Below are positions 1 to 64,000 of a stretch of 64,000 bases of DNA, piece by piece. The notes beneath the pieces were generated by a model. The model had not been told where the DNA came from, did not search any database, and saw only the letters and a list, made by a program, of their open reading frames with translations. The DNA is from Onthophagus taurus (Eukaryota > Arthropoda > Insecta > Coleoptera > Scarabaeidae): the NCBI RefSeq assembly GCF_036711975.1, contig NC_091971.1, positions 11,291,501 to 11,355,500 on the forward strand, read 5' to 3'. The translations under genes were made by a program, and so were the position numbers. Position 1 is the stretch's first letter, and the number at the start of each line of letters is the position of its first letter.

Positions 1-820
1 AACATATTTGTAATTAAAATCATTTCCATCATTCCAAATTAAGGTTAATCTCTACAACATTAACAAACAAAAAATCATTTAACGACTCGCATAAAATATT
101 ATGGCTTGAATGTGTAACCGCAAAATGTCATTAATACAGTATCAATATGTTCACATTATACGACTGACCAAAGATTCCTTTCATGTTCTACATTCAACAT
201 CGTCGTTTTTTCAAAGGCAATTCTATATTGAAAAGTCTATTTGTATGCTTTTAAAATCGATAATACATCGATTTATATTCCAGGAGAATTTTCCACTTAA
301 TTTTTGAATGAAATTTTAATACGTTGTGAAATCATAAAAAAAAAATACCGTTATAAATTTTCTATGGTAAATTAAATTAAAAGAAAATTGTGAAATCATT
401 TCAAAAATATATTTTAAATTGATTTTTTATTCAAATTTGTTTTAAAAAGGTTGAAGAATTAATACTAAAATTTAAATATAAAAATACACTCGATAAGGAT
501 GCACAAAAAGGGAACACTGTTGATTTTGTGGGGACAAATGATTCAGTGTGTACCTACTCTTGCGTTAACACACAGATGTTCCGGGTTCTATTCAGGTCAA
601 TTTTTTATGTTGAGCTACCCACTCATCTTTGAAGAGGGGAAAATTAACTCGTATATTGTGGAAATATCGAAACCAAACTTATCGAAAACAATAAAAAAAC
701 TAATAATTAAGTAGAGACCTTATAATCAATGAAATTCGGAAAAAGTTGGAGTTGAAATAAATAAAATAAAATACATAAACTATATATTAAAAAACAATAC
801 ACAGAAGCAGTTCAGGTTCA
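1..820. other. AT-rich non-coding stretch
   Basis: No gene or structured element is recognised. The short open frames here show no family resemblance and sit in A/T-rich sequence. Confidence 0.5.
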
Positions 821-829
821 ATTAGGTGA

Positions 830-2145
830 AAGGCAGAAACAAATATTCAGGGAAAAAAACAAACATGAGACAAAGCTCATCAACTTAATGCATTGCTTTC
901 ATCTCCTCGAACCCGTATAAAAAATCAAGAAGAAGACAAGACCAACAAAAAACTAAAAAAAAGTACCTACAGCAATCACCTCGCTAGATAGAAATGAGAA
1001 CTTTAATCATCTTCATGAACTTATAACTTAATAATTAATGATAAATATATCAAATAAAGGTTATGGCTATCAACTTGTATCTGTGACAATATACAAAACA
1101 TTGCTTAAAAGAACCAAAGTGTATCAAGTGCACTGAAAAATTTCAAACAGTGTAATGTAACAAACCAAAGGATGCTGCTCCAAAATGTGTTCATTGCCGT
1201 GGAGACTTGCCAGCTAATTACCGTGGATGTATTGTAACTAAAGAACCACAGAAAAGAAAAAGCCAGTTTGTGGTCAACCTCAATGGATTAATAATGGATA
1301 ACAATGGAATAATAAGTAAGGTGATAGATAAACGGGAAATAAAAATGATAAAAAAAGAGTCACCAATCCTAAATCAAAGATCGAATTCAAAGAAAACAGA
1401 GATAACAACCAACTCAGCATAAAAATAGTATTGATATAATGCTCCAAAGACTAATCCAAAAGAGCCAAAGTTGAAATTGCTATTTTCACTTAAGAATTCT
1501 TAAATTTAATGTAAATGGAAGTACACAATTGTAGTGTCTGCAATTCTTGGTGCTGCGGCAAAAACTAAGAAAGTTAATGGATATTTCTGACAAGTGATAT
1601 ATCATGCATTTCTCTTAATTAACCTCAAACAAACACTTATAAAGATATAATTACAAATTTATACTGCCCACCGAGGTATGCCACAAGAAGGGAACAATAT
1701 GTTAACTTCCTAGAAGGGGAGGGATAAAAATTCATAGTGGAAGAAGATAACTGAAAAACTATTAATAACAAACAATATATTAGTGAATTAAACCCAACCC
1801 AATAGATACAAACAAAATTCTTAACCTTATGGTAATCTATATAATTAAGAATATCTCTTCAAATTAAACAGTACAGTTTTTGAGTCAACCCAGTCCAAAT
1901 CAGTCCAATTCAAAACTGAGGAGCAATTAGATTTACAAATGAATGTGGAAATGATAGAGGTGATAGTGATACTTAAGCGGGAAAATCCTGCCCATCAAGT
2001 AACATCGTACAAGTCCATATCTTTGATACCTGTCGTTCCAAAACTTTATGACAAATTACTTCTTGAGAGATTAAGACCTACAGTAAGAGGAAGGCATTCT
2101 TCTCGCAGGTACGGATTTAAAGCGAAAGACGCGATCGTTAAATAG
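830..2145 (+). mobile_element. Decayed Jockey-like non-LTR retrotransposon
   Basis: Three pieces of a Jockey-type element appear in the expected order. Around 1,110-1,240 are two degraded gag CCHC knuckles, seen as CIKC...CNKPKDAAPKCVHCRGD and NYRGC; one stop codon lies within them and a knuckle histidine is replaced. Around 1,640-1,735 is an endonuclease piece reading CPPRYATRREQYVNFLEGEG. At 1,939-2,145 is a reverse transcriptase piece with SYKSISLIPVVPKLYDKLLL, which resembles the usual SYRPISLLPVxSKLFEKLLL block. Frames are broken between the pieces, the catalytic YxDD region is absent and no intact protein can be made. The 5' limit is approximate. Confidence 0.75.
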
Positions 2146-4430
2146 TCTCCAGAAGAATTCAGAATGAGCAGAATTGTATTTCAGAAGTGCTCCTAATCGC
2201 AGAGTATATTTGTAAACCTGAAAAAAGTTATTACAAACATTTCTGACAATACCCCCATACTGGTCGTTGAAAACATTATGATGAAACTAAAAGGAAATTA
2301 CAAACTTCTATAAATGAAGTTAATATCCATATCCAGCTCCTTGACAATTGAAATTCCAGTTTATCACGAAGACTAAAAACAGCTTCTGCGCATAGTATTT
2401 TGCAATCTTATCATGCGCAATAATATAAAATTAAATTCGCATGAGCATTGAAACCGGTGTGAGATCGATACTTCAATGTATCTTGCTAAATACATCGTAC
2501 AGAACGGGTTCTGAAGGAATATGCATAATAATGAAATAATTTTTATAACTGTAACATATGTAAGATTTATCTTTCTTATAATCTTTATTACTTGCCTATA
2601 TTTCATTCGTATTACTGGATTAATATACGTGTTTCGTATTGGTACTGGAACGAAGACTGTTTCATACAGGTTTTATTGTAATATACAAAAATAGTAAATT
2701 TGTAATAAGTGAGACGCAGTTTGGATTTAGATAACACATAAGATTATGCAGCAAAATTTAACGCAAATATTCAATTGTTGAAATTGCATAAAGCTCTAAT
2801 TTATCCTAATGATTATATTTGCTGATGCACTGCATTAGCTTTGTTAATAATGTTTTACTATAATTATAGTAACAGATATGACGAACTTGTAAAACATTTT
2901 ACCAATTTAACAATACATTCAGTGTAATATTTAATTAAAATGTGACTCATTGCAACTAAGCCATATTTATTCAAAAATTCATAATTTACAAACATATAGA
3001 ATAGCGTGGTCAACGAGGTCGTTTTACATAGTGTTATCCAAAGTAATCTGATATTTGAAAAATATCTAGTCAAGCGAAACACACGCAATTCACCCATACA
3101 GGAAGAGAGCAATATTATGTTGATTTTAGTGTACAATCAGATTTCAAACATAAAAAGTGAAAATTATTTAAGTGTTCGATTTAAACATATCAAAATCTGA
3201 TAATTATACTTTTTATTCAATAGATAAATTTAATGTCAGTGTTGCACAATAATATCTACGCATATCTAAACATTATCTCTGCTATAACAATAAACAAATC
3301 CGTTTCTCCATATTGATCTTGTCGATTAACGTGCTCTTAATAATCAAATATTTTCGAAGGACGCCTCCGTTGTTGCTAATCAATATTTGCTTGTAATGGA
3401 TTCCGCACGAGTTATTTCTTGCATTTGACCCGATTCCATTCATGTAACTTGTAAGCTAGTTAAATCTACTAGGCAACATGAAAACTTAAGGTAACATATA
3501 GGAAATTCTATGTAAAGTAATTCATATTTTAATATTTTAAATTAGACGAGCGGAAGTGTATTTCATCCGTGTGTACGGTCTAGGAAATGAAGCGTAGAAT
3601 AACGTTAGCTGAACCCGTAGGTTTAACAGTTAGTTCTGAAGCCATTGACGTAATAACTGGTTTTAGTTCATATAGTGAAAGAGGCCTCACAGTTGAAGTG
3701 TATGAATAGGCAGATTTTAATTACAAACCGGCTTTCTGAGTATAATGATTTTTTTTTCAGCCGTCAAGTTCCCATTTACGCGCAATGTCAAGGCTGTGCG
3801 TACCGAAGAATAAATACGGAAGCAACCAGACAGGTAGAAATCGATAAAAAGCCGGTGAACTGGATTTGTGACTGACGTCGTCGTCGTGGACGTCGACGTT
3901 TATTGAAGGACACGCTCGTTACGGAAGACCTTGCACCCGAAAGGTCATCGTTCGTTAAAGTAAAAGGATCGTTTCCAGTAGCAATCACCTCTTCATTTTT
4001 AATTTCCTGGCTTGTTTTTTTTTTTCTATTGGTATTGTGGATAATTAAAAAAGAACATTGAAGCTTGACCTAAAAACACATTTAAAAAAATTAAAGAAAA
4101 ATCCCACAAATTGTCATTGTTAATTCATTCGTTCGCATAATAAGAGAGGTGCAACACAATAATTAATAACAACCCATTATAATTCGAAACTTTGTACGCT
4201 TGACCCATTCTTGAAGGTAAATACAGTCACTAAACGTTGTAATGATAAACTTTCAATTCAGCGGATTAATTTTATAAAAAAAAGTAAAAATACGTACAAA
4301 AAGTGTAAGTAAGGTAGTGTTACGTGAAAAATTGCGTGCTCTACCGAACAACACTACTTATAATTCACCTTGCGAACAGCATTGCGTAATTTATTAGAAT
4401 GGATTGGGTTTAGTAAGTTTTATTTGGTAA
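2146..4430. other. Intergenic, no recognised gene
   Basis: A/T-rich sequence without convincing coding signal. A more GC-rich patch at about 3,780-3,990 has CGTCGT-type runs, but neither strand gives a recognisable protein. Confidence 0.45.
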
Positions 4431-4439
4431 AAGTTACTT

Positions 4440-4815
4440 ATAACTTTCAAATTTTTCTTCTTCTTCATCCTTCTGTATTTGGACATAACTCTCCATCTTT
4501 TTCTAGGTCTTCTAATGCTTTTGTCATTCGGTCGATGTGCTCATTCCATTTCTTCTTTCTGTCCAATACCCAATCATTGATGTTATTTATCCAGCAAACC
4601 TGTCAAATATTCTCACTTCTTTCTCAGCCCATCAATATTTTCCCAACTATTCTACGATTTTCATTTCCGTAATTTCTAGCATTCTTTTTGTTTTGGATCT
4701 TTCTGGTCGAGTTTCTGCCACATATCTTAATACAGGTCTAATTAGGGCCTTGTATATTCAGGCTATGGTTTCAGTTCTAATATGTTTATTTCGCCATATT
4801 GTGTCAGTGATCTGA
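4440..4815 (-). mobile_element. RTE-like non-LTR retrotransposon 3' fragment
   Basis: The minus-strand translation has the typical C-terminal tail of RTE/BovB-type ORF2: a stretch reading ALIRPVLRYVAETRPERSKT, then RMLEITEMKI and, after frame breaks, a W-rich piece with WTERRNGM. This order (IRPV.tYaaETr, K.kmLe..EMkilr) is the familiar thumb and C-terminal region of these polymerases. It is frameshifted and lacks the polymerase core. It ends about 90 bp upstream of the NDUFB1 homologue. Confidence 0.65.
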
Positions 4816-4902
4816 TCGAATTATCTATGGTTTCACAAATTAATCAGCTTGACGTATAAGTCAAACCAAAATTAAAAAATCTTGAACAATTTACCAAGAA
4901 GA

Positions 4903-5097
4903 ATGATTTTACCAAAAGGATTTCATTGGGCTATAATACCAATAACGGGTTACATTATAGGCTCATTCTTGGATTACAAAGAATCCGAGCGATTGACTTT
5001 GTTCCGGGATAAAAGTGCTTTATATGGTGGAAGAGTGAAGGACGACGAACAACCAACTTGGCCGAGAAGTTATTTCTTTGGTGATATACGCGTTTAA
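4903..5097 (+). CDS. NDUFB1: NADH dehydrogenase 1 beta subcomplex subunit 1 (MNLL) homologue
   Basis: A 64-residue protein from ATG at 4,903. It resembles the MNLL accessory subunit of mitochondrial complex I, a small single-span protein of the inner-membrane arm (about 58 residues in mammals). A hydrophobic segment (about residues 9-22, WAIIPITGYIIGSFL) is followed by the family block DYKESERLTLFRDKSALYGG and a C-terminal EQPTWP motif; the human protein has GCYLDRKSDERLTAFRNKS and VTW at matching places. The open frame extends 5' to a TTG at 4,882, but ATG 4,903 fits family length. AATAAA lies at 5,113-5,118, 16 bases after the stop. No coding intron is needed; an upstream 5'UTR exon cannot be excluded. 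It stands alone among transposon fragments, so a retrocopy is possible, but the frame is intact. Confidence 0.8.
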   Translation: MILPKGFHWAIIPITGYIIGSFLDYKESERLTLFRDKSALYGGRVKDDEQPTWPRSYFFGDIRV

Positions 5098-5118
5098 TGA
5101 ATTATAAGTTACAATAAA

Positions 5119-6420
5119 AACAATGTATACCATGAGCTAGTGGCATTATTACCTATTTTCTACGTCTCTAAGAAAAAGAAATTAATGAGTTTTAATGTTG
5201 TTTGAGATCTGGGACGAGACCCGCCACCGTTGTACCGTAAGTGACATTGTTCCTCAAATATGCAGAAAATAAACCATAAACGTTCCTTTTTCGCATCGAC
5301 TATGGGGGCCGGTTATTATCTTTTTATTTTAGCGAAGATAATCACCGTAATAAGGCTTATTACGGTGACATTAATAACATGGGATCGTCAAAGAAGGTTC
5401 GATGACAAACTCTTTGGTTCACTCAACGGGTAATAATCACATGGTGTGGTTAATGGGTCGTTAATTACCGTTCGCTTTTAAAAACTCGTTTTAAGTAATT
5501 ATACGTTTTAAAAATTTTAAATTTTAAGTCCTCAAGATTGATGGAATGACAATTCTTTTCTAGGAACTTGGGAAAGTTTTGGAACTTATAAAAATAATAT
5601 ATTTTACATTCAAATCTAAATATAAAGCCTTTAAAATAACAGTCTGCCGGAACGGACGAAGGAAAAACAAATGCCGACCAAGTCCGTTGACCTGGAAAGT
5701 GTCTTTCTGGATGACGAGGAGGTGGCCGTCGTCTCATTTTAATTCAATTCAATTTTGCTTTCAATCCATACCTTTTATTATTCAATTTGGTGTGTTGCAA
5801 TACGCATTACAATACAATGCTTGCGTTTAGCCAGCTGGTTAAAGTTCGATTATAAATATTTATAAACGATTCAAATAGTCAAAAGGGAGTTAAAGCTTTG
5901 CTTAACGGCCGTTTAATGTTAATTAAAACGCAGGCGATTCTTCCTGCATTGCTTTTTACACAAATTATTCCACAGTAAAAAGATTATGACGAGAGAATGG
6001 TTTTAAAAGATTGCGTTTGAGTGAAGAAAGAAGAGGAAATGTAAAGATGAATGGTAAAGATACAAAGGTTTCTTATCAAGGAAGTTAAAAAAAGCAGTAA
6101 AATAGAAAATCATTGGAGAGAAGTAAAGATAAGATAATTTGAATCATTATTTCTAATTGATCAATAACAGTTTTCGTCATCTGATTTTAATCGTCACAAA
6201 TTAATTTTTATTCAGATATTAAAATAAACCTTTGTTTTTGTTTTGAGGATTATACGTGGAATTTATGTCAACATCATGAGTAATTTGTGGAGTAAACAAA
6301 TAAAATGTATTTCACCATAAAAACTAACAATAGACCTAAAATATTGCCTGTTAAGATGTAGAATGTTATTTAAAATATTAAACATTATTACTCCAATAAA
6401 ATACGTTTTTCTATTAGAAG
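5119..6420. other. Intergenic, no recognised gene
   Basis: A/T-rich sequence with no recognisable protein. It contains the short perfect palindrome annotated at 5,342-5,368. Short open frames near 5,465-5,830 overlap on opposite strands and match no family I know. Confidence 0.45.
5342..5368. repeat. Perfect 13-bp inverted repeat with 1-nt centre
   Basis: TCACCGTAATAAG is followed by one base and then its exact reverse complement CTTATTACGGTGA. It may be a MITE core or a protein-binding palindrome; function is unknown. Confidence 0.8.
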
Positions 6421-7560
6421 CAACAATGTTTGCTGAACGTCTGAATGAGATGTTTACTCCAAACCCATGAAAAACAATCAATATTGAAAACCAAAGAACA
6501 GAAAATAAGATCTCACCTAAATCCCAAGTCATCTTCAGGATTCGACATTATCAAAAGATTTGTCATGGTAACTTACATCTTCAACGCAGAGTTCAAAACA
6601 TTGCTCAAAAGACTGAGGCCAATAGTAGAAATTGATAATATAATCCCAGATTATCAATTTGTATTCAGGCAAAAGCACTCAACCATAGACCAAGTGCCTG
6701 AAATAACCGACATCATTGAAATGGCCCGGGAAGAAAAGAAAGTTTGATTAGCAGTCTTAAATGTCGCAATTCGTAAAAAATAAAAGTTTGGCGCGAAAGC
6801 TTACGTTTATTAACAACGTACATCTCGGACAGACTCTTCAGAGTTAAACAATAAGATGAATACACGGACTTAAAAAAGATACTGGGTCCTACTTTGTATA
6901 TGTTATATACTACTAGCATACAAGAGTTGGAAGAGATTACGGTGGCTACGATTGTACATGTTCTCCACTACGAAACTACAACCAGTTAGTAATTCATTAC
7001 TTGACTAGACCAACAACTGGAGGATAGAGTTAAACGAGCTGAAATTCGTCCATATCAATTTTGCAACTAACCTGCAAAAAGATCCACTGCCTATAAATAT
7101 AAATAGCATCATTGTTCTATATGAGAACAATGCCTAGATACTTAGGCATATTAACTCTAGACACCAATTTTAGGTGAAAATATAAATAGCACTATATGGA
7201 TTGATTGGAGAAACTCCAAACTTACTAACAAACAAACTAGTGATTTGTAATCAGATTCTGAAACCAATATAGCACTACAGCGTCCAGCTCTGAGGTTGAA
7301 CCAGTGACTCGAACTCAAGTTAATTCAAATATTCCAAAATAAAGTGCTACGCAACATGGTTAATGCCCTTGGTATGTGTGAAATTCCGATATTAACGGAG
7401 ACTTTCAGATTTCAACTGTTAAGAAATTAAAGGATTTGCACGAAGATAGATTTCAACTCCAGGACAACGCAGAAGCTCATCAAGTGCTGGACAACCAACA
7501 CCACGTCCATTCCACTACGTGAGAACAAAACTAAAAGGCATCAATATGTGTAAAAATTGT
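6420..7560 (+). mobile_element. Decayed Jockey-like reverse transcriptase remnant
   Basis: Broken plus-strand frames preserve the order of Jockey-type RT blocks: a piece with KTEANSRN and, in another frame, FKTLLKRLRPIVEIDNIIPD followed by YQFVFRQKHSTIDQV (family form: L..RL.PIie...iIPdhQFGFR..hsTieQv). Further on come TYISDRLFRV, an ILGPTLYMLYTTSI piece (family: GSvLGPlLYllYTsDi) and C-terminal LQRPALRLN, VLRNMVNA and QLLRN pieces. Many stops and frameshifts make it non-functional. It probably belongs to the same or a sister family as the remnant at 0.8-2.1 kb. Confidence 0.7.
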
Positions 7561-7819
7561 AATCGGGTTAAATCTAAACATTAACTTAATTTGTTTTGAA
7601 TAACTTGATTTTTTAGCCGTTCAACATTCAACACATTTTGTAACAACGAAATCAACTTAATACGCCAAAAATAGGCAATCTAATTTTAATACATTTCAAT
7701 AGATGGCGCTAACGATGATTCGTAATATAGCTGAATATTAATTATAATAAAATTTTTTAGCTATTAACAGAAGAATTTCATAAAGTCTAAGTACGAATTG
7801 CATAAATGACTTTTTTGAC

Positions 7820-8130
7820 CGCTTGGAGTGCTTAAAATTTTGATTCCAAATTCAATAACATCCAAGAAATCGATAGGAAGTAAGTTAGAAATCGACTCCA
7901 AGACTGTCGAAAAAGTGAATCGCTTCAAATATTTGAAGGGAGAAATAACGAGTCGTAGAAATCTTTTTAAAGTAGCAAACAATGAAAGAGGCTCGCATTT
8001 CGGGATGCTGGCGAGAGATTGTTTAGAAGAGCAAACACCTTCAAACTAAAAGCTAAATCAAGATATATAAAACGACTATAAGACCCATTATAGCATACGA
8101 CAATATAGACAAGACGAGAATCGTCCATAT
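7820..8130 (+). mobile_element. RTE-like non-LTR retrotransposon fragment
   Basis: The frame at 7,828-8,049 reads KLEIDSKTVEKVNRFKYLKG then EITSRRNLFK. This matches the post-catalytic block of RTE-type polymerases (K..id...vEkV..FKYLGvei.s). Just downstream, in other frames, come LKAKSRYIK and a degraded RPIMTYA-type piece. It is a short broken fragment. Confidence 0.6.
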
Positions 8131-9127
8131 GCCTTATAATAATGTTGATATAATGAACAATGGTTAACGGTTTTTCTATTCCTATTCTTTTTCGAGTTTG
8201 TGCTGTTTACCATTTCACCTTTAAATTAAATTTAGTTGAGATATAGAAAAAATATATTATATAGTTGAGATAAACATTGTTCAAAGATATTAATAAGTAA
8301 GTACTACGTCCGAATTCACGTCAGTGTTCGAAATAACACTATTAGTTATAGATATTGTATTTTTTTCATAAGTTATCTAACAACAGCGTTGTATTCGTTA
8401 GTAGTAGGGTGTCGCTGTGAAGATTATCGTTTATCAGTGTTTCCTAAACCTATTGGATTTAAACTCAGACCCGTTGGAGCCTATTCAATGGCACCCTTCC
8501 ATTACAATCTACCTCTACCATAACCATCCTTAAATAAACTAATCAACGCAATAGAATGGAACTAGCGATGTATACAGCATACAAAGCACATAGTGCTCTT
8601 GATGCAGCACTTGCTCTAATTGTTTACATCGCAGTCTAGAAATGCATCTATTACAAATACAGAAAACTATTGAGAATACGAAGGACGGTGTTCCGAGTTC
8701 TACAAGGTTATGTCGTCACAAATATAAGTGGTAATAAAATGTTCATGAAAATCGATTTAAAGGCTAAGAAATATAATGGTTATTTGTGATCAAGGTCAAC
8801 AAATTTATCTTTAAATTATAAGAATTTTTAATTTCATCATTTTATCAAAAAGGACAAACTTTATTGACCCCTTTGTATGGTCAAGAATTTTAATAAAAGT
8901 AATTCTGAATATTACATTTAAAAAATTATTTACTCATTATAAGTTAATAATTGGAATTTTCCAGTAGAAATTTTCAAATATTACAAATGAAAGTTCTTTA
9001 AGACGAGTTTAAAATTTTTTGTTCCATGAAAGAAGAAACAAAGTCTTTTATGGGGTATTTGTGGAAGAAGTTTCCACTGAGTCATCAAACAGGTATAGCC
9101 TTGAATGTACAGAAAGGAAGTTTGTTT
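8131..9127. other. Region downstream of katanin p80, no exon recognised
   Basis: A/T-rich. If katanin p80 continues past its last supported exon, C-terminal con80 exons should lie in this direction on the minus strand. I looked for them here and did not recognise any. A minus-strand AATAAA near 8,859-8,864 could end a short transcript. Confidence 0.4.
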
Positions 9128-10144
9128 TCAGGTAGACTCCTTCCACAAATAACCAGTTAATGATTCAAAATCTTTCTTAACTATAGCTTTATTTACACAC
9201 TTTTTAATACTTACCAATTGATTCTGAGCAGTAGAAATATCACAAACACGGCCCCACATGGTAGCCTCAGTATCATAAAGTTTTGTAGGTTCCCACCCAA
9301 CAACCTTCATATAATCTTGTACTCCGGTAAATAAACACTCTCCACCTGGATTGAAACACAAACAACGAATAGATCCGACATTTTTCTCTGTAGACACCAA
9401 ATTAAAATTTTCTAAATCAAAGAAATTAACGGTTCGATCGGTACCGCCTGTGGCTAATAAAAATTCATGGGGGTGGAATGTAACACTGGTCACAGAACCG
9501 ATATGATCATTAAATTCTCTTAAAATGCGTCCAACGCGAATATCCCAAATTTTAACACTACCATCTTCACTACCGCTGGCAAGCCAATAACCGTCCGGGC
9601 TAAATTTTAAACTGTTCACGCGACCTTTGTGTCCACAATAAGTAAATATGCAGCCTTTTTTGCGACTGTCCCAAAATTTAACTAGGCAATCAGCACTTCC
9701 AGATGCTAAGTAATCACCGTAAGGATGAAAATCTATACACTTGATACCATCTGTGTGTCCTGTTAACGTTCTCACCAATTTGGCAGCTTCCAAGTCCCAT
9801 ACTTTGATTGCTCCAGCACGGGAGCCAGCAATCACTACCTCTTCACTATGATTAAATTGCACACATTCAATAGGAGTCGTATGACTGCATAAACTCATAA
9901 AACAGCTTTGTTTACCAATTGCCCATAGATTCACCTTTTTGTCATCTCCGCCAGTGACCATAACGCGCCCAGACTTGCGCCCCAAAGACAAACAATTAAC
10001 ATTGGCATTGTGAGCTACAAACTCCTCTGAAAAATCGAACACAAACGATTAATTAAAAACAAACAAACCAAGTAGGAAAATACTAATGTATAAGTTGATT
10101 AGATACTTACGCAATTTGTGGGATCTTTTATAAACGGATGCCAT
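9128..10144 (-). CDS. kat80: Katanin p80 WD40 subunit, N-terminal part
   Basis: Katanin p80 targets and regulates the p60 AAA ATPase that severs microtubules. Exon 1 is 10,111-10,144 ([11 protein letters not shown]). A GTAAGT...CAG intron leads to exon 2, from 10,026, and the join reads [16 protein letters not shown], as in family members (KLQEIVAHxSNV). Six WD-like repeats follow, with [60 protein letters not shown] and a [12 protein letters not shown] block. Family proteins have a C-terminal con80 domain (about 600 residues in all); here the frame stops at 9,128 after about 315 residues. A strong donor (CAATTG|GTAAGTATT) at 9,215 follows the conserved NQL, so the last 28 residues are probably intron read-through or a short alternative end. 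No con80 exon was found in the window. Confidence 0.85.
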
Positions 10145-11460
10145 ATCTCTTTAAAAAAATCCAATAAAAACACGCGGCATTAACAAACGAAAAACTTCAA
10201 CTTAAAGAAAACTTTCATTTTACATTTTTTCGTAAACCGCAATAGCATTAAAAATTAATTTCCTTTAAACACTTTACGAGTAAAAACATAAATTCACACC
10301 ATCACTAATCACAAGACGACGCACGATAATAATTTGACACGTTAGACAATACCATTTACGAGACTATTTATCAACGTTTTGCTCTCAGGTGGGTATCGCT
10401 TCAGGTTCAAAAGTGAACTGAGCACTCAATCCACTTATTTACAGGTGCAATAGGGTTGAAATTTCAACTGTCAGTTACATTTTAAAGGTTATGTTTGTAC
10501 GTCATATTGTTCATTTTACATACTCACTATAGTTTATACAATTTAACAAAACATACTAAATCAAATTGTAAGAAATATTTTTAAAATGCTCTAAAATTTG
10601 AGTAATTAGATTTTAGAGTCTTATAAAATATATTATAATAATAAATAAGCTATAATAAATAATTTATTACATTAAATACAAAGAAACTTATTTTTCAGAT
10701 GTGTTAAATTGGTTGCCTAATTGAATCTATTATAAAGATTGATATGGAATAATACAATGTATCTTGTAGAATACAAGATAAAACTGTGAGAATAATAAAA
10801 TAAATAATATCGACTTTGAAAAATGTATGTTCATTAAATAAAAAGATCTTCTAATTTTATGGTAATATTATCCATTATCGAAGTGTTCTCAAAACTAACC
10901 AAGCCAATTTGGATACACACTTTGATTGCTCATAAAATTAAAGAAAGTGCTATAAAAAAATATTGTTTACTTACAGAAAATGATCCATAGTATTCATCAA
11001 GTATTAAGTGTCAAATAACAAAGTTCAATTTGGTTACAAATGAGGTCATATCGCATTGGATATTCAGGTGTAGAAAAAATCTGGAAATTATATAGTGTTA
11101 CGTTATGTTGGCGCGCCCAAATTCAAATGATATGTAAAAAGGAATTCATGTTTTCACTTTGTCTGTAATCGTGGGTGTTTTCTTCCTGGTTTTATTCAAC
11201 TTAATCTCTGCTATTCGTTTATTTTTTAGTAATAAATTACTTTTACTTTCATAATCCATCATTTTCTTCCTGTGTTTAATAGTTTGCTGTATTACAAAAA
11301 TATCTATTATTAGATTTTTCTATTATAAGTTCTTTAAATTAAGTCCATTTCATTCTTGAATCATTTTTCAATGGTAATCTTCAACTCTGTATTATACATC
11401 ATTATAAAGAAGTCATAATCACTTCATAAATAATTCCTCCACATTTTCACCTGTAATTTG
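10145..11460. other. Katanin 5' flank and AT-rich intergenic region
   Basis: Contains the upstream region of katanin p80 (about 10,145-10,480) and then low-complexity A/T-rich DNA leading into the tandem array. No gene is seen. Confidence 0.45.
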
Positions 11461-13190
11461 ACATTTTGAGATTAAGTTAGAAACGAAAATATCACATTAT
11501 TTTATTTTTGTAGTCCTACCCAATATATATTATATATCATCTTATATAACATTCTAAAAAGGAATGTGTTAGCTTTATTTTGATATCAAAATCATTCCAA
11601 AAAAGCATATATCATCTATACACGATTAATTACATAAAATCATGAGCTTTTTTCTGAAATTTTTCATTATACAACTCAATATGTGGTTTATATTATATTA
11701 AAGAACAACTTTCGAACTTTAATTTAAGATGAAAATCACTTCTTAATAAAGAAATAACTTTTCATGTTTTAAGTTTTAACTTGCATTTTGACAGTTTGAG
11801 GTTAAGTTGAAAACTTCACTACTTATTTATTTTTTATAGTCCAACTCAATACGTGTAATGTACCATGTTATATATCATTTAAAAGAGGAACGATTCAGCT
11901 TTAATTTCATATTAAAATCATTGCAAATTATGCATACATCATCTTTCCACGATTAATTATATTTTGACCTTTAATTTGACACTTTTTAGAACTTCAAGAT
12001 CTTTTTTCTGGAAATTTCCCTTATACAACTTAACAAGTATTTTATGTTATTTAAAAGAAGAGCTTTCAAGCTTTAACTTGGTGTTAAATTAATAAATAAC
12101 TCCTTGTGTTAAATTTCAAGTTGGATGTTGACAGCAGGTTGACAGTTTGAGGTTAAGTTGAAAATGTAAACATTACTATCTTATTTATTTCTAATCTTTT
12201 TCAATTTCTATTATATACCATGTTATATATCATTTGAAAGAGGAATGATTCAGCTTTAATTTCATATTAAAATCATTGCAAAAGGTGCATACATCACTTT
12301 TCAACGATTAATGATATTTTGATCTTTAATTTGACACTTTTTAGAACTTCAAGATCCTTTTTCTGAAAATTTTCCTTAGACAACTTACAAGCATTTTATA
12401 TTATTTAAAAGAAAAGTTTCAAGCTTTAATTTGAGATGAAAATCACTTCTTAATTTTCATAAATAACTCCTTGTGTTAAATTTTAAGTTGGATTTTGACA
12501 GTTTGAGGTTAAGTTGAAAACGGAAACATCACAATCTTATTTATTTTTTCTAATCTAATTCAATTTGTATTATATACCATGTTATATATCATTTGAAGGA
12601 GGAATGATGCAGCTTTAATTTCATATTAAAATCATTGCAAAAGGTGCATACATCACTTTTCAACGATTAATGATATTTTGATCTTTAATTTGACACTTTT
12701 TAGAACTTCAAGATTCTTTTTCTGAAAATTTTCCTTATATAACTTAAAAAACGGTTTATATTATTTAAAAGAAGAATTTTCAAGCTTTAATTTGAGATGA
12801 AAACCACTTTTTAATTTTCATAAATAACTCCTTGTGTTAAATTTTAAGTTGGATTTTGACAGTTTGAGGTTAAGTTGAAAACGTAAAGCACAATCTTATT
12901 TATTTTTTCTAATTTAATTCAATTTGTATTATATACCATGTTATATATCATTTGAAATAGGAATGATTGAGCTTTAATTTCATATTAAAATGATTGCAAA
13001 AGGTTCATACATCATCTTTCAACGATTAACTATATTTTGATCTTTAATTTGACACTTTTTAGGACTTCAAGATTCTTTTTCTGAAAATTTGCCTTATACA
13101 ACTCAAGATGAAATTTATATTATTTAAAAGAAGAACTGTTAAACTTTAATTTGAGATGTTTTAAGTTTTACTTGTATTTTGACACATTTT
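11460..13190. repeat. Tandem array of ~355-bp AT-rich units
   Basis: A phase marker with the form ACGATTAATnATATTTTGAT recurs near 11,624, 11,951, 12,303, 12,661 and 13,021, giving periods of about 330-360 bp. Each unit also repeats GACAGTTTGAGGTTAAGTTG, a TATACCATGTTATATATCAT block and AGCTTTAATTTCATATTAAA. About five diverged units are present; the later ones are most alike. It looks like satellite or minisatellite DNA and has no coding potential. Confidence 0.85.
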
Positions 13191-13194
13191 TTTT

Positions 13195-13570
13195 CCACCC
13201 AACATGTACTATACCTATCATGTCATAAATCACAAGAGACAACCAGACCTGCGAACTAAGGAAGAGAATAATCCTCTCATTGGCAGAATATGGTAAACTC
13301 AAAGATGTGTTTAATGGCAACCTACTAATATATCTAAAAAGAAAAGTGGAGCTAGAAAGCCTATGGGGCAGAAACACTGACTTTGACCATAACATCTGCC
13401 AACAGAAATGAGGACTTGCGCCGAAGAGAAGGCGTTACAGACGTCATTTCTCACATCGCCAGTCTCAAATGGAACTAACTGGATCCAGGCAGGAAAAAAT
13501 GGGCGGAAATAAGGGAGGCCTATGTCAAGCAGTAGACACAGAGGGCTGAGTGATGATGATGATAACACAT
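13195..13570 (+). mobile_element. 3' end of an RTE-like retrotransposon with GAT microsatellite tail
   Basis: Plus-strand frames contain pieces typical of the ORF2 C-terminus: GVTDVISHIASLKWN, NWIQAGK and WAEIREAYVKQ..TQRA-like sequence before a GATGATGATGAT tail at 13,551-13,564. Short 3' simple repeats are common in RTE/BovB-type elements. The copy is 5'-truncated and internally deleted. It interrupts the edge of the 355-bp array, whose sequence resumes weakly after it (about 13,575-13,670). Confidence 0.65.
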
Positions 13571-15100
13571 AAAAAGCAATATCTCAGCTTTAATTTGGCA
13601 TCAAAAAATTCATAAAGACTCCTTCAATGACTTACTGAGTGAGATATTCTTTGAAAAAATCTGGGTAATCTTAATTTGAACCGTGAGAAACGTAGTATTT
13701 AGACTATTTAGATAAATTAGTCTTTACACAACAAAATAATGAGTGTAAATACTGACTTAAATGTTTAATTTAAATTCTTTAAAATCACATTACACCATCG
13801 ATTAGGTACATTCACTTTTCCGAAATCCACTCAAAACGAGTGAAGTTGTAGCTAAAGAAATAAATCTTAAGAAATTGCCTCATTTCAACCATTGAAACTG
13901 ACTAAAAACACCATAAACGGCATTCTGTCTGTCTCCCCAAAAGATCTACGTAGCTATCGAAGCCGTGCGAAAAACAAGGACGCCGTAAATTATGCACACA
14001 CAATTAGGAAGTGTGTCCCTTGCGACGAAGAAATTCGATTCAACGTAACACTACGGAGAAGGAGTCCCGTCTCATATAAGGCAAATTGCGCACCGGACGA
14101 TCTAGATACAGAAGTAATAGCAATTTCGGTGGGTTCTCGACACCCGCTTTTTTTTCTGTCGTTATTCCACTTTCGCTTTCGCTATAAAACGAATGTGGGA
14201 TAAAACGTTAAGAAGCTATACGAACGACTGACGGTTCCCGGTTTGGCGCACCCAAAAGAGGTTGTTATAGAACAGAAATTGTTAAGTGAATAGAGGTTGT
14301 TACGATAGAATATTACGCGGTAGTCAAAGTATTAATGACTACCTGTTTCTGGTATTGAGGGCGATAAAACGTGCTACACGATTTGTAACATTAATACATT
14401 TTGGGGAACGTGGGAAATTGATTAATTAATTCTAACGGGTTTTATACATAAAATGCCATGGCTAATATGGCGTTTCAAGAAAGTAAAAATCTCTTAATTT
14501 CTTTTAAGAATTTAGAACAATCTAAACATGCCAGTAATTATTTATAAATAAAATTCCTATAATATAAAAGTTAATTTAAATTGACAACTGCAATTTATTA
14601 TTTCATAATAATTACAATTTGAAAGCGTAGATAATCTTTCTGAAGAACCACACAGAAAAGTCCTTCAAAGTCGCCATTTAACAAAAACAAAACCACAATT
14701 ACGTAAAACTCATCATTTTATTTTAAGCCATCTCACGATGTGAAAAAAAATTAATTACAAAAAACACAATTTTGAACTTTCTTGTATAAATTCTCAATAG
14801 ACCAATTAAACCAATCGCTTCTTCTTATATCACATCGTTTCTGTGCAAATCTAACTTTAAAGTTTAAACTACACGGTATAAATCCATAGAGCACGTTATG
14901 TAATTGTGTTTAAATAATAGACATGGGAATAAATCCAGGAAAACGACTGTTAAACGTTGATAAAGTTTAATCGTCCAGAGATCTCCTGAAGAATTTTGTT
15001 TTTTTAATCGTTCCCCATTTCACCTAACTGATACTCAAAGGAGAAGTCACAAATCGTAAAGGGGAGAGAAGAAAACGAGTGTGGTGGGATTCACATTTGC
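13571..15100. other. Intergenic, upstream of cuticle gene
   Basis: No recognisable gene. A 103-residue plus-strand frame at 13,892-14,203 starts at TTG, matches no family I know and is more GC-rich than its surroundings; I do not call it a gene. The last few hundred bases are the 5' flank of the cuticle protein gene. Confidence 0.4.
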
Positions 15101-15108
15101 TGGTTGTG

Positions 15109-15116
15109 TATAAATA
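15109..15116 (+). promoter_or_regulatory. TATA box of cuticle protein gene
   Basis: TATAAATA lies about 22 bases before a CAGT initiator-like site (15,131-15,134) and about 90 bases before the start codon at 15,203. This layout is common for insect cuticle protein genes. Confidence 0.6.
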
Positions 15117-15202
15117 CGATAGAACATCGCCAGTGAAGAGTAAACTTGTTAAAGTAATCTTCGATTTGTATTGCGTAGTTTATATGATAAACAAAATTTA
15201 AT

Positions 15203-18200
15203 ATGAAGGTAAGTTTAATAAAACTTTTTAGTTTAATAAATAGTTATTAAAGAAAACTTATTTTTAGAATTACTTAATTATTTTTGGTTTGGTTACACTT
15301 GTAACTACAAATCCCATCGATTTAAGTGGATACGATGGCGGTTTACACGGATCTCTTTATTCTTCAGCACCGGCCGTTCAAAAAGTTGAAGCAGACGTAA
15401 GTCAGACAAAACCATAATGAAAAATTCTTAATCGTGAACTTTAATTGTTGTTCCAAATTTGGTCGAAAAATCTTGAAAGAATTTTACAATTTTCTTTTCC
15501 TTACTTTCTATTTCCTTTGATAAAATAAACCGGCCGCGTCGATGATGTACTAATGCGGAGAAAATCAATAAGATCACGCTTTTAATACGTATAAGGTAAC
15601 TTTATAGAAAGTGAAACATCCCAAGACATTTCCATTCATGGTTTAAACTTTAACTCCATTGTTACAACTCTTGAACTCTTCATTGTCATTAACAATTAGA
15701 AAATTTAATAACAACTTAGTCTAATATTGTACTGAAATTATTGTACTAAATTAAACGAATACAACATAATGATGTGGATCTGGCCTAAATTCCAAGTTCT
15801 AGATTCCAGCGTGGTAATAGAATCTAGAGAATATCACACATGGTGTGATTCTAGTTGCAATTGATACTGCACTGACACCAAATTCAACAGATCATATTAT
15901 TTTGGTTAAAATTGAAGACCAGAAAGTTACGATAGAACTGCAGCTATCAAAATTAATATTGCCCTTCCATTGCCATAATCTCATTTTGATTTCAACACAA
16001 CCCAATAGATCTACTCCGAAATGCTGAAATCAAGATATTGATCTCATTTTTTAATTGCTGTGAATATAGCTAGATTTTGCCCAATGCGTGGACGAATAAT
16101 GTATTTTGACTGTCTTTTTAGTTGGTGCACAGAATTTTATCTCGAACCCAACACTATGCTGAAATAATATTCATTCGTTCACATTATATCAGCTGAAATC
16201 CAGTACTGGACTAGTATTTGAAGTGCTAGATTCTGTTCAATACTTAGATTAGTGGTCAATGAAACTACTGGATATCTTTCATTGTCATACATTGATATTT
16301 AAATGTTCATGCTGTATTAGTTAAAATGCTGTAATCCATTTTAATTCGTGGCCAAATAAAAATCCTCACAATTAATCCATAAGATTTCTTAACAAGAAAC
16401 ATGGAGCAGAAAATTTTGTCTGGATAGGCAGTCAAAGATTAGCCAACCTAATTATTTTAGATGTTTTTTCACTGCTCACTCTGTAACAAGAACTAAATTG
16501 GCATGGATAAAATGTTGTAATACTCTTGTAAATTTTTGCCAAATCTGACCCAGTGCTACAATCTGCAATATTGTAACTAATCCAATGCGATAAACCAATT
16601 ATGAGACAGGATTTATCATTGTATACAGTCTTCTTGAATAAGAAATGCTGGGCTCAGTGCAAACTCACGTCCAAAAATTGCGAAACATTTTGATAATAAG
16701 ATCCTCTTCTGCTACTTAATAAGAATTTCTGTTCAGTAAGTGGATTGGCAGAATATTACTTCAGCCAAACTAATTATGGCATATGATTTCATACTATATC
16801 TTACATTGTATAACAATTAAACGATACATACTTTTTGCAATTTCGGTTAATAAAGTTTTCTGGCTGGATGAAATAAGGAATCGTATAAAATAACTGAATT
16901 TGATGTCTAATTTTAACCAATCCAGTTATTGGATATGATTCTCAATAACGTACTTTAATAAAAATTGGGTTCAGTGCATAATCACGTCCATTAACTGATT
17001 TTGTAATCTATTTTTGAGAAATTTGGCTTAGTTTTGCTATAAAGTTAGAAATTTTGTTCAATAACTAAATTGGCAGTCCACTTTTAACTAAATCAATTAT
17101 GGTATAGGATTCGTCCAACACTGTACACGATCATATATATCAAATGTGTTGGGTTCAATACAAAATCACGTCGTTCATTGCTTTCGCAGTCTACTTTTGA
17201 TAAATTTGGCCCAGTTCTGCTATAAAGTTAGAAATTTTGATCAATTGGTAGGTTGGCAGTCTACTTCTAGCAAAATCAATTATGGTACAGGATTTCTCCA
17301 ACACTGTACAGGATCAAATGTGTTGGGTTCGGTGCAAAATCACGTGCTTTACTGCTTTTACAGTCTACTTTTAAGAAATTTGGTCCAGTTTTGCTATAAA
17401 GTTAGAAATTTTGTTCAATTACTTGATTGGAAATCTACTTTTAACTAAATCAATTATGGTACAGGATGAAATGTATTGGGCTCAGTGCAAAATCATGTCC
17501 TTCACTCCTTTTGCAGTTTACTTTCGGAACGTATAGTCCTGTTCTGCTATTTAATAAGAAATTCTATTCAATAATTCGACAAAATTGTACTTTAGACAAA
17601 TCAGTGATACAAAGTTTCTTACTGCATCTAACATTGTATATTTTGATTCAGTGCAGAACAAGAAATCTTACAGAAGGACTGAATTCTTAGTCTCCTTTTT
17701 GCAATACTAGTTAATAAGACTTTCTGACTGAATAAGAAGTTTACTTTTAGCCAATCGTACTTTTCCAACAATATACATAAATTAAGATTAACACTTTACT
17801 TGTGTCAAATGTGTAAATTTTTTATTGTATCCAATTGTGGAATGAGAAGTATAGCTTTCAGTACAAAATCTCATCAGCACTTTCGACTCCAACCCAAATT
17901 GTAATTTTGATCCAAAAACGCACACTTATTATAAGCAACTGCATTTTTATATATTTCGCTTCTACAAAAGTGGTCATCAAGACTTGGCTTCAGATAATAA
18001 CAAAGGAGATACTCATTCAGTATTCCATATACTTTTATATTTGGATTTCTGGAAAGCAGCTTTATTGCTACTAGATAACAAATCCATTGATCACGATCTT
18101 GTTCCCATAGGGCTTGTTCAAACGGAAGATTCTGCTTGAAAAATCTGACTAATGAATAACTTGCTTGCCCAACCTGCTTTTTGGCTAATTTCGTTTATGG

Positions 18201-18903
18201 ATACGTTTTCTCACTGTATGAAGCGAAATCTATTGGGTTCAGCACAGTGTAAATTTTTTTCTCTATTCTTTAGACACGATATTTCACAGACCTCAGTGTC
18301 TTCTACAGAATAAGAGCAGAATTGGTAGTCTAATTTTTACAAACCCAGTTAATTGCTAGAATTTCTGGCTGAATGAAATAATGTGAAGTAAGAAACCTTG
18401 CCTCATACTTTAATAGCAGTCCACTTTTACCAAATTTTGATGGGATTGCATTTCTTGTTACACCCAATACCTATCGTACTACTGCACCAAATACTTTCTC
18501 ACAGAATTGCGCATTGGAATCAAAAATTCTAAATTTATTACTAAAATTGCAATGATTATTAACCCAATGACATAAATAAAAGTGAAATAGTCTATTTAAG
18601 TTTAAGTTAATTTTCTTTTCAATTATTTAGGCTTATCCAAAATATCAATTTAATTATGGTGTTAAAGATAGTCATACTGGTGATATTAAGGAACAATCTG
18701 AAGAACGAGACGGTGATCACGTAAAAGGAGAATATTCTTTGGTCGAGCCAGACGGAACGGTTCGAAATGTTAAATATGAAGCGGACAGTCATAACGGATT
18801 TAATGCGGTTGTTACTAAAACAGGACATGCTTCACATCCGGCCGCTGCACCGAAAATTTCAATACCGATTAATTCCCATGGACTTCTAAACTCGTATCAT
18901 TAA
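15203..18903 (+). CDS. Cuticle protein with RR-2 chitin-binding domain
   Basis: Structural protein of the exoskeleton, secreted and chitin-binding. Exons: 15,203-15,208 (Met-Lys only), 15,268-15,396 and 18,631-18,903, all joined in phase 0 with GTAAGT donors and AG acceptors; 135 residues. The two-codon first exon is typical of insect cuticle genes. Residues 1 to about 16 ([16 protein letters not shown]) form a signal peptide. The third exon carries the Rebers-Riddiford consensus of the RR-2 (hard cuticle) type: [20 protein letters not shown], then [19 protein letters not shown] and [16 protein letters not shown]. The 3.2 kb second intron holds a diverged tandem array. It is convergent with a second RR gene about 320 bp downstream, so the two probably belong to a cuticle gene cluster. 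Confidence 0.93.
16650..17700. repeat. Diverged ~180-bp tandem repeats in cuticle gene intron
   Basis: The marker GTTAGAAATTTTG recurs at about 17,044, 17,227 and 17,401, with weaker relatives near 16,720 and 17,560. Each unit also has TTGGGTTCAGTGCAAAATCA, a TGGCAGTCTACTTTTA segment and CAATTATGGTACAGGAT. The period is about 175-185 bp, with roughly four to six units, and no open frame is conserved among them. Confidence 0.8.
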
Positions 18904-19220
18904 AAAAAATTCTTTCAATTTCTTATTCAATTATGACCGTTTGGCAGATTTATTTTATCGTCGTTAATTATCTATTTTCGTACAACTTGAGTATTATCTT
19001 TTAGATTAAGTTAAATACTTTTTTTTATTGTTTTATATTAAAATATATCTTTAGTTATTTAAGTTGTATTTTAAGTTTTTTTTGTATTCCTGTTTTTTTT
19101 TTGTATTTTTGTATCCTTTTTTATTCTTAAATATAGTTTGTTGAATAGAATTTAACAAAAATTGTTTTATTTAATGTTTATTATTAAAAAAAAAACTAAA
19201 GAGATAACATTTTTTTCGTT

Positions 19221-19794
19221 TTAAACCTTTTCTTTATGTCTTGTACCATCCGGTTTAATGTATTCAACCTCAGCGACGAAACCTTGAGCATCATCGGCGG
19301 TGTATCTCACTATTCTCATAGTTCCATCAGCTTGAAGAACCGTATATTGTCCATGGACAGCGTCTCCGTCTCGATTTTCTTGGTGTTCTTGTGCGTTTCC
19401 GGTTACTGGATCTCTTACTCCGTAAGAATATTGATAATCAGGTTTCGCCTATTTATAAAATTTGTTAAAAACAAAAATTGATTTTAAAAAAAAATTAATA
19501 TACCACAAAATCTTTAGCTAATCTATTTGGATTATGAACGGTGGGATCTGGCAAAATAACTTCTTTTATATCACCACTAACTGGCCCGTTAAATCTATGA
19601 TATGAAACGCTATCATCGGTGGGTTGTTTGGCTGGAAAAGATGATGTAATTGAAATAATCTGTAAAGAGAATGTAATAAATACTTTTATTCTGATCTAAA
19701 TTTGTTAAAGTGAAAGTTTAAAATAATTTAAATTCAAAGAATTAAAAACTAAACACTTTTTACTTACACATAATAACAAAATAGTTGACTTCAT
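19221..19794 (-). CDS. Cuticle protein with RR-type chitin-binding domain
   Basis: Exons on the minus strand: 19,768-19,794 (MKSTILLLC), 19,504-19,659 and 19,221-19,448, all in phase 0; 136 residues. The signal peptide is split by the first intron (MKSTILLLC|IISITSSFPA). The third exon has the Rebers-Riddiford domain, KPDYQYSYGVRDPVTGNAQE, then NRDGDAVHGQYTVLQADGTM and IVRYTADDAQGFVAEVEY. The DGD.V.G.Y.vl..DG core places it near RR-2, although the end differs from the NGFNAVV form of its neighbour. Conceptual product and three-exon layout match the plus-strand gene at 15.2-18.9 kb, which points to an old duplication with inversion, but the two proteins are now quite different. Confidence 0.92.
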
Positions 19795-19869
19795 GATTTT
19801 AGAACACATACAGACACAGACAAGTTGAACTAAGTTAATGGTTTATTTAAACGATTCGAATAAAATTTC

Positions 19870-19877
19870 CTTATATA
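19870..19877 (-). promoter_or_regulatory. TATA box of minus-strand cuticle gene
   Basis: TATATAAG on the minus strand, about 76 bases upstream of the ATG at 19,794. A TTAGTT initiator-like site lies some 35-40 bases downstream of it. Confidence 0.5.
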
Positions 19878-20330
19878 CTGTAAAATTATATAATTCACTT
19901 TTTGCGGTCGCCCTCGCCGGTAATACAATATCAAAGAGGTGAAAATAGACTTTGTCGCTTTATAAACGAGTAAATTATATCACGAAACGACCGCGTCGAA
20001 TCGAAATTCAAAAGTGGGGTAAACGAGATTCAGTGCATAAAATTCACCATAAACTACTTACATCACAAAATCATAACTAACTTTGGCCCTCTACGAATTT
20101 ATTTGTATTTTTTCGTTTTATACAATGTTGAAAGTGCTTTTAATAAGCGTGGAAATAAATTAATCCATAAATAGATTATTATTAAAAAAAGACGTGATTT
20201 TAATCAAATTAATTATATATTAAGATTTTTTATTTTAAATTACACACAATTCTATAAAGATTTTTAAAATCAATAAATAAATTAAATATAAAAACTCACT
20301 CTACCTAATTTTTTTATTTTTATAAACATT
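19878..20330. other. Intergenic between cuticle and zinc-finger genes
   Basis: A/T-rich. It holds the upstream flank of the minus-strand cuticle gene and the region beyond the zinc-finger gene's stop codon. Nothing else is recognised. Confidence 0.4.
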
Positions 20331-23300
20331 TTAACTTAATAATTCTTGCGTTCTTTCAAAATGATTCAAATTATGATTTTTAAATTCGCTTTTAGTGGCA
20401 AATCTTTCATCACAAACATGACACACCAACTCCTCGTCCAATTTCTTTTTCTCCCTATTATGTCGTTTTAAATGCAACGATAAACAACTTGATTGTATGA
20501 ATCCTTTATTGCAAATAATACAAATGTACGGCCTTTCACCTGTATGAGATCTTCGATGGACTATAAGAGCACTTGAACCATTAAAAGCTACCAAAAACAA
20601 ATTAATGAAAATGTAATTAAAGTTTAACAAAAATTGAAATGGATTTACCTTTATGGCAAATATCGCAAACATGTGGTTTTTCACCTGTATGAGTTCGCAT
20701 ATGTTTTGTAAGTTCGTTAGATTGGCAAAAAGCTTTTTGACAAACTGAACAAACATAAGGACGTTCGCCAGTATGAATTCGTTTGTGAGCAATTAAATTT
20801 GAACTTGTTGAGAATGCTTTTTCACACATATCGCATTTATGAGGACGTTCACCTACAAAGAAATATGAATAAATATTTTTTAATTAAAAGCTTAAAAAAC
20901 AAACACAATTAAAATTTGTTTTACAAGGGAAGTAACATAAATGTGGAACACCGATTTCGATAAAATTTGGTACAGCCATAGAATGGACCAAAATAAGACA
21001 GATATCAGACGTTGGCTCCTCACTCTCATCTAGATATCTACTTAGAAACCATGCGTATTTAAAAATATTTATAAACCGAGGTCTAGGTAATGAAGTTATT
21101 CTAGGCCAGTGTTCTTCAACCTTTGTCATTGCGCGGAACCCTTTTTCGAGATAATTTTTTTATGGAACTCTTCGTTTTACATATTATTATATTATATGTA
21201 ATATGTAATTACATGTTGTGAACAAGATGCGTCTCTGCCTCCGTTGTAAAAACTCTATACAAAAGTAACTAACTTGTGTTTATTCAAACAAAAAGATAAA
21301 TACGTTGTATTTGCTACCCTCGGTCCAAAGGTGTCGGAGGTTTCTTTTAAAACATTTAAAAGTGGGGAAAGAAGTTTTCCATCAGCAGATATTATGGGTT
21401 AAATAGTATAACTACATATATTGAATAGTTGATTTAACGCCTAAATTGCTTAATGCTTTTCCTAAGTGGAAGTCTGTATATTTAGAGTTGTTGCTTTACC
21501 TCTTTAACGAAAGTTTTTACGCGATAAAATTTTTTTGTTTTCAATTCATAAATAAGTAAATAACTTATTTTATATTTACCTTTTACCCTAACTTCCAACC
21601 CTTATAACTATTTTCAAACATTTTTACTTTACATATAAAACAACACCTATCCGTTCAATAAATCAAAGCCCTCACATTAGAGATCGATATCTTCGTAACC
21701 GCTCGATGGAAAAAATTGCGGTTAAGTTTATTGTATTCAGTGAACATTTCTGCGTATCACATGTTAATTTGGAAATTTTCGGGTCAGCGGTTTTTCTTTT
21801 ATCACGAGTTAAGTGAAAAAAGTACCCGACTTTTGAGAGTGCCAGCAACTTTGTCTACTTCGCGATTTTTTTTCTCCAAAACTATTTGACGAAAAAATTT
21901 CAAATTTGAACTGGTGGTAAACCGATGTGTTCTTAATCTGGTGCATATTTTATTTTTTCGATATTCCATATAGTTTCGCGAAAAATCGCGGTTTAGTAGG
22001 ATGCGCCTTTATCTCACCTACATAAAGAAATAAGGCGCGACGTCCTGTCTGGGACGCACCATCTGTTCCGATTGGACGGAACCCCCATCACCCCGCTGAG
22101 CTTATTTCTGTTTCTCTTTAATTTTTAATTCCATTAAATCGCTTTTAACCCTAGAATACTATTCCTTCTTAAATTTAACCTCTATAGTATTCTAACTGTA
22201 TTCAATATTGAAAAAATAAAACATGTCACTCATTAAGAACACATCAGGCTACCATCTGTTCAAAAATTTAAATTTTTTCGTACGATAATTTTCGAGAAAA
22301 AAAATACAAAAGTTACCAAACTTGCCGGTAGCGTAAAAAATCGTGTACTTTTTTCATTTAACTCGCAATAAAAAGAAAACCGTGGTTCCGAAAATTTTCA
22401 AATTAACATATGTTACGTAGAAATGTTCAGTGATTACAACAAACTTGGCCAAAATTTATTTTATCGAGCGGTTGCGAAGATATCGATCTCTAAAGTGAAG
22501 GGGCCTTGGCTTTTTGCACGGATAGAGTAACGCCTAGAATAGGATTAATTTTTAAGGGAGTAGTTACCCCCAAATGTCGTATATGCCGTACTTCACACTA
22601 AAAATTTTACTGAAACATACTTTACTGAAAAATTCTTATGAAAAGTGGGCAAAGTGGACAATTATATTTAGGTTGGTTTTTAAATAAACCTGAAAAAAAT
22701 AAGGTTGAAGTTGAGGTTGAGTTCTCCCCTTTTCACCCTGTGGTATATGAATGATACATCAAATGAAAGCTTATTAAAAATGAACATCAGTTTCAATTTA
22801 TCAAATTTTGATAGCTCTTTTCGTTTTCAAAATATATTCAAAAAAGTAACAAACTTTCAACCCCTAAAACTCGTTTCAGAGGCAAAAAATATGTAATGGC
22901 TGCACCAAATTTGACCTAAATTGGTGTGGCACAGTTCTGTTACTTCTTTTATTAGATAATTAAATAATTTGATTTTTAAATTTAACCTAAAATTAATTAT
23001 TTTATTATCTACTTAATAATAACCTGTATGTGTACGCATATGTTTCTCTAAATCCTGAGCTTGTCTACACCCTTTATTACACACAGAACACCTATAAGGT
23101 CTCTCATCAGTATGACTTCGTAAATGTATTTTAAAATTACTACTATGTGTAAAAGCTTTATTACAAAAATTACACTTATATGGCATATCAGCTGAATGTA
23201 TTTTCATATGCCTTGTTAATTTAGCTGTGGTAGAAAACATTTTATTACAAGTTCTACATATTTTTCCATCAACAGTTTCCTTTTTTATTTTAATTTCTTT

Positions 23301-24039
23301 CTTTAATTTATCTTTATCAGGTTCTTGTAATTGATTTAAAGTTTCATTTTCGATTACAGTGCTTTGTTGTTGATGGACTATCTGATTTTGAATTGGGATT
23401 TGTGTTGTAATGACTTGATTTTGAATAATTGTTCCTGGTTGGACGTCTTGTACTGGAACGGTATAAGTTCCATTGTAAACTTGGACAGCTTGTAAATTAT
23501 AACTGTGATGACCGTCGGTGTGAATATTATAATCGACTTGTGTTAGCGTTTCGTGGGGTTGATTGATTGTATTGAAATGGACAAATTTTTCTTCGCCTTG
23601 CATATCTAGAATTGGGGCACATTCTATGAAGACGCAATTTCCCGTTCCGTTCACAGCATTGACTTGGACTTGTTGTTGAATTGATTGTTGGGTGGATTGC
23701 TGACGAAGAATTTCACCTTCTTGTTCTATTTTTGTTACATATTGGCGAAGTTTTGCGTCGGATTTTTCACATAGCTTTTTGAATTGAAAGGAAATGTGTA
23801 ATTTCGCCGAACATTTGTTGCAGATTTGTTTTGGGAGGTTGTCGTTTGGCCAAACCTACGTAAAATAATTTATATTTATTTTTTCGATAATCAATTCTAC
23901 TTTATTACAAAAAAATACAGTTTTATACCTGTACCGAAGCACAAGACATTAACTTTTTGGAAACATTTACTTTAAAAATTGGCATCATAATACCGTCTTT
24001 CATGCATACACGACAAATTTTATTTAAATCCAAATCCAT
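20331..24039 (-). CDS. ZAD-C2H2 zinc-finger transcription factor
   Basis: Probable nuclear DNA-binding regulator. Exons: 23,929-24,039; 23,024-23,855; 20,649-20,852; 20,331-20,587. Joins keep the frame (SVQ|VWPND; RTHTG|ERPHKC across a 2.2 kb intron; CHK|AFNGSS). The N-terminus is a ZAD dimerisation domain with ICRVCM...ICNKC cysteine pairs, an insect-expanded family. A glutamine-rich linker follows, then eight C2H2 fingers: three in exon 2 (CRTC, CNFC, CSVC), three in or across exon 3 (CDMC, CSVC, CDIC) and two in exon 4 (CIIC, CHVC), linked by TGERP-type linkers. Length is about 465 residues. The donor at 23,023 (GTTATT) is weak, so a short form ending after three fingers is possible. The large intron holds a fold-back element. 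No specific orthologue is recognised. Confidence 0.9.
21107..21190. mobile_element. Possible hAT-type element end
   Basis: CAGTGTTCTTCAACCTTT followed by GCGGAACCCTTTTTCGAG resembles the left end of the short hAT-like element at 39,714 (CAGTGTTTTCCAAACTTTTT, GTGGAACACTCC). No matching right end was located. Confidence 0.3.
21645..22545. mobile_element. Fold-back element with ~300-bp inverted arms
   Basis: The left arm (about 21,645-21,950) and right arm (about 22,225-22,545) are imperfect inverted copies. For example, AGAGATCGATATCTTCG pairs with CGAAGATATCGATCTCT, CACTTAACTCGTGATAAAAG-type sequence recurs inverted, and ACCTATCCGT pairs with ACGGATAG near the ends. No transposase is seen, so it is a non-autonomous fold-back or MITE-like insertion in the zinc-finger gene intron. 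Confidence 0.7.
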
Positions 24040-24872
24040 TACTCTACTTATAAAATAATTAAACTCAATAATTCTTTTTATTATAGAAATTATTGTTTGA
24101 TTCTAACCACAATACATGAAATAAACATAAGGGGGAATTGCGCATGACCGGATTTATTCAAATTAAAATAAACGATTTATATTTCCTTAAGATTCCTGTT
24201 TAATGAATAAACTCATAAAATTTCACAATAAAACGGTGTCTCGCATATAAATAGTCTTTTAATAAAATAACATAGATGACAGATAAAATTATAATTTTAG
24301 GTTGACATTTTATGACATTAATTTAGGTTGGTAATGTTAGAAAGTTTCGATTGATGCGGTGATCAAAATTCCTACAATTTTAGTTTTTCTAAATAAATTA
24401 ATTCAACTTACTTAATCAAAACGTTCATTTAATTATTTCGATATTAACTACATACAAATATTATTAATTATAAATCACCTTAAACAAAATTTTTATTTTA
24501 ACTTAAATCGCGTGAATCCTAAATTTAATCGAAACTTATATAAATGCCGATCGTTGTGAACACATACAGTTAGTTCAAGCGTTTGCGCATGCGTAGATGT
24601 CACTCCTATTAAAATTTCAAGGAGGCGATTGGAGCCTAAAATGAAACTGGGTTCCATTTCGTTGTCGGCGATCGCCATATTGACGAGTACGGAGTGAGTT
24701 CTAACCAATAAAGCATTAAAACCCGGCATAAAATTCTTAATAAAGCGTAAAAAAGCGTTTGTTCGGTACCGTTTAGTCGTAAAAACGTTTCGAATCATTA
24801 CAAAGAGGGCCGTATAACAAGTGCCGGACGATATAGTTGTTACGTTGGAGACGGTAGAAAGCCAAATTAAAT
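24040..24872. promoter_or_regulatory. Shared upstream region of zinc-finger gene and akirin
   Basis: The start codons of the minus-strand zinc-finger gene (24,039) and plus-strand akirin (24,873) are 833 bp apart and divergent, so both promoters must lie here or share it. The akirin-proximal half is relatively GC-rich with CpG sites. No TATA box is obvious. The open frames inside match nothing. Confidence 0.5.
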
Positions 24873-27800
24873 ATGGCGTGTGCTACACTGAAGAGGTCCT
24901 TAGATTGGGAACCCGTTTTGGGGACGAGACCGGCGAAAAGGAGACGTTGCATCCCGTTTTGCGCGAGCCCTTCCCACAAGCAGAGTACTAGCCAAACAAG
25001 CAGCCCCAGTTCGAGCACGACGCCCTCAAAATCCATTTTCCCTGACGTAGTTAGCAAAAAGTTCACTCCAGGTAATTTACAATTCCGATTATATTCTAAT
25101 TGATGCGTTTTTTAACCGATTAAAGAAAGAGCCGCTTTTTCCGATTCAACAAACTTTTTTTTGATTTATATATTTTTTTTTAGTAAAGTTCGTGATCTCT
25201 TGTTGACATTTGATTGATGTCAGCTGATTAGATCTTTTTGTTTGTACACAACTGATGACTTTGTGATTTTCTGTCAACAACTTTTCTTATTATTTGTAAC
25301 TGTTTGATCGGTGCAGGTTGCAGTTAATCATCGTTTTATGTTACAAATAAATGTAAATATTAATACGTTTCATTTAAATATAAAATAATAATTTTGAATT
25401 TTTATTTTTAAGGTTATGTTTTTTCATACTTTGAAGATTTTTTATCCGAAAACATTTGTTGACCAATGTTATTATATCATATTTTTGGAGTTATGAGAAT
25501 GTTATTTCTAGTTTTGAATCATGCGTTGTGGGCGTCATGTTATTTCTTTGAAAATATGTTATAAAGAAAAACGAATTATTTATTATTCTGAAAGATTTAG
25601 ATCCTTTCATTGTTATTTGGGATGTTGTAGTATTATTTATGTTTGAATCATATATTGTGGGCGTGAAATATTTAAATTTTATTGGTTTTATTCAAGATTG
25701 GAAGGAATAGAATATCTTAAAATATTTGTTTTCTAAACATCTAGGTATTACACAAAATGTAAGTTTCATCATTTTATCTTTATTGATCAAAAAAATTACT
25801 GAAGTAAATTACACAATTTTTTTCAGAGTCAACTTTATTATTTACTTTGTTATGTTATTTCCAGCTGTTAGCCAACAAAAAACACAAAAGTAATAAAAGT
25901 GGGCCTAAGTTAAATGAAAATACTTTAAGCCTAATTTAAATTATTTGTTTATTTAAATATAGAATTGATTATTATATATTAACAAATCAATAATAATTGT
26001 TATTGGTAAAAGAATGTGATGTGTAATGCTTATTCATCACAAACCTTGTTTTTCATTTTTGTTTTAATTAACCTCCCACAATTTCTTTTAGAGCATGTGT
26101 TCCAAATGTTTTGGTGTTTATTTGCCCTTATATTCACAAGTCTCTTATATCTTTAATTTCGTGATTTTTAGCTTTTGTAATTCATAAGTCTGTGATTCAA
26201 CTTACATTTAGGTCCAAATAGACTGTTGGATAGTAATACATAAAGAAGGATTCAGGAATATGTTATTGAAAGGAATATTATGTCATTATTTATACAAAAT
26301 ATACCTTGTTGTTCTTTTTGGTATATTTAACTTCTTTCTGATTTATTAATTGGCGTTTAGCCTCCAGTTAAATGACACTTCAAGGTATGAAGGTATTACC
26401 CTCTTCATCTTTTTCATCTTTTTGATTCATTGATCATTCCTTCATACTTTTTTTTGCTGAAGTGTAGTATTTCTGTCTGTTGAGTATTAAGTCCAATTTT
26501 CCAATCTTTACTATGTCTAGTTTAAGCCAATTCTCGACGCTGATCTGCAGCTCTATCTTCTGTCCTCCTGATCAGCGTTTCATGTGAGCAAAGAGGTAGA
26601 AATTGGAGGTAGTCTAGTCTAAGCTGTATGGTGAGTGACAAAGGACATCTCATAGGAAAGACTGCAAGAGCTGCTTTGTTGCAGCTGCTGTACATAGATG
26701 ATGTCTGATGTCTACATTCCTCTGCGCTTGTTCTGAATTGCACTTCATAGACGTTGAAGAGTAACGCTGTATGAGGGTTAGTGGGATACGTTTTCTGTTA
26801 TTTTTGGAAAATTGGATTTGAAATTTTTGGATTTTCTAATCTTTGTCGTCATAATTCCGAATACTACTAGATTTCTTACAAGAACTATATGCAACCCCAA
26901 GTTGACTACCTCTTGTAGTACTGTTGTCAATGAATTTCTTAATATCAAACTGGGGTTTTAAATAGTTCTGCTGCAGAATAACCAAAAAGGACAGTGACGG
27001 CGAACTCTTTGATCTTCAAAGGCTTCGAATTTTGTGGTTTATTGACCTACTTACAATGTGTCCGCCATCTTATAGGTTGGAATGTCCAATGCGCGAGTTT
27101 CAAAACTGTATTTCTTTTTAGAGTTTTAACACTCGTAATTTATCCATTTACGAAAATTTATTTTCAGCACAGCAGGATACATCGAACATAAGTGAGGTTA
27201 AGTTAAACAGACGCAGAAAAATCAGTTTTGTCAGGATAGCGTCTTTTCTGATTATTCTATGGTTATGTCATTGACGTGCCTGGTCTTGTCACGCATTCCA
27301 ACCTTGTGATTTCCTAGCATATATCCTTAACTGACTTCTGCAGCTGATTGTACTTTTTTTTGAGCTTGTATGTCTGGTAATTCCCCTTTCGCAGTAAATA
27401 AAGTGAATTTTGGCGTAGCCAACATTATTTACAGCTCGTATTCACTTTTTAACTTCAAATTAAGCAAAGATTTCAACAGATTGATTTGATATCAGTTCCA
27501 CACGATCTTATTACTGCATTCGTAAGTTCTTTCGAATTCGATACACAAGTCAAGTGGAAATCGAAGTAGTTAAGTATACCAGATCGATTTATTGTGTGGT
27601 TTTTGTATATTGGTTTTGATATACAAAGTTTCAATTGTTATACATTAGCAATTGTAATGAAATATTCTTGGATTAGCTTATACAGGCTGGTCCATTTAAC
27701 GTGAGACAAGCGATTATCTCAAAAACTGTTCATTTTACATAAAAATGAAAGTTGTCCTGTGCAAAGGGGAAAACCATATGACGATAACATTTTTGACCTT

Positions 27801-30800
27801 GGCGTTATTTTCAAGGTTATATGAAGTTCACGACCAATTTTTTTTCAGTATGACGGCGAAACATCTTTTGTAGACAAAATCTAAATAATTTTTTTATTCA
27901 AATAGTTTTAAATATAAAAAAATGATTAAACTATACTATTAATCAACAACAAGTATAAAATTTATAATACATATTCAAATATTTCCCCACCCACTTCAAT
28001 ACATTTATTAACTAAAACTTTCTTTAAATCTTAAAAGGTTTTCTTGGCTACTATTTTTGCATGCATTTCTTATCCGCTCTTTCATGTTTTCTGGCGTAGT
28101 CAGTACTTCGCGATAAACATTATCCTTAACGACGCCCCACAAAAAAAAATCAAGAGGTGTTAAATCAGGTGATCTGGCAGGCCAGGAAATTCGACCTCTC
28201 CTTCCAATCCATCGTCCAGTATAATCTCGATCTAAAGCTTCACGTGCAATATGTGCTGGACACTCATCATTTTGCAGCCACATATTTTGTCTTTCTTCTC
28301 TGCTCAAATCTACAAGTAACGTTGGTAAGATGTCATCTAAAAAATTTTGGTACTTCTTCCCATTCAGCATACCATCAATAAATTGGACCGATAATATGGA
28401 CCGATGAATTTATCACCAATTATGCCTCACCAAACATTAACCGACCAAGGTTGGTGATGTTCTACTTCACGCAACCATCTCGGATTTTCAACACTCCAAT
28501 AGTGCATGTTATGTTTATTGACTTTTCCTTTGTTTGTAAAAGTATAATCTTCTTGTGCCCATTGACAAAATATTAATCGATTTTCAAAATCACCTCCATA
28601 AAGCTGTTGATGCAATTAAATGTGGTGTGGGTATACTTGTTGCGCTTTAATCTTCTTAAAATGCTGGTCTTCGATATTCCGGCGTCAATTGCAAGTCGTC
28701 CAGTGCTAACTTGAGGATTTACCTCAACGCTAGCTAATACCGCAATTTTCTTTTCTTCCGTAGTTACAGTTGCTCGCCGAGTTCTTTTTCTTGATTCCAC
28801 ATTTCCAGTGTTAGTGAAATTAAGTCTGTAAACAACTCTGTAAAAGCTATACTATCAGCAACTTTTCTGCCACTTTCCCCATAAATAAAAATCATTTCGA
28901 CTTTTTCTGCCACACTTAGAGTATGCATGCCTTAATGTAAAACGATGAAATGAATTCAGAATTTGTTGCCAAGCAGTTTTTATGCAAATTTAGTTTTACC
29001 AGTTACATTTTAAAACAATTCACCCAATTAAGTCTCTGAAAGCGATATTCTGAAAATGCTGACATAAGCAGTTCCGCAAACTCTTGTTTTTTATGCGTTA
29101 TGCTATTATCAAATTGACAAAGGCGGAGAAATGTTGGAACCTTTCAGACCTCTTTCCAAAGCTATTTCTGACGAACCAGGTCACCCGATGTACCTCTTCT
29201 GGATTTTTTTTGTTGAGTATTCTTAGATAGTATTCTAAAAATTAAGAACTAAAGACAATGTATCGAAGCGGATAGGAAAATGTTTAAAAATTGATAAAAC
29301 TTATTTGTTCTTGCTGGATTATATCGTTTGTTAATTGTTTCTGAAGAAGTTTCAATTTTTTCCAAAAGATGTTTTGCCGTTGTACTGGCAAAACCACACA
29401 GTAAAATATTTTTTTTTTTTTTTAATTACTTTACTTTTATCCACAGATTCAGATTTTACAATAAAATATACAGAGATGACTTTGCATCGGAAAATACCTT
29501 GTGGTTAACCCTCTTACATACATTGTTCTCAAGTTATTCACAAAAAGATATGAGCTCGTTTCTAAACGTGGGCGCCCATAATATTAAAAAAATACTAAAA
29601 CATCTACAGTGTGTCCCAGAATAGATGTTACAAGACTTAAAATTTGTTTAATTTTATTTTAAGGCTGAGGAATTAAGCCGTGCTTGGTGTGGAGAGAATT
29701 TTAAGTATATTTTCATATTTTGAAAATCAACTCTGTCTTGATAGTGAAGCGAAAACTATTTTTAGTTCAGGTAAAGTAAGCTTTTTGTTCATGATACGGC
29801 AAAATATCCTTAAGAAAAGTTGTTCAGAATGAAAAATTATGGCACTATGCAAAATTTCAGAAAGATTGATTAAACCACGATATTTTAGATTAGATCAGAG
29901 TGAAGAAAGAAAAACAATGAAAAATGCCAAGAAAATGAATGACTTAAGTAGTCGTAAATATTGACAAATAAATTGTATTAGCCCTCAGTTTTAGTTCACA
30001 TTTCAATTACTATACAATATTTATGTTATTTAATCTAAAATGTGATGGTTCAACCAAAGTAGAAAAAGTCTTCTGAAATTTTGTATAGGACCATAATTTC
30101 TCATTTTGAACAACTTTTCTTAATAAAGAAAGATTACTTTATCTAAACTAAAAATAGTTTTCGATTTACTGTTAAGGCCGCCTTTGTTTTCAAAATATGA
30201 AAATATTCTTAAAATTCTCTTCACACCAAGCAGGGCATAATTCCTTACCCTTAAAATAACATTCAACAATTTTTAAGTCATTCTACCTCTTGTAACATCT
30301 ATCCTGGGACACACTGTATGTAACTAAGATAATGAAAATAATATATCTAAAAAGTACTTAAAAGTGAAGATTGGCATTTATAAATGTTTTTTTTTTGTGT
30401 GCAGGAAGTGTTGGAGAAATATCATCCAGATTAGAATCTTAAATTCTATCCTCAAGGAAATAATTAAAGTTTAAACAAAACAAGGTTTTCACCGCTATTT
30501 ATCTTACTTATTCGAGTACTATGAGTGTTACATTTGAATAATAATAGTTTATAGAATTCCGTTATTCCATCACAGTCGGTCAGTTTATAATAACTTCGGT
30601 CAACAAATTTGCTTAAAATGACCTTTATTTAAAAAGACATCGTTTCTAAAAATGACACACTCATGATCGAAATATGTTACACATTTAGATATAAATTTTT
30701 TTAGTAACTTTTTTTTTGTTCCAGAACACATGGCAGCGAATATTCACGCTGAATTCAAGAGGTTACAAAGGCGTAAGCAGTTACAATTTAGTTGCAGCTC

Positions 30801-31123
30801 AGATGCCTCAGATGGTAGTAGCTCAGGTGGTGAACAAACTGATTCACGTTCAGAAAAACCGTTGTTCACCTTCAAACAGGTAAAAATGAATCATTTATGC
30901 ATACTAAATGAAATTGTTTTTGGATTGTTTAATAAAGTATTTGTTTAATGTTTAGGTTGGGTTGATTTGTGAACGTATGCTTCGAGAAAAAGAATCTGAA
31001 ATCCGAGAAGAATACGATAATGTTCTTACGACAAAACTCGCTGAACAATACGACGCATTCGTCAAGTTTACCTACGACCAGATACAGAAGAATTATGCGG
31101 CTGTACCTAGTTATTTATCATAA
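24873..31123 (+). CDS. akirin: Akirin
   Basis: Nuclear cofactor that links transcription factors (Twist, NF-kB/Relish) to SWI/SNF chromatin remodelling, acting in development and Imd immunity. Exons: 24,873-25,071; 30,725-30,879; 30,956-31,123; 173 residues. The N-terminus [17 protein letters not shown] and the nuclear localisation motif KRRR (residues 22-25) are hallmarks. A serine-rich stretch follows, then [20 protein letters not shown]. The C-terminal half has [19 protein letters not shown], then [20 protein letters not shown] and the terminal VPSYLS, the most conserved part of the family. Intron 1 is 5.65 kb and filled with mobile DNA; intron 2 is 76 bp. Candidate poly(A) signals are at 31,472 and 32,309, implying a long 3'UTR. 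Confidence 0.97.
27684..28800 (-). mobile_element. Defective mariner-like (DDE) transposon in akirin intron 1
   Basis: Broken minus-strand frames at 28,008-28,800 encode an IS630-Tc1-mariner type transposase. The first piece has a helix-turn-helix ([29 protein letters not shown]). The middle piece has [20 protein letters not shown]. The third has [20 protein letters not shown], then [20 protein letters not shown] and DFFLWG. The second and third acidic residues are present. The first catalytic Asp block (usually LFSDEAtFTN) looks deleted, because YTF runs straight into TNKGKV. The frame is also interrupted near 28,371-28,430 and before 28,615. Sequence at 27,684 (ACAGGCTGGTCCATTTAACG) may be one terminus; no matching inverted end was found. 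Confidence 0.8.
29607..30316. mobile_element. 710-bp fold-back MITE with TA target duplication
   Basis: The ends are CAGTGTGTCCCAGAATAGAT and its near-exact reverse complement, ATCTATCCTGGGACACACTG, and both are flanked by TA. Arms of about 290 bp run inward as imperfect inverted copies (left 29,607-29,900, right 30,025-30,316). No open frame is present. TA duplication and CAGTG..C ends suggest mobilisation by a Tc1/mariner-type transposase. Confidence 0.88.
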
Positions 31124-32440
31124 GGATATTTCGATTGCTGTTTTCAGCCCTTCACTCCTACCCCGAGTTTTTTTTAGAAAAAAGATGAAGAAGAACCACA
31201 ACCACACACACACCCCTAGTTATTGCATATGTATACATACGTTTTACAGTCATATCGTCTAGCAGGTTTGTCTGCCTTACATCAAATACCGTTTTGCTAG
31301 CCGATTTGTATATAAATATATATGTACTTTTGGAATTGATCGGTAATTACATTCTGTTCTTGTATATAGGAGGTGTTATAATTTACCGATTATAAGATGG
31401 TAGTTGCTTCTCGTTTTGTTTCAAGGCCGTTTTTCCGTTATACGATATTTGATAAAACGTTTTTTGTCGTTAATAAAGAGAGAGAATGTGAATGTGTTGG
31501 TTAGGTTCGTTTTTTATTATTACTAAGGACAAGTTAAATTGTTTCGAATGTTATTTTTTGGAAGAAGTGAAGTATCGGTCGACCAAAAGCGACAATTTCC
31601 AATCGCGATTGCCTTACTTTTACTTTATCTCGTCCCGCAGGATTAAAAAAAAAACGTAAAAAAACCTTGAAAAAATATATAAATTAAATAAGTATGTAGT
31701 TAAGAAATAGGCTATAATAATAATATTTAGGCGTGTGAAGTGGAATGCCTGACTTACTATATTTCTAGCTTTTAATATATTCTATATATAAATACATAAA
31801 ATAAAAAAATGAATAGTTTAAGGTGATATAAACAGTCCTGATGAACTACAAATATGATATGTACCGTATTTGCCATAAATGTGATTTCAGTTTCTACAAT
31901 AGCTAACTAAGTTTTTTTTTTGTTTTTGAAGTAGCCGCAGGTGAAGAAGCAGCACTGTAATATATACCAATACGATTATTATTTCTTATTAATTTTTTTA
32001 GTGTGTTCAGTTGGTTCGACCATCGACTGCGTCCGAATATCGTTAGTTCTTACCTTAAAAACCCAACTCCCCGATTTCCTTTAGGTTTTCTTTTATTAAT
32101 TTTATTTTTCTGTGCTGTACGGTTTAATTTAGTTTATTAAGTTTATTTATTTTTGAGCTTATTTTTCTTTTCACGCTGTTTCCATGTGTAATATCTACAC
32201 CAAAAGTTAGTTTCTTTTAATTTTCGAGTTTCGTTCGTTAAAGAATATTTTCAATGCAATGTGTATCTTAATTTGACTTATTGTTTTGTTATGTAGGTCA
32301 TTACGCAAAATAAATACATTTTTGGGTAAATTTAGAATTTTCATTCCCATTGTTTGGTAGCAACATTATAGAAATAACATTGATTTTCAATGGAACATTA
32401 ATTTTATTTAAATATATGTGATTAATTCCTTATATTTTAC
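31124..32440 (+). other. Probable akirin 3'UTR and downstream flank
   Basis: No coding sequence is seen. AATAAA occurs at 31,472-31,477 and 32,309-32,314, so a 3'UTR of about 0.35 or 1.2 kb is plausible. The remainder is A/T-rich. Confidence 0.5.
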
Positions 32441-33004
32441 ACATACAGTAAAACCTCGATATACAGAATGTTTCATGAGGAATGAATGAACTTTTATCAA
32501 AGTGAACCTATTTTTCTTACATACAGTTAAACGGTGTAATAAAAACTATAGCATTTCATTTAAAATAATGAAGTTATGATCTACTTCCGGTAGACCGGAA
32601 GTGGCGGCCATCTTGAAAATATTTTAAATCGAATGTTCCGAATGAACAACCCCAAGGTCTGGAATATTGGTTATAAGGTTATCCAACTCAAACAAATTGA
32701 CGTTAACGGAGTGAGGTAGGAAACGTGACGTCATTGGAGAAAAAGTATAGTATAATATACAGGTGCCCATTATGTATGGAATATAGTATACAGTGTCCGC
32801 CAAAAAGTCAGCAACACCCGTTTTATTTCCGGTCCCCCGGAAGTAGACCTCAACTTCGTTATTTTAGTAGTTAGTTCTAGTTTTAGTGCAATAAAAATAT
32901 ACAACATAGTGATATCTAACAATATCATGTTTGGACTCATTTTAATGTTTTTTTTTTTAATAAAGACTACATCATAGAAGAACACGAATAAATGGACAAC
33001 TATG

Positions 33005-33670
33005 AAGTTGTCCATTTGTCTATTATATGATAACTAACTTCAGATTTAAAATGTCAACCTCAATTTTGACATATTTGTAATCCTCATTAAAAATCCTTTA
33101 AATGAGTACAAACACGACATATTTATCTTCAATATTAACGAAGTTATGGTCAACTTCCAGTTAGAAATGTCAATGTCAATTTTGACATATTTGTAATCGT
33201 TGTGAAAAATCCTTTAAAATGAGCCCAAACATGATAAGTTTAATTCCAATATTAGTCAAGATATAAGCAACTTGCGGTTTGAAATGTCAATGTCATTTTG
33301 ACAAATTCTTAATTTTTATAAAATGTCTTAAAATTTATCACATAAACAAAAATTAAAAATTAAGGTTGGTATTAATATTTAATAAGTAAATTGCTATCAT
33401 CATTGTTGCTAACTTCGGGTTTAACGTTTTTTTATTCAAACTTTTTTTTGTTTTTTGAGATAAGTGCGTCATCTTTGGATTCATTTTAAAGGTTTTTTAA
33501 TGAAGATGACAAATATGTCAAAATTAAAAGTTGAAAGTTGGAACTTTTTGGTTTTTTGAGATAAATGCGTCAAGTTTAAACTCATTTTAAGGGTTATTTT
33601 ATGAAAATTACGAATATAATAATAAAATTAAAGTTGTACAACTGAAAGTGTTTTTCACGGCTAAACCCGA
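33005..33670. repeat. Fold-back repeat, family also at 57.1-57.6 kb
   Basis: Contains CTATTATATGATAACTAACT, TCAACCTCAATTTTGACATA and AAATCCTTTAAATGAGTAC, which recur with the same order, in both orientations, at 57,093-57,635. Inverted partners of these blocks lie toward 33,480-33,640. It is non-coding and probably a non-autonomous element. Confidence 0.6.
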
Positions 33671-33719
33671 CTATTTTTTTTATTTTATTTATTTGTAAAT
33701 ATACAACATAGTGATATCT

Positions 33720-33935
33720 TATACCTACTAACTAGCGCTACTTTCCACTGCCACTAGAACTAACACTAGACCGAGACTTAGAAACATTCGGATTTAGTCC
33801 CACGTCTCTCAAGACGGCTAAAGCCGAATGATTCTCTTTATAGTTTTAGTGATAGTGTAAAATTAGAACTAACCCTAGAACTAGAAATATTCGGGTTTAG
33901 CCGTGCGTCTTCAGACTTTTCTAAGTTCGTCTAAC
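33720..33935. repeat. CTAGTGTTAGTTCTAG-type repeat patch
   Basis: Short motifs (ACTAGAACTAACACTAG and related) with ATTCGGGTTTAGCCG recur in both orientations. The same motifs appear near 35,870-35,905, 36,895-36,930 and 62,560-63,060. Non-coding. Confidence 0.65.
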
Positions 33936-34124
33936 GAGGGGACCTTACGGGTTCGTCATCACCGATTTTGTTCATATTTATAGGGATTGAAGATCAGTAC
34001 TCGGACATCATTTTCCTGAAGCAGTTCGATCCCATGCTGGAAAATATCCGAGAAAATCGATTTCAAAATTTTCAAAATATTTCGCAACAATAGAAATGCG
34101 GTAAATTGTATCTTCGTTCATAAT

Positions 34125-34194
34125 GCCGATTAGCCGAGCGGCGTGGGTGGGGCTTTGGATGCCTAAGGTCGCAGGTTCAATCCTTGCTCTTCGC
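34125..34194 (+). other. tRNA-like segment (left arm)
   Basis: Contains a perfect RNA polymerase III box A (TAGCCGAGCGG, 34,131-34,141) and a box B (GGTTCAATCC, near 34,174). They are spaced as in a Leu/Ser-type tRNA. The 5' GCCGATT has no complementary 3' acceptor strand, so it is not a working tRNA gene. It is more likely a tRNA-derived SINE head or pseudo-tRNA. Confidence 0.55.
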
Positions 34195-34499
34195 TTTATT
34201 TTTTTTATTTTTTCATTATTGATGATAATCATTATTTTTAATGATTATTAACAAATATTAAATAAATTCAAAAATAATATTAAAAACAATAGCATAATAT
34301 CATCTGTTTATTGTCAAACCAAATAAATAATCCAGATCACGCATACAGATGGCGTAGTGATGACAAAATAATTTATTTATTGTTAAGAGTATTATATAAT
34401 ATGAAATATATTAACAATACGAATAATATACGAACAATACGATAATAACAATATATATTACATTACATTACATAGATTACATATGGGATAAGCGGACTA

Positions 34500-34910
34500 A
34501 CCAACCTCGCGGAGCAAGGTATAGATACCTATAGTCGAGCCGTCGAATTTGTGCAGTGGTAAATCACCGTGACAGATACTTACAAAAAAAGGGGTAGTCG
34601 GTTCCTTCGTTATGTAACCGCCTACTCCCACCAGGGTTTATAAGGCGCAGCTACACTATACGAGAATAAACCTTTCTTTACAGTCAGATAAGAAGTTATG
34701 AATACCGTTCACAGTGCGTCGGCGGCTTTTATTATTTTTTTGTCTCCAGTAACGCGCTCAGTGCGCTACCCCCAGAAGGGGTGTGGTCACTTACTTTGAC
34801 GAATCCGGACAGGGCGACCGACGATGTGAGAAATTTACCTACTTGTCACGGTGATTTATCACTGCACAAATTCGACGGCTCGACTATAAGTATCTATTGC
34901 ACCCCGATAG
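34500..34910. repeat. Inner inverted segment, possible LTR-like core
   Basis: GTCGAGCCGTCGAATTTGTG followed by CAGTGGTAAATCACCGTGAC (about 34,533-34,572) recurs inverted at about 34,848-34,890. Between them lie a TATAAGGCG promoter-like site (34,639) and AATAAACC (34,665), a layout like a solo LTR, but TG..CA ends and a target duplication were not established. Confidence 0.4.
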
Positions 34911-35591
34911 ATATTGTTATCAAATTTTACCGTGCAGTCGCTCTTAACGAACATTAATACCTTGCTCGATAAAAGGTCATTCAAATCCTTTGGGGAGATA
35001 AACTGCCACCCAAAAATCGAGAATCTGATACGGTTAACAGCAGGGCATGGGCAGTTCATGTAATATTGATTAAAAATAGTAATCTGTTGTTATTATAATT
35101 TATTGTTATATCTATATACAGGGTGCCCGGTATCTTTCGCATCAGAGCATTATACGGTTGTAGGATACATTTTCTGAAGCGATCTTTCTAATAAATTTTT
35201 TTCGAAATGTTTATAATAACCGCACGGGAACTGTTTAAAGTCATCCGCTATTGTCCAATAGCGGACGACTTTGATTCACCGAAAAAGTTTATTTCTCTTC
35301 CCGTGTCGAATCTATTGGTAAGTACACGTGAGAAACGTGTTTTGATCGGCACGGCGGTTCGTATATTATTCGTATTGTTAATATATTTCATATTATATAA
35401 TACTCCTAACAATAAATAAATTATTTTGTCATCACTATGCCATCCGTATGCGTAATCTGGATTATTTGGTTTGACAATGAACAGATGACATTGTGCTATT
35501 ATTTTTAATATTATTTTTGAATTTATTTAATATTTGTTAATAATCATTAAAAATAATGATTATCATCAATAATGAAAAAATAAAAAAAAAT

Positions 35592-35663
35592 AAAGCAACA
35601 GTAAGGATTGAATCTGCGACCTTGGGCATCCAAAGCCCCACCCACGCCGCTCGGCTAATCGGC
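35592..35663 (-). other. tRNA-like segment (right arm)
   Basis: Inverted copy of the segment at 34,125-34,194, with a few base changes. Box A (TAGCCGAGCGG on the minus strand) is retained; box B has changed to GATTCAATCC. The acceptor stem is likewise incomplete. Confidence 0.5.
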
Positions 35664-36511
35664 ATTATGAACGAAGATTCAATTTACCGCATTTCTATTG
35701 TTGCGAAATATTTTGAAAATTTTGAAATCGATTTTCTCGGATATTTTCCAGCATGGGATCGAACTGCTTCAGGAAAATGATGTCCGAGTACTGATCTTCA
35801 ATCCCTATAAATATGAACAAAATCGGTGATGACGAACCCGTAAGGTCCCCTTGTAAATCTAAAACTTTCTGTTTCTAGGTCTAGTGTTAGTTCTAGTTTT
35901 AATTGTTATGTAACCCTAAATTCTTGTACATTTTAATTGATCTAAAAATATTTTTTTATTTGATTTAATCCACTTACCTTGCTTATAATTTCATCCATTT
36001 ACCCGTTTTGAATTAAATACAACCTTTAAATCCAATTAATTATTATCCAATTAATATTATGTGTTTTTCATTAAAAAAACTTAAATTCAACGCCAATTTT
36101 GACAAGCACCTGCAATATTTGTATCTTAATCACCATGGTAACCGAGTCAAGTTGGATAACCTAACAATAATAAAATTATAACCGTTAATATTTCGCTTTA
36201 TATTTTAATTTTTATTTTATCTTTTTTTATGTTTTTATATTTTTGTGTATTGCGTCTTAAGTGAAATACACTGTATAAATAAAAACATAGAAATATCAAT
36301 TCTTCCAATGACGCCACAGCAAAGCCTTTGCGGGGGGATACGTTCATAAAGTTCATAACAGCGTTCGTATGGAGTTGGATAACCTTATGTATGTTTACTC
36401 AAAGGACCTTGGAACAACCCATGCTACCAAAATTTCAAAACTGTACGAATAGTGGAACCTAAAAACCAAGCAGTTTAAGCTTTTAACGTACCCGTTACGT
36501 GAGACAGCCTG

Positions 36512-36805
36512 TATATGGGACTAGCTTCGGGCTAAATGCCCATTTTCAGCCTAATTTATATGCATGATCACTGATCACTACTTACTTACTGTCAAAAAGG
36601 AACTAATGGTAAAACTATCTTAGTTAAAAATACTATAATAACAACATTTATAGCATTTTTAACTAAGATAGTTTTACCATTAGTTCCTTTTTGACAGTAA
36701 GTAAGCAGTGATCATGTTAACTGGGTTTTTGTATAATGTTTTCCATGTTGTGTATATAGATTTGGCTGAAGATGGACATTTAGCCCGAAATTAGTCCTAT
36801 ATATA
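36512..36805. mobile_element. ~290-bp hairpin MITE
   Basis: Outer ends pair imperfectly (TATATGGGACTAGCTTCGGG with a CCCGAAATTAGTCCTATATA end). Inside, 36,581-36,705 is an almost perfect hairpin: arms of about 50 bp beginning CTTACTTACTGTCAAAAAGG and ending in the exact complement, with a loop of about 20 bp. No coding capacity. Confidence 0.8.
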
Positions 36806-37217
36806 TTAATAAATAGCAAGGAAGAAATTTTTGTTGTTTTATTAATACTTAATTAAATTAACTTGCAGTATGAATACAAATATTAATTACCGAATGTTTC
36901 TAATTCTAGTGTTAGCTCTAGTTTTAGTTATTATTATAAGTTGCATCCATTAAAATTATTCATTATAACAGTGTAAAGTGTAAAATAAAAACGGAATTTT
37001 AATTATAACAAACAAATCCTCATATTAATCTGTTATATCGAGATTTTACTGTTTTAATAAATTCAAGCCATTATTTGAAATATACATTTTCTAGCTTTGT
37101 AATAAAACCAGAGTGATTAAATAACAATTGTGATTAAATATAAAAATATATATCATTAAGCATTTCTAACAAGAAGTCATATTATTAAGTCAATTCATTA
37201 TTCAACATTGTGCTCAT

Positions 37218-38569
37218 TTATTTTCTCTTCTTTAACTCTTCAAATCGACGAGTTAAATCGTCGAAATCGATGTCGTCGTTGTTGGTAGGCGAAGTTAAAT
37301 GGTCATCTGTTGGTACTGAAGGCAACTCGGGTAGATCCGGATAATTATTTCCTTCTGGCATTTTCGTCCGCGGGGCTGGTTTAGGTTGTTCTTTATTCTA
37401 AACTCACAGAAATAAGAAAACATTATGAAATAAGCGATAAATACACACCTTGTTAAAGTTGTCTGGTGGTAATGATGAATAAGGTGGTGGTAAAGACTCC
37501 TTTAATTAAAAAAAAAAAATTGTGCACCACAAAAAACACCAAATAAAAAGATAAGGAATGATTTTTAAGTGAGATAAAATGATTCATAGATTAAAAATAG
37601 GTGCATTAAAAAGTTTTTACCCCAAAATCGGTGTTTGATTCTTTTGATTCAGCTCCTGGTGGAATGTTATAAGAAAAAGGGGCCCCGTAAGGTGGGTTAT
37701 TACTTGAAGAAGGAGCCGATGGGTTTAATGGACCAACAAAACCTCCTTGATCGGGAATATTTCCCCCCATAGGCTAAATAAAAAATTATTTATAACAAAA
37801 TAATAAATAACTACAATTTTACTTACAGGATAATTAAATGGACCTTGTAAAGGTAAAGGTGGGGGTTGTGGGTATCCAATAAATCCTGGTGGATACACGT
37901 TACCTCCACCCAAATTATTTTTATCACTTAAATCTATTAACATTCCATCCCGATTTCCTTCTCCTAAGATTTGTGGATCAGGGTCATAAGGAATATCATA
38001 AGTTTTAGCAATTTCAATTAAATATTTTTCAACAAGAAGTTTTGGAGGGCTCTGAATTGACATTTTATGTTTTAATTTAGGGCTTATTCTTGTCTCAGAT
38101 TCGTTTCTACACGCTTCGGCGAATTGCAAACCATATTTTCCTGCTAATAAATCAGCAATCACTTTTAATTCAGGACAATCGGATTGTAAACGAGGGGCAA
38201 CCCACATTATACTAGCGATAGCTTCAGCTATACCCTCATCTAAGTCTTTCATTTGGGTGATTAAACCAAATCGTGCCAATAATAAATCACAGTACATTTC
38301 AACAACTTCCATAGCTTCAACTAAGTAATCCTCTCTAAAAACAAGTTAATTTTAGAATTATTAAAAAGTTAATTTATAATTACTGACCTAACAATATGTT
38401 CAACACGAATTTTAGCACGTTCATATTTTCCAGCTTGGATAAAATCGGCGATTTCTCGCCGAGATTTTTGAGTCAACTCACTTTTTTTCTTCTCGAGCAG
38501 TTTTAACCTATTTATAGCTAATCTTAAATGCGTTTTTAATTTTGTATAATTCGGCCCGCTCGAAAACAT
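37218..38569 (-). CDS. IST1: IST1 homologue (ESCRT-III associated factor)
   Basis: Cytosolic ESCRT-III-like protein that binds CHMP1 and VPS4 and works in endosomal tubule scission and cytokinetic abscission. Exons: 38,388-38,569; 37,827-38,334; 37,621-37,773; 37,449-37,499; 37,218-37,397, all frame-consistent; 357 residues. The N-terminal helical IST1 domain begins MFSSGPNYTKLKTHLRLAIN, includes QKSRREIADFIQAGKYERAK and EAIASIMWVAPRLQSDCPEL, and extends to about residue 180. A Pro/Gly-rich linker follows. The C-terminus has a Pro-rich PDLPELPSVP (MIM2-like) and the MIM1 motif DIDFDDLTRRFEELKKRK, nearly as in human IST1. This is the intact copy; a broken partial copy lies at 45,570-46,304. 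The left breakpoint of the tandem duplication falls at 37,836, inside exon 2. Confidence 0.96.
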
Positions 38570-39104
38570 CTTTACGATTTACACTTTTAAACAATACTGA
38601 GCTTACTTTAGATAATAATAAGTAGACTTTAAATGAGTAATTAATCGTGACTCATTTCTAATAAAAAATGACGTTTTCGCTGTCAAAAATGTCAAAAAAA
38701 GTTAGGTTATTGTTGTGTTAAGTCCATAGATATCTTTAAATATGGAGTGGGGCGAAAAGTAAAGAAGATGGATATATTAATAAATGTGGACTAGGAAAAT
38801 TTAATGTTTATTTATAAACTTATTTTCTTTTCAATACGAAATTATATTAATTAAAAGTAATTAACACATATTTTTAGTAATAAAACTTACATATTGATAA
38901 TTATTTCATTTTTAGTTCTTTCTGCGCAATCTCCGCGATATAAACGTGTGTTACCGTCTGGTGTGGCTAAAATTGTACTTTTCAGTCTCCTTTTAGACGT
39001 CAAAGCGTTTAGAAAGTATCATTTCGACTTTCTCGCAAGTAAAAATTCAACCTAATTGTGGTTGTCATGACAACATTTGTTTAAATAATAGTAAAGCGTG
39101 TTTT
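38570..39104. promoter_or_regulatory. Divergent promoter region IST1 / recombinase-like gene
   Basis: 535 bp separate the two start codons. The region is retained at the matching place in copy 2 (46,305-46,840), including TTAGACGTCAAAGCG and a GTTGTCATGACAACATTTG palindrome just before the recombinase-like ATG. Both genes probably draw on a bidirectional promoter; no TATA box is evident. Confidence 0.5.
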
Positions 39105-42100
39105 TTGTGTGAAATGATGGCGGAAGACAGTGATTCTTCAAATAATTCCCTCACTGAGCTTAGATTGCAAAAGCCCCCGAATATATCGCAAATCGAATCG
39201 TTACCTGTAAAGTCGCAAAATTTGTACGAGAAGCGATATAAATTATTTATGACATGGTGCGCGAGTAATAAAGAAACGCATTATTCTGAAAACGTAATGT
39301 TAAGGTATTTTATGTACTTGGCGAAAAATTGCAAACCAACAACGTTATGGGCTGTTTATTCGATGTTAAAATCGACGTTGTTAATGAAAAATAAAATTGA
39401 TATTAGATTGTATACGAGAGTTACTGCATTTCTTAAACAACAAAATGTTGGATATAAGAGTAAGCAATCGAAGGTTTTTACTCCTCAAGAGATTCTAAAA
39501 TTTCTCCGGGAAGCCCCTAATGAAAGATATCTGATGTGGAAGGTAATTTTTTTTGAAATTTATTGTTGTTTATTTATTAAGTGCTGCTTATACGAAAATT
39601 TTGCGCAAGCGCAGAGCCTAGAAACATAATTACTGTACGAGTGTGGAGAATTTCACGACGAGGTCGTAGACCGAGTCGTATAATCACACGAGTACTGTAA
39701 TTATGCTCTAGCCCAGTGTTTTCCAAACTTTTTTCACCGTGGAACACTCCTTAAGTTTTAAATTTTTGTGGTAGCAATCAACGAGGCAATAAACATGTAA
39801 AGCTTTAAAATTTTCTCATTAAAGATTTCATTTATTTTACACTTTTTCGCGAAACACTTACCGACTGTCTGCGGAACACAGTTTGGGAATCGCTGCTTTA
39901 GCCCACGTGTGATATACAACATTTTATCTACGACTACTAAAAATTACTTAAAAATCAATTTCTTTAAAAAGTTCTATTTTGACATTTATAAAAATATTTT
40001 GAAATAATTGTTGACAATTTTGAATTAATGTCAGTTTCAATAACATGTTTACTCATCTGGAATAAGTGTTTCAAGATGTAAAAACATAACAATTAATGTT
40101 TATAATAAATAGTATTGTTTCACTTTAAATAGGTCGCACTTTTTCTTTTGTATTGTTGCTCGTTTCAATAAATTAAGTCTGTTCTGATTGGTGATTGACA
40201 TTACGTAACTCAAATCACCTCAAATGAGTGTGGTAATGATGACTTATCTAAGCAGTCGTAGATAAATAACTATTTATAGTTATTCACTTTGCTGACTTGG
40301 TACATAAATAACTATTAGGTACTGTTTTAAGAATCTCTTAAATAAATTTTAAACTAGAATCAGAAAATAATATTATTCGGCCGGATTACAGTTAACGTTC
40401 GTTTTCTCGTTGAACTGGATGATTAATATAACAACGATTCAATAGTATATTAAGTATCCAGAACGGTAAGTACAATTTACCGGTTGACGACAATGTTTGA
40501 CTCCAATAGTGTCGGAAATTGTATTGTAAACAGTGCTTACAATAATATTAAAACTTAATATAATATAAATTATAATATATATTACTATATAACCAAAATG
40601 AGTGATTCTGAGAGGGAAAATGGTGATGATATAGAAAAAAAGCTTGGAATATTGGACATTCGGCAATAATTCTCAAAAAATGGTGTGAAGTAAAGAATAA
40701 AAATACGAGTGAAAAAGTCTTGTTGGCATATTTGGTCGAAAGAAACGGAAAATTAAAAGCTGCAGGTAGTTTATGGTATATATTGAGTATATATTATACT
40801 CAATGTTGAAAGCGACAATTTTTTTACACGAATCCATTGATATATCCAAGTTTTCAACATTAATTGCCTTTCTAAAAAGAAAAAATGTTGGGTACAAACC
40901 TAAAAAAGCTAGTGTTAAAATTTTTAATTGAAGCACCAGACGAATTGTTTTTAATCCATAAGGTAAATTTAGATTACTTGTAAAAATACGAGGATATATT
41001 TCCGACAATGTATTTTTTAAGTAGCAATGATATTAAGGGTAGCAGGAGCATGTCGCAGAGAAGAGTTATATAAAATGACTATTAAAGATATAGAAGATCG
41101 TGAATCTTTTATTATTATAACCATTCCAAATACAAAAACCAATATTCAGCGCACATTTACTGTCATAAATAAAAAAAACGAAAAAATTAATTATTTTGTT
41201 CGGAAATATACTAAACTGCGGCCAGACAATGCAAAGTCGTTGCATTTATTCCTAAATTATCGGAATGGGAAATGTAAAAATCAGGTAGTCGGTAAAGGTA
41301 CTATTGAAGCTTTATCATCGAAAATTGCTGAATACTTAAAATTGGAAAACGCAGTTAATTACACTGGTCACTCGTTTCGACGTACTTCAGCCACATTATT
41401 AGCCAATAAAGGTGTAGACGTTTTAGGACTAAAAAGACATGGAGGTTGGAAATCTTCGACTGTGGCTGAAAGTTATGTTGAAGATTCTCTTCAAAACAAA
41501 AATCAATTTGCAGAAAAGATTCTACATGATGATAATGAATCGCCTTGCAGCGTTTCTGATAATATACTACAATCATCAGCTTGTGCTTCTACATCACGGA
41601 CATTTTCTGTTGATACAAATACCGAAAAAAGCAATATTTCAATTTCTATTTCTAGCTGTAATAACTGTACATTTAATTTCAAATAAATTATATTTTTATT
41701 TGAAATTTTATTTATTATACTTACCGCTCTGTCGTTTTAGCCGTAGCAACCAGTAAAATCAACTTACCGTCATAGAAACGCTACTCGTAAATAAACAAAA
41801 TAGTCCGATCGTGCAAAAAGATTATTCACGGGCATTCACGGGTAACCAACTTGACAGACTAATAATAATTATTTGAAACGTTAAAATTTCAAAAAACGTC
41901 AATTTAATTCAATTTTTTAGGAGTTTCTAAAGGTTTGACATTAAAAAAACCTAAACATATTCCTTCTTTCGTATGATTTAAGCATAAATTTTGCATTAAG
42001 CACGAATTTGTTTAGGTTATTTTAATGTCAAACATTTAGAAACTCCTAAAAAATTGATTTAAATTGACGTTTTTTGAACTTTTAACGTTTCAAATAATTA

Positions 42101-44939
42101 TTATTAGTTTGGTCAAGATGGCTACCCGTGAATAATGATTATTATTCACCGCTATTATTCACTCCGTGAAAAATGACTACCATTTTGTTTTAGAAAACTC
42201 ATTCATAAGGTATATATTATAAGGTAGTCGTGGACAAAGTATAGTATTCTACTCGCATATAGCTCTCATTATATGCTCATATAATAATATACTATTTTTA
42301 ACTAAATTTTTGAATAAAGTTTAAACGTCAATATGACACAAATTCAATGTTACCAACCGTAACCAACTTCACAACAATTTGTCAAAATGAAATGTCAATT
42401 TTATGAAACGTCATGTTTTTTTTACGAAAATTAATCAATCTATGCTTAAATCATACGAAAAAAGGAATTTATTTACGTTTTTTTAATTTCAAACCTTTAG
42501 AAAGTTCTAAAAAATTAAATTAAATTGACGTTTTTTGAAATTTTGACGTTTCAAATAATTATTAGTCTGTCAAGTTGATTACCCGTGAATAATGATTATT
42601 CACCGCTATTATTCACTCTGAAAAATGACTACCCTTTTGTTTTAGAAAACTCATTTATAAGGTATACATATTATAAGGTAGTCGTCTACTCGAAAATAGT
42701 ATATTAAAAACTAAGTTTCGTAAAACACGCTTGAAATGCACGAACTCAAGTTGAAAAACGAGTGGCGAAGCCACGAGTTTTTTAATGAATGAGTCCTTCA
42801 AGTCTTATGAAACGTGTTTTTATGCTATTTTTTGTAATTCGCATTTTTTTCCTGTTTTTTTAACAAAAATAAAATAAATTTTAACAATGTAGGGGAATGG
42901 GTATGTAGCAGTTGGTAACACTTGAAAATAGAAATTGAATTGACAATTAGCACTTGTCAAAACACAAAATGTATTGACCTTAAAAAGAATGTTTCATGTA
43001 CACATTCCAAAATAAGAGAAATTGCTCAGAGTTCAATGTCTTCATCATTGTGGACCTTGTAGTTGATGTTAAAAACGTGTTTAAACATCAATAGACAACT
43101 AGAAAAATTAATGACCCAATGTTACCAATTTGAACTGGTTCCCTTTGTTGTCTCATTACAGCACTCGTTTAAGTACTGTAATAGCTTTCATTACCGTTGC
43201 GAATTACAAAAAAATAATACAATATGTTTAGTCGACGGACCTTGGGTTAGAGCATAATTACAGTACTCGTGTGATTACACGACTCGGTCTACGACCTTGT
43301 CGTGCAGTTCTCCACACTCGTACAATAATTATGTTTCTAGCCGACTTGTAATATAAATAACTATTACATGTCTTTCTAACGTTATGTAACTTCGCTTTTT
43401 TATAACTAGTGATGTAATGAATTCCATTACCTAACTACAAATTGATAAATTGTCAATCTGTTAGTAATAGAATAAGTCAAGTTTTGTACAAATATTGTTT
43501 TTTCAATGGAATTAGATAAAATTTTGTACTTAACTCACGTAATTTACAGAACTCGCTCGCTTCTCTCGTCAAACAAAATTAATCTTTTCATAACAGGTTA
43601 CGTAAATAACTATTACGTCACGTAATTTGCAAAACTCGCTCGCTCGTTCGTCAAACAAAATTAGTCTTTTCATAACTGGTTACGTAAAATTTAATTTTCA
43701 TAATGGAGTTAGGTAATTTAAATTTAAAGAAAGATGTTTTATTATCAACCCTTATATTTTATATCATGTGTAATATAAATAGCTATTATATATCTTATAG
43801 GGTAGAAGTATGATTACAATAACGAGTCTGTAGTATTCCAGGACGAGGTCATAGCCCGACTCGTATAATCGCACGAGTGCTGTAGTTACTTTGTAACCGG
43901 AGCTTAGTACAATAATTTATTTTCGTATGATCCGGTTTAATCACACGCATGGATGTGATACAAAATTTTATATACTGCTTGGAAAAATTAATTTAATCGT
44001 TTACTTCTTTTGTTAAATAACAATTGTAGAATTTATAAAAAAATTAAAAATATCTTAGTTATCTCCATACACATCAGAGACCCTGTATATTAATTTTTAT
44101 ACTTTATTAATTTTTAGGTTTGTTTATTAATTGGGATATCTGGAGGTTGTGGTAGAGATGAATTACGAAAATTAAAAGTAAAAGATATCGCCGATAAAGA
44201 GGATATGTTAATAATAACAATACCAAATTCGAATGGGAAAATGCGAACATTTACGATTACAAACGACATGTTTGACGGAGTAGAACCTTTACAACTTTAC
44301 AGAGAATATTTCTCATTAAGGCCAATTCACTGCGAACACAACACATTTTTTGTTAATTATAGAATGGGAAAATGTTCAGTACAAGTAATTGGTATCAACA
44401 CATTTTCAAAAATTCCCAGTTTGATTGCCAAGTATTTACAATTGCCGAATCAACGAGAATACACCGGTTTCTGTTTTCGTCGAACTTCCGCTTTGTGGTT
44501 AGCAAGCGCTGGTGCTGATGCATTTACGCTACGAAGACTTGTTGGATGGAGAACATCTTCGATAGCTAGACGTTATATTGATGAAGGATATTCTAGTACT
44601 AAAAAAAATAATAATGCGGAAGAATCTGTTGGAAGTAATATCGTTAATATTAACGATAACTCTACTTCTAATGAATTTAATTTAACTAAAGATAATATAG
44701 CGGATGGTATAACAATAAATGGAATGGAAACTGAGATTAAAATTTGTCCAAATAATGATCCATTAGACGATAACGACATTAATGAAGCAACATTTACTGC
44801 AACAATCCCAGAAATTTCAAATGAATCATCTAATGATGTAAATCCTGAAACGAATCAACAACCACGTGTTACTACTTCAGGATCTTGTGTTAATATTTAT
44901 AATTGTACAAATTGTACTATTATTATTAATAGAAAATAG
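39105..44939 (+). CDS. Crypton-like tyrosine-recombinase-fold protein, copy 1
   Basis: Exons 39,105-39,542 and 44,118-44,939 join in phase 0 (LMWK|VCLLIGISGG) to give 419 residues; ATG 39,117 (second Met of MCEMM) is an alternative start. Residues about 25-140 resemble a recombinase core-binding domain (YEKRYKLFMTWCASN, TTLWAVYSMLKSTLL). Residues about 147-310 resemble a tyrosine-recombinase catalytic domain: GGCGRDELRKLKVKDI (box I), EYTGFCFRRTSALWLA (box II) and LVGWRTSSIARRYIDEG (W and terminal Tyr). Against the relative at 41.0 kb (CRREEL, TGHSFRRTSA), the first catalytic Arg is Gly and the His of HxxR is Phe; the second Arg, Trp and Tyr remain. This suggests loss of DNA cleavage but retained DNA binding. 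The tail ends CVNIYNCTNCTIIINRK. The intron is 4.6 kb. AATAAA lies at 44,970. Function is unknown. Confidence 0.8.
39620..39710. repeat. Short palindromic CGAGTCG-type element
   Basis: Begins TAATTACTGTACGAGTGTGG and ends CACACGAGTACTGTAATTA, with GACGAGGTCGTAGACCGAGTCGTAT in the middle (quoted in parts: GACGAGGTCG and CCGAGTCGTA). The family recurs at about 43,255-43,340 (inverted), 43,815-43,885, 47,360-47,450, 50,800-50,875 (inverted) and 51,268-51,340. Confidence 0.65.
39714..39895. mobile_element. Short hAT-like MITE (copy 1)
   Basis: The termini CAGTGTTTTCCAAACTTTTT and (reverse complement of the right end) CAGCGATTCCCAAACTG form imperfect terminal inverted repeats. They are flanked by near-identical 8-bp sites, CTCTAGCC and CTTTAGCC. 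An 8-bp duplication and CAGnG ends are the hAT pattern. At 182 bp it is non-autonomous. The same insertion is in duplication copy 2, so it predates the duplication. Confidence 0.75.
40598..41686 (+). pseudogene. Nested Crypton-like tyrosine recombinase, N-terminal exon broken
   Basis: Lies inside the intron of recombinase-like copy 1 and has no counterpart in copy 2. Exon 1 (40,598-40,962) starts MSDSERENGDDIEKKLG. It has an in-frame stop after ILDIRQ, a frameshift around the LW..MLKAT block, and another stop after KIFN, yet still shows MLKATIFLHESIDIS and AFLKRKNVGYKPKK. A 62-bp intron (GTAAAT...GTAG) leads to exon 2 (41,025-41,686), open throughout: VAGACRREELYKMTIKDI, TGHSFRRTSATLLANKG, RHGGWKSSTVAESYVEDS. 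All expected catalytic residues are visible here (Arg; HxxR; Trp; Tyr). The tail SISSCNNCTFNFK echoes that of the host gene. The intron position matches the host genes. It is related to but clearly diverged from them, so it is an older family member or an inserted Crypton-like element. Element ends were not identified. Confidence 0.8.
41690..44117. other. Repeat-filled 3' part of recombinase-like intron, copy 1
   Basis: Holds mutually inverted fragments built on GTTTCAAATAATTATTAGTC, GTGAATAATGATTATTCACC, GGTAGTCATTTTTCACGG-type and TTAGAAACTCCTAAAAA motifs. The same families fill 48.0-50.4 kb. From about 42,660 on it is collinear with copy 2 (50,200-51,570). No gene is seen. Confidence 0.55.
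43525..43690. repeat. Local ~80-bp tandem duplication, copy 1 only
   Basis: Two units carry CACGTAATTTrCArAACTCGCTCGC, CGTCAAACAAAATTA and TCTTTTCATAAC-GGTTACGTAA. Copy 2 has only one unit (about 51,070-51,140), so this arose or was lost after the segmental duplication. Confidence 0.65.
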
Positions 44940-45029
44940 TTATTTATTGATGTTACTTTATTTATTCTTAATAAAGATTTAAAAATGCATATATATTATT
45001 CTTACAATAAATATTAATACAAAAATTAA

Positions 45030-45568
45030 TTATATTAATTTAGCTGGAACAAAATATTTATAATAAGCCCTGGTAAAATCAATCATTAAATCCATTTCAC
45101 ACTCAGGAACCTCTCCAAACTGCATCTCAGGATTTCCTTTATATCTTGTAAATGGTGGATAACAGTTTCAGGAGGGATAACAGCATTATCCTCTATAACA
45201 CAGCAATCTTTTAACTGGCATTGTCGCCCTATCACGCAATTTTTCCCAATATAGACGTACGATCCAACCACAGCAGCATTAACCACAGAATTTTCACCAA
45301 TAAACACATTATCTCCCATAATTAACGGAAAAAATGCGACTCCTTTACTAAATTTTTTAAAAGGGGGTCGAATAACTGCTCCTTTACTAATTACACAGTA
45401 TCGCCCCGTTTTTACACTCGCCAAATCGCCTCGAATTATAGCATCCGCTTGAACTATAACCCTTCCTTGATGAATTATATTTTGCAAACCACACAGAACC
45501 GATTGTTTGCTTACTTTGTTACCGGAAGCTGTTTCCACATAATCACCTTTCCGATATGTTATATCACG
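45030..45568 (-). pseudogene. DCTN5: DCTN5 (dynactin p25) pseudogene at duplication junction
   Basis: About 97-98% identical to the intact gene at 52,483-53,031 but truncated and frameshifted. Its first codons are missing: the sequence switches from DCTN5 to IST1 right after the codons for [12 protein letters not shown] (in reading direction, just upstream). One base is missing in the [12 protein letters not shown] region (GTGGATAACAG here, GTGGTATAACAG in the gene), so the last 40 or so codons are out of frame. A 191-codon open frame runs through the junction from IST1 sequence (in a different frame) into DCTN5, but it lacks a promoter of its own and is probably not meaningful. Confidence 0.9.
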
Positions 45569-45569
45569 A

Positions 45570-46304
45570 AAATGGACCTTGTAAAGGTAAAGGTGGGGGT
45601 TGTGGATATCCAATAAATCCTGGTGGATACACATTACCTCCACCCAAATTATTTTTATCACTTAAATTTATTAACATTCCATTCCGATTTCCTTCTCCTA
45701 AGATTTGTGGATCAGGGTCATAAGGAATGTCATAAGTTTTAGCAATTTCAATCAAATATTTTTCAACAAGAAGTTTTGGAGGGCTCTGAATTGACATTTT
45801 ATGTTTTAATTTAGGGCTTATTCTTGTCTCAGATTCGTTTCTACACGCTTCAGCGAATTGCAAACCATATTTTCCTGCTAATAAATCAGCAATCACTTTT
45901 AATTCAGGACAATCGGATTGTAAACGAGGGGCGACCCACATTATACTAGCGATAGCTTCAGCTATACCCTCATCTAAGTCTTTCATTTGGGTGATTAAAC
46001 CAAATCGTGCCAATAATAAATCACAGTACATTTCAACAACTTCCATAGCTTCAACTAAGTAATCCTCTCTAAAAACAAGTTAATTTTAGAATTATTTAAA
46101 AGTTAATTTGTAATTACTGACCTAACAATATGTTCAACACGGATTTTAGCACGTTCATATTTTCCAGCTTGGATAAAATCGGCGATTTCTCGCCGAGATT
46201 TTTGAGTCAACTCACTCTTTTTTCTTCTCGAGCAGTTTTAACCTATTTATAGCTAATCTTAAATGCGTTTTTAATTTTGTATAATTCGGTCCGCTCGAAA
46301 ACAT
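45570..46304 (-). pseudogene. IST1: IST1 pseudogene at duplication junction
   Basis: A copy of IST1 exon 1 and most of exon 2. Exon 1 has one extra base in the A-run encoding KKKS, which gives a stop two codons later (KKE then TGA). Exon 2 is cut at the junction after PPLPLQGPF, followed by Ser and a stop formed by the fused DCTN5 sequence. The C-terminal Pro-rich region and MIM motifs are absent. The 160-codon exon 2 frame is otherwise still open and almost identical to the true gene (for example DGMLIDLS has become NGMLINLS). Confidence 0.92.
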
Positions 46305-46840
46305 CTTTACGATTTACACTTTTAAACAATACTGAGCTTACTTTACATAATAATAAGTAGACTTTAAATGAGTAATTAATCGTGACTCTTTCTAATAAAA
46401 AATGACGTTTTCGCTGTCAAAAATGTCAAAAAAAGTGAGGTTATTGTGTTGTGTTAAGTCCATAGATATCTTTAAATATGGAGTGGGGCGAAAAGTAAAG
46501 GAGATGGATACATTAATAAATATGGACTAGAAAAAATTAATGTTTATTTATAAACTTATTTTCTTTTCAATACAAAATTATATTAATTAAAAGTAATTAA
46601 CACATATTTTTAGTAATGAAACTTACAGTTTGATAATTATTTCATTTTTAGTTCTTTCTGCGCAATCTCCGCGATATAAACGTGTGTTACCGTCTGGTGT
46701 GGCTAAAATTGTACTTTTCAGTCTCCTTTTAGACGTCAAAGCGTTTAGAAAGTATCATTTCGACATTCTCGCAAGTAAAAATTCAACCTAGTTGTGGTTG
46801 TCATGACAACATTTGTTTAAATAATAGTAAAGCGTGTTTT

Positions 46841-49800
46841 TTGTGTGAAATGATGGCGGAAGATAGTGATTCTTCAAATAATTCCCTCACTCAGCTTAGA
46901 TTACAAAAGCCCCCGAATATATCGCAAATCGAATCGTTACCTGTAAAGTCGCAAAATTTGTACGAGAAGCGATATAAATTATTTATGACATGGTGCGCGA
47001 GTAATAAAGAAACGCATTATTCTGAAAACGTAATGTTAAGATATTTTATGTACTTGGCGAAAAATTGCAAACCAACAACGTTATGGGCTGTTTATTCGAT
47101 GCTAAAATCGACGTTGTTAATCAAAAATAAAATTGATATTAGATTGTACACGAGAGTTACTGCATTTCTTAAACAACAAAATGTTGGATATAAAAGTAAG
47201 CAATCGAAGGTTTTTACTCCTCAAGAGATTCTAAAATTTCTTCGGGAAGCCCCTAATGAAAGATATCTGATGTGGAAGGTAATTTTTTTGAAATTTATTG
47301 TTATTTATTTATTAAGTGCTGCTTATACGTCAATTTTGCGCAAGCGCAGAGCCTAGAAACATAATTACTGTACGAGTGTGGAGAATTTCACGACGAGGTC
47401 GAAGACCGAGTCGTATAATCACAGGAGTACTGTAATGACTGTAATTATGCTCTAGCCCAGTGTTTTCCAAACTTTTTTCACCGTGGAACACTCCTTAAGT
47501 TTTAAATTTTTGTGGTAGCAATCAACGAGGCAATAAACATGTAAAGCTTTAAAATTTTTTCATTAAAGATTTCATTTATTTTATACTTTTTTGCGGTACA
47601 CTTACCGACTGTCTGCGGAACACAGTTTGGGAATCGCTGCTTTAGCCGACGTGTGATATACAACATTTTATCTACGACTACTAAAAATTACTTAAAAATC
47701 AATTTCTTTAAAAAGTTCTATTTTGACATTTATAAAAATATTTTGAAATAATTAAATAATAAGCAGACGAAAATAAAGAGTACATACATAACAAAAATTA
47801 AAGCCAAAGATACAGTCAGTCTCAAAAGTCATCGTACAGCAACGATTTTTGCATGATTTCTAAAATAGGATCATAAATAATAGTATATTATTATACGAAC
47901 ATATAATGAGTGCTATTATTTACTAAGGTCACGAGCGTATCGAGTGGCATAATTAACCTGAGTGAACAATAGCTATACTTTGTCCACGACTACTATTGAA
48001 ATTGAATCTATAAATTTATTTTTTTAAATAAATTTTTGAATAAAGTTTAAACGTCAATGTGACACAAATTAACTGTTACCAACTGTAACCAACTTCACAA
48101 CAATTTGACAAAATTAAATGTCAATTTTATGAAACGTCATGTTTTATTTTTACGAAAATGAACTAATTTATGCTTAAATCATACGAAAAAAGGAATTTAT
48201 CTACAACTATTCAATTATCTATTCGTTATACATTTGATTTTTGACGGGTAATGACACGCATTACTCGCATGACTGACAAGTGTTGAATAATAAAACCATT
48301 ATTCCCCAGTTCTGATACGACCTACTAATCAAAAAATAAAATATAACAGAAATTACAGCTTTCTTATATTGAGGTTATGTCTGAAATGTCTATCAAGTTT
48401 TTTTTTCTTTTTTTGATTTTTTTTTCAAAAGTAAATAGTTGTAGATAAAGTATAGTATTCAACTTGCGTATAATGGATGTGACCCACTCAGATTACAACA
48501 CTCGCTCGCTTCGCTCGCTCGTGTTGCAACATCATCTCCGTGGGTAACAGCCGCCATTATACGCTTGTTGAATAATATACTATTGTTTACGTTTTTTTAT
48601 GTCAAACCTTTAGAAAGTCTTAAAAAAATTAAATTGAGGTTTTTTTTGAAATTTTGACATTTCAAATTATTATTAGTCTGTCAAGTTGCACCGCTTTTAT
48701 TCAGTTTGTAAAAAATGACTACCCTTGTGTTTTAGAAAACTTATTTATAAGGTATATATTATAAGATAGTCGTGAGTATATTATTATACGAGCATAATAA
48801 TGAGGGCTATTATTCATTAAGGTTAAATTTATGTCACGAGCGTAGCCAGAGGCATAATTAACCTGAGTGAATAATAGCTCATTAAATGCGAGTAGAATAC
48901 AATACTTTGTCCACGACTACTATTGAAATTGATTACATAAATTTATTTTGTCCACGACTACCTTGTAATATATACCTTATGAATGAGTTTTCTAAAACAA
49001 AAGGGTAGTCATTTTTCACGGAGTGAATAACAAAGAAAATAGCTTCGTTGAAATGCAACTCTCTAAACAAAACTTCGTACTAAAAAAATTGAACGCATGT
49101 GGCGCCATCTGTTGGGGATATTTTGGAATTATTCAGCTAAGAACCGAATCACTAGAATACAGGTGAATCGGGTTTATATATAAAAGCTCCAACCACACCA
49201 CAGAATAACTGTTTGGAAAGTGATTGGAGCCACTATGTGGCTCCAATTAACGTTCCGACTGGTTGGGAGTTCTTCAGATACAATTACCTATGGCAATTAC
49301 ACCTGTCAAATAATGCCGCCACGTTTGAATATCACTGCATCATATGACATGTGAGATTACATATGACGAGCTTCCAACCAACAAGGTTAACGTTAGCTGA
49401 AACAAAGCTATAATGTCAATTATAATCTAATTATTTAATCATACCATTATTACTTTATTATACTCTTACCGAAAAATCACTTTAAAATGACATTTTCATC
49501 TGTCATTCTGAACAAACTTCAACTTTTTAAAAGTTGAAGTTAGCGGCAAATTTAAAAATATAACACGAATTGGAATCTATACTTTTTAAATTAAAAGAAT
49601 GATACTGGTAATAATTGTTATTGCTGTCTCTCATCATTCCCACTATTAATAATAAAATTGTTAGTTTAATTAAATTATTTCAGTATAGCCGCTAATGCTA
49701 TCTTACGGTGGGATTTCGACATACATACAATCAGTCTCAAGTTTTCCTATCAAAGATCCCTGGTTAAACGTAGACGTTAAAATTTCATAAAACCTCAATT

Positions 49801-52392
49801 TAATTCAATTTTTAGGAGTTTCTAAAGGTTTGACATTAAAAAAACCTAAACAAATTCCTTTTTTCGTAAAACGACGTTTTATAAAATTGACATTTAATTT
49901 TGACAAATTGTTGTGAAGTTGGTTACAGTTAGTAACATTGAATTTATGTCACATTGACGTTTAAACTTTATTCAAAAATTTATTTATTGTCAAATTGAAA
50001 ATTAATTAATTTATGCTTAAATCATACGAAAAAAGGAATTTGTTTACGTTTTTTCAATTTCAAACTTTTAGAAAGTTCTAAAAAATTAAATGAAATTGAC
50101 GTTTTTTGAAATTTTGACGTTTCAAATAATTATTAGTCTGTCAAGTTGATTACCCGTGAATAATGATTATTCACCGCTATTATTCACTCTGATTATTAAG
50201 GTTTCATTTATAAGGTAGTTGTGTACTCGAAAATAGTATACTAAAAAACAAGTTTCGTAAGGACGCTTGAAATGCACGAATTCCAGTTGAAAAACGAGTT
50301 TTTTAATGAATGAGTCCTTCAAGTCTTATGAAACGTGTTTTTTATGCTATTTTTTGTAATTCGCGTTGTTATCCTTTTTTTTAACAAAATTAAAATAAAT
50401 TTTGACAATGTAGGGGAATGGGTATGTAGCAGTTGGTAACACTTGAAAATAGAAATTGAATTGACAATTACAAATTGTCAAAACATAAAATGTATTCACC
50501 TTAAAAAGAATGTTTCATGTACACCTTCCAAAATAAGAGAAATTGCTTACAGTTCGATGTCCTCATCATTGTGGATTCTGTAGTCGATGCTAAGAACGTG
50601 TTTAAACATCCATAGACAAAAATTGTCACATTGACAACTAGAAAAATTAATGACCCTATGTCACAATTTGAACTGGTTCCATAAAATGTTACTCATTGTT
50701 GTCTCATTACAGCACTCGTTGAAGTACTGTAATAGCTTTCATTATCGTTGCGAATTACAAAAAAAATAATACAATATGTTTAGTCGACGGACCTTGGGTC
50801 TCGTGTGATTACACAACTCGGTCTACGACCTCGTCGTGCAGTTCTCCACACTCGTACAATAATTATGTTTCTAGCCGAGTTGTAATATAAATAACTATTA
50901 CATATCTTTCTAACGTTATGTAACTTCACATTTTTTATAACTAGTGATGTAATGAATTCCATTACCTAACTACAAATTGATAAATTGACAATCTGTCAGT
51001 AATAGAATAAGTCAAGTTTTGAACAAATATTGTTTTTTCAATGGAATTAGATAAAATTTTGTACTTAACTCACGTAATTTACAGAGCTCGCTCGCTTCGC
51101 TCGTCGAACAAAATTAGTCTTTTCATAACTGGTTACGTAAAATTTAATTTTCATAATGGAGTTAGATAATTTAAATTTAAAGAAAGATGTTTTATTATCA
51201 ACCCTTATATTTTATATCATGTGTAATATAAATAGCTATTATATATCTTATAGGGTAGAAACATGATCACAATAACGAGGCTGTAGTATTCCAGGACGAG
51301 GTCATAGCCCGACTCGTATAATGACACGAGTGCTGTAGTTACTTTGTAACCGGAGCTTAGTACAATAATTTATTTTCGTATGATCCGGTTTAATCACACG
51401 CATGGATGTGATACAAAATTTTATATACTGCTTGGAAAAATTAATTTAATCGTTTACTTCTTTTGTCAAATAACAATTGTAGAATTTATAAAAAAATTAA
51501 AAATATCTTAGTTATCTCCATACACATCAGAGACCCTGTATATTAATTTTTATAACTTATTAACTTTTAGGTTTGTTTATTAATTGGGATATCTGGAGGT
51601 TGTGGTAAAGATGAATTACGAAAATTAAGAGTAAAAGATATCGCCGATAAAGAGGATATATTGATAATAACAATACAAAATTCGAATGGGAAAATGCGAA
51701 CATTTACGATTACAAACGACATGTTTGACGGAGTAGAACCTTTACAACTTTACAGAGAATACTTCTCATTAAGGCCAATTCACTGCGAACACAACACATT
51801 TTTTGTTAGTTATAAAATGGGGAAATGTTCAGTACAAGTAATTGGTATCAACTCATTTTCAAAAATTCCCAGTTTGATTGCAAAGTATTTACAATTGCCG
51901 AATCAACGAGAATACACCGGTTTCTGTTTTCGTCGAACTTCCGCTTTGTGGTTAGCAAGCGCTGGTGCTGATGCATTTGCGCTAAGAAGACTTGTTGGAT
52001 GGAGAACATCTTCGATAGCTAGACGTTATATTGATGAAGGATATTCTAGTACTAAAAAAAATAATAATGCGGAAGAATCTGTTGGAAGTAATATCGTTAA
52101 TATTAACGATAACTCTACTTCTAATGAATTTAATTTAACTAAAGATAATATAGCGGATGGTATAACAATAAATGGAATGGAAACTGAGATTAAAATTTGT
52201 CCAAATGATGATCCATTAGACGATAGCGACATTAATGAAGCAACATTTACTGCAACAATCCCAGAAATTTCAAATGAATCATCTAATGATGTAAATCCTG
52301 AAACGAATCAACAACCACGTGTTACTACTTCTGGATCTTGTGTTAATATTTATAATTGTACTAATTGTACTATTATTATTAATAGAAAATAG
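46841..52392 (+). CDS. Crypton-like tyrosine-recombinase-fold protein, copy 2
   Basis: Exons 46,841-47,278 and 51,571-52,392 join in phase 0 to 419 residues, the same length as copy 1. By eye exon 2 differs from copy 1 at about 17 of 822 bases, roughly ten of them amino-acid changes: GGCGRDE to GGCGKDE, KLKVKDI to KLRVKDI, PNSNGK to QNSNGK, VNYRMGK to VSYKMGK, DAFTLRR to DAFALRR and others. As in copy 1, the first catalytic Arg and the His of HxxR are replaced while FRRTSA, GWRTSS and ARRYIDEG remain. No stop or frameshift is present in either exon. Its stop is 90 bp from the stop of the convergent DCTN5 gene; AATAAA lies at 52,423. Its 5' neighbour here is the IST1 pseudogene with a retained copy of the divergent promoter region. 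Function is unknown. Confidence 0.8.
47458..47639. mobile_element. Short hAT-like MITE (copy 2)
   Basis: Same insertion as at 39,714-39,895, at the corresponding place in the second duplication unit, with the same flanking TCTAGCC/TTTAGCC target sites. Confidence 0.75.
47752..50200. other. Copy-2-specific repeat block in recombinase-like intron
   Basis: Collinearity with copy 1 stops at about 47,752 and resumes at about 50,200. In between are inverted repeats of the GTCAAATTATTATTAGTC, CTACTCGCAT, GTAGTCGTGGACAAAG and TCAAACCTTTAGAAAG families, and CTCGCTCGCTTCGCTCGCTC (about 48,500). No reading frame resembles a protein. In copy 1 this space holds the nested Crypton-like unit instead. Confidence 0.55.
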
Positions 52393-52482
52393 TTATTTAT
52401 TGATGTTACTTTATTTATTCTTAATAAAGATTTAAAAATGCATATATATTATTCTTACAATAAATATTAATACAAAAATTAA

Positions 52483-53031
52483 TTATATTAATTTAGCTGG
52501 AACAAAATGTTTATAATAAGCCCTGGTAAAATCAATCATTAAATCCATTTCACACTCAGGAACCTCTCCAAACTGCATCCCAGGATTTCCTTTATACCTA
52601 GTAAACGGTGGTATAACAGTTTCAGGAGGGATAACAGCATTATCCTCTATAACACAGCAATCTTTTAACTGGCATCGTCGCCCTATCACGCAATTTTTCC
52701 CAATATAGACGTACGATCCAACCACAGCAGCATTAACCACAGAATTTTCACCAATAAACACATTATCTCCCATAATTAACGGAAAAAATGCGACTCCTTT
52801 ACTAAATTTTTTAAAAGGGGGTCGAATAACTGCTCCTTTACTAATTACACAGTATCGTCCCGTTTTTACACTCGCCAAATCGCCTCGAATTATAGCATCC
52901 GCTTGAACTATAACCCTTCCTTGAAGAATTATATTTTGCGAGCCACACAGAACCGATTGTTTGCTTACTTTGTTACCGGAAGCTGTTTCCACGTAATCAC
53001 CTTTCCGATATGTTATATCACGCATTTCCAT
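52483..53031 (-). CDS. DCTN5: Dynactin subunit 5 (p25)
   Basis: Pointed-end complex subunit of dynactin, which helps dynein bind cargo. Single exon, 182 residues, the length of the human protein. It is a left-handed beta-helix built of hexapeptide repeats (for example [53 protein letters not shown]). Family blocks [37 protein letters not shown] and [20 protein letters not shown] are nearly identical to vertebrate p25. Start ATG 53,031 begins [13 protein letters not shown]. It is the intact copy; the broken one is at 45,030-45,568. The duplication endpoint lies three codons into this frame (about 53,022), so the start codon and promoter come from unduplicated sequence. It is convergent with the recombinase-like gene. 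Confidence 0.97.
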
Positions 53032-53891
53032 TATTAATTTGTGTTAAATCGTTTAATACAAAAGATTGGTTTTTATGAAATATTTGACGTTTGTAGGTTA
53101 GATTTTTTGACAGGTGAAAGTAAGGTTAGGACTAACCCAATAATAAATTTAGGGTTCCATAAATCATTATTTAATGCACAATATATATTGTATTACAGAA
53201 AATTATACAGGAGTAAAAGAAATTATTTTAAATCGTTCGATAGAAAAGATAAATTTTTATGAAAAATTTTACGTTTGTAGGTTAGATTTTTTGACAGATG
53301 AAAGTTAGGTTAGGATTTGGATAAATTTAAATTTTTTGATAAAAACACAATAATTATTGGTTTCCATAAATCATTATTTAATGTACAATATATGTAGTAT
53401 TACAGAAAATTGTCCAGGAGAGAAAAGAAAAACAAGAATTATAACGTAGTTCAACATATTAAGGTTGTTAAAAACAAATATATTCCTAATTATTACAATA
53501 AAACATCGATAATGTATTTACAAAATGGAGTGTAGATAACTTAAAAATACCTAAACTAACTATTCTAGAGCTACAGTGACTTACCAAGAAATCAATTTGT
53601 ACAAAAAATATATGAGTTTATAAACAGTATAAGGTAATTTACATGTACCCAAACATTTTTTTACATATCTGATAAATTAGATAATTTTTCAAATAATTTT
53701 TCCATTCAAAATTAATTTAAATTATCTTGTTTTTGAAAATAACAAATAAAAGTTTGTACTTATGTTAAATAAATGGAGATAAACTTTGTTTTAATAAGAC
53801 GAAATAAAAAACTAATTCAAACTTTTTTTTAGCACCAATGTCCAACAAAAAAATTCTCTTACACCATTCATAAAATTAAATATTTTAACTC
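53032..53891. other. Intergenic: DCTN5 upstream, PHF3-like gene downstream
   Basis: Contains two imperfect direct copies (about 53,055-53,225 and 53,240-53,420) sharing TTTTTATGAAA, ACGTTTGTAGGTTAGATTTTTTGACAG-type sequence and CCATAAATCATTATTTAATG. The DCTN5 promoter must be near 53,040-53,150. No coding sequence is seen. Confidence 0.5.
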
Positions 53892-56800
53892 TCAACACTC
53901 ATCTTCCAACCCTGGAATAGGAGGTTGACTCATGTCCCGAGATCTTTTATTTTGCAATGGACACACATTTTGTGCTTGTGGAGGGGCGACGATTAATGGT
54001 GGAGGTTGAGAAAACAAACTCGGACTTGGAGTATAAATTGGAGGTGGTGGAACCTCTTTTTCAGGTTCATTCCTTTTTTGTTTTTTCACCGGCGTTTCGG
54101 TTTCTCCCAACATTTCAGCCGCTTTCCTAATCAGATCTTCTTCAGATAAGGAACTCAACACGCTTGAAGAACTTTTATCAGCTTCTGCAGACGGTTGGGG
54201 AGAATTAGCAGCCGATTGTTTATTTCCTTTCAATTTAGGGAGATTTAACGGAATCGTTGGAGATGACGTTTCAACTTTTTGATTTGTACGCGAACTTATT
54301 TTCGGAAGCATTAAAGGAATTGTCAAATCTTGTTGAGGGGACGATACCACTTTACTAGTCTAAAAGTAAAATGAGATTTAAATAATTGAATAATAAATAA
54401 CCTTTATTATTTAACTTACTGGCGAATCGGATTCTGTTTTTGTTTGTGCTCCAATGATTTTAATGTTTTCTAGAATCTGTTGGAGATTATTTGGTAAAGC
54501 TATATTAGCTAAAGCTGACGTTCCTATATCAGAACTTGTGGCTGAAGCTGAAGAAACGATATCTTGGGACATGTTTTGTATTTCCGCTTGTTGCATCGCG
54601 ATTATTTGATCTAATTCAGCCATTTTTCTTTGTAATTCCAGCGTACTTGCAGGAAGATTGTTGGTGTCTTGCAAATCTAAGCCTAAAATCCCACAAAAAA
54701 AATTAAAAATGATAATCCCAAATTAATTTCAATACAACTTACCTGGTATATCATCAAATTTATTACTAAAAGGTTTAAAGGTTTGCGACGAAAGAAATGA
54801 TGAATTACTTTTAATAACTGGATTTATTAAGGTTGTTGTAGTAGTAGAAGCAGCTTGGGTAGCAGTTTTATTAGTGGAGTCTGTAGATGGCAGTGGTGGA
54901 GTTGTAGCTTCAGGATCTGAATCTTCGGGACTATAAGGTTCATCTTCATCAGCAGTACTCGTTGCTGAAGGAGCTGGCAGTGGCGTTGATGTGTTATAAA
55001 CAGGTTTTAATCGGGGATCGCGACTCGGTGGTGGAGTGTAAGATCTTGTAGTTGTAGCAGGAAGTGGAGGCGTTGCCGAACGGGCTTTTACAGTTGGGGA
55101 GGAAACGGATGAATCAATTTTTGATTTTTTATTCAAAACGGCGCTTGTTATTGAATCTAACATTGGTCGTTTTCGTTTATCACGGACGATTATTCCAACC
55201 AACAAAGGTGGACGATTATCTTCAAATCCTACAAATAAATAATAAATTAAAAAATTAAGAGATTATTTTTAATTTTAATTTACCTGCTCCATTTATTGGG
55301 AGTAAAGCTGGCGGAATAGGATCGTTACTACCCAATGGCAAAATGTAAAAATCTTTCACTGCTTTGTTGATAGATTTAACGACTCCTAAACGATTTCTGC
55401 TTGATAAATAACTATACAGTGCGATGTAAGGCATCTTTTCTTCTATGTTTGTCGCGTTTAGGCGGAGTAACGAGATCATTTTGCTGTGTAAACACTTCAT
55501 TTTTCCTATATAATCCCACACAGTTTCGGGAGTAATTCTTCCAACTATATCTAATGATGGTGGAAGTTCATCACTTAACCCATTACAATCTCCTAAAAAA
55601 ATGTATTTGTTGTAATTATGTTTTTAAATTGTACATTAATTTCTAACCAGAAACTTCATGTGCTGTAATTGATATTTGAGCAACATCCACCATATTAATT
55701 GTTCCAGTCCATATATTATCAGCTGTTCGAGACTCAACACTTTCTGCTTTAGGAGAAATCGATTCAATAGTTTCTACCGATATTGATTTTATTGGTTTTT
55801 TCTTTTCTGCAATTGATATTAATATTATTTTAGTACTTATAATAAATAAAAAAATAAGCATTAAATAAAGTGACACTCTTCTTATTAATTGTATATGCAC
55901 CAAATAGTACCTTTATTAATAAATACCTTTAGAAGAAAAATTATATCAAGTGAAGTATTGATAAGTTCATCTGATGATAAAACTGATTCTTTGGAATTAT
56001 CTAACAGTTAATTGTTAATGCAGAAAACAATATCCTTTTATTCAGAGGTTGTTGAAGCAAATACCAAAAATTATCTCCTTAAAGGTTTCCTTACAACAAA
56101 ACAGGTAGGGGTTATTCAACTATTCAGCTAAGGTAAGTACTTGAGCGGGATACGCAGGCAACTATTTTAAAATATTTATAGTTACATTGGAAAGAGTATT
56201 AATATCTAAAAATCGAAAATTTTTCTCATCCAAGTGATATAAAGAGATAGGGTAGATGGCAACCTAACAGACTGTGCCTTTGAAAAGGGGCAAGGGAGCC
56301 ACATTAACCCAGAACAAATACTCCAGGCAATTACAACCTTTGTTTAGAAATATGGAAAGTATAATTTATTTATGTGTAAATGGCAGGAAGTAATTACAAG
56401 GAGAGGAGGAAATCTGCGGCCGAAATAAGAACAGAATGATATTCAAAGCAATAATGTTTATATTTCGAAGAGATACTTTGACTCACTTCTTTTGAAGTTA
56501 GTAACAGCTATGTATTTTTAGATTTCCAAGCGTCTGACCCAATTTTTCAATAACTTGAAGTTATACAGATGTTTTTCCTTATTGCAATGTTGCATTCAAT
56601 TAATTTTTAATCATTTATTTCATTTAATATACAATTTATTAGATCTTAAACTAGTTATAGCTTAAATAACGAAAAAAGTATTCTTCTGTAACAATTAAAG
56701 CCCGGACAATTTAGGTAACGTGCACTCTCCACACGCTTTATGTTGCTGAACTTGGGTTAAAGGCATTTGATAGGTACTTTCCCAAATTGTCCGGGCCTTG

Positions 56801-59800
56801 GTAATAACCCTTGAGATAGATGAGCCAATAAGAAATCTAAGAATAGAGTAAATTTTGTATCAAATATTATGTGTCTTTTGGACAATGTCTTACCTCTTAA
56901 GGTTTAGTCGTGAAAAAAACTTTCAGTTGTCAATGTCAACTTTAATTTTATTATTATATTCGTAATCTAGATAAAATAACCTTTAAAGTGAGTCCAAACT
57001 TGACGCATTTATCTCATAAATCCAAAAAGTTCCAACTTTTAATCTTGACATGAAACAGGTTAAAAATAAAAAGAAAGTGCGGAAAAGTGACTAACACTAG
57101 ATTAACTTCAGTTATAAAACTTCTATTATATGATAACTAACTTCAGGTTTAAAATGGCAACCTCAATTTCGACATATTTGTAATCTTCATAAAAAATCCT
57201 TCAAAATGAGTCCAAACTCGACATACTTAACTTTAATATTAATGGAGATACAATCACTTCCGGTTTGAAACGTCAACGTCAATTTTGACATAAATGTCAT
57301 CTTCATTAAAAAACCTTTAAAGTGAGTTCAAAGATGATCACTTATTTCAAAGAACAAAAAACATTAAACCCAAAATTAGCAACAATGAAGATATCAATTC
57401 AATTTTAAATATTAATACCAACCTTAATTTTTATTTTATGTCAAAATGACGTGGACATTTCAAACCGGAAGTTGACCATAACTTCATTAATATTGAAGAT
57501 AAATATGTCGTGTTTGTACTCATTTTAAAGGATTTTTCATGAAGATTGCAAATATGTCTAAATTGAGGTTGACATTTTAAACCTGATGTTAGTTATCATA
57601 TAATAGAAGTTTTGTAACTGAAGTTAACCTAGTGTCTTTTATTTTTAACCTATTTTTTTTGGGTCATTTCACGTTGATTAAAAAAAAATCGTCGATTTTT
57701 AAGTCACATGATGGTTCTTGAATTTTTCCAAAGTCAATTTTCAATAGTTTGAGCCTGTCTATTCTGAGAAGTCTTATATTTTTAAAGAGATGAAAACGAA
57801 AATCTCGTTTTTCTTAACATTGTTCATTTATGGCTTAGTTAAGTGATGCATAACGCGGTCCAATTTGTTTTATTAATTATTATAATGGTTTTATTGCAAT
57901 GTACTCTAATTATTATTGAAGATGTTCCAAATGTCGCTCATTAATTCCGAAATAAAATTAAAGAACTGATTGGCTAGTAAAATATTATTATTATTATCTC
58001 AATTTCCCCTTCAACACAGCAGAATTTCGCCATAAAGCGATTTAAATGAAATTATAATATGCCATACCCACATTTTGTAATGGTTTTGATATCAAGTTAT
58101 CTTTTATTTTTACAAATTTAGAAAATTGTAATCTTATTTTCTATAGGAAAGTATTAACAACTCAAGAATTCAAAATTTAAAACAACTCAAAATCATAAAA
58201 GTCCATGATGTGGTTTCCCTCTATTAGTATCTACACAATATGTTTAGTATATGCCTAGGAATAAGAAAAGTGTCAGTTTATTACTTTTTTCTTATATGAG
58301 GTATTAAAACAAATTTAAAAAATAAGACTTTTTTTACCTGTTTTATCAGTTGTAACTGTCATAACTGGTGTACTCTGTGGTTCATCACTTTCGCTATTTC
58401 TTGGTGGTGTAGGAATTGTAACGGTAGAACTAGGTTCGTGATCACTATCGCTCTCTGGATTACCAGCAACAACATCTTCTTGCGGAACATGCTTCCATAA
58501 TCGATCTTCAAGCGGTGGCACGATTTGTTTATCAACGAGTTGCTCCAAAATTTCCTTCGATTTCTTATCCAACTTAGTTTCTGCGGCCGGTTCTTTTTTG
58601 TGCCTTGAACTTTTATGCGAGCTTTTCCTATGACGATCTCTATCGCGACTTCTCGATCTATGTTTATCGCTATGCCTAGAACGATCCCTGCTACGCGATC
58701 TTTTCTTTCGATCGCGTTCTTTATCTCTACTCCTATCTTTATCCTTATCTCTATCTCTACTGCTTGAACGATGATCTTTCCTTCTTTCTTTACTATCGCT
58801 TTTTTCTTTACTCGATTTTCTATCTCGGCTTCTTTCGCGCTTTTTCGAAGATTTTTTATCTTTATCTTTCGACGAGTCCTTTTTCCCATCATCCTTTTCA
58901 ACTTCGTTGTTTAACGCGGTTATAACTTCCGTTACAGTTTGATCTTTTGGTCGATCGTCTTCGAAAACTTGTTCTCCTTTATGAGTTTTAAATACGTATT
59001 GTCTATTACAATTTAATAACTCCAATTCAGATTTTTCAATCATATCTAATTGGTGTTTAGCTTCCCGTTGTCTCCAAAGTGCTAATTCTTGGCTAGCTAA
59101 ATCATCATGCGATAAACGCACCAATTGATACGGATTGATCGCTTTCTCACAAATCCTCCTCCATAAAGTTTGATTTTTAACATCTTTTATGTTAAAAATT
59201 AAACTACGATATTTCGTCCTATATTTTTGCCCTGTATCTCCGAAACATTTATAAAGTTGACTTTCTATGTCGTTAGAAATGTTTGTTACTTCATTCGGGG
59301 TTAATTTTAAATCGTCGGTCATTTTTAATCGATTCATTAATTGTTCCATTAAAGTTTTTCTTACATTATCGCGTACATTTTCAGTTTTTGGTTGTTGATT
59401 AACTTCCGCTTGGCGTGCTTTAGGAGTTTTCATTACGACCACTTTTTCTTTTGGGGGCGGTGGTGTCGTTTGTTGTCTCACTCCAGGGTTTAAAATTCTC
59501 GGTTTTGTTGGTGTTGTTGTATTTGTTACTGCTGATTGCGGTCTTGTTATTGGTACTGGTTGAATTAATTTAACCGTTTTTTGGGGAGTCGATGGTGCGT
59601 TTTTATTTAGAATTTTTACACCAGTAATCTAAAGTGACAAGAAAATAATTTACCTTAAATATAGGAACTTTTAAAATGTTTGTTTTTTTTAATTTTGACA
59701 TTTGACTTTTTCAATGATGAGGTTAATTTATTTATCGACACATTTTTAATATCAAATATAAATCAAACATCACTTTAATGTTTTATACCTCAATCATTAA

Positions 59801-61984
59801 CATTCCAATACACTAGCGTCATCTTTTGTTGACTAGCTGTTTTAAATGACAATATTGCACATATTATTTAACTTAATTTATTGCCAAGAAGTTAATATGA
59901 AGAGTTTAAAGTAAAGCTCAAAAACTGACATTAATTAGCTTACCAGTTTTGACTTTAATCCTTGTTCCTGTTTTGGAGAATGTTCCAAAACACCGATACT
60001 AACCCCTTTTTTATTCACCGACAACGAAACTCCATCATTACCGGAATTTTTCACCAATTGCAGTTTAGATTGCATCATTTTCTTGGGTCTGGGCCTCGCG
60101 ACTTCAAAACCGGGATGTTCTTTAAGCCACTTTTCCAAATTCGCAGCTGAGGGGGCTGCACTTCCAGATAAAGTTTTACCCGTTCTTCGATCGAAAACGA
60201 CTACTTTTTCAACGCCTTGAGCGTGCTTAAGGATGCACTCATCGCTGCAATAAATCGAATTGCTTCGCGAGGATTTTCTGCATACTATACAAGCGGGTGA
60301 TTTCGTAGATTCCGATGATAACGCGGAAGTTGACTTCCTTTGACTGCTTGCGCTGTCTGTTGAAGTGCGGGATGCGCGCGAAGCCTTTCGAACACGTCTG
60401 GCTGCAGCACTTGGTCGTTTTAACGAATGATCCTAATATAATTACAATTAATAATGGGAAAAAAAATTTTTCTTTTCTGCAGTATAAGTTTATGGCGTCA
60501 ATTTAGATACATGTCTAAAAATCTTGTGTTAATAACACCGACCAGTTCTACTACATATGTGGTAAATTTTGTCAAGAAAAGCAATGATGGAACGTAAATG
60601 ATTTAGTAGAACAAAGTTATTGGGCATCTTTTGGAAAACCCCCCACACAAAATTTGTAAAACTTGCGTGGAATCACTTCTAAAACTGGTGACATTTATTT
60701 TCCTAACTTTGAAGTTGTTGGATATAGATAACTTAACTTCCTACCTATTCATCAACCTGGTCTATTTCCTGGTCTCAGTATAGAAAAAGTTAAAAGGAGG
60801 AATTTTTGATGGGCCACAAATCTGTACTCTTATGAACAACGATGATTTCACACCAAATGACTGATGTAAGTTGAATTGGAAGGATGGATAAGCTTTGTAT
60901 TAGTTGTCAAAATTTTTTTGGGGAATCATAAAGCTGAAATATTCTGAAGTAGTAGACAAAATGCTCCAGAATTTCCAGAAATTAGGAGCTAATATAAGTA
61001 TCAAATAGCATAATTTGCGATTATTATAGCAAAGAAAAACGGGAACGATTCCACCAGGACATCAACGTTATGGAGGAAAGATATCAAGGTCGTTGGGATC
61101 GCCATATGATGGCAAACTACTGCTGGAAGTTGCAAGAATCAAAAACACCAAAGAAAATCTCATACAAAACGTTTTTCTCAAATCTTATTGACATGTTTTT
61201 GGTTTTTTAAGATTCATTTTATTATTTTTTGTATTTATACCACTTTATTTATTTAAAATCATTTGATAATAATAAAATAAAATACTCTCCCCTTTTTAAA
61301 ATTAATTTCCAGTATAAATGGATTGCCTTTATCTTAAAAAGTAGAGTCAATTCAACAAAAATATTATTACTTTTGTATTCAGTAGACCAAAATTACCTAA
61401 AATTGACTAATAAACCCCATGCAGCAGAATCAGTGTTTCCTTGTATAATCGTTTTAATTTTTTTACCTTACAATAGACGCAAATCCATTCTTTTCCTTCT
61501 TGTTCCATCATTTGACCCATCGCTTTAGTAACATTAACGCATTTTCCATGGTACCATTCTTCACAGGTATCGCAACAAATCATAAAGCGATTGTTATGGG
61601 GTTGATTGCAAATGCACCATAATTTATTTGGGTCATCTTCTGATTCCTCCTCTTCGTCTGAGCTATCCAATTCGTTCCCAGAGACATGTTGATCGTCTAA
61701 TGGCTTCACCGGTCTAAATAAAAATGAAAAAAATTAATATTTCAGCTTAATGTAATCCTATGTATTGAGTATTGTTTGTTTTGTTACATATTTAATTATT
61801 TGTATATCTCGCGAAATTAACACGTGTTAGACCCACGTGTTTTTTCAAATGTAAACGGCCCAGATTTTTTTTTTTGTTGCAGTTACAATACTCAGTACAC
61901 GTAATTAATAGATTCCTTATAGATTAATACCAACACTATTTACATTTTTATTATATTGCTATTATTAGTCGCCATTGCGAACAT
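53892..61984 (-). CDS. PHF3/DIDO1-like protein (PHD, TFIIS-central, SPOC)
   Basis: Nuclear regulator of transcription elongation or RNA processing; family members bind RNA polymerase II CTD through SPOC. The Drosophila relative is probably pps. Exons: 61,944-61,984 (tentative), 61,467-61,713, 59,944-60,432, 58,338-59,628, 55,648-55,806, 55,284-55,592, 54,743-55,228, 54,420-54,682 and 53,892-54,359. All phases agree and the total is a multiple of three, about 1,250 residues. Domains in order: acidic SSDEEEESEDD; PHD finger (WCICNQPHNNRFMICCDTCE, EEWYHGKCVNV, WICVYC); a CIVCRKSSRSNSIYCSDEC zinc motif; TFIIS central domain (VRDNVRKTLMEQLMNRLKM, SLIFNIKDVKNQTLWRRIC); an RS/KD-rich stretch; SPOC (GRITPETVWDYIGKMKCLH, LGVVKSINKAVKDFYILPLG); and a Pro/Ser-rich tail ending PPIPGLEDEC. 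Introns hold mobile DNA. The 41-base first exon (MFAMATNNSNIIK) fits in phase but is uncertain. Confidence 0.92.
56700..56796. mobile_element. 97-bp MITE with GCCCGGACAATTT inverted ends
   Basis: GCCCGGACAATTT at the left pairs exactly with AAATTGTCCGGGC at the right. The element is compact and non-coding; no clear target duplication was identified. Confidence 0.7.
57093..57635. mobile_element. ~540-bp fold-back element
   Basis: The left part (AACACTAGATTAACTTCAGT, CTATTATATGATAACTAACT, TCAGGTTTAAAATGGCAACC) recurs inverted at the right end (ACCTGATGTTAGTTATCATA, ACTGAAGTTAACCTAGTGT). The interior has further inverted blocks around AACTTCCGGTTTGAAA. It is the same family as 33,005-33,670. 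Confidence 0.75.
60570..61210 (+). pseudogene. Remnant of a dispersed arthropod gene-like repeat, antisense in intron
   Basis: Broken plus-strand frames, opposite to the PHF3-like gene whose intron holds them. The last piece reads KYSEVVDKMLQNFQKLGANI, then after a frame break ERFHQDINVMEERYQGRWDR and HMMANYCWKLQES. A GERFHQDi..MEkRYQGrW...M.aDYCW block is one I recognise from many uncharacterised, repeated arthropod proteins. Upstream pieces include GPQICTLMNNDDF. Several stops make it non-functional. The parent element type is not known to me. Confidence 0.6.
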
Positions 61985-62540
61985 GTTACAACTTGCAGAG
62001 TAAATGCCGGTTATATAGTGAGTGAACTTATCAACTAGCAGCACACGCGCACAAACAATCTCAACATCTGCGTGAGTTTTACACATGCGTCAGCTTTTAT
62101 TATTTATAGGTGAATCTATAGCTTTATATGCTGGGTTCGCAATCTAAAAAGTTGTGAGTACTCATAACCTGTTTATCATAAGTTATGTTCGGTAAATATT
62201 AAGTTTCGAAGAAAAAATAATTAACCCATGATGATAAAAAACGAAATCAACAACAAAGGAGATTAAAAAGGTAAGTGAAGAACAAGTTTAGTAGCAACAA
62301 GTAAACGGTATAATTCAAGAATGATCATGTTGTTTAAAAATCGACAATTTTTTTTTTATCGACTGGAAGTTACTTTAAAGTTTCGACGTGACGTCATCGA
62401 CCGTGCTAACCATATATTTAAATGCATATTTTCGGGTGAAATACGGTTGTTTCTTAGGTTTTCGAAGCACGATGACTAAAATGTCGTTGTTTACCATCTA
62501 TAAACTAAAGATAATTTAAAGATCCACCTAATTTATTGAT
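61985..62540. other. Putative 5' flank of PHF3-like gene
   Basis: If the tentative first exon is right, the promoter lies here; there is a TATATAA on the minus strand near 62,011, but it is too close to the ATG to be convincing. An acceptable alternative is that the true first coding exon lies beyond the window. No other gene is seen. Confidence 0.35.
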
Positions 62541-62559
62541 TTATTTCAGAATTTTGTGT

Positions 62560-63070
62560 AGAAATTCCACTAAACCCGAAACTTTCTAGTTCAAGGTCTA
62601 GTGTTAGTTCTAGTTTTACACTAACTCACTAGCACTATCACTAGAACTATCATAAGACCTAGAATCATTCGGGTTTAGCCGTCTTGAAAGGCGTATGGCT
62701 AAACCCGAATGTTTCCAGTTCTAGTGTTAGTTCTAGTTTTAGATGTTATTTAGCGTTAGATTGTGGTATATTTTTATTGAAAGAAAAGTAGAACCAACAC
62801 TCTAATATTAGTTCTAGTGGTAGGTAGCGCTAGTTAGCATAAGATATCACTATGTTGCATATTTTTATTGTACTAGAACTAGAAAGTATCGAACCCGAAT
62901 ATTTCTAGTTTTAGTGTTAGTCCTAGTTTTAGACTAGCACTAGAACTAAGAACACTAGATTGAAAACTACAATCATTCGGGTTTAGCCGTCTTGAGAGAC
63001 GTGCGGCTAAATCCGAATGCTTCTAATTCTCGGTCTAGTGTTAGTTCTAGTATTAACACAGAGTCTATTG
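62560..63070. repeat. CTAGTGTTAGTTCTAG-type repeat block
   Basis: GGTCTAGTGTTAGTTCTAG, ACTAGCACTATCACTAGAAC, ATTCGGGTTTAGCCGTCTTG and CGGCTAAACCCGAATG-type motifs alternate in both orientations. The same set occurs at 33,720-33,935. The core may be a palindromic MITE family with tandem internal CTAG motifs. Confidence 0.7.
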
Positions 63071-63474
63071 ACACACAGTCTATCTAACGACAGGTAGTCA
63101 GTCGTTATGCATTAAAAGCCTAGGAAAAACAAGGGTGTTTCATCCGAAAATATACATTGTAATGTCCCCTACTTTAGTGAAAATAACTTTACTTTTAAAT
63201 TTATCAGATTGATTTAGTGTTTGGCTATAAAATAAACAATTTGTAGGTTAGGTGTTGGCCGGTTTAATAGGAAAATGCATGGCAGTGTTGCCACACAGAG
63301 GACGCTGTAGTACCGTACTTGAAAACGAAAATTACCGTATTTTATATAAAAATACTGTACTTGTACTAAAAATGGTACTGTTGGCACAAAACAGGTTTTG
63401 CGAAATAAATGCTATAAAATAAACTGTGCAAACAAATAGTTCAAAATTTATTTTAAGTATAACAAAATAACTAA

Positions 63475-63570
63475 GTTTATTCCCATCTTGTTGAAACCAC
63501 ATTTCTTGGTAGATATTGAGTGACACATCTAACAAAGTTGGTAAATTATTTTGGAGGAAATACAAATAGC
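63475..63570 (-). mobile_element. Mariner-like transposase fragment
   Basis: The minus-strand frame has YFLQNNLPTLLDVSLNIYQE followed by MWFQQDG, matching the segment before the second catalytic Asp in the same transposase group as the akirin-intron element (there MWLQND). Sequence after QQDG is lost. Only about 30 codons remain. Confidence 0.6.
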
Positions 63571-64000
63571 TTATGAAAGTATGAATTTTTTAAACAACGT
63601 GCTTTTTTGTAAAACAAACAGGCAATAACATTTTTATGAATCGAAAAATGGCAAGTGTTGTACCATTTGGGAATCTTGACTAAACAGGTTATCTTTTTAA
63701 AATTCATTACCATGGGTGCTTTAGTACCCCTTTTTTAAAAACGGTGGGTCAAACTTAATACATTTTTCAATCTTCACTCAATCAGACTAATATTTTTCCA
63801 CAAAACTACCGACTTTTGTTGTTTGATTTGTGATTTCTATAGTAGCATAGTTAATAAGATTTACATTATTAATTAAGAGATATGGAATTTTATTCTTATT
63901 TTTACCAAAACAGGTATAGGTTGGTGCCTCGCGCGGTACCCGCTTGACGTTGAGTTTCGGGACACCTGTATATATCGGGTCACAAATGGAATATTATAAA
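63571..64000. other. Window end, no recognised gene
   Basis: A/T-rich. The last 80 bases contain GGTATAGGTTGGTGCCTCGC and CGGGACACCTGTATATCGGG, which look like a mobile-element end cut by the window edge. Confidence 0.35.

Follow-up and report, generated by a model that had tools for sequence, protein, structure and literature searches.

Copies A and B, two genes in the 64,000-nucleotide stretch of Onthophagus taurus DNA analyzed here (the window), are best read from their sequence as domesticated. They would be host genes derived from a CryptonI-like tyrosine recombinase and kept as a DNA-binding host protein, a reading to which we assign a probability of roughly 0.66. What makes domestication the best reading is purifying selection that continued after catalytic residues had been lost (A-B codon-model dN/dS 0.205, p 1.4e-4). 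The sequence-only reading had called both genes probably domesticated; selection after the residue changes, the lack of any close copy elsewhere in the assembly, and open relatives with partial loss of the active site support that proposal, short of proof. The features concerned are as follows.

37836..45569: tandem duplication unit 1, with the 5' part of IST1, copy A, and a truncated DCTN5
45570..53022: tandem duplication unit 2, with a truncated IST1, copy B, and DCTN5 as far as the end of the duplication
37725..38312, minus strand: IST1 coding exon beside copy A (PF03398 Ist1, E 3.3e-35)
39117..39542, plus strand: copy A coding exon 1, 142 codons, with the N-terminal core-binding part and the start of the catalytic domain; open frame, donor AAG/GTAATT
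39543..44117, plus strand: copy A intron, 4.6 kb, GT...AG, containing repeats, among them a decayed mobile relative
40515..41822, plus strand: mobile relative nested in the copy A intron, with a decayed exon 1 and an open exon 2 (41027-41686)
44118..44939, plus strand: copy A coding exon 2, 273 codons and a stop (coding to 44936), with the catalytic domain followed by the tail
46853..47278, plus strand: copy B coding exon 1, open frame
51571..52392, plus strand: copy B coding exon 2 (coding to 52389), with CGKDEL and TGFCFRR
52483..53031, minus strand: DCTN5, intact frame, convergent with copy B (PF21711 DCTN5, E 9.1e-85)

Spliced A and B each gave an intact tyrosine-recombinase-type protein of 415 residues, with a GT-AG intron at the identical position in both copies (AAG/GTAATT ... 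TTTTAG/GTTTGT). The two-exon open frame described earlier was therefore recovered in both copies, but its length of 419 residues was not: copy A encodes 415 residues from the ATG at 39117 and 416 from the ATG at 39114, and 419 requires a TTG at 39105. The intron site of copy A is also the site of a short intron in three open relatives on contigs C14, C16, and C15, and it matches the mobile relatives as judged by their exon ends. The key exon 2 residues of copy A are G154, F260, R263, W286, and Y295, and its tail ends NCTNCTIIINRK. The tail of A and B is rich in Asn, and mobile relatives have tails similar to its NCTNCT end; no other domains were found in either protein.

Copy A matched PF00589 (E 5.8e-8; 33.1 bits against a cut-off of 27.1), indicating homology to the catalytic domain of tyrosine recombinases, and a family profile recovered XerA and Cre. 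With Trp and the final Tyr also present, these results bear out the earlier assignment to recombinase-type proteins. The profile was required for this, as exon 2 of A alone had no match in the PDB at E up to 10. Both exons of A had no match in NCBIfam at E up to 0.1, and the whole window had none in Rfam at gathering scores. Searches of viral and prokaryote collections with family alignment A2 returned 29 and 26 pattern matches, respectively, none of which was confirmed. DUF3504 membership was considered for A and rejected: the spliced protein had no PF12012 match at E up to 1, and the four PF12012 matches of the genome sit on C5, C8, and C7, away from A and B.

To place the catalytic residues, a profile built from 11 family members, A included, was aligned to Cre. 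Arg I corresponded to R173, the hairpin Lys to K201, His to H289, Arg II to R292, Trp to W315, and Tyr to Y324, the catalytic residues of Cre. The catalytic domain of A and B is thus alignable with that of Cre and XerA, and all six positions are assignable in Cre. Unlike Cre and XerA, both copies have Gly at Arg I (CGRDEL in A, CGKDEL in B; R-x-x-E-L in relatives) and Phe at His (TGFCFRR; TGH or SGH in relatives), and, depending on the alignment, the hairpin Lys is either missing or displaced. Arg II, Trp, and the nucleophilic Tyr are retained in both. The full set (Arg, Lys, His, Arg, His/Trp, Tyr) is therefore incomplete in A and B. Both substitutions had been noticed at the outset, and the alignment with relatives and the Cre mapping confirmed them. 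Describing the frames as being without catalytic residues was too strong, however, because Arg II, Trp, and Tyr remain. The neighboring R155 of A was considered as a shifted catalytic Arg, which would have meant that this residue was retained elsewhere; it does not look like one because B has Lys at that position, and the family profile sets the Arg one residue earlier. Among 24 columns invariant across representatives of 10 mobile families, A and B are altered at 3 of 6 catalytic and 4 of 18 other columns (counts only), so that losses extend beyond the active site. A and B are predicted to have a recombinase fold and a lost active site; as Arg II, Trp, and Tyr stay, some residual recombinase activity may be conceivable.

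Mobile relatives of the same genome retain these residues. Exon 2 of the nested relative has R, H, R, W, and Y (PF00589, E 5.4e-14), and this copy is 89.4% identical to locus L027 over 40515-41822 and 89.8% identical to L021 over 40515-41730. The mobile-type rows numbered 29: the nested copy and 28 loci, several of which belong to a single family. Arg I was Arg in all 24 rows covering that position. His was replaced by Tyr in L031 and retained in the other 28 rows, and Arg II, Trp, and Tyr were present in all 29. One mobile family has eight copies, seven of which were compared and agree to 97-100% over the longest stretches of DNA aligned; such relatives seem to have moved recently, judging by this similarity. 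Many of them also retain long open frames. No close copies of A or B, which would be a sign of mobility, were found at unrelated places in the 290.8-Mb assembly. Outside the A/B pair, no exon 2 match there exceeded 53% identity, exon 2 of A reached 51% at best against mobile copies, and exon 1 matches reached at most 54% over 115 residues, or 56% over a 39-residue piece. We examined 43 of the 101 exon 2 matches (A, B, the nested copy, C14, C15, C16, and 37 others), and more gene-like copies or residue losses could occur among the other 58.

Copies A and B lie, in this assembly, within a tandem repeat with units of 7.5-7.7 kb, the ends of which cut IST1 and DCTN5. The losses of Arg I and His are older than this local duplication, because they are common to both copies. 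Non-coding DNA of the two units has diverged by 3.5%. A and B differ at 26 codons, enough to distinguish them. Between the copies, nonsynonymous changes occurred at 12 of 987 sites, compared with synonymous changes at 14 of 258 (Fisher p 1.7e-4) and 89 changes in 2571 non-coding sites (p 8.5e-5). The 1245 coding sites contained no indel, whereas 16 gap events occurred in the 2571 non-coding sites (p 0.0018). Exon 1, encoding the N-terminal part, was the most strictly conserved (dN/dS 0.078, p 5.7e-4); the catalytic part alone (0.42, p 0.15) and the tail alone (0.18, p 0.10) did not differ from 1. The truncated DCTN5 was tried as a neutral yardstick and set aside, as its 6 synonymous and 5 nonsynonymous codon differences and a frameshift were too few. 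These results show that purifying selection on the A/B protein persisted after the catalytic losses, most clearly in the core-binding exon, and suggest a continuing host requirement for it, probably in DNA binding.

The three open relatives on C14, C15, and C16 all end before Trp and Tyr; C14 matched PF00589 only at E 0.019 and C16 did not match. In a tree of 19 rows, A, B, C14, and C16 grouped apart from 15 mobile rows with support of 96/95. The group had support of 91/95.2 in a simpler-model tree of 23 rows, and adding C15 (20 rows) lowered it to 86/92; C15 may have a separate origin. These concatenated trees keep loci with enough of both exons, and the near-identical L016, L017, L018, and L023 were left out of the 19- and 20-row trees. 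With exon 2 alone, A/B did not join C14/C16. The dN/dS between C14 and C16 was 0.17, a low value that may come partly from a mobile past. The truncated relatives suggest that a small family of such proteins was taken into host use in this genome, perhaps repeatedly.

We weighed three other explanations. A and B may persist because they repress their mobile relatives in trans: a catalytically dead recombinase would sit on the ends of these elements, or would enter their complexes and poison them. The seemingly recent movement of the eight-copy family, with seven nearly identical members, and the mobile relative within the intron of copy A fit this idea, as does the retention of the whole architecture, including Tyr and the mobile-like C-terminal motif, expected of a dominant-negative subunit. 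We nevertheless consider it rather unlikely, given that exon 2 of A is at most 51% identical to any mobile copy and that C14, C15, and C16 have no C-terminal end.

It is quite unlikely that A and B are inactive transposon copies carried by a recent segmental duplication, with frames open by chance. There are two copies, 3.5% diverged, long open frames are common among mobile relatives too, and the catalytic part alone shows no significant constraint; however, the overall dN/dS of 0.20 and the age of both residue changes speak against it, as do the open related genes (C14-C16 dN/dS 0.17), and the absence of coding indels beside 16 non-coding gap events within one duplication indicates that the open frames exceed chance. 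Alleles stacked in tandem by the assembler, which would leave one gene and is compatible with the other readings, could likewise account for 3.5% divergence and for the intron repeats that differ between A and B. This is very unlikely: where the units meet, an internal part of DCTN5 runs into an internal part of IST1, an arrangement not expected from stacked haplotypes. The selection result holds in either case.

Under domestication, the recombinase of a CryptonI-like transposon would have become a host gene and lost Arg I and His before the duplication. Without these residues, efficient DNA cleavage and rejoining would be lost. The core-binding and catalytic domains would still bind DNA, and the protein would probably serve the host as a regulatory or chromatin factor. 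Contacts among subunits or with partners may be made through the Asn-rich tail.

Host genes from Crypton recombinases are an already known type; here the source is CryptonI-like and from an insect. An insect host agrees with 134 matches to the odorant-receptor family PF02949, which is specific to insects; telomere-repeat searches gave no useful indication of the order. In Kojima & Jurka 2011 (PMC3212892), the Crypton-derived genes described are old DUF3504 (PF12012) genes, namely WOC, ZMYM2/3/4, QRICH1, KCTD1, and KIAA1958; Tyr and the second Arg are lost in all and His in all except KCTD1, and many bear extra DNA-binding domains. A and B resemble them as putative host genes with lost catalytic residues and differ in retaining Tyr and Arg II, losing the first Arg and His, and having no extra domain. 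CryptonI elements of insects have a recombinase without a C-terminal domain, an outline that the mobile relatives here match; unlike active CryptonI, A and B lack Arg I and His as well as any close mobile copies. Among the matches listed, the open-access literature yielded no CryptonI-derived insect gene.

It is possible, if doubtful, that this lineage made CryptonI recombinases host proteins at least twice and removed cutting in two ways, possibly as a defence blocking relatives that still move. If so, Arg I and His were lost with Tyr kept in A/B, the whole Trp-Tyr end was lost in C14, C15, and C16, and the CryptonI group would have its first known host gene family. Such a younger case, beside relatives that seem to have moved recently, would show which residues go first and which domain stays selected, and would let one ask if a domesticated protein has an effect on the related mobile elements.

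Genes A (39117-39542 and 44118-44936) and B (46853-47278 and 51571-52389) each have two exons and a GT-AG intron. The sequence-only reading had described a two-exon open frame of 419 residues; the two-exon frame was recovered, but the product is 415 residues from the ATG, 419 being the count from a TTG. Spliced A matched the phage-integrase family above the Pfam cut-off (PF00589, E 5.8e-8), and the nested relative, a mobile-type recombinase copy in the intron of A, matched more strongly (E 5.4e-14). Both genes belong to a tandem duplication whose units measure ~7.7 and ~7.5 kb, and at its junction (~45.57 kb) a DCTN5 piece is fused to an IST1 piece. In the window at 45030-46305, minus strand, a 3'-truncated IST1 abuts a 5'-truncated DCTN5 at this junction in a different frame, and one base is missing from the DCTN5 piece near 45158. 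Between the two units, the central part of the intron is entirely dissimilar (39990-42280 in A, with the nested relative; 47750-49980 in B, with other repeats).

To assign catalytic positions, a profile of 11 family members was aligned to Cre. Arg I, Lys, His, Arg II, Trp and Tyr corresponded to R173, K201, H289, R292, W315 and Y324, which we take to be the catalytic residues of Cre. This profile and an alignment of 33 rows (30 loci of the same genome together with A, B and the nested copy) confirmed the altered catalytic residues proposed earlier, with Gly154 at Arg I and Phe260 at His, while Arg II (263), Trp (286) and Tyr (295) were kept in both genes. The hairpin Lys was missing or shifted, depending on the alignment. 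The comparison set comprised 29 rows, excluding A, B and the genes on contigs C14 and C16 (L029 and L035). Arg I was Arg in all 24 rows covering that position, His was kept in 28/29 (Tyr in L031), and Arg II, Trp and Tyr were present in 29/29. Seven additional, partly broken loci (L047-L053) were read by eye: His was retained in 6/6 whose His box aligns, Trp was replaced by Phe in L053, and L047 and L052 had no recognisable Trp box or had lost the His box. The joint loss of Arg I and His is thus not general to the family.

An exon 2 search of the 290.8-Mb assembly found at least 101 matching places, of which 43 were read. Among the matches listed, the eight best by E-value outside the A/B pair include identities of 39-51%, and the top identity was 53%, on C14. 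The mobile L015 family has at least eight copies among the listed matches, and the longest shared DNA pieces of seven (L015-L020, L023) are ~97-99.8% identical. By eye, the copies begin with AATAGTATATT and end with GAAGAAAA, except for an unlike right end in L018, and lie mostly within A-runs; sequences flanking L020 match a repeat standing unfilled in the window (~50010-50040), and L015 (917-4862) holds a head-to-tail array that includes a shortened derivative. Integration in this family looks like that of a circle into an A-rich core, and the ends, A-runs, unfilled site and array would be the expected trace of circle integration by a recombinase.

Three further relatives in the genome, all without near copies (L041, L042 and L046), were gene-like.

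Gene-like relatives in the genome
C14:510718-511638, minus strand, both core exons open
C16:531336-532207, both core exons open
C15:2110527-2111393, minus strand, both core exons open

Their introns of 49-53 bases stand at an identical position, and all three end past the box-II stretch, ahead of Trp and Tyr. No ATG occurs early in the first exon of C14, and the gene apparently requires another exon upstream. C14 retains Arg I, His and Arg II; C16 retains His, with Pro replacing Arg I and Cys replacing Arg II; C15 has Lys, Phe and Lys at Arg I, His and Arg II. In Pfam searches C14 matched PF00589 under the cut-off (E 0.019) and C16 gave no PF00589 match. C14-C16 dN/dS was 0.17 at 53% amino-acid identity, with synonymous change near saturation and possibly including pre-truncation divergence. 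The three are candidate domesticated genes.

In the both-exon tree (245 columns), A, B, C14 and C16 were separated from 15 mobile rows with support of 96/95, and C14 and C16 were sisters (99/97). An exon-2-only tree (21 rows) did not join A/B to C14/C16. When C15 was added to the both-exon tree, it fell outside and the support dropped to 86/92; a single group of all five was not rejected (p-AU 0.30). Outside its own locus, C15 matches the L015 family best, at 46%, so a separate origin of C15 is possible, and we consider it the more likely history.

Crypton-derived DUF3504 genes have all lost Tyr and the second Arg, and CryptonI elements occur in insects, according to Kojima and Jurka (2011, PMC3212892); A and B, in contrast, lost different residues. 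A Pfam search of spliced A gave no DUF3504 match, and the genome's DUF3504 matches sit apart from A/B. These lie at C5:3136291 (inside a 999-residue open frame), C8:3397531 and C7:23545290. No CryptonI-derived gene appeared among the open-access papers listed. The putative CryptonI label for the source of A/B follows from the insect host and the recombinase-only plan. The assembly gave 134 matches to the odorant-receptor family PF02949, in keeping with an insect host.

Coding sequences of A and B differed at 12/987 nonsynonymous and 14/258 synonymous sites, with no indels, giving a dN/dS of 0.22 (Nei-Gojobori; Fisher p 1.7e-4) or 0.205 by codon model (p 1.4e-4). Non-coding divergence, taken from four chosen stretches with clean alignment between units, was 3.5% (89/2571 sites, 16 gap events). 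Nonsynonymous changes (p 8.5e-5) and coding indels (p 0.0018) were scarcer than this, and synonymous divergence did not differ from it (p 0.12). By codon model, dN/dS was 0.078 in exon 1 (p 5.7e-4), 0.416 in the catalytic part (p 0.15) and 0.176 in the tail (p 0.10). Exon 1 is thus the part under strictest constraint, and in tyrosine recombinases the corresponding part grips DNA. Since the lost residues are common to both copies, the selection came after their loss. Judged from the sequences, a domesticated host gene is the best-supported reading of A and B, with a probability of roughly two in three.
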